Of a DNA stretch of 41,618 nt, positions 1 through 41,618 are shown one piece after another. Origin of the DNA: a virus; the IMG/VR virus record IMGVR_UViG_3300017771_000027, positions 1 to 41,618 of that record; one strand, written 5' to 3'. The position numbers and the translations under genes are program-made. Numbering within the stretch: position 1 is the first letter of the stretch; each line of letters begins with the position of its first letter. The notes under the pieces were generated by a model that saw only the letters and a list, made by a program, of their open reading frames with translations, ran no database searches and was not told the DNA's origin.

Positions 1-2
1 AA

Positions 3-1814
3 AAATATGATGGAATGAGAATACAAATTCATAAAGTAGATAAAAATGTAAAAATTTATTCATATAATAAAATAGATATTACAGATAAATGTCCTGAACA
101 AGTAGAAGAAATAAAAAAGAAACATTTTGGTAGTTGTATATTAGATGCAGAATTAATGTTATTTTTAGACGATGAACCCTTACATAGAGCAGAAACAATA
201 TCTCATGTGTTTAAATTAAAAGATGAAAATAAAAAAGGAGTATTGAAGGCTCATGTGTTTGATATTATGCAACATGAAGGTAAAAGTGTTATGGAAGAAC
301 CAATTAGAGAAAGAATTAATATTTTATTATATCAATATTCACAACATTCTTCAGAAATGTTAGCATTCCCATCTAAAAAAGATACACGCATGGCTGATTC
401 AATAAAAGAAGTATTGGAATATTCTAAAGATATTATGAAACTTCCTGCATCTGAAGGAGTAGTAATAAAAGATATGGAATCAACTTATTATCGTGGAGTA
501 GCACAAAATCCAAAGTGGATTAAATGGAAAAAATTTGTAGATTTAGATGTTATTGTACTAAAAGATAGAAAAACTAAAAGTGGTTTACATTCTTATACTA
601 TGGGAATTGGCCCTGTTCCTGCTTCTGTAGTTAGAGAATATGAAACAGTTGAGTTTGAAGATAAAGAGTATCTAGAAGTAGGTAAAGCATTAAACACTAA
701 AACTAATGTTGATGTTGGTAAAATAGTGAGAGTAAAGGTAGATGAAGTTAGAAAGAAAGGAAAATCATTTAGTTTATATTCTGCTAAAGTTATAGAAGTT
801 CCCGAAGTATTAGTTTCAGATACTTTTGAAACTTTAGAACATTTATCTAATAAAACTAAAAAGTCATTAACTTCTGCTTTAGATTTCTTAGGTGATAATG
901 TATTAAGAACTCCATATAAAATTATGAGTGGGATTGGAGAAAATCAAAAAGATGTAAAAAAAGCATATTATGTTACAGATAATATACATGGTACTGCTGA
1001 AATAATACTAAAAGAAAATTTAGATGGGTTTACTATTTATGGTTTTGAAGGAGATTCTTTAATGCAAAAAAATGCATTGTATAATATAGATATATGGAAA
1101 GAGCAACTTTCTGAAATAATAAAAACAAAACGGTCAGATTTAAGAATTGGTATTAAGAATGAAATTTTAGAATCGGGAAGACCTAAAGTAACTTTTGAAA
1201 GTATAGTAGAATTTGTTAGAGACAATTATCCTCAAACATATGAAGATGTTTTTAATAATAAAGAAGATAAATTAATGAGTTGGATGAAAACTGAAGGTGA
1301 TGTAAGTTTTATTTATCATCACCCAAATAAATTTAGTGTTCAAAGTGATGAAGTTACAAAAGATGTAGAAGTATTACAAAAGGAAGATAGAAAAGGTACT
1401 TTTGTAATTAAACGTAGAGAAGATGAAAACATTGATTTTATAATTGAGTATAAAGATAAAAGAAATGCTTGGACTATAGAAATTGATGATTCTGAAGATA
1501 TATTTAATTTATTTGGGAAATCGGGTAAATACCCTGCTATAGTGGCTACATCTTTAGATAATGGTAAAACTTTAGATGAGGGTACACTTACTCTTGGAGT
1601 ACAAAAGCAAGGTTATCATGAATATAAGTTAGAAGGAGACAAATTTAATACTAGGATTCACATAAGAGTATTGCCTTTAGATGAGAAAAAAACTTGGCTT
1701 GCTTGGACAGGTAAAAAACAAGAAATGTTACCATTAGATGAAGATGAAAAATTATGGGATATTACAGAAGATAAACATGCAAATTTAGAATTTCCAAAAG
1801 AAAATAGCACTTAA
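3..1814 (+). CDS. ATP-dependent DNA ligase with long C-terminal extension (5' end outside window)
   Basis: Seals nicks in DNA using ATP. The frame is open to the left edge, and the codons just before the first ATG (15) give KYDGMRIQIHK, the nucleotidyltransferase motif I with the adenylated lysine, so the ATG at 15 is not the start and the gene continues upstream. Counting from that ATG, motif III (LDAEL, 43-47), IIIa (HVFDIM, 80-85), IV (SEGVVIKD, 146-153) and V (KWIKWKK, 167-173) are all present, followed by an OB-fold at about 175-270. The remaining ~330 residues are not part of a minimal ligase; residues ~461-570 resemble the 3'-phosphoesterase domain of LigD, but the usual catalytic histidines are not visible. 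It directly precedes the capsid protease, an unusual place for a repair gene. The ligase call is firm; the C-terminal call is an inference. Confidence 0.93.
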   Translation, partial: KYDGMRIQIHKVDKNVKIYSYNKIDITDKCPEQVEEIKKKHFGSCILDAELMLFLDDEPLHRAETISHVFKLKDENKKGVLKAHVFDIMQHEGKSVMEEPIRERINILLYQYSQHSSEMLAFPSKKDTRMADSIKEVLEYSKDIMKLPASEGVVIKDMESTYYRGVAQNPKWIKWKKFVDLDVIVLKDRKTKSGLHSYTMGIGPVPASVVREYETVEFEDKEYLEVGKALNTKTNVDVGKIVRVKVDEVRKKGKSFSLYSAKVIEVPEVLVSDTFETLEHLSNKTKKSLTSALDFLGDNVLRTPYKIMSGIGENQKDVKKAYYVTDNIHGTAEIILKENLDGFTIYGFEGDSLMQKNALYNIDIWKEQLSEIIKTKRSDLRIGIKNEILESGRPKVTFESIVEFVRDNYPQTYEDVFNNKEDKLMSWMKTEGDVSFIYHHPNKFSVQSDEVTKDVEVLQKEDRKGTFVIKRREDENIDFIIEYKDKRNAWTIEIDDSEDIFNLFGKSGKYPAIVATSLDNGKTLDEGTLTLGVQKQGYHEYKLEGDKFNTRIHIRVLPLDEKKTWLAWTGKKQEMLPLDEDEKLWDITEDKHANLEFPKENST

Positions 1815-1815
1815 C

Positions 1816-1823
1816 TTATATAG
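1816..1823 (+). promoter_or_regulatory. candidate archaeal TATA box for the capsid operon
   Basis: The short gap after the ligase stop holds TTATATAG. A start site about 25 nt downstream would fall near 1846, just ahead of the ATG codons at 1855 and 1861, giving a very short leader; no Shine-Dalgarno sequence is visible there. This fits an archaeal promoter, but short AT-rich matches are common in this genome. Confidence 0.4.
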
Positions 1824-1854
1824 TAAGAGTTTAGACTGATTGTTTGTGTCAGCA

Positions 1855-3048
1855 ATGCAGATGTTAGTAAAGAAGGAGAATTCCTCCGGTTATTTTAACA
1901 TTTTAAAATCAGATGATTTAGTTATTGGTGGTTATGCTTCTATAGAAATAGTAGATAAACAAAATGACTTAATTACATTAGAAGCATTAAATGATGCAGT
2001 AGCAAAATATATGAGCGAAAAGAAATTTAGAAATGTAATGTCTAATCATTCTAATGTTCAAGTTGGAGAAGTTGTAGAAAATTATAGAGATAAAAATGGA
2101 ATGCTTCACAAAACAGAAGTAGATAATGTTGGTTTTTATGTTGTAATTAAATTAAGAGATGACATAGAAAAGGCAAAAGAAATCTCAAGAGGTATTAGAA
2201 AAGGAACACTACGCTCCTTTAGTATTGGTGGACAAGCAATATCAAAGCGTAGTAAAAAATCAGATGAGTTAGGTCAATACAATGAAATTGACAAGTTAGA
2301 GTTACATGAGGTAACTATATGTGAAAAGGGAATTAATCCCGAAGCGAGATTCGACATTTTAAAACAAGATGTTGGAGGTAATAAAATGAGTGAAAAATTG
2401 GAAAAAGCACTTGAGGAGTTGAACGGCTTGATGAAACAAGTTAGTGATATCCACAAGGAAGAAGAAGAAGACAATATGACAGAAGCAAAAGGTGATATGA
2501 GTTACATGGATACCGAAGAAGGCGAAGAAGAGATGAAGGCCGATGATGATGAAATGCTTGATGATGAAGCAAAAGCATTAGACATTGACAATACTCATTC
2601 AGAAGCCGGAGAAGAAATAGTACGTGGTGGAAATCCAACTGCAACTCCTGCTCCTCTTAAAGTATCTAAAGGATTAGAGAATGCTGATTTCAGTACTCTA
2701 AACTTAAGTCAAGAAAATGTAGAGAAGGCATACGAGGCTTTCAAAGCAGAACGTCTTGAGAAACTTGCATATGATTCCCTAAGTAAGAACTTTGAAACAA
2801 GACTTACTGAAGAATTATCCCTTAAGAAAGCAAATGCTGAAAGATTAGAGTATGATGCTCTTGCTGAAGTAACTGCTCTTAAGACTGAGTTCGCAGAACT
2901 ACGCAAATCCCTATCTGAAAAAGATAGCGAAGTACGCAAAGCACAAGAAGTTGCTATGTCATTACCTGAAGGATTCCCAACATCAATAGATGCAATAGCA
3001 GATATGTCTTGGGGAGATATACATACATTAGTTGGAAGGAGAGATTAA
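1855..3048 (+). CDS. Prohead protease fused to capsid scaffold (XkdF/HK97-type)
   Basis: Maturation protease plus scaffold for the HK97-fold capsid. Numbering from a possible TTG start at 1840, residues ~25-175 form a protease domain with the GYASIEIVD strand, a candidate catalytic His in SNHSN (H70) and a candidate Ser in SFSIGG (S128), then LHEVTICEKGINPEARF, typical of the XkdF/HK97 prohead protease group. Residues ~183-402 are acidic, charged and predicted coiled coil, as expected for a scaffold. Starts at 1840 (TTG), 1855 or 1861 are possible; I prefer an ATG because of the upstream TATA-like box. It sits immediately before the major capsid gene, the standard order. An internal in-frame start inside it is listed separately. 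Confidence 0.85.
   Translation: MQMLVKKENSSGYFNILKSDDLVIGGYASIEIVDKQNDLITLEALNDAVAKYMSEKKFRNVMSNHSNVQVGEVVENYRDKNGMLHKTEVDNVGFYVVIKLRDDIEKAKEISRGIRKGTLRSFSIGGQAISKRSKKSDELGQYNEIDKLELHEVTICEKGINPEARFDILKQDVGGNKMSEKLEKALEELNGLMKQVSDIHKEEEEDNMTEAKGDMSYMDTEEGEEEMKADDDEMLDDEAKALDIDNTHSEAGEEIVRGGNPTATPAPLKVSKGLENADFSTLNLSQENVEKAYEAFKAERLEKLAYDSLSKNFETRLTEELSLKKANAERLEYDALAEVTALKTEFAELRKSLSEKDSEVRKAQEVAMSLPEGFPTSIDAIADMSWGDIHTLVGRRD
2374..2379 (+). promoter_or_regulatory. internal Shine-Dalgarno inside protease gene
   Basis: A complete GGAGGT lies six bases before an in-frame ATG at 2386, inside the protease-scaffold reading frame and exactly at the protease/scaffold boundary. It is as strong as any ribosome binding site in the window and marks a likely separate scaffold start. 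Confidence 0.6.
2386..3048 (+). CDS. Nested scaffold protein from in-frame internal start
   Basis: Starting at the ATG behind GGAGGT, this product is the 220-residue C-terminal part of the protease-scaffold protein, beginning MSEKLEKALEELNGLMKQ. It is rich in Glu, Lys and Asp and mostly predicted helix/coiled coil, with an acidic middle (EEGEEEMKADDDEML) and an Ala/Glu/Leu-rich helix near the end. Known parallel: in phage lambda the scaffold Nu3 is made from an internal start inside protease gene C. The start here is inferred from the ribosome binding site and the domain boundary. Confidence 0.6.
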   Translation: MSEKLEKALEELNGLMKQVSDIHKEEEEDNMTEAKGDMSYMDTEEGEEEMKADDDEMLDDEAKALDIDNTHSEAGEEIVRGGNPTATPAPLKVSKGLENADFSTLNLSQENVEKAYEAFKAERLEKLAYDSLSKNFETRLTEELSLKKANAERLEYDALAEVTALKTEFAELRKSLSEKDSEVRKAQEVAMSLPEGFPTSIDAIADMSWGDIHTLVGRRD

Positions 3049-3050
3049 GA

Positions 3051-4436
3051 ATGACATACATAAATACAATAAGAGATTTGGAAGCAAGCACATACGGAAT
3101 GACAGGAGCATCAGGAAATGCACTACTAAAGAGTAGTGGAGTTGTTGGTGGTTTTGGTACAGGGCATGATACAGGTGCTACAAGCCTTAGCGGTGGTGCA
3201 TCAGGTTTAGGAGACTTATACAACGTTCTTTATGGACAAAAAGTTTGGTCAATGTTAAATCAAGAAGTTAACGCTTTGTCAATGATTGCTAAGAGGCCAT
3301 ATACATCAAGTGGTTGGAGAATACTAAAATCCCGTCCTGCTGGTGGTTCAGATGCCGCATTCGGAATAGGCGATACTGCGGTTGGTGCAAATGTTACTGA
3401 TTTATCTGCTCCTAGAGCAGACCAAATTGGTGGTGTAGAAGAAAACGCAACATTAGGTGGAGCAGATGGATTCAGAGCATTGTCTCCTGAATACACTAAA
3501 CTATTTACAAGCCCTAAAACAATAGCACATTTGTTCGAGTTCTCTGAACTTGGAATGGAAATGGCCGCTATTGATGATGGTGTTGGCGATATACGTGCAA
3601 TTGTTAGAGAAGACATGGGTAAGCATCACGCTGAAGTTCAAAGCAAGATGTTACTAATGCCTTTTGAAAGATATGATAATGCAACTGCAACTGACATAGA
3701 CAGAAACTACACTTCTTTAATGAAGATAGTTGCTTCTAACAAAGAAATTGCGGCTATGGCTAATGCTAACATGACAGATATGGGTGCAAATGATTCTTCA
3801 TCTCTATCAGGATTAGAAGACGTATTAAAATTATATGGTGCTAATAGAAGTGATAATAGTGGTGTAACTGTAAGTGGTTCAACATATACAGGTGTTAACG
3901 ATTTCATGAGTGCAGAAGTTGACTTCGGTACAAATTATTCCGGTGGTGCTAGAGTATTAACTCTAACAATACTAAATGATATGCTACGAAGAATACGTGT
4001 TAACGGTGGAAATCCAAAAGTTATCTTAACAGGATACGATACTATACAACATCTATCTGACTTACTACAAAGTCAAGAGAGATTTATGGATAGGAAAGAA
4101 ATTGTTCCTACACATAATGGTGTTCGTGGAGTTAAGGGTTCAGAAGTTGGTTTCAGAGTTGCAACATACTATGACATACCAATTATCCCATCAAAGGATA
4201 TGCCTTCTACAGGATTAGAAACTGCTAACCCATTAAGTGATTTGTTAATTCTAGATACTGACCATCTATGGTTAGCGGTTATGAAGCCTACACAATACTT
4301 CGAGGACGGAATTTCAAATGGAAACCCATTCGGTGTTGGTAAACTTGGTAATCAAGGAATGTACCGCACTATGGGAGAAACATGTTGTTCCTTCTTTAAG
4401 GGTCAAGGTAAAATTACTAACTTGAAGTCTGCTTGA
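3051..4436 (+). CDS. Major capsid protein, HK97 fold
   Basis: Main shell protein. 461 residues from the ATG at 3051, which has a strong GGAAGGAGAG behind the protease stop; an in-frame upstream ATG at 3009 would overlap the protease gene and lacks a ribosome site. The N-terminal ~60 residues are Gly/Ser/Ala-rich and could be a processed delta region. The middle (SPEYTKLFTSPKTIAHLFEF, then DIRAIVREDMGKHHAEVQSKML) looks like the HK97 N-arm/E-loop to spine-helix part, and PKVILTGYDTIQHL with VGFRVATYYDIPIIPS fits the P- and A-domains. Position after the protease and before decoration-sized genes agrees. I infer the fold from context and pattern rather than from alignment. Confidence 0.85.
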   Translation: MTYINTIRDLEASTYGMTGASGNALLKSSGVVGGFGTGHDTGATSLSGGASGLGDLYNVLYGQKVWSMLNQEVNALSMIAKRPYTSSGWRILKSRPAGGSDAAFGIGDTAVGANVTDLSAPRADQIGGVEENATLGGADGFRALSPEYTKLFTSPKTIAHLFEFSELGMEMAAIDDGVGDIRAIVREDMGKHHAEVQSKMLLMPFERYDNATATDIDRNYTSLMKIVASNKEIAAMANANMTDMGANDSSSLSGLEDVLKLYGANRSDNSGVTVSGSTYTGVNDFMSAEVDFGTNYSGGARVLTLTILNDMLRRIRVNGGNPKVILTGYDTIQHLSDLLQSQERFMDRKEIVPTHNGVRGVKGSEVGFRVATYYDIPIIPSKDMPSTGLETANPLSDLLILDTDHLWLAVMKPTQYFEDGISNGNPFGVGKLGNQGMYRTMGETCCSFFKGQGKITNLKSA

Positions 4437-4447
4437 GGTGATTAGGA

Positions 4448-4810
4448 ATGGCATTAGCATATTCTGTAACATTGTTGGCTGACCATAAAGGTATAGCCGC
4501 ACCTAAAGTACATGGAGATGAGTACTATGTAGATGCAATAATAGACGTAACTTCAGCAGTAGCGGCAGGGTCAGTTATCCCTGCTTCTGCTCTTGGATTA
4601 AGTACTATATCTGCGGTCTTAATAACAGGTAGTGATAATCCTAACAATAGTACTAATGACATAGCAGTAAAAGTAGAATGTTCAGCAACAGGGGGATACG
4701 AAAGTGGAACTTCCTTTGCTCTCATGTTTACTACAGTTGCTAGTGGAACTACCATTTCTGATGATGCAAATGGTGGAAGTACTAGAGTTAGAGTCTACGG
4801 ACTCCTTTAA
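4448..4810 (+). CDS. Small beta-rich head protein, possible capsid decoration protein
   Basis: 120 residues, starting behind GAGGTGAT only 11 nt after the capsid stop. It is rich in Ser, Thr, Val and Ala with alternating beta-strand patterns (DVTSAVAAGSVIPASAL, TRVRVYGLL at the end), no membrane segment and no cysteine cluster apart from one Cys. Size, composition and place right after the capsid gene suggest a decoration or head-stabilising protein. The family is not recognised; another small virion protein is possible. Confidence 0.55.
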   Translation: MALAYSVTLLADHKGIAAPKVHGDEYYVDAIIDVTSAVAAGSVIPASALGLSTISAVLITGSDNPNNSTNDIAVKVECSATGGYESGTSFALMFTTVASGTTISDDANGGSTRVRVYGLL

Positions 4811-4835
4811 GTGTAAAAACGTAAAACGTAAAATA

Positions 4836-4873
4836 GTAGTCATTGCTCCCTCTTAGCGGGGAGCGATGGCTAC
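4836..4873 (+). terminator. 15-bp intergenic hairpin behind the capsid/decoration genes
   Basis: GTAGTCATTGCTCCC pairs with GGGAGCGATGGCTAC over 15 bp with two G-U pairs and an 8-nt loop (TCTTAGCG). It fills most of the gap between the 120-residue head gene and the next gene. There is no long T-run after it, so it may be an attenuator or an mRNA-stabilising or processing structure rather than a full terminator. Confidence 0.6.
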
Positions 4874-4897
4874 CTATCTAATTATGGAGTGAAAACA

Positions 4898-5302
4898 ATG
4901 GTAAAAGTAAAAATAAATGAAACAGGACAAGATTGTATTGTATGGCTTGGTGGAAGAAATTATTCTATTAATGCACTAGGAACTACACCCGAAATGCCTT
5001 CTAGGTTAGGACTAAGTTTAGTAGCAAATAAAGATTTAGAATTAACTTTTGAAGCAAGTGATAGAAAATTAATTTCTAATTTAAATGAAGAAAACCTAGA
5101 AGTTTTTTATAAAGTATATCATGTAGATAATACAAAGGATTTATTGAATAAAATATTTCCTAAAAAAACTACTACACAAAAAGTAAAGAAAGTAGTAGAA
5201 GAAGTATTAGAAACTCCTGCTAAGAAAGCCCCTGCTAAGAAGAAAACACCTGCTAAGAAGGCGGCTAAGAAAACACCTGCTAAGAAAGAGGTGAAAAAGT
5301 AA
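4898..5302 (+). CDS. Small protein with histone-H1-like basic tail
   Basis: 134 residues from the ATG at 4898, which has GGAGTGA just upstream; a GTG at 4889 overlaps that site and is less likely. Residues ~1-95 form a compact alpha/beta domain (VKVKINETGQDCIVWLGG). The last ~40 residues are a Lys/Ala/Pro repeat built from PAKK units (for example APAKKKTPAKKAAKK), like histone H1 or bacterial DNA-condensing tails. Such a tail would bind DNA or another polyanion; in this place, among head genes, it could be packed with the genome or help attach tail parts. The function is unknown. It overlaps the next gene by one base (TAATG). Confidence 0.6.
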   Translation: MVKVKINETGQDCIVWLGGRNYSINALGTTPEMPSRLGLSLVANKDLELTFEASDRKLISNLNEENLEVFYKVYHVDNTKDLLNKIFPKKTTTQKVKKVVEEVLETPAKKAPAKKKTPAKKAAKKTPAKKEVKK

Positions 5303-5616
5303 TGGCTATAACATCTGCTTCAAGTGGAGTTAAAACTGCTGATGGAGTTATTTCAGCATCAAGATGTAAACTTATGAGTATTCATGTTAGTGTTACTAGT
5401 AGTAGTGGAACTGCGGCATTGAGTACTCTAAAACTTTATGATAATGCAAGTGCCGCAAGTGGTACAGAAGTATCTAGAATTAATTTATTAGCATCTAGTA
5501 CTTCTCCACAAACTATTGAATTTGATATGCATGGAGTATTATGTGCTAATGGGCTATATGCTGATGTAACGGTAGGTAGTAATTGCACTGTAGCGTATAG
5601 CGTGGAGTTTGCGTAA
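5302..5616 (+). CDS. Small beta-sandwich-like virion protein
   Basis: 104 residues, translationally coupled to the previous gene through TAATG. It is Ser/Thr/Ala/Val-rich with regular beta-strand alternation (KLMSIHVSVTSSSGTAAL, IEFDMHGVLCANGLY, VAYSVEFA). No membrane segment, signal peptide or catalytic motif. Similar in size and flavour to the 120-residue head protein, so it may be a second decoration or minor head protein. Family not recognised. Confidence 0.5.
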   Translation: MAITSASSGVKTADGVISASRCKLMSIHVSVTSSSGTAALSTLKLYDNASAASGTEVSRINLLASSTSPQTIEFDMHGVLCANGLYADVTVGSNCTVAYSVEFA

Positions 5617-5617
5617 T

Positions 5618-6031
5618 ATGCCTAGCATAGATACAGATACAAGACTAATAATGACAATACTATTCGTAGGGTCGGTTAGCGGCGTTAATGTTTATTTTTA
5701 CACTCAATATGGTGTAGACTTCCCATATGGCGGTTATGCTCATGGAGTATTATTTGGTATTATAACCATTGGTGCTATTATGATTATGAAAGCGGCCTTT
5801 GATTTAATGCTTCATGATATGATAGAAGATAGATTACTTCAACGTAATATTGATAATTATTGGTTTAGAAAGGCTAGAGATGAAGAAAACCGTAAGAGAG
5901 TTAGAGAGTCTATGAGAAACTTTCAACAAAACTTTGCTCCCGTATATGGAGATGCAAACTTACCTACATTTGGACAAACTAAAACAGACGAACAAACAGT
6001 TTCACCCGCATTCTTAACAGAACTAAGGTAG
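5618..6031 (+). CDS. Membrane protein with two transmembrane helices
   Basis: 137 residues from the ATG at 5618 (a TTG nine bases earlier is also open). Two hydrophobic helices are clear: LIMTILFVGSVSGVNVYFYT near residues 9-28 and HGVLFGIITIGAIMIM near 42-57. The C-terminal half is charged and helical (EDRLLQRNIDNYWFRKARDE), probably cytoplasmic. It opens a run of genes that ends with the 812-residue protein and is followed by a second small membrane protein and a GTPase, which suggests a membrane-associated function. Not recognised; lysis or holin-like, virion-membrane or egress roles are all open. Confidence 0.65.
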   Translation: MPSIDTDTRLIMTILFVGSVSGVNVYFYTQYGVDFPYGGYAHGVLFGIITIGAIMIMKAAFDLMLHDMIEDRLLQRNIDNYWFRKARDEENRKRVRESMRNFQQNFAPVYGDANLPTFGQTKTDEQTVSPAFLTELR

Positions 6032-6047
6032 ATAGGAGGTCATAAAT

Positions 6048-6272
6048 ATGGTAGGAGAAATCCTAATGGGCTTTGATGAGTCCGCTATGGCTTATGATTT
6101 ACAAAGAGCCCATTCAGCAGATATATGGTTTATACGAGCAAGGTTTTGGATATGGGGAATAATTGCTTCTATAGTATCTTTTGGAATAGGGCATCTTGTT
6201 GCACATCTAGGATTTAATATGTATTCTTGGTTGTGGGGAGGTATGGTAGACTTTTGGAATCATTTATGGTGA
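6048..6272 (+). CDS. Single-pass membrane microprotein
   Basis: 74 residues with a strong GGAGGT at the right spacing. One clear transmembrane stretch, WIWGIIASIVSFGIGHLVAH (about residues 34-53), lies in a Trp/Phe-rich C-terminal half that ends GGMVDFWNHLW. The N-terminal ~30 residues are soluble and mildly acidic. It lies between the two-helix membrane protein and the small GTPase with gaps of 16 and 4 nt, so the three are surely co-translated. A membrane anchor or partner of the GTPase is a reasonable guess; no family recognised. Confidence 0.6.
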   Translation: MVGEILMGFDESAMAYDLQRAHSADIWFIRARFWIWGIIASIVSFGIGHLVAHLGFNMYSWLWGGMVDFWNHLW

Positions 6273-6276
6273 TATT

Positions 6277-6948
6277 ATGTCAGTGATGGCAGGTTTTGCT
6301 ATATTGTTAGTTGAAGGTATTAATAAGGTATATCAAAGACTACACTCTATTCCTTTTGGTGTATATGGTGCGAGCAAAGCAGGGAAGACAACTTTACATC
6401 ATCAATTAAGAACTAGAGGAGAAGTACCAACAATAGTAGAAAGAACTGTTGGAACACATAAAGCAACTAGAAAATATGTTAAATTAGACGGTGATGCTCA
6501 TACTGTAAAAACTGCTGATATTGGGGGAGAAACAGTTTTTTGGGGAGAATGGGTAGAAGACATGAAAAATAGACATGTAAAATATATAATATTCATGATA
6601 GATGATAGACATATGGATAAACATTTTGATATTGAACAACAATTATGTTGGACGTTTTTAGTAGATACTATTTGTGCAAATTCTTGGACAGTAAATGGTA
6701 AAAATAGAAAAAAGAAAAATCATGATTATCCCATTGCAGTAGGAATGTGGGCTAATAAATATGATTTATGGAAAGACAAATATGACTATGATGGCCCAAT
6801 AGAAAAACATCCAATCTTTGAATCTTTTCAAGTAGGTATGCAAAAATTAAATGACAAAGGAATACCATGTTTTAAATATATAGTGAGTGCGAAGTCTGAT
6901 TCAGAGATGGTGTATAGAGGAATATTAACAATGATAAAAGATTACTAG
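6277..6948 (+). CDS. Ras/Arf-like small GTPase
   Basis: P-loop GTPase of 223 residues carrying the small-GTPase motif set in order: G1 GASKAGKT (31-38), G3 DIGGE (81-85, like the DVGGQ of Arf proteins), G4 NKYD (160-163) and G5 SAK (204-206). The switch I Thr of G2 is probably one of those in PTIVERTVGTHKAT (51-64). Expected activity is GTP binding and hydrolysis as a molecular switch. The first ~15 residues are hydrophobic and may touch membrane. Two small membrane proteins lie just upstream and a Zn-finger protein just downstream. Start at 6277 has GGTGAT nearby; 6286 is possible. Small GTPases are not usual components of HK97-type structural clusters. The family call is firm at motif level; its role is unknown. 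Confidence 0.8.
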   Translation: MSVMAGFAILLVEGINKVYQRLHSIPFGVYGASKAGKTTLHHQLRTRGEVPTIVERTVGTHKATRKYVKLDGDAHTVKTADIGGETVFWGEWVEDMKNRHVKYIIFMIDDRHMDKHFDIEQQLCWTFLVDTICANSWTVNGKNRKKKNHDYPIAVGMWANKYDLWKDKYDYDGPIEKHPIFESFQVGMQKLNDKGIPCFKYIVSAKSDSEMVYRGILTMIKDY

Positions 6949-6957
6949 GTGAAGAAA

Positions 6958-7629
6958 ATGGCAATGAATTATAACCCCCCAAATTTAATAGGAGCAACAA
7001 CGACAAATGTGAGTAACCCTTTCTTAGACAGGTTTACTCAAGCAAGAGCCGCAGGTGCGGTAATGTTATACGAATATAAAAGTGTAAAACCAAAAAAACA
7101 ACTTAAAGAAATAATAAAAGTATTAGTACCGGAAAAGAAAACCTTCCTAAAACTACCATATAAATTCAAATATAATATGAAAGATAGATGTGTGGTTTGT
7201 GGAACTCAAAAAGTTTGGGAATCTGCTGACAGTATGCGACCCCCATTACCATTACATAAAGTTAGAAAGGGTTATCCAATGAGAGGAACTTATTGTGATA
7301 AACATGCTTCTATTCATAGACAATATGAAATGTTAGAACAACAAATGTTAGCAGAAGAACATGGATTAAGTTATAGTGCATATATACCCAAAATGTCTAA
7401 TTTAAATCCTTTATCAAGTGGCCCACTAACAAGTCTTAAGCAAGTAGATATACAATCTCTTTCTGCTTTAGGATGGACAGTAAAACCCCCTACAGTTGGA
7501 ATAGAAAGTAAGGAAGAAGAACTTTTTAGATTACTAATTGAAAGTAATGCAAATAATGAAAGAGTCAAAACTTTATTAACTGACGGCGTGAAGATACAAG
7601 TGCAAGAGCAGGTGGGGGTTGAGGAATAA
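6958..7629 (+). CDS. Zinc-finger protein of unknown function
   Basis: 223 residues from the ATG at 6958, which has GGTGA before it; a GTG at 6949 is also open. A likely metal site is CVVC (residues ~79-82) with CDKH about 30 residues later (TYCDKHASIH). The spacing resembles treble-clef or HNH-type zinc folds, but no full nuclease signature is evident. The N-terminus is Asn/Pro-rich, followed by a basic stretch (KPKKQLKEIIKVLVPEKKTF); the C-terminal third is helical and acidic. It lies 9 nt after the GTPase and overlaps the next gene by one base. A partner of the GTPase is possible. Family not recognised. Confidence 0.55.
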   Translation: MAMNYNPPNLIGATTTNVSNPFLDRFTQARAAGAVMLYEYKSVKPKKQLKEIIKVLVPEKKTFLKLPYKFKYNMKDRCVVCGTQKVWESADSMRPPLPLHKVRKGYPMRGTYCDKHASIHRQYEMLEQQMLAEEHGLSYSAYIPKMSNLNPLSSGPLTSLKQVDIQSLSALGWTVKPPTVGIESKEEELFRLLIESNANNERVKTLLTDGVKIQVQEQVGVEE

Positions 7630-8312
7630 TGGGAGTATTCGGTACAAGTAATGGTCAAATATTATCATCTATGAATGCTAATAATCAAACGCAGTTTAAA
7701 ACAATGAATAATTTATTAACTTTACAAGAGAACCATGTAGAAGATTTCTTTCAATATCATGGAGAAGCATTTTTAGCGGCTTTAGATAAATTAATAGAAG
7801 ATGCAGTAGAAAGAAGTGTTAGTAAAGTTCTAGTTAATTTAAAGTTTAATACTCAAAGTAGTGGAGAAATAGTATTACATTCTGATGCATTATCATCACT
7901 TAATACTATTACAGAAGAAAACATTACATTAGATTTACAAACATTATTGGCTACTGCGGTTAATAGTGAAGTTATTATGCAAAGAAGAATGGCTAAACAA
8001 CAATATCTTGAATCACAAGGATTTTCTAGCCCTGCACAACAACCTATGCCTGTACAACCTATGGGTATGAACCCACAAAATATACAAGGTGGTAATATGG
8101 GTGTAGGTATGAATAATGCTATGAATCAACAAGCAATGGCTATGAATAATGGTAGCGGATATCCCGTTCCACCTGCCGGATATGACCAAATGAATAATGC
8201 ATATTGGATAGACCCTAATACAGGTCAGATGACATATACACCTCCTACTAGTGGTTTAGGATTAGGTGCGGCCATAACTAAAGGCGTTGCTTGGGCTAAA
8301 TGGTTGGCTTAA
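7629..8312 (+). CDS. Helical protein with Q/M/N/P-rich tail
   Basis: 227 residues, starting in the TAATG overlap with the zinc-finger gene. Residues ~15-135 look mostly helical (FKTMNNLLTLQENHVEDFFQ, LAALDKLIEDAVERSVSKVL). Residues ~145-205 are low complexity with repeated Met, Asn, Gln, Pro and Gly (QQPMPVQPMGMNPQN), then a short WIDPNTGQMTYTPP motif and a moderately hydrophobic C-terminal helix (LGLGAAITKGVAWAKWLA) that could be amphipathic. The disordered middle suggests an adaptor or condensate-forming part. Not recognised; most likely acts with its neighbours. Confidence 0.5.
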   Translation: MGVFGTSNGQILSSMNANNQTQFKTMNNLLTLQENHVEDFFQYHGEAFLAALDKLIEDAVERSVSKVLVNLKFNTQSSGEIVLHSDALSSLNTITEENITLDLQTLLATAVNSEVIMQRRMAKQQYLESQGFSSPAQQPMPVQPMGMNPQNIQGGNMGVGMNNAMNQQAMAMNNGSGYPVPPAGYDQMNNAYWIDPNTGQMTYTPPTSGLGLGAAITKGVAWAKWLA

Positions 8313-8326
8313 GCGAGGTTTATAGA

Positions 8327-10765
8327 ATGAGTTCAGCATTAATTATACCAAAAGATATACAAAATAATATAATTGGTGAGAATACATTAAATATAAATGA
8401 TATCTATTTACAAGAATCAGATAAAACAAGTCAATTTAATGAATTATTAAAGAAGAATAGTTTGTTTAGAAATATGGTTTTATTTCTATTTTCTAATTCT
8501 AATGTAAAAAGTCAAAGTATTACACAATCTCAACAATCCACATACTTATTATTACAACTAGATAAAGAGGATATGGACACATACACAAGAAAAAGAGAAC
8601 AAGATGACAACATGATGACAGTAAGAAATCCTTTAAAATTTATACAAAATGCAAATAAAAATTTTACAGACGAAGAATTTAAAGAATTTAAAGAAACATT
8701 TTTTGACATTATAGAAAATGTTGAGTTAGAAGAGTTTTTTGATAATATACTTGATATTGAAGATATAGATGAAAAAAACTTTAATACAATTTTTAGTAAT
8801 AAAGAATTTAAAGAATTTAAAGAAAAATTAAAAACCATACGAAACGGAAAAATTACAATAGAAGATTTGACTAATATAAAAATTAGAAATATTCTAGTAG
8901 GAGAAAAAGGGCAAGTAGGTACACAAGACTCAAAACCACATCCTGAAGAAGAAGAAATTGTTAGTCAAAATTATCTTAATAGTGAGGAATATAAAAACAG
9001 ACTAGAAGATAAGTCTGATGCTGAAGACCATCTTAGTTTAATTGCTAAATTTCAAGATAGTCTTCCGATTTTATATGATGATATTATGAAATATATTTCT
9101 ATCAAACCACATTATATAAAAAGAAAAAAAGCAATAGTAGAAGATAAAACAAGTCTTAGAGTTGTATTTGACCAATATTCGTATTTAAGACAAATATTTC
9201 TAAAATTTGGTTTTGAAGATTTAGAAGAAAGTAACTTTGAATTACATTCTTCGATATTAAAAAGCAATAATTTAATAACTAACATAGAAGGTTCGTTAAG
9301 TAAACAAAATAATTTATTAGTTTACGTTGCACCTGTTTATGAAAAGAAAGAACTTACTAAAATTAGATTAGTTGGTACGAAAAGCATACAAGAGTTTGAT
9401 ATTGATAAGGAAAATGAACTTGCAAAATTAGAGACTGAAATAAATGAATATGAAAATATAGTTAATAAAGATTATATTTACAATGAAATTAAAGATGTAT
9501 TATTGAAATCAGATTTATCTGAAATAGCCTTTATCAATTCTTTACTTAGTACTATTACACCCTCCGAAGGAAAAATTAATGTGGGTGAATTTACAATGGT
9601 TATTTCACATAACAAACCAAAAATGAAGGATATGGATGATTTTGTTAATCAAGTAAGAGAATTGCAAGAAACTTCTACTGAAAGAATACAAGATGATGCT
9701 AAGAAATTGAAAGAAAGATATCAAAAATTTAAGGCATTGTTTGATGGTATTCAAGGCAAGCATTTTGATATAGAGAAAATTGGCAAAATACATTCAGATG
9801 ATTTACCTGTTGGTAAATTGATAGATGGAGCAATGGTACATAAGCCATTAACATCTACAGAAAAAAAATATTCAATTATATTAAAGCCGGAAGATTTCAA
9901 GAAAAAGGCACAGGATGACGCAAAAATAAAAATGTTAAATAAAGAAATTCAATATTTAGACTCTCAAATATTAACTACATCGGACAAGAAAAAAAAGAGG
10001 TCATTACAAGCAAAATTAAGAAGCGTAATTAAAAATAAAAAAGATAAAAATTATAAGAATTATAAGAATGAAGAAATAGTTATAAATACACATTTTATAA
10101 TAGAAGAAATATTTAGTAAAACTGCAAGTGGATATGGTGCAGGTGATAAAGTATTAAGTAGACACGATGCAACTCAAATGTATATTAAGGCGTTAAAAGA
10201 TATAATGAATAAATTAGAAAAAGATAATACGGAATTAATTATGTTTGAGCAAAATTTAGGAGTGTTACATAAGTTTCTTAAAAAAAACAAAGACGGTGAA
10301 TTGGGGAAGACAACAGCATTTGCTGAACAAACAAAATCTATGAAAGAGATGGATATTAAAGGTTTTAATCCAACAGATTTAACAGATAATTATGATGTGT
10401 TAGATGCATATGCTTATTTAAAGAAAAAGAATACTGATGAAGACTTATTTTTTGAAACAATAGCAGATGGTATAAGAACCACCAAAACAACAAAAACTAA
10501 TAGAAAATTTTACATTCCTATTGTCGAAGAAAAAAAATATGTTTTTAATAAAAAGGGTTCTGTAAATACTAAGAAATTTAAAATAAAGTGGTCGAAACAA
10601 GGAAATAAAAAAACCGCTACGCAAAACAAAAAACAATCTAAAGGTGAATTTGGCGATACAATTAGTGATAGCGTAGTTGTTGGAGAAAAGCCTAATGTTA
10701 ACCTTAAAGCATTATTTGATGCACTATTGAGGAACTTTAAAACTTTAAGGGGGTTGACAAAGTAA
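8327..10765 (+). CDS. Large Lys/Glu/Asn-rich coiled-coil protein of unknown function
   Basis: 812 residues from the ATG at 8327, which has GAGGT seven bases upstream; an ATG at 8300 overlaps the previous gene. The protein is highly charged and helical, with coiled-coil stretches around residues 340-380 and 440-490 and two short KEFKEFKE segments (near 125 and 165). The last ~110 residues are very basic (KKFKIKWSKQGNKKTATQNK). No membrane segment, signal peptide, Walker or metal motif was found. It is more A-rich than the capsid and tail genes, which may mean a different origin. It closes the accessory block between capsid and connector genes. Not a recognisable portal, terminase or nuclease. 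Confidence 0.6.
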   Translation: MSSALIIPKDIQNNIIGENTLNINDIYLQESDKTSQFNELLKKNSLFRNMVLFLFSNSNVKSQSITQSQQSTYLLLQLDKEDMDTYTRKREQDDNMMTVRNPLKFIQNANKNFTDEEFKEFKETFFDIIENVELEEFFDNILDIEDIDEKNFNTIFSNKEFKEFKEKLKTIRNGKITIEDLTNIKIRNILVGEKGQVGTQDSKPHPEEEEIVSQNYLNSEEYKNRLEDKSDAEDHLSLIAKFQDSLPILYDDIMKYISIKPHYIKRKKAIVEDKTSLRVVFDQYSYLRQIFLKFGFEDLEESNFELHSSILKSNNLITNIEGSLSKQNNLLVYVAPVYEKKELTKIRLVGTKSIQEFDIDKENELAKLETEINEYENIVNKDYIYNEIKDVLLKSDLSEIAFINSLLSTITPSEGKINVGEFTMVISHNKPKMKDMDDFVNQVRELQETSTERIQDDAKKLKERYQKFKALFDGIQGKHFDIEKIGKIHSDDLPVGKLIDGAMVHKPLTSTEKKYSIILKPEDFKKKAQDDAKIKMLNKEIQYLDSQILTTSDKKKKRSLQAKLRSVIKNKKDKNYKNYKNEEIVINTHFIIEEIFSKTASGYGAGDKVLSRHDATQMYIKALKDIMNKLEKDNTELIMFEQNLGVLHKFLKKNKDGELGKTTAFAEQTKSMKEMDIKGFNPTDLTDNYDVLDAYAYLKKKNTDEDLFFETIADGIRTTKTTKTNRKFYIPIVEEKKYVFNKKGSVNTKKFKIKWSKQGNKKTATQNKKQSKGEFGDTISDSVVVGEKPNVNLKALFDALLRNFKTLRGLTK

Positions 10766-10766
10766 T

Positions 10767-11843
10767 ATGCCAAGAGTTAGTTCCCCAAGTGATTACACAA
10801 GTATCAATCCTAATTATGCTATAGGTAATGGACATTATACAACTCATACTGACATTTCTAATCTATTACAAATTAGTGCTTTTTCATCAAGCACTACTCC
10901 TAACTTAGTAGAAGTTGGTAAAATTATTAAAAATGTAGAAGGTAAAATAGATGATGCTATTGGTATTTCTTATAGACCACTAATCTACAAAGATGAATAT
11001 TATAGTTTTGAAGCATTTACTATGGGAGCATACCCAATACAACATTACAAAGACTATGTTGGTTTTATACAATTAGACCAACCAAAGATTCAAAAAATAG
11101 TAAGATTAGAAGTTTGGCAAGGTAGGTCTTGGAAAGATTTAGCATCTGCTACTGCTAAAATTACAATGCCTACTACTGTTACTACTTCAGCATGGTCTGT
11201 TACTTTAGTAGCAGGGAGTTGGACATTTGTTATTACAGAAAATACACACTTCTATGATACCTTTGGGCCAAAAACAACTGCAAGTCAATTAGCAGATGCA
11301 ATTAATGAAGTATATCCTGCTAAAACTGCTAAGTTTACGGGAGAAACTGCCGCTAAATCTGTAACGGCAAATGGAAATACTAGTATTAACATTTCAGATT
11401 TCTTCTATGCTACTGTAGATTCTGAAGATTCAAATACTGTAATTATCTCATCTTTATTATTAGGAGATGATGGTAAAAATTGTACTATTAGTTCTAATTT
11501 TGGTACAGTTATAGGATTTAATGATAATGAAACATCGGGTAGAACAGAAGATTTTTGGCAAATTGGAGATGAAGGAAAAATATTTTTCTTAAAGAATTAT
11601 CCACATATACAAAATCATTCAGTTAGGGTTAGTTATGTAAGTGGTGATGGTAGAGTTAGTTCTGCAATACATGAGGCCGCAACTAAATTGTCTGCCGCAG
11701 GTATTTTATTACACGATGATAACTCTATTCTTATTGCTGAAACAGGTTCAAATATAGATTTGAAAACTAAACATGATATTTTAGTAGAGGATGCAACAAA
11801 ACTAATAGATGGTAAAAAGAAAATGATACATTTTATATCGTGA
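10767..11843 (+). CDS. Head-tail adaptor protein with inserted beta domain
   Basis: 358 residues. The N-terminal helix pair (DISNLLQISAFSSSTTP then VGKIIKNVEGKIDDAIG) and the C-terminal HSVRVSYVSGDGRVSSAIHE followed by a helix (ATKLSAAGILLHDD) have the layout of gp6-like head-tail adaptors, which bind under the portal. Between them, residues ~130-255 form a beta domain with TTASQLADAINEVYPAKTAK and SNTVIISSLLLGDDGKN, a module also repeated in the 912-residue tail protein downstream. It begins the head-tail joining cluster and follows the 812-residue gene with almost no gap. Adaptor role inferred from pattern and position. Confidence 0.6.
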   Translation: MPRVSSPSDYTSINPNYAIGNGHYTTHTDISNLLQISAFSSSTTPNLVEVGKIIKNVEGKIDDAIGISYRPLIYKDEYYSFEAFTMGAYPIQHYKDYVGFIQLDQPKIQKIVRLEVWQGRSWKDLASATAKITMPTTVTTSAWSVTLVAGSWTFVITENTHFYDTFGPKTTASQLADAINEVYPAKTAKFTGETAAKSVTANGNTSINISDFFYATVDSEDSNTVIISSLLLGDDGKNCTISSNFGTVIGFNDNETSGRTEDFWQIGDEGKIFFLKNYPHIQNHSVRVSYVSGDGRVSSAIHEAATKLSAAGILLHDDNSILIAETGSNIDLKTKHDILVEDATKLIDGKKKMIHFIS

Positions 11844-11848
11844 TTAAT

Positions 11849-12034
11849 ATGGAACAATTAAATACCATTTTAAAAGATGCCATTCAATTGCATATAGATA
11901 GAAATGAAATGTTAAAGGATAGTGTTTATGGGGATTTTGCTATGTCTGATGAAAAAATGTTAAAAGAACTACAAGAAGTTTATGTTAATAAATTAGTGAA
12001 GACAATTAGTAATGTAATAGTAGGGAAGAAATAA
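11849..12034 (+). CDS. Small helical protein in head-tail joining cluster
   Basis: 61 residues from ATG 11849 (a GTG at 11840 overlaps the adaptor stop and is also possible). Entirely helical in appearance (MEQLNTILKDAIQLHIDR, EKMLKELQEVYVNKLVKT), with no membrane segment or motif. Its place between the adaptor and the tail-completion gene suggests a small joining or neck component. Not recognised. Confidence 0.5.
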   Translation: MEQLNTILKDAIQLHIDRNEMLKDSVYGDFAMSDEKMLKELQEVYVNKLVKTISNVIVGKK

Positions 12035-12036
12035 AC

Positions 12037-12567
12037 ATGATGGATGAAGTTACTTTTGTTTTACGTTTATTAAGTGATAGATGGAGTGCGGCGGCTAGTG
12101 CTTTAGTTTCTAGTGGTGATATTATTAATAGTCATGTTGAAACGCCGGAGTTTGTTGATGTTCGGTCTTTAGAACCTAAGAAGGGTAGAAGAATAGATGC
12201 TGATTCAAAATCAATCATAGTTGTTTTTGAAGATTCGTCTTCAACTTCATACCCTACTATGGATTATGCAGTAAGAAACGAAGATTTTGGATTTACAATA
12301 CACATTAGAGTTCTACACAGAAGAGACTTTTCTACTACTACATTTTCAAGAGATAGATTACAATCTTTATATCGAATTACCCGATACATTTTAGAGACTA
12401 ACACTCTTAGACCAACCGTATATGTTGGTGGCGGAACGTCCGGTACAATAGAAGAAAGTGCAGAACTTATTAAATTAAATAGTCGAAGTGATTCAAATGA
12501 CAGAGGTAAAAAACTATTAGGCTACAAACTTTCGGTAGAGATGAAACGGTTCGGCAGGAATACATGA
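12037..12567 (+). CDS. Putative tail completion / tail terminator protein
   Basis: 176 residues, two nucleotides after the previous stop; start at the ATG 12037 or the adjacent ATG 12040. An N-terminal helix is followed by beta strands (SKSIIVVFEDSS, FGFTIHIRVLHRRD) and a helix (RDRLQSLYRITRYILET), then more strands ending GYKLSVEMKRFGRN. This alpha/beta order and the position directly before the major tail gene match tail-terminator or tail-completion proteins of siphoviruses. The assignment is inference from synteny and secondary-structure pattern. Confidence 0.5.
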   Translation: MMDEVTFVLRLLSDRWSAAASALVSSGDIINSHVETPEFVDVRSLEPKKGRRIDADSKSIIVVFEDSSSTSYPTMDYAVRNEDFGFTIHIRVLHRRDFSTTTFSRDRLQSLYRITRYILETNTLRPTVYVGGGTSGTIEESAELIKLNSRSDSNDRGKKLLGYKLSVEMKRFGRNT

Positions 12568-12578
12568 GGGAATAAAAA

Positions 12579-14477
12579 ATGGTTAGTAATGAAGTATTTG
12601 TAGGAGCAGGACAATCGGTTACTCTTGTGCCGGAGACTAATATATATCTAGCAGACTGTTCCAATACTACAGGTAGTACTTGGACAACAATTGATTCTTG
12701 GAATGGTGATATATCTTTAGTTCCTAAATTATATGTAGGTTGTATGGCTAAGGTTGAGTTAACTAGTGGAACATTAGTTGGTCATTTTATGATAGTAGAT
12801 AACACTTCTACTTCTTTAACATTTAATGAATCAATACATGGTTCAGATTTAACCAATTTAGATGTTACAATTTTATCATATGGTTCTCCCGTTCCATCTG
12901 TAGTAACTTTGGATGCTCTTGGTGCTACAAATACAGGTTCTAGTACCACAGGAGCAGATGCTTCTGCTATTGCTACTGTTACAATTACAGATGCAGGTGC
13001 TAGTGGTACTAATGCTACTTATACTAATATTGCATTAGAAGGTTCATTGACAGGTAGTGGTGCATTTGCAACTATAGTAGTAGGTAGTAATGCTATTACC
13101 GGTGTAACTATTACAAAAGGTGGAGATGGATATGTAGTGGGAGAAACACTTACACTCGTTACTTCTAGTGGGTATGGTGGAGGTAATAACCCATCCGGTA
13201 TTCCTACTTTAGATGCAAGTAACAGTAGTGCAAATGGTACACTAACAGTAGCCTCTATTGCTACACACGGACATACTTTACTAAGTGATTCTTGGTTAGG
13301 ATTAGTAAATAGTTTTAGTCCACCTACAGTTGAAGCAACATTAACTCAAATGAACTTAGCATTAGGTGGAACAAGAAATTTCACACATCAGTACAAAGGT
13401 GCTGAAACAGTTAGCGGTGCTTCACTTGATATAACATTAAATAATGGTTCATGGTTATATTATGCATTAGGAAGTATGAGTGTTTCTGAAGGTGGTAGTG
13501 CAGGTTCAGCATTATCAAGTGCTTCAACTGCTAAAACTTTTATTAATAGAACTACAGGCCAAATAGTTAGAACAGTTTTAGGTTCAGTTAGTAGCACTAC
13601 AGGAGGGGCAATGATGATATGTCCTCCAATTTCAAGTACTTCCAATTTTACAGAAAGAAGTGCTAATGATTTAGTATATACATTTACAGAATTAAATGGA
13701 GATTCACTTCCTTCTTTCGCTATAGATATGACACATACAAAAGCAAGTAATTCAGATAAATTAGATACTTTAGGTGGAACACCGGAGTCTGCTCATGATA
13801 ATATGTGGGCTAAATTAGCAACAGGTTGTCAAGTAAATAGTCTTACTATGAATTTTGCAGAGGGAGAAGAAGTAAAAGCAAGTGTTGATTTAGTAACTAA
13901 AACACTTTTTGATTGCCCTGAATTATATTACCCACAAAGAAACGTTAGTACTGTTTCTGACCTACATAATTTTGGAACTACAGTAGAAAACTATCCTTTT
14001 ATGTTTTCAGATGGAGCAATAAAGATATTTGGACAAACCTTTTCTAAAATAAAATCCGGTTCTATTGCAATAGCAAATAACTTAACACCTCATAGATTTA
14101 TTGGTAATTATGACCGTAGAAGTATTAGTCATCATACCCCTGCTCAAAGAACATATGATTTAAATTTCACAATGTTAATTACTGATACAAGAGTTTGGGA
14201 AGAACTTAGAAGAAGTGATGAATTTGATGCAAGTGGTGCAGGAGTACCTAGTAGTGGTGTAGTTCAAATTAAATTTGCTAAACCTACTACTACTGCTCAT
14301 AGTGGCAGTGTTACAGAAGAAATTATTGATTTACAATTTTCAGATTATATTGTAGATTCAGTTACAGTTCCATTCCCCGATGATAAAGGTGCTTTAGAAG
14401 TAGAAGTTACTATGAAAGCAAGAACGTTAACTAATGCTTCATACACAGGTAATTGGGAAATCATAAATACAGATTAG
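12579..14477 (+). CDS. Major tail (tube) protein with inserted domain
   Basis: 632 residues, long for a tail tube protein. The C-terminal ~380 residues contain repeated strands and the pattern MNFAEGEEVKASVDLVTKT, ALEVEVTMKARTLTN and QRTYDLNFTMLITDTRVWEE, as in tube proteins of long-tailed viruses. The N-terminal part carries an extra Gly/Ser/Thr-rich beta domain (about residues 110-215, with DGYVVGETLTLVTSSGYGGG), probably exposed on the tail surface. It is followed by a hairpin and then by the chaperone pair and tape measure, the classic siphovirus order. Confident of the position-based call, less of exact domain limits. Confidence 0.7.
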   Translation: MVSNEVFVGAGQSVTLVPETNIYLADCSNTTGSTWTTIDSWNGDISLVPKLYVGCMAKVELTSGTLVGHFMIVDNTSTSLTFNESIHGSDLTNLDVTILSYGSPVPSVVTLDALGATNTGSSTTGADASAIATVTITDAGASGTNATYTNIALEGSLTGSGAFATIVVGSNAITGVTITKGGDGYVVGETLTLVTSSGYGGGNNPSGIPTLDASNSSANGTLTVASIATHGHTLLSDSWLGLVNSFSPPTVEATLTQMNLALGGTRNFTHQYKGAETVSGASLDITLNNGSWLYYALGSMSVSEGGSAGSALSSASTAKTFINRTTGQIVRTVLGSVSSTTGGAMMICPPISSTSNFTERSANDLVYTFTELNGDSLPSFAIDMTHTKASNSDKLDTLGGTPESAHDNMWAKLATGCQVNSLTMNFAEGEEVKASVDLVTKTLFDCPELYYPQRNVSTVSDLHNFGTTVENYPFMFSDGAIKIFGQTFSKIKSGSIAIANNLTPHRFIGNYDRRSISHHTPAQRTYDLNFTMLITDTRVWEELRRSDEFDASGAGVPSSGVVQIKFAKPTTTAHSGSVTEEIIDLQFSDYIVDSVTVPFPDDKGALEVEVTMKARTLTNASYTGNWEIINTD

Positions 14478-14521
14478 GGGGATATTCAGTAAAATAGGAT
14501 ATTCTTAAAAAATTAGTTTCC

Positions 14522-14547
14522 ATCAACATTGTTTGTTTGTTGATTTT
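14522..14547 (+). terminator. hairpin with short T-run behind the major tail gene
   Basis: ATCAACA pairs with TGTTGAT (7 bp, 9-nt loop), followed directly by a short T-run and AAAAA, in the 79-nt gap after the major tail gene. A GATATTC direct repeat (14481 and 14498) precedes it. A weak terminator or attenuator that lowers expression after an abundant product is likely. Confidence 0.45.
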
Positions 14548-14568
14548 AAAAAGTAGGTGGAAAAGAAA

Positions 14569-14934
14569 ATGAGTGAAATAGAAAATGATAAGAGTAGGTT
14601 GTTCGCAACCATTGACCAAAAGATGTATGAAATAAAAGTCGCAGAAGATAGCGATAAAATAATGAAAGTGTGGGTTAGAGAACCTACTTGGCTACAAGTA
14701 GAAACTGCATTATCTTCAGTTATGGACGTAGATGCACAAACGCAAGAAATGTCTTTAAATTTAACTAAGATGTATAAGTTTATGGTAACTGAATTTATTG
14801 CAAAAACTGAACCGTCCTTAACACATATTGAATTATTAAGACTAAATCCCTATATTGGTTCTCAAATAAAAGAAATTCTACCTAATCCATTTATGGACGC
14901 TATGGGGGATGATACGGGAAAAGCAACGCAATAA
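14569..14934 (+). CDS. Tail assembly chaperone, short form (G-like)
   Basis: 121 residues from the ATG at 14569, with GGTGG ten bases before it (a GTG at 14557 falls on that site). The protein is small, mixed alpha/beta then helical (KVWVREPTWLQVETALSSV, LTKMYKFMVTEFIAK), as in G-type tail chaperones that coat the tape measure during tail assembly. It lies between the major tail and tape-measure genes and ends with a slippery sequence just before its stop, giving a longer fusion product listed separately. Confidence 0.75.
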   Translation: MSEIENDKSRLFATIDQKMYEIKVAEDSDKIMKVWVREPTWLQVETALSSVMDVDAQTQEMSLNLTKMYKFMVTEFIAKTEPSLTHIELLRLNPYIGSQIKEILPNPFMDAMGDDTGKATQ

Positions 14935-15149
14935 AACGAGCATTATCCGGCAGAGATATTGATGCAGGATTAGCATTTAAAATAATGCTATATTCATATT
15001 GTCAAGCATTTAAAATAAGTCCTAATGAGGCTAAACATACTCCTGTAAAGTTAATGTTAGAAATGTTACAAATACATGCAGAAGTAGAAGGACTTAAATC
15101 AGACGAAATTCAAAAACAAACTAGGGAGATAACCAAACATGGCAGATAA
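14569..15149 (+). CDS. Tail assembly chaperone, long form made by -1 frameshift (GT-like)
   Basis: Slipping -1 at 14916-14922 avoids the stop at 14932 and continues in an open frame to TAA at 15147. The extension is about 75 residues (SNAIKRALSGRDIDAGLAFK and so on, ending QKQTREITKHGR) and is helical. The fusion would be ~193 residues. The extension frame has no suitable start of its own near its beginning and overlaps the tape-measure start by 11 nt, as in many siphoviruses. Without the shift, the 204 nt between chaperone and tape measure would be unexplained. Confidence 0.8.
14916..14922 (+). promoter_or_regulatory. -1 ribosomal slippery heptamer
   Basis: In the zero frame the bases read G GGA AAA, a perfect X XXY YYZ heptamer, four codons before the stop of the short chaperone. 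Lambda uses G GGA AAG at the same place. I did not find a convincing strong stem-loop just downstream. Confidence 0.85.
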
Positions 15150-16602
15150 GGATAGTATCGAAGCAGTTACTAGTTTGGGTAAAGCCATGCAAGATTTGGC
15201 TAATATCAATGATGGATTAGCATCTTCTTTTGGTAAAGTTTCAGAAGAAAGTAAACTATGGAATATTACATCTAGAATCTTGTCCGGTTCAGGATTATGG
15301 AAATTACAGAATTATATAAGAGCCGTTGGAAATACAATTTCCTTATATGAAAAAAATCAATTAAAAGCAAATCAAGCACAAATACAAAGCATGGAAAGTT
15401 TAATGGGATTACAGAAAAGATATAGCGAATTAGGAAAAGAATTAAAATTGGTAAATAGATATGAAGGAGAAGCATATAGATTAATGTTGTTAAAACATAA
15501 AGGGAATAAAAACGCCGCAAAAAATGCCGCTAAAAAATTAATAACAACAACACAACAAAATATAGCAGATAAATTATCAGTATCACTTGCTGATAAAGCA
15601 AAGAGTCGTTTTGGTAAAACAGTAAGTGAAATAGGTGGATATCTTAGTGGAGAACGAAGAAAAAATACTTATGGAATAGCAGGTAAGAATAAAGGACAAT
15701 TTATGAAAGAGGCTAGAGGTGGCTATGCAGGTAGAGTTATGCAAAGATATTCTGCTAATGTTAAAGGTGCAGTTGGTGGATTTATGTCTGCTAAAGGTAG
15801 TGGTAAAAGCGATTTTATGAATCACCTAGCGGGTAAAAGTAAATTTTTGTTTAAGTCTATGGGGAAATTTTTTGGCCCAATGGCAAAAATGGGGAGTGGT
15901 CTTCTTAAAATAGGAAGATTACTTCCTCTATTTTTGTCTATTGGTGTAGGAGTATTGTTACAATTTTCTATATGGTTAGCAGGTATTGGTATAGGGTTAA
16001 TAATATTAGTTAAGGTGCTTAGAAAAGGAGGCTTTGTTGAGATATTTAAAAACATAAATAAAACCTTTAAAGGAATTGATTTTGATATGTTTGGTGTGTT
16101 TATAGACTCTTTTAAAGATATAGGTGGAGGACTATTTGCTATATTAAAGGCTATATTTAAAGGAGATTTTGGTTTATTTGCAGAAGGTTTATTTAGATTA
16201 TTTAAAGGTATTATTAAGTTTGCAGTTTCTTCGATAGCAATAGTATTAGCAGTTTCGGCGGCACTATTAGCAGGTTTAATAAAAGGAATGATTAATACAT
16301 TAGTTGATGGACTTAATGCATTACCTTTGGTGTCCGGTATTCCTAGATTAGCAACAGGTGGTTCTATTGCAAATGGTGGTATGGCTCTTGTTGGAGAACG
16401 TGGGCCTGAATTAGTAAGTTTACCTACAGGAGCAAGAGTACACTCGAATTCCGCTAGTCGGAACATGGGTAGTAATATTCACGTTCATATAAGTGGTAGA
16501 GTTGGTGCTAGTGATTCAGAAATTAGAGATATAGCAAATAAAGTAGCAAGAGAAGTTAACTTAAGAATGAATAGAACAGGTAGTGCAGTAGGTAGATTTT
16601 AA
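15139..16602 (+). CDS. Tape measure protein
   Basis: 487 residues. The N-terminal half is helical and Lys/Ala-rich (KNAAKNAAKKLITTTQQN). The centre has several long hydrophobic helices (LLPLFLSIGVGVLLQFSIWL, ILKAIF, SSIAIVLAVSAALLAGLIKG). The C-terminus carries ATGGSIANGGMALVGERG and PELVSLPTGARV, a pattern very common at the end of tape measures. Its length would set a tail of roughly 70 nm at about 0.15 nm per residue, which is short. It overlaps the frameshifted chaperone by 11 nt and the next gene by one base. Strongly supported by motif and order. Confidence 0.85.
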   Translation: MADKDSIEAVTSLGKAMQDLANINDGLASSFGKVSEESKLWNITSRILSGSGLWKLQNYIRAVGNTISLYEKNQLKANQAQIQSMESLMGLQKRYSELGKELKLVNRYEGEAYRLMLLKHKGNKNAAKNAAKKLITTTQQNIADKLSVSLADKAKSRFGKTVSEIGGYLSGERRKNTYGIAGKNKGQFMKEARGGYAGRVMQRYSANVKGAVGGFMSAKGSGKSDFMNHLAGKSKFLFKSMGKFFGPMAKMGSGLLKIGRLLPLFLSIGVGVLLQFSIWLAGIGIGLIILVKVLRKGGFVEIFKNINKTFKGIDFDMFGVFIDSFKDIGGGLFAILKAIFKGDFGLFAEGLFRLFKGIIKFAVSSIAIVLAVSAALLAGLIKGMINTLVDGLNALPLVSGIPRLATGGSIANGGMALVGERGPELVSLPTGARVHSNSASRNMGSNIHVHISGRVGASDSEIRDIANKVAREVNLRMNRTGSAVGRF

Positions 16603-17333
16603 TGAGTAGTGAACGTTTCAATAATTTTTCTGTATTTTTAGAATTACAAAGAAGGTCAGATACCGGAGTAGGGCATGAAAATAGAATACCATTATTTGTA
16701 AATGATATTCAAATTGCTACAAATAAACAAGCAATGTCTTTTGGAGTACCATTTTCAGGAATGACTATGGGAGAATCTAAAACTTTAACATTTGATACAG
16801 GGAAGGCAGAAAAAACTGTTAATTTATCCGGTGTATTATTAGGACAAACCATCCAAAAGAAAAAAAGCACTTCGGATAAAACTAAAAATGTAAAATTAAC
16901 TTCTTTTGAAATGGCTCAATTAATACATTCTTATGTAGATTCTAGTGCATTACAAAATGACCAATCATTAAATAAATTAGTTGTATTAATTCCTAGTAGA
17001 GTAGATGAAAATTTTAACTACCATTCAGAAGATTGGGATGGAATTGGCCCTGCTCAAGATGTTTCAGATTTAGATATTTCTCAATTACCACAAATTCCTT
17101 TTTCTTGGAAAAATAGAGAATATGATAATGAATTTACTGCTTTTACTAAAAATCCTGCTCCTTATTTTACCCCATATACTGATAGTACTGCTGATAGTAC
17201 TACCACATCTGTAGGTATGAAAGGTTTTATTCGTTCTTTTAGTACTAGTATTACAGGAGCAGATTTTCCGGCGGTACAATTTACATTAGATTTCCAAATT
17301 GCTACTGTTATAGCAGATAATCCGCTAAGTTGA
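16602..17333 (+). CDS. Putative distal tail / baseplate protein
   Basis: 243 residues, coupled to the tape measure through TAATG. Beta-rich: RIPLFVNDIQIA, GESKTLTFDTGKAEKTVNLS and a C-terminal KGFIRSFSTSITGADFPAVQ followed by FTLDFQIATV. The pattern of a first domain describing a displacement or axis and a strand-rich end, directly after the tape measure, suits a distal-tail or baseplate ring protein. No catalytic motif. Assignment from synteny and beta pattern only. Confidence 0.5.
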   Translation: MSSERFNNFSVFLELQRRSDTGVGHENRIPLFVNDIQIATNKQAMSFGVPFSGMTMGESKTLTFDTGKAEKTVNLSGVLLGQTIQKKKSTSDKTKNVKLTSFEMAQLIHSYVDSSALQNDQSLNKLVVLIPSRVDENFNYHSEDWDGIGPAQDVSDLDISQLPQIPFSWKNREYDNEFTAFTKNPAPYFTPYTDSTADSTTTSVGMKGFIRSFSTSITGADFPAVQFTLDFQIATVIADNPLS

Positions 17334-17343
17334 GGTATATGGT

Positions 17344-20082
17344 ATGGTTAATTCTTATGTGGGAGAAACATATAAATTAGTTTTTCCGTTATTAAGTAAG
17401 GGTTATTTAAATTTAAGTTTTAATGATAACAATGTTGATACAACACCTAATCCCGATGTAACTACATTATCTACAATATGGGAACATACTGATGCTTTTA
17501 CATTAGAAGCAATTATAACACCATATGATGTTAATGGAGATGCTAATAGAACAACAGGTAATGGTGTTTTAACTTCCACTAAAACTCCACCATATCCTAA
17601 TGATGGTTTATCTAATAGGGCTACTACCTATCAAAGTACTGATTTGTTAGGTAGAGCAGAAGGAACATCATATACTGATGCTCCACATAAATTAATGATT
17701 TTTTATAATACTAACTTAAAAGTATATTTAGAAAATACAACATTAGGAAGTTATAATCAACCTGCTGAATATAAAGTTGTAGCACAACTTACTAAAGGTG
17801 GAGTTACAAAAACAATTGAATCGGGAACAGTTATTAAAGCAAATGAAATATTATTTAATCAATATGACCCTAATGGATATTATGCTAATACTTCAAGTAA
17901 ATATACAAAATTAACATCTAGTGCATCTAATGTTTCTCCAAGTGCAGTTGTTACAGTTAGTGGTAGTGGATTACCTGTAAATACTAATGATAGTGGTACT
18001 GCGGCTACAGGCTCATATACTGTAAATAATCATGGTAGTACTGCCGCAGTTTCTAGTGAAGTAAAAGCAACTGCTACAATTGATATTGGTGGTAGTGGCA
18101 CTGATTATACTGTTCCTGCTGATACAAATGTAGTAAATGCAACCGGAACTATAACTATAAAAAGTATACAATCACATAGTACTTCTAATGATGGTACAGA
18201 ATTAATCATTTATCATGATGGTACAGGAGATGCAGATACTTACAGATTTTTTGCTAGAACTATAGGAACAGAAAACGCAGGTGCGGCTTTAGTAGGAAGT
18301 TTCGGAACAAGAGCCTTTGCTTATCATATAGGAGGAAGTATTAACCAAACTGCTCAACATTTAGAACTTGCTATAAGAAATGCAATGCCTACTGATATTG
18401 TAACCTCTTATGATGCTTCTAATGCTACTATTACTCTTACTATGCCCGCTAGGAGTCAATTTAACAATGCTATAACACTAGGAACTAATTTAAATTCTAC
18501 AGATTTTGTTGTATCGGGTATGGCTAATGGAAATGCAGGGAGTGAAACTAATAGTTATCTTACAATTACAGACCATGCAGATGTTACTAAACATTACAAA
18601 GCATCTGATTCTGAAGCACAGGCAACAGGAACTACAGGAACTAGTAGTGGTACGGCAGTAGTATATTATAGAAATAGTAGTAGTTTAGCCGCTACTGCTA
18701 ATAATTTAAGAAGTGCAATATTAGGTAGTAATGGTCATGGTTCTAGTAAATTTAGTATTACTTATGGTAATCCTTTAACTTTAACTTCACAAGGAACAGG
18801 AAGTGCGGGTAATAGTAGTGGAGGAGATTCTGCTATTGCTGATACAAATTTAGTAGATGCAGATTTAACTTATACACAGTTTACAGGAGGGGCTAATGAA
18901 GTTAAAAATAATAATTTTTATGTTATGATAGATAATACTGTTTCAGGTAACGTAACTAAAAATTATCAAATGGCAGTAGCAAGTGATGCTACATTTACAA
19001 CCGGAAGTACGGGAACTAGTGCAGATGGAACTGCGGTTGTCTATTTTGCAAAGGGAGCAGATAATACGGCTACGGCAGGAAATTTAGAAACTGCTATTGA
19101 AAGTAGTAATGGGCATAATGGTGGAATTGTTGTTAGTGGAAGTGGAACTTCAAGAACGCTAACTCAAGCAACTATAGGTAGTCTTAATAATGAAGGAAAT
19201 ACAACTATAACAAACTATGGAAGTGGATTTTCTAATTCTAATTTTAGTAGTGGTTCATTTACTCCCGCAACAACTCCCAATAAATATTTAGAAGTTACAG
19301 ATGCGGCAGGAACAGTAAGAAGATATCATGCGGCTACAATCGAATCACAAAACTCTACTGCTACAATAGGTGGAGTTGTTTATGTTTACTTTACTAATCA
19401 TGCTACTCCTGCAACTCTTGCTACTAATCTTGAAACTGCTATAGAACATTCTAATGGTCATAATGGTAGTATTAGTGTTTCTAGAAGTGGAGCAGTTCTA
19501 ACATTAAGTATTACTACTGACAATAATCAAGCAATAAGTGAAACCTTTGATAGTAATTTAGCAATAAGTAGTGCGGGTTCTGCAACTAACAATGTTTATT
19601 CGTGGAATACTTCAAATAATTTAATTATTAATGTAAGTTCTAATGAGGCTATTAAGATTGGTAGAGGTTCTAAAATTTATGATTCTAGTACTACATTAGT
19701 GGGAACAGTAGCATCAGTTGGTGGGAATGCAATAACTTTGACTTCTGCTCCTGCTACTACTGTTACAAGTACTTTATATGTAAACCAACCTAAAGAAGCA
19801 TTATATTTAGAAGAAATATTTAAAATTTCTTTAACATATAATAATGGAATGGTTAGTTTATTTGTAAATAGTTCTGAAGTCGTAAAAGAAAATACTAATA
19901 TGATAAACTTTCAACTACATGCTTCCGATTGTAAAATAGGGCGAGGAAGTTCAAATAGTGAACAATTTTATGGTGAGTTATATGAGATAGCATATCATAA
20001 GGGTAAAAACCCATGTGAGGGTGATAGAACTTTAACTCCTAGTTATAATGATATTTTACTTTACTATAGGTTTGGTGTATAA
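17344..20082 (+). CDS. Tail protein: LamG-like fold split by tandem beta repeats
   Basis: 912 residues. The first ~160 residues (TIWEHTDAFTLEAIITPYD, HKLMIFYNTNLKVYLEN) and the last ~110 (LEEIFKISLTYNNGMVSLFV, CKIGRGSSNSEQFYGELYEI) together look like one laminin-G/concanavalin-type sandwich, a fold that often binds sugars. Between them lies a Gly/Ser/Thr/Asn-rich insertion with about four repeats of ~115-125 residues. It lies between the distal-tail gene and the hub gene. Likely a tail-tip or receptor-binding part; LamG identity is inferred from pattern. Confidence 0.55.
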   Translation: MVNSYVGETYKLVFPLLSKGYLNLSFNDNNVDTTPNPDVTTLSTIWEHTDAFTLEAIITPYDVNGDANRTTGNGVLTSTKTPPYPNDGLSNRATTYQSTDLLGRAEGTSYTDAPHKLMIFYNTNLKVYLENTTLGSYNQPAEYKVVAQLTKGGVTKTIESGTVIKANEILFNQYDPNGYYANTSSKYTKLTSSASNVSPSAVVTVSGSGLPVNTNDSGTAATGSYTVNNHGSTAAVSSEVKATATIDIGGSGTDYTVPADTNVVNATGTITIKSIQSHSTSNDGTELIIYHDGTGDADTYRFFARTIGTENAGAALVGSFGTRAFAYHIGGSINQTAQHLELAIRNAMPTDIVTSYDASNATITLTMPARSQFNNAITLGTNLNSTDFVVSGMANGNAGSETNSYLTITDHADVTKHYKASDSEAQATGTTGTSSGTAVVYYRNSSSLAATANNLRSAILGSNGHGSSKFSITYGNPLTLTSQGTGSAGNSSGGDSAIADTNLVDADLTYTQFTGGANEVKNNNFYVMIDNTVSGNVTKNYQMAVASDATFTTGSTGTSADGTAVVYFAKGADNTATAGNLETAIESSNGHNGGIVVSGSGTSRTLTQATIGSLNNEGNTTITNYGSGFSNSNFSSGSFTPATTPNKYLEVTDAAGTVRRYHAATIESQNSTATIGGVVYVYFTNHATPATLATNLETAIEHSNGHNGSISVSRSGAVLTLSITTDNNQAISETFDSNLAISSAGSATNNVYSWNTSNNLIINVSSNEAIKIGRGSKIYDSSTTLVGTVASVGGNAITLTSAPATTVTSTLYVNQPKEALYLEEIFKISLTYNNGMVSLFVNSSEVVKENTNMINFQLHASDCKIGRGSSNSEQFYGELYEIAYHKGKNPCEGDRTLTPSYNDILLYYRFGV
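18150..19570 (+). repeat. tandem ~115-125-residue protein repeats
   Basis: Each unit has a strand pair with a charged residue (for example LEVTDAAGTVRRYHA), a helix and a short signature such as NLETAIEHSNGHNG, then strands. Signature positions are near 18350 (divergent), 18700, 19085 and 19425, so spacing is ~340-385 nt. DNA identity between units is low, so the duplications are old. Confidence 0.65.
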
Positions 20083-20084
20083 AG

Positions 20085-23000
20085 ATGACAGGTAGAATAA
20101 TATATCCTGTAAATGCAGGTGTTGACCCTGCTACTGTAGTAACTAGTTATCCTCATTATAATTGGCTCAATGGCGTTAATGCCGATGAATTTGATAATAA
20201 TAGAGCATTTACTTCTGTTTCAGTCAATCCCATTTTAAAGGCTATAGATTTAGAAGAAGAAAATTCAACCGCTACAACTACGTTTACAGATAACACTTGT
20301 GATTATGCATCGGGAGCAACTACAATAACACATGACGCTAATGTAAATATAATACAAGGTTTACAAGTAACAGGTAGTGGTATTCCTGTTAATTCATATA
20401 TAGTTAGTATTACTGATACAACGCATTTTGTAATAAATGCCGCTACAACTAATGGAAGTACTGTTACAAATGGAACACTTACGTTTTCACATTTTGTTTC
20501 TTCAGCAATGTTTACTGAAATAAGAAATACTTCTCATAATGTGGGTATATCTAATGATAGTACTGATAAAGTAGGAAATAGAATATTACCAATAACTGCT
20601 GATATTTCTGATTATTGTTCTACTTATGTTAATACACCTTCATATAAAATAAAAATATATAATCCCGATGTAACAGATACAGAAATTAATAGAAAATTAG
20701 TATATGCAGTTAATGATAATTATCCTGCAACTGCTACAGTAGGATTAGATATTGATAATTATGATTATTTTATATTACTAAATCCTGAAATTGTAAGTGT
20801 AGGTTCTGATACTGTTAGACCACATTTTGCTAAAATTACTAATATTATTGCCATTGATGAATTTGGAGATGGGGTAGAGTTTGAACCTAAATACCATACG
20901 ACTATACCAAAAAATACAAAGTTTGAAATCTATAAAGGGCCGCCTAAAACAGACACTAGTGTATTAGCAGTAAGTTATGGTTTAAGAGGAGATGCTTCTG
21001 CTTCGACTCCAAAATACGATACTATTAGTAGTGTTAGTCTTCCTACATTTTATTTTTATAATGATAGATTAGATGTTAAAAATCAGTTAGACTATGGTGA
21101 AAAATATACATTAACATCTACAAGATGGTGGGCATATTCTACTTCTATAACCATAAATACGGGAGTTGCTTTAGCCCAATATGAAGGATATAATTCTAGT
21201 AAATACTTTACAATGAGTCAAGCAGACTTTAATAAAATAATAGCAGGGCAATCGTTATTTACAGATGCAGGGGTTTTTGTTGGAAATGTAGAAGTAAAAT
21301 CATTTCACTCGAATTCCGGTGAATATAGAGTATACCTAGATTATGCTAGAGTTGCAGTAAGTACTATTAGTAGTAATACAACATATAAAATTGGTAAAAC
21401 ACATCAAAATATTGTGTTTAAAACGAAAAGTAAATTTAATAATCTAATATCTAATTTGGGTAAATCAAGTTTAAATGCAACATTAGTAGATGAACATAAA
21501 AATACTGATACTACAGATTCGGGCAATGCCTTTAACCCTACACGTTGGCATACCGCTTTTCCTAATGCAAAACGACATAGTTCTGATTTAGTTGCAGTTA
21601 CCGCTAATTCTGAAAATGGTTCACTAGTTGGGCCACAAAAATATTTATCATTTGAAAAATCTAAAAATCAAAATGATAGAGTAGAAAGTGTTCAATCTGC
21701 ATTATTAAATAAACCTAGAAGCCACTTAAGTCAATTGGCTAGAGTATCTATAAGAGATAATTCAGGTATGGCAAACATAAAATATCTAGAAAACAGTCAA
21801 TTTAGAATGAGAAATGCTATTTATAATGATGAATTTAAGTATAAAAAAATAGAAGATTATTTGTCTGAAACTATAGATATTTTGGTAAGCAATACTTCTT
21901 CTACAGTATTTACAGTTAGCAATTTAAATGTAAAAATGGATTTATCTGCATATTTAGCAACTAATGATATTGTGTTAATAGATAACTATTATTATGTTAT
22001 TAATACTTTAAACGCAAAGGCTTCTGATACCACACAAACTTTTACTATTAAGGCTAAGAGGCTAACAACTTCTCCTACATGGACAGTTACAGGAACAGTA
22101 GAGACTGTAGATAAGAAATCTTTACAAGTTTCTCCTATTAGTAACACATCTTATGTAAACTTTGACTTTGAAGCAGATACCGAAGTAGAACATCTACGGT
22201 CTAATTTGGTAACTATTAATTCTCATTCTATTGATAAGACAGAATCAAAAATGTATCAAACTAGATTAGTAATTAATAATTTTCCTTCACATGTAAATGA
22301 AATAGAATTTGCAGATAAGAATAATAGATATGCAAAAATATTAGATGCATCAAGAAAATTTTATCAAAATACAAATATTAGTAGATTATATTATTATGCA
22401 GGAGCGTATGCAATTACTGATGAAGTTTTTACAGGTACTATAGAAAATATTACAAGTAAACAAGAAGAAGGTCAAATTTTCTATAATATTGAGGGGAGAG
22501 ATGATACTGCTAAATTATTAAATAGAACAATAACTACTAATTTAAATAGTACTAGTGATATGAATTATTCTAGTATTACTCCAATATTAAATATGACAGG
22601 TCATGGAAGTGGGGCTACTGTTGGTACTTCATCACTAGTTGTTACTGTTACAGGAGTTGCAGGTGGTACATTAGATGGCACATTAAACCACATTGCTAAA
22701 TATGGAATATTAGCAAATCAGAATGGTGTTTTTATTGGTGAAGTTTCTTCCGCTACTATAAATAGTACAACAGTTACTATAACTTTAACTCATCCTACTA
22801 CTTTAGTTTCTTCTGATGTTACTTCTGTTAAATATTATGACCCATTTTCTGATACTTATTATAATTATGTTAGTGGAGTAAAAATGTTTGGTGCTAATAT
22901 TTTAAATACTGATAGTACATTAAACGGTGTAGATATGATAGAAAAAGGAATAACGTTTGATAAAGGATTAGATATAGATTATAGTAATGCTAATGGATTT

Positions 23001-26000
23001 ACAAATTCTAACTTATTTAATACTTCTAATTCCGGTTCTTTTGAAGAAGACAATACATTAGGTTATGATATTAATGGCCCTAAATCTATTAGTTCAGGAG
23101 ATAGTGATTTTGCTATTCTTATTGGTAATGAAAATGGAGTTTCTATAACTCAAAATGATATTACTACAGTTAATTCAGAAAGTTTTGATATAGTTAATAT
23201 ACAAGCAAAGGATGAATCAAACACTATAATAAGTATTGCTCCTAGATTTCCTATGGTTTTAGGAAGGGTTGAAGTTAATACTTCGGATACTAGAGGAAAT
23301 TGTAGCATTTATACTCTTAATAATAATATAAATACAGGTGGTATAATACACACTTTAAATGATACTAATTCTAATATTTACACTCCAAAGGAAAGCATAC
23401 GATATTGGGATATGCAAAAGTTCCCCGCAGGAACATTAACAAGAACATCAGATACTATATATTTTAATGGTAAAAGACCACAAAAGATACAAGGTTATGG
23501 AGTTGGTTATGGAGTTAGAGTAAATGGTGCTACTTTTGTTCCTACTGCAACTTTAACTAATTTACCAATAAACGGAAGTAATACATTAAACAATTGGAAT
23601 TATCTTCAAAACTTTTATGGGCAACCACAAAGTAAGTTAATACAATCTTATGCAAACCTACTTAGTTCTCAATTTTCAGAATTAAATATTCAATATAAGG
23701 AGTTTGAACAAATAGACCCTAGAACATTACCATTTGAATTGATGGCTACAGGTGATATATACCCCAATTCTAAATTGCGTTGGAATCATATGGCAAATAG
23801 TAATCACAGTAGTCAAGAATATGATTCTTATGGAATACTTTTAGAAGAACCATCTAGAGATTCGGCAACTACAACTACACATCAAAATTATGATGGTACA
23901 AGTAATCAAACTATCTCCGGTGAAAATAATTTTGAAATAGATACTATTGTTAATGCTACACAAAAACCTTCAGAAATGAGAAGATATGGTGTTGTTAGAT
24001 TAGTAGAAGCAACTTTTGATTGGCACTTTAATCCTGTAGATTTTGAATCGCTAAAACATGTAGAAGAAATTCCTACTGTAAATTATTTTGAATATGTGAT
24101 GATAGCAAAACCTACACTTTTAACAGATTCACATTCAATTACAATAAGTAATGATTCTGATGTTCATGTCAATGCACATAGCGGAGTTAGTGATGCTATC
24201 TCCAATGTATATTTTTCTACAGACTATATTGGTTCTAATGATGCTGACGGCACAGATACAAATTTACCAAATGGATTTATTGCGGGAAGACATGGTACTG
24301 ATTGGGATGATGCTACTGATACATCGGGTAATTATAGTAATCGTGGAGCAGGTGCTAATCTTACTGCTAACAGTTTATTGCAATTTGCAGGATATGCTAC
24401 GGGTTCTACTACGGGCAGTATTAAACATCTAGGAACAATTGCATTTCCTATATGGAGAAATACTGAACACATGATAGATAATTTATCTACTACATCGGAT
24501 GTCGCAACTTCTGCATTTGTTAAAACTGCTAGGCAGAAGAGAAGTGCAGATATTAGATTTACTAATGTATTTATTAGTGGATATGAAACAGAATTAAATA
24601 CTTTTAAATTGGGTAAATTAAAAAGTGGTTCGGCTTATTTTGAATCACAAAATATTATTTTACCTATTATTACAGAAGATAGAAGTGGAGAAACCCATCC
24701 AAAAGATAAAAATTTTAGTCCTTTCATTCATGCTGATGATTGGTTTAGTCAAGAAACTAATTTCTTACATACATCTAGAGTAATAAATGCCCTATCTCAA
24801 AGACTTAATAATAGTGCATCTGAAACTACAATTGCAGATAAATATGGATTAGGAATTACTTCTGACAATGCTGATACGGCAACGGTTCACCCATACAATA
24901 ATTGTATTGGTGTATTTAAAGATTTAATAGATGCTACACATGATAGTAAAATTGCAATCCCTAATAACACAATAGTTTCAGGCCCACTATCATTAGATAC
25001 TACGGCTCGATATGATGCATATTTAGCAGATTTAGGTTCTGATAATAACCAAGACCAATTAACACTTAATTCTATGATTCAAACATATCCTAATAGTAAA
25101 TATTTATCTATGGGAGGCACAAGAGTTCCTGCTGATTTCTTAATTAAAAAACAAAGTGCAAGGGCAAACACAAGTTTAAAACATTCTATTAATAGTAATA
25201 GTGATGGAACAGTTGCTTCAGCACAAATGGTAGTAAAACCAACCTTTGACTTAACTGCGGTATCAAACACACTAGTCTTTAGTAATAGTAATAAAACTGT
25301 AACATTCACACATAATGCGGCAAGCCTACATACTTGGTTAAGTTTTGTTCCTAACTTAACAGGATATTATATTGTATCTGAAAAATTAACTAGTGGTAAT
25401 ACAATTAGAGAACAAAAGGATTTTGGTCATCCTAGATTTATTAGTAAAATAATTTCTCATACTATTTCTACTGCTCCTACCACTAGTGCTATTGAAGCCC
25501 ACACTATTACATTTGATACTGCAATTGATGTTTCAAATAATGGTACAGTATATAGATTAATGAAAATGTCTGAAACTACTTTTGAAGACACCACAGATGA
25601 AATAGCATTTAATGTACTACAACATGATGACACGGCAGTTAATTTCAAATCACTAGGTAAAGATGACGAAAATTTAGAATATCAAGAATCTATTTATTAT
25701 ATGTTTTTATTATTAAACATAGATACGGCAAATACATTTATAGAAAGTAGAACAAATTCAATAGTAAATAGTGGATTTACAGATGGTGAAATAATTAAAG
25801 CCAATGTTACAGATGGTGAACATTCTTCTGTTGTATATCTTACTGTTTCAACTACTAGAAAGAGTTTATTAGATGTAACTGAATCAGCATTAGTTTGGAC
25901 TTTTGGTGGAAAATTAAATGGAAATGGTGTAGTATCTGTATCTGAAATATTTGATGTAACTCTAGGTACAAATAATAAATTAAAGGATGCTAAAATTTGT

Positions 26001-27212
26001 CATATAGGAACGAGTTTTGACGTTGGTTCTAATATAGATACTGAAATACAAAATATAGTTAAAGAAGCAGATTTAGACTTTGATTATAGTAATACATATA
26101 TTGAAGAAACAAATAATATTGTAGAATCACAGGGGTCTAATGGGGCTTTAGGAGTACATATAAATAAAATAAATTGTTATTCTGCTATAGAGAATGTAGC
26201 AGTAGGTGATATATTATATACTGAACGAGGTAAATTAGTAGGAACTGTTGCAAGTATTGGTCAAGGGTATGGAAGTAGTGTTAACAATATGATAACATTT
26301 ACATCTTCAGCATCAGATGTATTAGGAATGTATTATGTTCCACTACAAGGAGATGAATTAGTAAAGATTGATAGAAAGACCTTTACTGCTAATATTAATT
26401 TAGAAAACGTAAACCTATTAACTACTTTAAATTCATTAGCATCTAGAAGAGGAGTAGAATATAGTATTAAAAATGGTAAAGTACATACAAGTAATTTTGG
26501 AGACACTAAAAAATTAAGAAAATATGAAATTAGTTATTTAAAAACAGATACTTTAATGTCGGTTGAAAATAGTGTTAGTATGTTTGATAAAGCAAATAAA
26601 GTTACAATTATTGGGGATAAAATTTCTTATACCCTTGACCAAATTAATAGAGAAGAAACAAAGGAAATAACAATTGTTGACCCTCATATTAAGACACAAG
26701 CAGATGCAGAAATAAAAGCAAGTAGAATTTTAGAAACTCATAATAAAAAAACATATAAAGTTAAAATTAAATTACAGAAAAAAGGATTAGAATTACTTGA
26801 AGCAGGAGATATAGTAAATCTTAACTTTACAAATCACGGTATACCAAAAGGAGATTATATGGTTTTTGAAATAGAAAATGCATTAGCAGGATTATTAACA
26901 ATAACAGTAGGTACTTTTGATAAAAATATTGCAGAAAGATTATCAGAAATAAATATTGAAAAGGCTATTTCAGAGGCTACTACTTTTAGTAAAAATAAAA
27001 AAACTACTATTTCAGGAAAAAGCATCTTTGATGATATAAATATAAATGAAGTTACCTTCGCCTATACTATATCTAGCACGGAAGGAGATTCTAATTTAGG
27101 ATTTGACGACACAATTGGATTTACAGAAACAGTAGGAATAGAAACTAGTACACAGGTAAGAGATGAATTTAATGATGCAGAATACCATACTTGGAAAGGA
27201 AGAACACGGTGA
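20085..27212 (+). CDS. Giant tail hub / baseplate protein
   Basis: 2375 residues. The C-terminal part (about residues 2090-2300) resembles tail-hub proteins of the gp27/Tal group: INLENVNLLTTLNSLASRRG, SVSMFDKANKVTIIGDK, DPHIKTQADAEIKASRILET and LLEAGDIVNLNFTNHGIPKG followed by strand-rich sequence. The N-terminus has a small beta module (QGLQVTGSGIPVNSYIVSIT) also common in tail proteins. The long middle is Asn/Thr/Ser-rich, beta-rich and without recognisable catalytic motif. It starts 3 nt after the previous gene. The size is several times that of a minimal hub, so adhesion or carbohydrate-binding domains are probably inserted. Hub call moderately sure; middle unknown. Confidence 0.65.
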   Translation: MTGRIIYPVNAGVDPATVVTSYPHYNWLNGVNADEFDNNRAFTSVSVNPILKAIDLEEENSTATTTFTDNTCDYASGATTITHDANVNIIQGLQVTGSGIPVNSYIVSITDTTHFVINAATTNGSTVTNGTLTFSHFVSSAMFTEIRNTSHNVGISNDSTDKVGNRILPITADISDYCSTYVNTPSYKIKIYNPDVTDTEINRKLVYAVNDNYPATATVGLDIDNYDYFILLNPEIVSVGSDTVRPHFAKITNIIAIDEFGDGVEFEPKYHTTIPKNTKFEIYKGPPKTDTSVLAVSYGLRGDASASTPKYDTISSVSLPTFYFYNDRLDVKNQLDYGEKYTLTSTRWWAYSTSITINTGVALAQYEGYNSSKYFTMSQADFNKIIAGQSLFTDAGVFVGNVEVKSFHSNSGEYRVYLDYARVAVSTISSNTTYKIGKTHQNIVFKTKSKFNNLISNLGKSSLNATLVDEHKNTDTTDSGNAFNPTRWHTAFPNAKRHSSDLVAVTANSENGSLVGPQKYLSFEKSKNQNDRVESVQSALLNKPRSHLSQLARVSIRDNSGMANIKYLENSQFRMRNAIYNDEFKYKKIEDYLSETIDILVSNTSSTVFTVSNLNVKMDLSAYLATNDIVLIDNYYYVINTLNAKASDTTQTFTIKAKRLTTSPTWTVTGTVETVDKKSLQVSPISNTSYVNFDFEADTEVEHLRSNLVTINSHSIDKTESKMYQTRLVINNFPSHVNEIEFADKNNRYAKILDASRKFYQNTNISRLYYYAGAYAITDEVFTGTIENITSKQEEGQIFYNIEGRDDTAKLLNRTITTNLNSTSDMNYSSITPILNMTGHGSGATVGTSSLVVTVTGVAGGTLDGTLNHIAKYGILANQNGVFIGEVSSATINSTTVTITLTHPTTLVSSDVTSVKYYDPFSDTYYNYVSGVKMFGANILNTDSTLNGVDMIEKGITFDKGLDIDYSNANGFTNSNLFNTSNSGSFEEDNTLGYDINGPKSISSGDSDFAILIGNENGVSITQNDITTVNSESFDIVNIQAKDESNTIISIAPRFPMVLGRVEVNTSDTRGNCSIYTLNNNINTGGIIHTLNDTNSNIYTPKESIRYWDMQKFPAGTLTRTSDTIYFNGKRPQKIQGYGVGYGVRVNGATFVPTATLTNLPINGSNTLNNWNYLQNFYGQPQSKLIQSYANLLSSQFSELNIQYKEFEQIDPRTLPFELMATGDIYPNSKLRWNHMANSNHSSQEYDSYGILLEEPSRDSATTTTHQNYDGTSNQTISGENNFEIDTIVNATQKPSEMRRYGVVRLVEATFDWHFNPVDFESLKHVEEIPTVNYFEYVMIAKPTLLTDSHSITISNDSDVHVNAHSGVSDAISNVYFSTDYIGSNDADGTDTNLPNGFIAGRHGTDWDDATDTSGNYSNRGAGANLTANSLLQFAGYATGSTTGSIKHLGTIAFPIWRNTEHMIDNLSTTSDVATSAFVKTARQKRSADIRFTNVFISGYETELNTFKLGKLKSGSAYFESQNIILPIITEDRSGETHPKDKNFSPFIHADDWFSQETNFLHTSRVINALSQRLNNSASETTIADKYGLGITSDNADTATVHPYNNCIGVFKDLIDATHDSKIAIPNNTIVSGPLSLDTTARYDAYLADLGSDNNQDQLTLNSMIQTYPNSKYLSMGGTRVPADFLIKKQSARANTSLKHSINSNSDGTVASAQMVVKPTFDLTAVSNTLVFSNSNKTVTFTHNAASLHTWLSFVPNLTGYYIVSEKLTSGNTIREQKDFGHPRFISKIISHTISTAPTTSAIEAHTITFDTAIDVSNNGTVYRLMKMSETTFEDTTDEIAFNVLQHDDTAVNFKSLGKDDENLEYQESIYYMFLLLNIDTANTFIESRTNSIVNSGFTDGEIIKANVTDGEHSSVVYLTVSTTRKSLLDVTESALVWTFGGKLNGNGVVSVSEIFDVTLGTNNKLKDAKICHIGTSFDVGSNIDTEIQNIVKEADLDFDYSNTYIEETNNIVESQGSNGALGVHINKINCYSAIENVAVGDILYTERGKLVGTVASIGQGYGSSVNNMITFTSSASDVLGMYYVPLQGDELVKIDRKTFTANINLENVNLLTTLNSLASRRGVEYSIKNGKVHTSNFGDTKKLRKYEISYLKTDTLMSVENSVSMFDKANKVTIIGDKISYTLDQINREETKEITIVDPHIKTQADAEIKASRILETHNKKTYKVKIKLQKKGLELLEAGDIVNLNFTNHGIPKGDYMVFEIENALAGLLTITVGTFDKNIAERLSEINIEKAISEATTFSKNKKTTISGKSIFDDININEVTFAYTISSTEGDSNLGFDDTIGFTETVGIETSTQVRDEFNDAEYHTWKGRTR

Positions 27213-27217
27213 ATAAT

Positions 27218-27562
27218 ATGACAATAGTAAATGATGGAAAAAAGGATATTGCTACGAATTATATTAAAACTAATTACACTACAATTAAAGTTGGTAACGG
27301 TGGAGATGATACTGCTTCATCACAAACAGATTTAGATTCTGTTATTTATACTAAAACAGGGCAAACTCCTAATGTTGTTGGAAATTCATTAAATTGGTCT
27401 ATAGATATAACCGGAGCAAATTTAGGAACTCAAGGTATATCAGAACTAGGTATATTCCATAAAGATAACGATACATTACTAAGCCGCACCTCTTTTTCAA
27501 ATACAGGAATAGTACCTTCGGGCGACACAATAACATTTAAAATTAAATTGGAGGTGAGTTAA
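27218..27562 (+). CDS. Small tail protein between hub and fibre
   Basis: 114 residues from the ATG at 27218 with GGTGA before it, just after the hub stop; an upstream TTG frame start overlaps the hub and is unlikely. Beta-rich, with QGISELGIFHKDNDTLLSRT and TITFKIKLEV, a pattern seen in small collar or fibre-attachment proteins of tails (a conserved E-L/I-G-hydrophobic turn, then an R-T-x-F strand). It overlaps the fibre gene by one base. Possible adaptor between hub and fibre. Confidence 0.5.
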   Translation: MTIVNDGKKDIATNYIKTNYTTIKVGNGGDDTASSQTDLDSVIYTKTGQTPNVVGNSLNWSIDITGANLGTQGISELGIFHKDNDTLLSRTSFSNTGIVPSGDTITFKIKLEVS

Positions 27563-30500
27563 TGGTTGATAATGCAGGGTTTATTAGTACGCTTGGAACT
27601 AGCCCTTCAACAAGAATTGTTGATGGAACAGACAATATACATTCCGGTATTATTAATGCACTAAATATTGCAACGGGAGAAAATAGGGTAGTTAGTGGAT
27701 TTAACATTACTCAATCAGATGGTGGCGATTATACTACCTATACCATGACGGCAGGAACATATCTTAGAAATGGTAAACTACTTTCATTATCACAAGGGGC
27801 AGTTACTCCAAGTACAGTAGTAAGGTCGGGTAATGACCATTATAGCGTTATTGTAATTAATTCTAGTGAGGCATTAGCCGTTAGAGATGGAGCAAAAGAT
27901 ATTTCTACAATTTCTGTATCAGTATTAACGGCAGGAGATATACCAATTGCAGTTGTTAAATCAATTGCAGGTTCGGCTAATGATGCAACAAACAGACCAA
28001 TACAATTTTTAGGATACGCACAAGAAGAAAGAGAGTTAAGTGTATTTGATAATAATGCTGAAACATTGCGAATAAATAAAGATGGAACTTTAACTAAAAA
28101 TAATATGGGAATAATTACTTTACCCGTTGCTGGAACTTTAGCCACAATTGATGGAACAAACTTAGCAACTGATGCTATAGATACTGACAACATTCAAAAT
28201 AATGCAATAACCTCTGTTAAAATTTCTGCGGGTGCAGTTAGTACTGCTACCTTAGCAGATACCGCAGTTACTACTGCCAAAATTACTAATGCAAGTATTA
28301 CTACGACAAAACTTGCCGATGATTCGGTTACTGCTGATAAACTTGCAAGTAGTGCAGTAGTTACTGCAAGTGTTGTAGATGATGCAATTACTTATGAAAA
28401 GATGCAAAATTTAACAACTGCTGATAGAGTTTTAGGTTCTACTTCAACAGGGGTTATTCAAGAAGTTCAAATTGTTAATGATATGATAGCAGACAATACT
28501 ATTGCAGTTGGTAAAATTAGTGGATTGACTGATTTAGGTAGTGGTGTTGTAGTAAGTTCTGCTGAAAGAACAAAGTTATCGGGTATAGAAGCATCAGCAG
28601 ATGTTACAGATACTACTAATGTTGTATCTGCTTTATCAGGAAATTTAGGCAGTATTACTTTAGGTGATTCAAATGATACAATTACAATTGCAGGGAACTT
28701 AACTGTAGCAGGGTCAACTACTACAATTAATACAGGAACAATAAATCTTGCAGATAATATATTAACACTAAATAGTGATGCTACGGGTTCTGCTTCTGCT
28801 GATGCAGGATTAGAAGTAGAAAGAGGAAATGATACTAATGTGTTACTTAAGTGGAATGAATCAACAAACCGTTGGACTTTTACAAATGATGGTTCTACTT
28901 ATTATAATCTACCAATTACTAGTGAAATATCACCATACTCTCACCCCACAAGTGTAGTTTCTAATTTAGATACGAGTGGTGCAGAAATTCTTGATACATT
29001 AGAAACTAATTCTACAGGTCATATAACTGCAATGACTAAGAGAACTTTAACAAAAGGAGATTTAGGATTAGGTAATGTTGAAAATACTGCTATCTCTAGT
29101 TTTACAGGTACAAGTAATATTGCTACTGTAGGAACTATAGGAACAGGTACATGGCAAGGTACTGCAATTGCTACAAGTTATATTGCTAATAGTGCTATAA
29201 CTACTGCAAAAATTGCTAATGATGCCGTTACTGCCGCAAAAATTGCTGATGGAGTTATTGCAAATGCGGCTATAGCATCAGATGCGGCTATAGCACAAAG
29301 TAAAATTTCAGGATTGACTACCTCATTAAATGCCAAACAAGATACCATTAGTGTATCTGATGGATTAGATAAAACAGGAAGTACAATAAAGATAGATATT
29401 GATTCTCTTGATGTAGAAACAGGTATAGATAGAGATGCTGATTACTTTATGTTTGATGATGCAACTCCAAGTACGGATGAGTTACATAAAATAAATTTAA
29501 CAACTATATTTTCTAAACTAGTAGCAAATGATATACCTGCTCTTTCTTATTTACCAACAAACACAACTGCTATTGCTAATTCTAATATTGCGTCTAATGC
29601 CGCTATTAGTTCTGATAAATTAGCAGATGGCACAAATAATAAATTATTTACTGCTACCTTAAAATCTAAGTTAGATGGTATTGCAGGTGGTGCAGAAGTT
29701 AATGTAAAATCAAATTGGAATGAAACAACTTCTTCAGCAGATTCATTTATAGAAAACAAACCAACAATTCCTTCGGGAAATCAGATTATAGATTGGACAT
29801 CAGACCAAAGTTCAACAAACATACATGCAGGTAATTATACTAATACAGAATATTCTGTAGGAGATGGTGGTTTAACTCAAGTTAATTTCACAACTGCTAA
29901 AAGTAATAAGTTAGATGGTATTGCCGATAATGCTAATAATTTTTCACTTACTTCAGGTGCAGTAACTAATGCTCACTTAGCAGGTTCTATTGCACAAAGT
30001 AAGATTACGGGATTAACTACTGCTTTAGGAAATACAATTACAGAACTAAGTGATTTAAGTATAACTGCAAGTGCAACTGAAATAAATAGATTAGATGGTA
30101 TCTTAGTAAACGCTACAACATTAAATTATCTTTCTAATGTTACAGGTGATATACAAAGTCAAATAAATTCTAAATTAGATAGTACTAATGTTCTTGGTTA
30201 TACATTAACTGCGGCAACTTCTAATTCCGGTAATGATGTAGTATTAAAATTAACAGGTGCAAATGGCGGTGGTGTTAGTACAGTAGTAGTGGAAGGTGGG
30301 AACTCAATAAGTACTAGTGTAGGAAATCAAGGACAACTAGTTTTAGATTCTGATATAGCAGTAAATAAAACAAATGTATCTTCGTCTTTAGCAACATTAA
30401 CAGGAGATGATACTTTATACATAGGAGATGCAGGTGATGATACAACTGTTAGAGTTAGAGGTAATTTATTTGTTGATGGTACAACTACAACAGTAAACCA

Positions 30501-33500
30501 AACTGCAATTAATGTACAAAACGCATTTGTGTTTGAAGGTGCTACAAGTGATGATTATGAAACAACTCTAACTATTACTGACCCTACCGCAGATAGAACT
30601 ATTACATTGCCTAATATAACAGGTACGCTAATTACTACAGGAGATACAGGAACTATAGCAAATGCTATGATTGCTTCTACTGCGGTTACTAGTGCTAAAT
30701 TAGCAACAAACTCTGTATTAACTTCTAAGATAAATGCAAGTGCAGTAACTACTGCAAAGATTGCTGCTGATGCAGTAACAGGTGCTAAGATTGCAGATGA
30801 TGCAATTGATTCAGAACATTATATTGATGGTAGTATAGATGCGGCACATCTTTCTAGTGATTCAGTAACTACTGCTAAAGTAGCAGATGATGCTATAACA
30901 TATGCAAAGATACAAAATGTTTCTGCAACAGATAGAATATTAGGAAGAGATAGTAGTGGTGCGGGAGTAATAGAAGAAATAACTCCTGCAAATCTAAGAA
31001 CAATGCTTAACATTGCAGATGGTGCAACTAGTGTTTCAACAGAAGATATTCAAGATATAGTAGGTGCTATGTTTAGTGGTAACACTGAAACTAATGTAAC
31101 CGCTACTTATGAAGACATTGATGGAACAATTGATTTAGTTGTTGCTGATACAATCACAGGTAATGCGGGAACTGCTACTGCTTTAGAAACTGCAAGAAAT
31201 ATTGGTGGAGTTTCTTTTGATGGAACTTCTGATATCAATTTAGCAGGAGTAAATATTGCAGGTAATCAGGATACTAGTGGTAATGCGGCTACTGCAACAT
31301 TAGCAACTAATGCTACACATGTAACTGTTACAGATAATGAAAATACAGATGAAAATAATTTAATTACTTTTATTGAAGATACATCTGCTACAGGAAATGT
31401 AGGTTTAGAGTCTGATGGTGATTTCCATTATAATCCAAGTACAGGAACAGTTACCGCTACAGTATTTTCAGGTGCTTTATCAGGAAATGCAACTACTGCT
31501 ACAGGTCTTTCTGCAACTTTAGCAATTGCTAGTGGTGGAACAGGGGCTACAAATAGTAATGGTTGGTTAAACAGTAGGATTACTACAAATGCTGATGGTT
31601 CACTTAACTATGATGCTACAAGTGCTACGGCAGTAAACCACGATAGTTTAGCGGGGTTTGTAGCGGCAGAACACATAGATTGGGCAGGGGCTAGTGCAGG
31701 TACTATTCATTCTACTAATATTCCTACACTAAATCAAACTACTACAGGTAATGCGGCAACTTCCACATTGGCCTCAACCGTTACAGTAGCCGATAGTACT
31801 GCAAATACAAACTTCCCCGTAGTGTTCCATAATGAATCTAATGCATTATTAGATGATACAGGAGCATTAAGATATAATCCAAGTACAGGAACTTTACTTG
31901 TTCCTAATCTTGTTGTTGCAGGAACTTCAACTACTGTTGATACTGTTACAATGGAAGCGGCTAATGCAGTAGTGTTTGAAGGTGCAACTGATAATGACTA
32001 TGAAACTACATTAACTATTACAGACCCAACTGCTGATAGAACAATTACTTTACCTAATGCTAGTGGAACAGTAGCAGTATCAGCAGGAACAGGAATAGAT
32101 TTATCTGCGGCAGGAGAAGTTAGTGTAGATGTATCTGACTTTATGGCTAATGGTGCTAATAATAGAATCTTAACTGCAACAGGCACAGATGCAATGACAG
32201 GTGAATCAACTTTAACTTATGATGGAACTAATTTATATGTTCAGTCTGCAACTCCTAGAATATATCTTAGTGATACAGATAACTCTTCAGGAAGTAATGA
32301 TGGCAATTCACTATTGTTGACGAAATCCGGTTCTATTTCCTACTTATATGACCGACAAGCAAATAGTAAATTGTATCTTGGTTCGTCAGATGATTCTGAC
32401 ATAATAGTAATTGATGGTGCAAATACTAGAGTTGGAATAAACACTAATTCTCCCGATACCCATTTACATGTTGAGGGTAGCGTACTAATTGACGCTTATG
32501 AGCAAGGAGCAGGTTCAGGTCTATTCTTCCGTGATGGTTTCTTAAACACTAATCAACCTTCAATTACAGTACAAGACCATAGTGGTGCTAATCCCGATGG
32601 ACTTGCTATATCTGCTTACGATGGTATATCATTTAGATTAAATGCAACAGAAAAAGCAAGATTTGATAGTAATGGTAATTTAGGAATAGGCACTACAAGT
32701 CCTGAGACTAAACTTCATGTGGATAATGGCACACTACAATTAGGACTACAAGCAGATGATTACTACACTCAACTCTCAAACAATGCTTTGATGTTCCATA
32801 GAGCAGGAGCATCTTACATTGACCAACAAACAGACAATGGTGACATACGATTCAGAATGAATGCCGCTAATGATGACTTGCTAATGTTAGATGGTAGTGC
32901 AATGAGAGTTGGAATAGGTACTACAAGTCCTGATGCCTTGCTTCATGTGGACACAGGTAGCGATAGTGGAACTGCGATTATTGCTGACGGAGATATAGTA
33001 GTAAGAAGGCAAAGCGATAATGCAGAGGGGATTAGATTCAATGCTGAAAATATGGTTAGTACACATGCTGATATTCTATTCCATGAAAGTGCTATGATTG
33101 CGGCAGGGGCTAATATGCACTTTGCTATTGATAGTGATGGTTCATCAAGTTCTAACTATTATGAATGGAGACACAATGGCGACCAAAGTGATACGGGTTC
33201 TGCTTTAATGAGGCTTACAGAATCGGGTAAACTTGGAATAGGAACAGATAGTCCGGTAGCAAGATTACAAGTCCTTCAAAATAATGCGGCATGGACTATA
33301 CTTGCGGGTGCTGATGTAAGTAATCCAACTTTAACTGATGATACTAGAAAGTTTATGAGATTAGGTATGCCACATTATGATACTGATGAAGAATCATTTT
33401 CTCTAATAACAGGTGATTCTGATGATGGTAATAACAAGATATTCATAGGTGGTGGAACAAGTATTGGAAATGCGGCAAGTAATATTTTCTTTAATACGGC

Positions 33501-36500
33501 TGCTAACGCAACTACAACTACAGGAACAACAAGAATGACAATTAAATCTGATGGTAAAGTCGGAATAGGTACTACAAGTCCTTCTACTAAACTTCATCTT
33601 TCGGATTCGGCTGAGGTAGCATTGAGTGTTGATTCATCTCATTCTATTGGCTCAACAATCAGCCTTGATGCAACTGCAACGGGTGGAGATGAATGGAGAT
33701 TAATTTCTGCGGCTGATGGTGCAGGAACAACAGATGGTACAGGGGCTTTTGGTCTTTACAATATAGATGTATCAGCATATAGATTAGTAGTAGAAGGAAC
33801 AACAGGCCATGTAGGAATAGGAACTGCAACTCCTTCTGAAATGTTGCACGTTGAAAGTGCTGATGAAGTATTGGGATTATTCAAATCAACAGATGCGGGG
33901 GCAGGAATAAAAATAGATACTCCTAATGATGGGTATGCGGTAGTATTCTTTTCAGAAGCAGGTACTAACAAATGGAGTCTAGGAAAGTTAGCAAATAATT
34001 CAGATAAGTTTTCTATATATGATGAAGTCAATACTACTCCTAGATTAGTTATTGACACATCGGGTAATGTCGGAATAGGCACTACAAGTCCTGCTTCACA
34101 ATTAGATATATCATCTGCTAGTACGTCTACATTAAGGCTTTCAAATAGTGATACTTCATTAACAGAAGGGCAGATAACAGGTGAAATTATATTTTATCAA
34201 GATGATGATAGTGGTAGTGCAGATGGTATAACAGGCCGTATAGGTATGCGTTCATCAGCAAGAAGTGATGGTACTTATTATGGTAATGCGGGGGATATGG
34301 GTTTCTTTGTTGCAGGTTCGGGTAATTATTCTACCGCTAATCAAAATGCCGACTTAGAGGCTATAACTATTAGAGCAGGTGGTAAAGTTGGAATAGGCAC
34401 TACAACTCCTGATGCTAAACTACATGTTCAAGGTGGGGCTAATGATGAAGTCGTTGCTTTATTCACAACCGCAGGTGGAACAAGTGGTTCTGTCGAAGGC
34501 ATTGCACATATTGGTTTATCTCATTTTAGTTCTGACACTGTTCCTAGTGTAAGTTTAAGTGCAGAAGAAGATGGAACAAGTTCTCATATGGCAAACTTTA
34601 GAATTAATACTAGAGGAAGTGATTCAGCAAATGCCGCACCTACTGAAAAATTAAGAGTTACTCACGATGGACTTGTTGGAATAGGTACTACAAATCCTGC
34701 TGAAACCCTTCATGTAAAAGTGTCAAGTGGCGATAGTGGTGCTATTGCTAAGTTTGAGAGAGATAGTGGTCAAAGTGTTTTCATCGGTGCGGGTAATGGT
34801 TGGGGCAACATTTGGACTGATGATACTGTTCTCGCTTTTGGAGTTAGTAGTGATTATGGTGCAGATGCACAGATGAGATTGTATGTCAATGACGATACTG
34901 CCGCAGATGCTTATTCATTACTAGAACTTAAAGGAAATGGAGATAATTACACCAACGCGGGTATTTCTTTACTTGCATTAGATGACGATGCTTCTTATCG
35001 TGGTCTTGGTGTATTCATGCACGATGCCCAATCAGACCATGAGTGGTATATGGGAACACCATATTCACTTGCTGATTCTTGGGTAGTAGGTAGAAAAGGG
35101 AGTGTGTCAAGCCATACTCAATCAACATCAGATGATGCAAACGCTTTATTAATTGTTAGAAATGATGGTAAAGTCGGAATAGGTACTACTTCTCCTTCTA
35201 ACAAATTACATCTTGCTTTATCTATGGCTGATGGTGATGATGGAATACTTCTAACAAGAACTGATAGTAGTACAAGTCAAAATGATATTCTTGGTGGAAT
35301 TGGTTTTGATTCTTCTGATGGTAATATCCCTAGTTCTCTTACGGAAGCCTCAATTGCTATGGTAGCAAAAGCAAGATTAGACCATAGTGATTCAGATAAA
35401 GCAGGTTATCTTGATTTTTATTATTCGGCACAAGGCGAAGATGACGATACTACTTCTACTATCGGTATGAGATTTATGGATGGTAAATTAGCGGTTAATG
35501 CAGGTGGACGCGACCCATTCCATCCATTAACTGTTTTTACCACAGGACAAAATTGGAATAGTGGTATTGCTATATATAATACTGATACAAGTATAGCGGA
35601 TAACCAATTATTAGGAGTAATTGGGTTTGATAGTTTAGATGGTAATGCTCCTAGTGATTTATTAGAAGCATCTGTTGGTATTGCCGCTTATGCCGCAGAA
35701 GACCATAGTACAGGAGATAAAGGTGCAGATTTAGTATTCTTTACTTCTGCTATTGATGACGATGATGATACTACTTCTCATGAAAGAGTTAGATTAACTT
35801 CTGAAGGTTCTTTCGGAATAGGTACTAATGCACCCGAATCTAAGTTAGATGTTCAAGATGGTTCAGTTAGAATATTACCTACTATTTCATCTAATGCAGG
35901 AACGGCCATTAGAATAGGAGCAAGAGGTAATAGTAATGATATTACCTTGTTAAGAATAGACGGAGAAGGGTCGGGTGCAGATGGGGCAGGTAATTCGGGA
36001 GAATCTGATAGTGCTAAGTATGGTTTCTCAATGAAATACATGGGTAGTGGTAGTGGTGAAGGTAACAGATATGCTATGTTTATGGATAATCAAGGCGGAA
36101 CTGCCATTGAAGCCATGAGTATTTTACAAGGTGGTAAAGTTGGGATAGGCACTACAAGTCCTTCAAAGGAATTGTATGTAACAGGAGATGTTGGACTTTC
36201 AGGGGATATATATGTAGAGGAAAACAAGAAAATTTATTTTGATTCGACAGATACTTACATCTATGGTGATGGAGATGGTTCGGAAGACTTACACATAGGT
36301 GCAGATGGACATATTGAATTAGAGGCCGACAATGATACCATTATCAAACAGGGAAGTACAGAAATAGCACGTTTTAAATCCACAGGATTACATGTAGATG
36401 CATCTGCATCATATCTTCATCATAGAAACGGGCCTGTTGTAACTAGTACTAATGGTAATGCAGTAACAATTGAACCTGAAAATGCTAAAGGACATTTATA

Positions 36501-36753
36501 TGTATTAAACTATGGAAGTAATAGACAACTAAGATTAAAGAATGTAACTACTGATTTCGTAATAGGAGATTGGTTTCAGTTTGTTAATGTGAGTGCGGGA
36601 GATACTTTAGTAGTTCCTAGACAAGATAGTGATTATTCAACTAATTTAACTCTTAATGGTGTAACAACTTCTTTAACTAGAGGAACAGGTAATAACATTT
36701 ATACTTGTAAGTATATTGCAACTAACACATGGATATTAACTAATGAGGCTTGA
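27562..36753 (+). CDS. Giant tail fibre protein
   Basis: 3063 residues, behind a perfect GGAGGTGA. The N-terminal ~200 residues form a globular attachment domain. Residues ~200-1600 hold fibre-type repeats: helical blocks of the AVTTAKIADDA kind, LDGIADNAN-like turns and a duplicated ETTLTITDPTADRTITLPN strand unit. Residues ~1620-2870 carry a dozen VGIGTTSPSTKLHV units, a beta-hairpin repeat common in marine virus fibres. The C-terminal ~110 residues (GHLYVLNYGSNRQLRLKN) are a distinct beta domain, probably the tip. Likely function is host recognition. No intramolecular chaperone signature seen. Last large gene of the + strand cluster. Confidence 0.8.
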   Translation: MVDNAGFISTLGTSPSTRIVDGTDNIHSGIINALNIATGENRVVSGFNITQSDGGDYTTYTMTAGTYLRNGKLLSLSQGAVTPSTVVRSGNDHYSVIVINSSEALAVRDGAKDISTISVSVLTAGDIPIAVVKSIAGSANDATNRPIQFLGYAQEERELSVFDNNAETLRINKDGTLTKNNMGIITLPVAGTLATIDGTNLATDAIDTDNIQNNAITSVKISAGAVSTATLADTAVTTAKITNASITTTKLADDSVTADKLASSAVVTASVVDDAITYEKMQNLTTADRVLGSTSTGVIQEVQIVNDMIADNTIAVGKISGLTDLGSGVVVSSAERTKLSGIEASADVTDTTNVVSALSGNLGSITLGDSNDTITIAGNLTVAGSTTTINTGTINLADNILTLNSDATGSASADAGLEVERGNDTNVLLKWNESTNRWTFTNDGSTYYNLPITSEISPYSHPTSVVSNLDTSGAEILDTLETNSTGHITAMTKRTLTKGDLGLGNVENTAISSFTGTSNIATVGTIGTGTWQGTAIATSYIANSAITTAKIANDAVTAAKIADGVIANAAIASDAAIAQSKISGLTTSLNAKQDTISVSDGLDKTGSTIKIDIDSLDVETGIDRDADYFMFDDATPSTDELHKINLTTIFSKLVANDIPALSYLPTNTTAIANSNIASNAAISSDKLADGTNNKLFTATLKSKLDGIAGGAEVNVKSNWNETTSSADSFIENKPTIPSGNQIIDWTSDQSSTNIHAGNYTNTEYSVGDGGLTQVNFTTAKSNKLDGIADNANNFSLTSGAVTNAHLAGSIAQSKITGLTTALGNTITELSDLSITASATEINRLDGILVNATTLNYLSNVTGDIQSQINSKLDSTNVLGYTLTAATSNSGNDVVLKLTGANGGGVSTVVVEGGNSISTSVGNQGQLVLDSDIAVNKTNVSSSLATLTGDDTLYIGDAGDDTTVRVRGNLFVDGTTTTVNQTAINVQNAFVFEGATSDDYETTLTITDPTADRTITLPNITGTLITTGDTGTIANAMIASTAVTSAKLATNSVLTSKINASAVTTAKIAADAVTGAKIADDAIDSEHYIDGSIDAAHLSSDSVTTAKVADDAITYAKIQNVSATDRILGRDSSGAGVIEEITPANLRTMLNIADGATSVSTEDIQDIVGAMFSGNTETNVTATYEDIDGTIDLVVADTITGNAGTATALETARNIGGVSFDGTSDINLAGVNIAGNQDTSGNAATATLATNATHVTVTDNENTDENNLITFIEDTSATGNVGLESDGDFHYNPSTGTVTATVFSGALSGNATTATGLSATLAIASGGTGATNSNGWLNSRITTNADGSLNYDATSATAVNHDSLAGFVAAEHIDWAGASAGTIHSTNIPTLNQTTTGNAATSTLASTVTVADSTANTNFPVVFHNESNALLDDTGALRYNPSTGTLLVPNLVVAGTSTTVDTVTMEAANAVVFEGATDNDYETTLTITDPTADRTITLPNASGTVAVSAGTGIDLSAAGEVSVDVSDFMANGANNRILTATGTDAMTGESTLTYDGTNLYVQSATPRIYLSDTDNSSGSNDGNSLLLTKSGSISYLYDRQANSKLYLGSSDDSDIIVIDGANTRVGINTNSPDTHLHVEGSVLIDAYEQGAGSGLFFRDGFLNTNQPSITVQDHSGANPDGLAISAYDGISFRLNATEKARFDSNGNLGIGTTSPETKLHVDNGTLQLGLQADDYYTQLSNNALMFHRAGASYIDQQTDNGDIRFRMNAANDDLLMLDGSAMRVGIGTTSPDALLHVDTGSDSGTAIIADGDIVVRRQSDNAEGIRFNAENMVSTHADILFHESAMIAAGANMHFAIDSDGSSSSNYYEWRHNGDQSDTGSALMRLTESGKLGIGTDSPVARLQVLQNNAAWTILAGADVSNPTLTDDTRKFMRLGMPHYDTDEESFSLITGDSDDGNNKIFIGGGTSIGNAASNIFFNTAANATTTTGTTRMTIKSDGKVGIGTTSPSTKLHLSDSAEVALSVDSSHSIGSTISLDATATGGDEWRLISAADGAGTTDGTGAFGLYNIDVSAYRLVVEGTTGHVGIGTATPSEMLHVESADEVLGLFKSTDAGAGIKIDTPNDGYAVVFFSEAGTNKWSLGKLANNSDKFSIYDEVNTTPRLVIDTSGNVGIGTTSPASQLDISSASTSTLRLSNSDTSLTEGQITGEIIFYQDDDSGSADGITGRIGMRSSARSDGTYYGNAGDMGFFVAGSGNYSTANQNADLEAITIRAGGKVGIGTTTPDAKLHVQGGANDEVVALFTTAGGTSGSVEGIAHIGLSHFSSDTVPSVSLSAEEDGTSSHMANFRINTRGSDSANAAPTEKLRVTHDGLVGIGTTNPAETLHVKVSSGDSGAIAKFERDSGQSVFIGAGNGWGNIWTDDTVLAFGVSSDYGADAQMRLYVNDDTAADAYSLLELKGNGDNYTNAGISLLALDDDASYRGLGVFMHDAQSDHEWYMGTPYSLADSWVVGRKGSVSSHTQSTSDDANALLIVRNDGKVGIGTTSPSNKLHLALSMADGDDGILLTRTDSSTSQNDILGGIGFDSSDGNIPSSLTEASIAMVAKARLDHSDSDKAGYLDFYYSAQGEDDDTTSTIGMRFMDGKLAVNAGGRDPFHPLTVFTTGQNWNSGIAIYNTDTSIADNQLLGVIGFDSLDGNAPSDLLEASVGIAAYAAEDHSTGDKGADLVFFTSAIDDDDDTTSHERVRLTSEGSFGIGTNAPESKLDVQDGSVRILPTISSNAGTAIRIGARGNSNDITLLRIDGEGSGADGAGNSGESDSAKYGFSMKYMGSGSGEGNRYAMFMDNQGGTAIEAMSILQGGKVGIGTTSPSKELYVTGDVGLSGDIYVEENKKIYFDSTDTYIYGDGDGSEDLHIGADGHIELEADNDTIIKQGSTEIARFKSTGLHVDASASYLHHRNGPVVTSTNGNAVTIEPENAKGHLYVLNYGSNRQLRLKNVTTDFVIGDWFQFVNVSAGDTLVVPRQDSDYSTNLTLNGVTTSLTRGTGNNIYTCKYIATNTWILTNEA
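28180..30930 (+). repeat. AKIA-type helical repeats in fibre, three blocks
   Basis: Blocks near 28180-28400, 29190-29310 and 30655-30910 encode units of ~10-11 residues such as SAITTAKIANDAVTAAKIA. Similar sequences separate fibre domains in many marine viruses and probably form trimeric coiled or triangular stalk segments. Confidence 0.6.
30529..32070 (+). repeat. duplicated fibre strand unit (two copies)
   Basis: Copies begin at about 30529 and 31972. Both encode VFEGAT, then YETTLTITDPTADRTITLPN, with identical residues but many different third codon positions. This indicates an old duplication kept by protein-level selection. Confidence 0.7.
32431..36170 (+). repeat. twelve GIGTTSP-type repeats in fibre
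   Basis: Units begin near 32431, 32681, 32911, 33231, 33561, 33811, 34071, 34390, 34675, 35174, 35813 and 36141. The core codes for V/L-GIGTTSP-xx-KLHV. At DNA level GGAATAGGTACTACAAGTCC recurs with few changes, and one longer exact match joins the units at 33550 and 35164. Spacing is irregular (about 230-640 nt), so this is not a CRISPR array. Confidence 0.8.
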
Positions 36754-36929
36754 TGAATATGGGAAATTGGAATCCAACAATGGGATATGAACTAGTAAAA
36801 ATTTGTACATCGTGTGCCGAACATGGGCAATGGGTATCCCATACAACTCGTACAGAGGGTGAAAAATCTTACTATGTTGGTACATGTGCATGTGGAAATG
36901 TGGAAGACATTGCAGATGTTATAGAATAA
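36753..36929 (+). CDS. 58-residue zinc-ribbon microprotein
   Basis: Starts in the TGATG overlap with the fibre stop, with GAGG just upstream; ATG 36759 is an alternative. Sequence features are KICTSCAEHGQWV and TCACGN, giving a CxxC...CxC metal site as in small zinc ribbons. The end is acidic (VEDIADVIE). As the last gene of the late operon it could be a regulator or an RNA/DNA-binding protein, or a small virion part. It is followed at once by a T-tract and meets the - strand ORFs head-on. Family not recognised. Confidence 0.65.
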   Translation: MNMGNWNPTMGYELVKICTSCAEHGQWVSHTTRTEGEKSYYVGTCACGNVEDIADVIE

Positions 36930-36995
36930 TTATTTTTTTCTAAATACTAACCAAGTTAAGAATTTATTAGAAAGATACCAAAAGGCTTTATCCAC
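36930..36995 (-). CDS. possible 21-residue ORF
   Basis: GTG-started frame, overlapping the stop of the upstream ORF (GTGGATAA), coding for an aromatic, basic peptide (AFWYLSNKFLTWLVFRKK) that could lie on a membrane. It ends on the base next to the + strand zinc-ribbon stop. Too short to be sure; the last codons coincide with the T-tract of the other strand. Confidence 0.25.
   Translation of the reverse strand: MDKAFWYLSNKFLTWLVFRKK
36933..36939 (+). terminator. T-tract terminator of the structural operon
   Basis: Seven T in a row, four bases after the last + strand stop codon and without a clear hairpin. Archaeal RNA polymerase can terminate on such tracts, so this is the likely end of late transcription. 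Confidence 0.45.
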
Positions 36996-37056
36996 TTTGT
37001 TCAATTATCATACCTTCCAATATGGCTTCCCAATAATCCCAATTAGTATCATTCAC
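36988..37056 (-). CDS. possible 22-residue ORF
   Basis: GTG-started, overlapping the end of the 53-residue membrane ORF, with AGGTGG upstream. Encodes NDTNWDYWEAILEGMIIEQS, acidic and soluble-looking. The tight overlap pattern supports translation, the tiny size argues for caution. Confidence 0.3.
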   Translation of the reverse strand: MNDTNWDYWEAILEGMIIEQSG

Positions 37057-37210
37057 GATTTAAATTCCACCTATAAATTGTAGTACCAACAATGACGCTC
37101 ATTACTACTATAAATAAACTCAATTTTAGTAGAGGAGAATCTAAGGGAAACAAATCAATTGGAATATCTTTTTCCAAGAAACGCATTGTGTGGTCAATGT
37201 CTAATTTCAT
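37049..37210 (-). CDS. 53-residue single-pass membrane microprotein
   Basis: The ATG overlaps the stop of the 31-residue ORF (ATGA), with GGAGAG at good spacing. The N-terminal half is charged (MKLDIDHTMRFLEKDIPIDL), followed by one transmembrane helix (LLKLSLFIVVMSVIVGTTIY) and a short basic end. It is the best-supported gene of this small cluster. Function unknown; similar in design to the 52-residue membrane protein in the neighbouring operon. Confidence 0.5.
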   Translation of the reverse strand: MKLDIDHTMRFLEKDIPIDLFPLDSPLLKLSLFIVVMSVIVGTTIYRWNLNRE

Positions 37211-37302
37211 TCATTCCACTCTCCAAAACTTTCTTCTAGGAAATTTTTCATCCATTTACATTTTCCGTTGTGGTGTTTTCTTTGATTTGAGTCTTCAGAC
37301 AT
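37207..37302 (-). CDS. 31-residue microprotein, first of a small operon
   Basis: ATG-started ORF without a Shine-Dalgarno sequence but with a TATA-like element 22 nt upstream, the arrangement of a leaderless archaeal transcript. Product begins MSEDSNQRKHHNGKCKWM and ends with an acidic helix (LEESFGEWNE). It overlaps the membrane microprotein by 4 nt. A + strand frame over the same bases (37092-37304) has no ribosome site and I treat it as a shadow. Confidence 0.4.
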   Translation of the reverse strand: MSEDSNQRKHHNGKCKWMKNFLEESFGEWNE

Positions 37303-37324
37303 AGTGTAGAAAGTAAACCACTAG

Positions 37325-37331
37325 TATTTAA
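37325..37331 (-). promoter_or_regulatory. candidate archaeal TATA box for the microprotein operon
   Basis: On the - strand the bases read TTAAATA with a purine-rich GAATAA in front, like a BRE. The gap to the first ATG (37302) is 22 nt, so transcription would begin at or next to the start codon. Confidence 0.45.
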
Positions 37332-37380
37332 TTATTCTCATTTCTCATTTTTCTCAAAAAAATAATAATTTTAAACTTAT

Positions 37381-37433
37381 AGGTTGTTCGTTATATAACG
37401 TTAAACAATATAACGTTAGATAACACTTAACCT
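37381..37433. other. 53-bp imperfect inverted repeat with internal direct repeats
   Basis: The 22-base arms 37381-37402 and 37412-37433 pair at 17 positions plus one G-T, around a 9-base centre. Each arm contains the palindrome TAACGTTA or part of it, and ATATAACGTTA occurs twice in the same direction (37393 and 37408). It lies in the only substantial non-coding gap near the replication genes. Operator, replication origin or recombination site are all possible; no gene is seen from 37303 to 37459. Confidence 0.6.
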
Positions 37434-37459
37434 TTAAAGAAAAAATCCAAAAAAAAAGA

Positions 37460-37497
37460 CACTATGGCCGGATAAAATTAATTATCTGACCATAGTG
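37460..37497 (-). terminator. hairpin plus T9 terminator of the replication operon
   Basis: A 16-bp stem with one mismatch and one G-U pair (outer arm CACTATGG/CCATAGTG, 6-nt loop) is followed on the - strand by nine T (37457-37449). The stem overlaps the last codons of the 45-residue zinc-ribbon gene. A clear intrinsic-type terminator. Confidence 0.8.
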
Positions 37498-37615
37498 CTT
37501 TACAATTTCTACATTCCCAAATCTTGATTTGTTTATTTGAACCAATATATCTACCCTTAATTCTTTTAGGGATAGAAGATTGCTTACAAAACTTACAAAT
37601 TTCAGACAGGGCCAT
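37478..37615 (-). CDS. 45-residue zinc-ribbon microprotein
   Basis: ATG at 37615 preceded by GAGGAG, overlapping the end of the membrane microprotein gene. Two Cys pairs, CKFC (residues 7-10) and CRNC (35-38), with basic residues between them (IPKRIKGRYIGSNKQIKI), form a classic small zinc ribbon, so nucleic-acid binding or transcription control is likely. It is the last gene of the replication operon, and its end forms part of the terminator hairpin. Family not further recognised. Confidence 0.65.
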   Translation of the reverse strand: MALSEICKFCKQSSIPKRIKGRYIGSNKQIKIWECRNCKALWSDN

Positions 37616-37760
37616 TTCTGCGGCTCTCCTCTGCGATTAAGTTGTCCATATATTCATCAATACTTGATTCGGAATATCTACTTGTTCCGAAAGAAGCAAA
37701 GAATAAAAGACACATTAAGCACACGAAAATAAACCAACCTATGTATTCCCAAGTTGACAT
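37602..37760 (-). CDS. 52-residue single-pass membrane microprotein
   Basis: A perfect GGAGGT (37775-37770) precedes two ATG codons; 37760 is 9 nt from it and preferred over 37766, which is only 3 nt away. The N-terminus is a transmembrane helix (WEYIGWFIFVCLMCLLFFAS), followed by a soluble acidic part (SSIDEYMDNLIAEESRRN). It overlaps both neighbours, so it is translated with the exonuclease. Function unknown; a membrane anchor for replication proteins or a host-directed peptide are possible. Confidence 0.6.
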   Translation of the reverse strand: MSTWEYIGWFIFVCLMCLLFFASFGTSRYSESSIDEYMDNLIAEESRRNGPV

Positions 37761-38353
37761 TACCATTCCACCTCCAAACTTTTTATTTCTTCTCCTTTTA
37801 GAGAAAATCCTTTTACTACATTATGAGATTGACCATGTTGCCATAAATCATATACTAACTCACAATCTTTTAAACAGTACTCTGCTACTTCTGTATAGCC
37901 ACCTGCTTTCCAAACAATAGGAGCATCTTCACTAGTCATTAGTTTATCTGAACCTAGAGTATGTTGTACTAAATTAGAAAGACTATATCTTTCTCCATAG
38001 GCTTTATTTAAGATTTGACTTGTATCAACATATGCTTTATCATCTAAATATTTTTTAATACAATATATATCTAAAGCATTTTTTAATACAGGTAAATCAA
38101 AAGCAACTATATTATGTCCTAGTAATTTTCCACCTTTCTCAAAGTGGTCATCTAAATCAAACTTAAGTTGAGAAATAGGTTTTACTTCTACATTAGATTT
38201 TTTTAAACTATCTACTGCTTTATCTATGTAAATTGTTCCTTTATCTCCATCCCAAGTACAAACAGTAGATACTCTAAACATGTGAGTATTATCCCAACCA
38301 CCAATTTCATAAGAGAAATTTTTTGTTTCTAAGTCTATTGCTAACATTGACAT
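37760..38353 (-). CDS. DEDDy-type 3'-5' exonuclease
   Basis: 197 residues with the three exonuclease motifs: Exo I AIDLET (D7, E9), Exo II GHNIVAFDLPVL (D86) and Exo III YCLKD (Y159, D163). This is the DnaQ/PolB exonuclease fold, which removes nucleotides from 3' ends, and here it stands alone, not fused to a polymerase. It starts on the base after the stop of the DUF4177-like gene. Likely roles are proofreading together with a polymerase encoded elsewhere, or DNA processing. RNA as substrate cannot be excluded. Confidence 0.8.
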   Translation of the reverse strand: MSMLAIDLETKNFSYEIGGWDNTHMFRVSTVCTWDGDKGTIYIDKAVDSLKKSNVEVKPISQLKFDLDDHFEKGGKLLGHNIVAFDLPVLKNALDIYCIKKYLDDKAYVDTSQILNKAYGERYSLSNLVQHTLGSDKLMTSEDAPIVWKAGGYTEVAEYCLKDCELVYDLWQHGQSHNVVKGFSLKGEEIKSLEVEW

Positions 38354-38614
38354 TTATTTACCCTTCTTTGAATCAGTCTTTTCAGTAGACCATAATTGGG
38401 CTATCTTGTTTGCTTCAGATTTTTGTGGGTCAGGGGATTCTAATACATGGTCTTTAACTATCCATGCTACAATATGTTCTCCACCACCAACAGTAATCAT
38501 TGTGCTTAATCTCCAACCTTCTTGTCCATATGTGTTTAAAGATTCGTTTATCGTTTTTGGGCCATCACTTACATTAAACACCAAAAATTGATGTTCATAC
38601 GTTGTATTATTCAT
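38354..38614 (-). CDS. DUF4177-like small protein
   Basis: 86 residues from ATG 38614, which is 10 nt from AGGAG; ATG 38623 is too close to that site. Pattern YEHQFLVFNV, LNTYGQEGWRLSTMI, HIVAWIVKD matches the small DUF4177 fold, where a central EGW follows a helix. The function of this family is unknown. The C-terminus is charged and probably disordered (TEKTDSKKGK). It overlaps the ATPase gene and abuts the exonuclease gene. Confidence 0.6.
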   Translation of the reverse strand: MNNTTYEHQFLVFNVSDGPKTINESLNTYGQEGWRLSTMITVGGGEHIVAWIVKDHVLESPDPQKSEANKIAQLWSTEKTDSKKGK

Positions 38615-38615
38615 T

Positions 38616-40088
38616 TTATTCATTCTCCTTTTCTTTTATATAACTATATTTACCTATTTTTTTATGTTCAAAATGTTCTGCTAATGATTTATTAAATGTC
38701 CTATATATTGTGGCTTGACCTACTCCGGTTTGCTTTCTAACTCTTGCTAATAATGTAGTTTTATTAATCCAACCATCTGAATCAGAACTCTCTTTTAATA
38801 TCTCCTTGTATGTTTTTATGAACTTTTGCTTTGTTGCTTCTAACTGAATTGACTGTGGCCTTTCCTTTAGGGCTGAATCAAGCCACGACACAAGAGACTT
38901 ATAACATTGTCTGACTATATAAGCGGCTTGTCTTACATGCCTTTCGGTTACAATATATCTTTTCTTCTTTTCTCGAATATTGGGTGCTTCTGCTATACAA
39001 CTCAATACTGCCATCCTAGTCATAGTTCCATTTAGCCTTGTAATAAAGTTACTTGCTATGTCAAAAACTGCCGGACGACTATCTGCTACAAAGTTTCTCA
39101 TCTTCCAAGATTCATTCTTTAATGCTGAATTAAATGCCGGAGAAAATGTAATTGTCTGTAGGGGTTTCTGACCCATATCATCATAATGTTTCTTTAAAGA
39201 ATCATATATTTTTACAAAACTTGTAGCAAACTTTGCTATAGGCAAATCCCTATTAACAATAGTTCCAACTTCATCAATAATTGCATCTCTTAGTTCATCC
39301 TGTATTTCCTGTGGAACTTCTCTTATGTAAATTAAAGTTCTTTGCATTACTCCCTTTTCTGCTATTACAGAAGTTAATTGTTTTGGAATATAAGTTGTAG
39401 CAAATAATGAACGCTGACATCTACATTCCATGACATCACCTTCTTTTAATTTCTTAGTAATAATCCAATTTTCTCCATGTAAAGAATTCATAAAAGTATT
39501 GAGATACAATACTACATTCTCTTTATGATTAGAAGTTTTAAACACACCCGAATACTCAAACTCATCGAAAGCCGCTAAACCACTACCTTCTAATTCACCG
39601 TGTAATTGAACAGGAACTTCTTGTCGAGAAACATTCCCATTTTCATCTTCTATCATTTCATATTCTTTACCCATTGAACCAATTAAACCTGCATCAGTAA
39701 TATCCTTAACTGCAAAGGTGTTAAACTCTACACCATATTTATCATTTAACATATCAAAAGTTAATTTAGAAACAGGGCCATAAAAATCATACAATGTAGA
39801 TTTACCTGTTCCTGACGTTTGCATCCAAATAAACTGAACTCTTGTATCGTCTATTCTTCTACCATTGGGTATAGCCACCATATCTTTTACTATCTGACCT
39901 AGTAATACATAGAAAGATATTGCAGAAGGTACTTCATTATAGTGTGAAACTTCTACTGCACTTTTTACATATTCTTCAACTACTTTAGGTAGTTTACTAT
40001 TTTTTCGTTTAGGTACTTCTTCGGCTAACCCCTCGAAATATATTCTGTCTTCTTCTTCTTCTTTTTCATAATTATTATTTTTATCCAT
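38616..40088 (-). CDS. P-loop ATPase, putative replicative helicase (DUF3987-like)
   Basis: 490 residues. Walker A is QTSGTGKST (90-98) and Walker B LAAFDEFE (171-178). Downstream sequence has a sensor-like strand (RSLFATTYIPKQL) and a helical region (RLNGTMTRMAVLSCIAEAPN) as in DUF3987/primase-associated ATPases. Residues ~430-485 (TLLARVRKQTGVGQATIYRT) form a winged-helix DNA-binding end. Co-transcribed with the primase, so a helicase working with it at the fork is the best inference. The N-terminus is acidic and disordered. The ribosome site AGGTGAT lies in the last codons of the nuclease gene. The exact ATPase family is uncertain. Confidence 0.7.
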   Translation of the reverse strand: MDKNNNYEKEEEEDRIYFEGLAEEVPKRKNSKLPKVVEEYVKSAVEVSHYNEVPSAISFYVLLGQIVKDMVAIPNGRRIDDTRVQFIWMQTSGTGKSTLYDFYGPVSKLTFDMLNDKYGVEFNTFAVKDITDAGLIGSMGKEYEMIEDENGNVSRQEVPVQLHGELEGSGLAAFDEFEYSGVFKTSNHKENVVLYLNTFMNSLHGENWIITKKLKEGDVMECRCQRSLFATTYIPKQLTSVIAEKGVMQRTLIYIREVPQEIQDELRDAIIDEVGTIVNRDLPIAKFATSFVKIYDSLKKHYDDMGQKPLQTITFSPAFNSALKNESWKMRNFVADSRPAVFDIASNFITRLNGTMTRMAVLSCIAEAPNIREKKKRYIVTERHVRQAAYIVRQCYKSLVSWLDSALKERPQSIQLEATKQKFIKTYKEILKESSDSDGWINKTTLLARVRKQTGVGQATIYRTFNKSLAEHFEHKKIGKYSYIKEKENE

Positions 40089-40790
40089 TTATATCACCTG
40101 TTTTATTTCAGAGTTAAAAACTCCATAGATTCTTTCGGCTAATATTTTTCCTACTCCATCTATTTCCGTTAATTCTTTAACGGTAAGTTCTCCTATTTCC
40201 ATAAGAGAACCACATTTTTTAATCAACAATTTGGCTTTCTTTTCACTTAATCCTTTTATTGTTGTCAATACATCTATTCGTAAATCTGATGTACTTATTT
40301 TACGTTGTTTAATTAGTCTTGGTTTGTAAATATCTCTATCTATTGGTTGCATTTTACAAACAACACAAATAATTTGTGCCGCTTCCTTTTCATCCTTGAC
40401 CCATATAACACTACAATCTGTATCTAATATAATTTTACCAATTGCACCATAGAATTTATTTTTTAGTAGACGGGCTTGGTTTGCTTTAGGTAGGTTAGTT
40501 TTAGAATAACTAATAAAATTAACTACTGCTTCTGCTTGAGAACCATATACAATTACAATATTGTTAGTAAATGCTCTATCCATATTATCCATTTGATTCC
40601 ATAATCTTTTATTTACTACAGACTGTAAAAAATCAAATGAAGATTTTGCTTCAAAACATACATCATTAAATGTATAGTCTCCTATTTCTAACCATTCTTT
40701 AGAATAATTAATACTAAGTTCTTCTGCTTTAGCCATAACTGCTTTAGTTAATTCAGAAGTTTCTCTACTATCTATTAGTAATTTATTCAT
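40089..40790 (-). CDS. XPF/ERCC4-family structure-specific nuclease
   Basis: 233 residues. The ERCC4 domain shows LLIDSRE (D7, R9, E10), IGDY (D38) and CFEAKSSFDF, where the family ERKxxxD motif appears as EAKSSFD, then helices and strands to about residue 145. Residues ~170-230 hold two helix-hairpin-helix units (VLTTIKGLSEKKAKLLIKK and LTEIDGVGKILAERI). Such proteins cut branched DNA (flaps, forks) and are typical of archaea and eukaryotes. It overlaps the primase gene by 4 nt (ATGA). The Arg of ERK is replaced by Ala, which may affect activity. Confidence 0.85.
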   Translation of the reverse strand: MNKLLIDSRETSELTKAVMAKAEELSINYSKEWLEIGDYTFNDVCFEAKSSFDFLQSVVNKRLWNQMDNMDRAFTNNIVIVYGSQAEAVVNFISYSKTNLPKANQARLLKNKFYGAIGKIILDTDCSVIWVKDEKEAAQIICVVCKMQPIDRDIYKPRLIKQRKISTSDLRIDVLTTIKGLSEKKAKLLIKKCGSLMEIGELTVKELTEIDGVGKILAERIYGVFNSEIKQVI

Positions 40791-41617
40791 TCATGATACC
40801 TCCAACATTTACCTACACAATATCCCTGTGGTATCAGTACAGATTTACAACCTGCGGCGTGATAACCTTTGTTAACTATCCCTGAGACATATCTTCTAGT
40901 TTTAACTTCATCCCAATCTAACCATATATCATCTACCGAAGCAATTATTTTTAGTTCATCCATAATAGAATTAGTAATTTCATGTTTCTTTTCATGGGTT
41001 AATTCTCTTTCTCCTAATGCTAATAAATCTCTATACCATTGTATTAAATATACTCTAGCATAATGACTAGGGTTTTCAACTGTAATAGCATTATGTAAAC
41101 AAGGAAGAATAGGTATTCTACCTAACGGTGTAGGTATGTCAATCTCAATTGCAGATAATTCTATAGGTTTAACATTAGGCCAATTAATTAAATTACCTTC
41201 TATTCTAGAAGAAACTAGATGAGGTTTTTTTGCTAAGTTTAATATCTCAGATAAATTATATTTTTTATCTAAAGGAATACAAAAATATCCATCACTACTT
41301 AGATTCATCGAATTCGGGATTCTACGAAGTCTGTTAGTTTGGATACCCGTTCTATCAAGGGTAGGATAATCAATAGCCATCTTGGTATAATACTGTTGAA
41401 TGCTTCTGATATCATCTACGACTTCCCCATAGACTATCATGTGAAAACCTTTTCCACTAAAGAAAGAATCAAACTTGATTTCCTGTTCTATATAATAATC
41501 TCTTAGTTTATCATAATCATTGTATGCTTCTATTAACGGTTTATCGTGAGCATCAAAATCTAAGAACATTCTATCTAATATAACAGAATAATCTAATTTT
41601 ATATTATCAGTAAATTC
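40787..41617 (-). CDS. Archaeal-type primase: catalytic domain fused to PriL-like Fe-S domain (5' end outside window)
   Basis: Makes primers for DNA synthesis. The frame stays open to the right edge, so the true start lies outside; 260 residues follow the first ATG (41569). Catalytic AEP motifs: FLDFDA (the DxD metal site, D4 and D6), SGKGFHMIVYG (38-48) and NRLRRIPNSMN (79-89). The C-terminal ~105 residues have four cysteines (C157, C241, C251, C255) in LPCLH, AGCKS, GYCVG and KCWRYH with a helical core (DEVKTRRYVSGIVNKGYHAA), the layout of the PriL 4Fe-4S domain. A single chain carrying both parts recalls PriS-PriL fusions of archaeal plasmids and viruses. First visible gene of the replication operon. 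Confidence 0.85.
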   Translation of the reverse strand, partial: EFTDNIKLDYSVILDRMFLDFDAHDKPLIEAYNDYDKLRDYYIEQEIKFDSFFSGKGFHMIVYGEVVDDIRSIQQYYTKMAIDYPTLDRTGIQTNRLRRIPNSMNLSSDGYFCIPLDKKYNLSEILNLAKKPHLVSSRIEGNLINWPNVKPIELSAIEIDIPTPLGRIPILPCLHNAITVENPSHYARVYLIQWYRDLLALGERELTHEKKHEITNSIMDELKIIASVDDIWLDWDEVKTRRYVSGIVNKGYHAAGCKSVLIPQGYCVGKCWRYHE

Positions 41618-41618
41618 A

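Follow-up and report, generated by a model that had tools for sequence, protein, structure and literature searches.

A Ras-like small GTPase cassette in the morphogenesis operon of magroviruses, a candidate membrane module for virion exit or assembly

Organization of the locus

The window, i.e. the whole 41,618-base stretch of DNA analysed here, is an IMG/VR virus fragment (IMGVR_UViG_3300017771_000027; G+C = 32.7%). Its plus strand encodes a ligase-domain protein, a prohead protease, the MCP, a tail tube protein (PF18906) and a tape measure, and its minus strand an exonuclease-like protein and an ERCC4 nuclease. In the Magrovirales the morphogenesis and replication modules are oppositely oriented in genomes of about 90-110 kb, and the hosts are Poseidoniales archaea, an assignment which we take from the same studies (PMC12999244, PMC10768690). 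The opposed modules, the size of the IMG/VR relatives (up to 102.7 kb), the ERCC4 nuclease and the ligase domain all agree with this description, and the window virus is a magrovirus, a tailed virus of Poseidoniales archaea belonging to an uncultured group. The ligase-domain protein (ATP-dependent DNA ligase, PF01068, E 1e-22; 15-1814) lies directly 5' of the prohead protease and is kept at the same upstream place in relatives; in G005 the replication module encodes another protein of this family. The protease matches PF04586 and PF14550, and the MCP is of the SU10/HK97-type (PF17236 SU10_MCP, phrog_24667), showing about 24-30% identity to the MCPs of Druskaviridae such as HVTV-1, which points to a distant kinship.

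Downstream of the capsid genes are five co-directional genes (5618-8312) with spacings of 16, 4, 0 and -1 nt, in line with the short gaps or overlaps described in the original prediction. The features of the region are as follows.

1840..5616, plus strand: upstream flank with prohead protease, MCP and three small minor-capsid-type genes, in the same order in viruses that lack the cassette (non-carriers)
5618..6031, plus strand: m1, 137 aa, with TM segments at aa 10-28 and 43-61 and, C-terminally, a charged helical tail
6048..6272, plus strand: m2, 74 aa, with one TM segment (aa 33-51) preceded by a conserved RAHSAD motif
6277..6948, plus strand: Ras-like small GTPase, 223 aa
6283..6342, plus strand: predicted N-terminal hydrophobic or mildly amphipathic helix of the GTPase (aa 3-22); M1-S2, G6-F7 and E13 invariant
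6367..6390, plus strand: G1 or P-loop, GASKAGKT (aa 31-38); G31, G36, K37 and T38 invariant in 146 sequences
6445..6447, plus strand: G2 switch I threonine T57 (RTxG), invariant in 146 sequences
6517..6531, plus strand: G3, DIGGE (aa 81-85); D81, G83 and G84 invariant, followed by invariant W89 and W92
6754..6765, plus strand: G4, NKYD (aa 160-163); N, K and D invariant in 146 sequences
6886..6894, plus strand: G5, SAK (aa 204-206), invariant in 146 sequences
6949..7629, plus strand: Zn protein, 226 aa, with a GTG start directly after the GTPase stop
7189..7305, plus strand: putative zinc site CVVC ... CDKH (C81, C84, C116, H119), all four invariant in 29 sequences
7629..8312, plus strand: dis, a Q/M/N-rich protein with a conserved helical N-half (NNLLTLQENHVEDFFQYHG), a Q/M/N-rich linker and a conserved C-terminus (YWIDPNTGQ ... 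AWAKWLA)
8300..10765, plus strand: 821-aa protein, filling the variable slot that separates the cassette from the adaptor
10767..11843, plus strand: adaptor-like protein, homologue of HVTV-1 gp125

The five ORFs predicted earlier, including two small membrane proteins, a CxxC/CxxH protein with a putative zinc site and a Q/M/N-rich protein, are thus all present. Their placement between the capsid genes and the head-tail adaptor is likewise upheld, but the 821-aa gene intervenes and the cassette therefore does not directly adjoin the adaptor; in non-carriers the variable slot is filled by 788/885-aa proteins. The tail tube protein and then the tape measure follow 3' of the adaptor-like protein. 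All five genes are under purifying selection (median dN/dS 0.06-0.16; GTPase 0.08, MCP 0.11), and m1 is kept in all cassette carriers. A Pfam search placed the Zn protein in no recognisable family, and folding it with the GTPase as one chain yielded no confident arrangement (pLDDT 59.8, pTM 0.45).

In about 15-20 loci (e.g. L191, L199, L200, L203) an extra unrelated gene sits between the GTPase and Zn genes, and those of the inserted genes that were read begin with an MW(F/K)DILK or MWFNILK tag. This tag is far more widespread: in 12 near-complete magrovirus contigs (L387-L446) 181 genes belonging to 130 unrelated families have a common N-terminal peptide of the pattern M(0-3)W..[IVLF][LIMV][KR], for example MSWFDILK, MTWKDIIK or MWFNILK, against 1.85 expected from shuffled N-termini, and 180 of the 181 are on the MCP strand. 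It looks like a common capsid- or virion-targeting tag, comparable to the T4 capsid-targeting sequence.

Affinities of the GTPase

The full small-GTPase motif set noted in the original prediction is present, its signature residues being invariant across the homologues. The AlphaFold2 model of the protein (pLDDT 69.6), in which the P-loop region is poorly modelled, finds Arl10B, Arl8b, Rab33 and Rab1/5 as its best matches in the PDB (Foldseek, E about 1e-7 (1.7e-7), TM about 0.5-0.65). The invariance of the motifs, taken together with these Ras-like fold matches, establishes that the third protein of the cassette is a genuine Ras-like small GTPase, one too diverged for any named family. From its motifs it is predicted to bind and hydrolyse GTP.

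Profile comparisons point in several directions, with matches to the SRPRB, MMR_HSR1 and Arf models that are significant though under the respective cut-offs. Among 26 relatives of the GTPase, 22 match MMR_HSR1, 19 SRPRB and 13 Arf at E up to 0.01. For the window GTPase itself the best single Pfam match is SRPRB (PF09439; 22.5 bits, under the 25-bit cut-off), yet the SRP receptor beta subunit works with SR-alpha, which is absent here. The earlier description of the protein as Arf-like is sustained only in part. With Arf, Arl and Sar it shares a DxGG[Q/E] G3, a helix before beta-1 and Arl8/Arl10B as top fold matches; the DxGG form of G3 and the invariant tryptophan 11 residues after the G3 aspartate recall Arf. 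Its membership of Arf proper, however, is doubtful: its score against PF00025 (18.6 bits) is under the 22.3 cut-off, and a separate profile search of the record gave no match to that model; Gly2, the site of N-myristoylation, is missing, M1-S2 being invariant in the 146 sequences; the residue after DxGG, at the catalytic position, is usually glutamate (E in 111, Q in 35 of the 146 distinct homologues); and there are inserts near G4. The N-terminal helix (aa 3-22) is only moderately amphipathic and not exceptional (hydrophobicity H 0.53, moment 0.31-0.45). The GTPase also differs from the MglA/MglB systems in that none of the five cassette proteins matches the roadblock domain of MglB-type GAPs (E up to 1).

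Linkage, inheritance and genomic context

Across 178 related loci, each with both MCP and adaptor, all five genes occur in 122 and none in 56, and a partial set was seen in 0 of the 178; the cassette-less loci came to light when the MCP rather than the GTPase served as the anchor of the scans. The five genes, predicted to be linked, are therefore a true unit. Neither of the two outcomes that would have overturned the original prediction, lack of a Ras-like fold and lack of linkage among the five genes, was observed. On an MCP tree of 84 representatives, rooted at midpoint, the carriers form one clade (support 98/100), consistent with one change. A single gain is the simplest reading because Druskaviridae and all the more distant MCP relatives examined are without the cassette, the alternative being one loss in the sister clade. 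Gene order was compared first among 80 relatives and then, following a second scan, among 162 loci. On every contig of sufficient length it runs protease-MCP-small capsid genes-m1-m2-GTPase-Zn-dis-(variable slot)-adaptor, which is the shared order that the original prediction proposed to seek in related viral contigs. The sister magrovirus clade keeps the flanking order with the cassette missing, an "empty site" that reads MCP-s120-s137-like-s104-like-large protein-adaptor. The original prediction also held that such clusters normally pass straight from capsid to connector, and this agrees with the cassette-less sister magroviruses, while in Druskaviridae only small genes lie between. In the latter (HVTV-1, HCTV-1) the protease, MCP and adaptor are homologous and in the same order, but four small genes replace the cassette. 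One of these, HVTV-1 gp124 (L081:16199-16531; 110 aa), has an N-terminal hydrophobic segment and sits directly before the adaptor, in the region where the magrovirus cassette also sits.

At least 387 relatives of the GTPase are present in IMG/VR. The 160 that were compared are 60-97% identical to the window protein, with no more distant forms seen. Profile searches found a single copy in 9/9 carrier contigs of 92-103 kb and none in 5/5 non-carrier contigs of 88-96 kb, and no relative was recovered from the phage or plasmid records searched. The two matches in cellular genomes are misbinned magrovirus contigs (L160 and L161, NZMJ01 contigs), which lie inside a public "Maricaulis sp." MAG, evidently as binning contamination. 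In one contig of 184,733 bases (IMGVR_UViG_3300021958_000021) a distance of about 92 kb separates two distinct GTPase loci (L165 and L182); this contig is either an assembly chimera or a join of two magrovirus genomes. Recent capture of a host gene was considered and rejected, given a codon composition like that of the neighbouring genes and the lack of any cellular, plasmid or phage relative in the general genome contigs and the plasmid and phage records that the search covered. The GTPase is unmentioned in two magrovirus genome papers (PMC10160649, PMC5332604), and an earlier mention in Philosof 2017 or Prabhu 2025 is possible.

This mode of inheritance bears on two of the functions that had been proposed. 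Defence systems include P-loop GTPases that have membrane partners, and the cassette might by this token act in superinfection exclusion or against plasmids. Yet none of the five proteins has a PADLOC match, and the set is inherited vertically as one clade, never in part, from a fixed late-operon position without loss inside the clade; these observations make a conflict-system GTPase very unlikely. Alternatively, the viral GTPase might serve as a decoy or mimic in GTPase-controlled membrane, motility or signalling pathways of the host, for which its Ras-like fold and its Arf-, SRPRB- and MMR_HSR1-like profile matches would suit it. Giant viruses of eukaryotes (Pithovirus, Tupanvirus and others) offer a precedent with their own Rab/Ras-like genes, although in another domain of hosts. 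Host-interaction genes are, however, usually patchy and fast evolving, whereas this GTPase shows no loss in the 122 loci and a dN/dS of 0.08, lies in a structural operon and is obligately linked to four other genes; furthermore, no cellular relative that it could mimic was found, host genomes being outside the direct search. Interference with host GTPase signalling hence appears improbable, though less so than defence.

We compared seven carriers and five non-carriers represented by near-complete contigs of 88-103 kb, calling genes and TM segments with simple scripts, so that small or unusual genes may be missed. The two groups have 41 core families in common. Nine families are carrier-specific (present in six or more carriers, absent from every non-carrier), namely the five of the cassette, one adjacent small capsid gene and three small unknowns, and the groups also differ in F51/F69, small capsid genes of the same neighbourhood. 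Apart from the tape measure, no TM families other than m1 and m2 occur in all 7 carrier genomes. The non-carriers have instead F66 (two TM segments and a charged tail; 5/5) and F75 (one C-terminal TM segment; 4/5), both absent from all carriers. In 3/5 of the non-carriers these two genes lie where the tail module ends, either as neighbours or with a single gene between them. F66 was found in 64 IMG/VR loci, and a GTPase of the cassette family is absent from the 27 F66-bearing contigs tested. Neither F66 nor F75 has a convincing Pfam or PHROG identity, and the pair (G001:6015-6912 and relatives; L447-L510) represents unannotated candidate exit or head-membrane genes. Homology of m1 and F66 was not significant in hhalign, and an argument for replacement of one pair by the other therefore proceeds by elimination only. 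Since F66 is also found in viruses without the magrovirus MCP, where it lies between portal and head genes and frequently has a one-TM partner, membrane pairs of this type are not necessarily exit genes.

Possible roles of the cassette

By elimination, the cassette appears to supply the conserved membrane proteins of the carrier lineage, coupled to a molecular switch, although rapidly evolving holins in the carriers could have been missed by the simple ORF and TM calls. The earlier view of the set as a membrane-associated switch is consistent with the membrane association of at least two members and with the small GTPase, features that would suit more than one function. Remodelling of the host envelope or assembly, both raised in the original prediction, remains the best reading. 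Our first choice, held tentatively, is that the cassette is a late-expressed, GTP-switched membrane module of magroviruses that serves virion exit or an assembly finished at the membrane. Endolysin-holin exit is considered ineffective where archaea have no cell wall, and how most archaeal viruses leave their hosts is unknown (PMC4456609); it is for these reasons that we place exit first, while the step from membrane proteins plus a switch to exit is one that we infer.

A partial analogue exists in Haloferax volcanii, in which vesicle budding requires the small GTPase ArvA (OapA), for which an N-terminal amphipathic helix is predicted; overexpression of ArvA causes hypervesiculation, one of its operon partners is a zinc-ribbon protein, and loss of that protein increases vesicle production (PMC10927574). 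Both systems operate in archaeal hosts and have a single-domain small GTPase with PF01926/PF00025 profile matches and an N-terminal helix that may enter the membrane; the operon of each also encodes a zinc-binding protein and another partner. The viral set differs in having two TM proteins and a Q/M/N-rich protein, and in its location within a capsid-tail operon. Moreover, neither ArvB (OapB, PF09846) nor ArvC (OapC, PF09845) has a match in the window up to E 10, and the cassette is therefore better said to work like the Arv operon than to be one. In this reading it would be an independently built set that has the same kinds of parts.

Under the membrane-module reading, the GTPase would attach to the host membrane through its N-terminal helix, through m1 and m2, or both, and the Zn protein may tune its GTP loading and hydrolysis. 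The GTP cycle would then make m1, m2 and the low-complexity protein dis assemble at the membrane, deforming or opening it, such that virions could leave or complete their assembly there. In its most specific form, an Arf- or ArvA-like switch acquired once would power a five-protein exit apparatus that replaced an older membrane-protein pair, a scenario which we regard as rather unlikely as a whole.

Ranked second, and only somewhat less plausible than the membrane module for exit, is a role in virion assembly or entry, in which the cassette builds or loads the head or neck structure with the GTPase as an assembly timer or checkpoint. Variants of this proposal place assembly at a site linked to the membrane, or suppose that the proteins are packaged to deliver the genome. 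The capsid-to-neck gene order suits assembly equally well: in all carriers the cassette keeps its place between minor capsid genes and adaptor, its GTPase is conserved as much as or more than the MCP (median identity 74% vs 68% in non-redundant sets), and the concurrent differences in F51/F69, the F66 relatives near portal genes outside magroviruses and the position and hydrophobic segment of gp124 are all compatible with it. On the other hand, a search of phage records found no relative of the GTPase, assembly proceeds without the cassette in the sister clade and in Druskaviridae, and two TM proteins would be unusual in a membrane-less tailed virion.

Magroviruses are among the commonest viruses of the ocean. 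An all-or-none unit with a Ras-like switch, which marks one clade against a sister with an "empty site", offers a concrete, testable candidate for the way in which tailed archaeal viruses exit from wall-less cells, and adds a viral counterpart to the recently found small-GTPase-driven budding in Euryarchaeota. If the exit apparatus described above is real, tailed archaeal viruses would thereby gain a first identified exit mechanism, and a small-GTPase machine would for the first time be known from the morphogenesis operon of a tailed virus.
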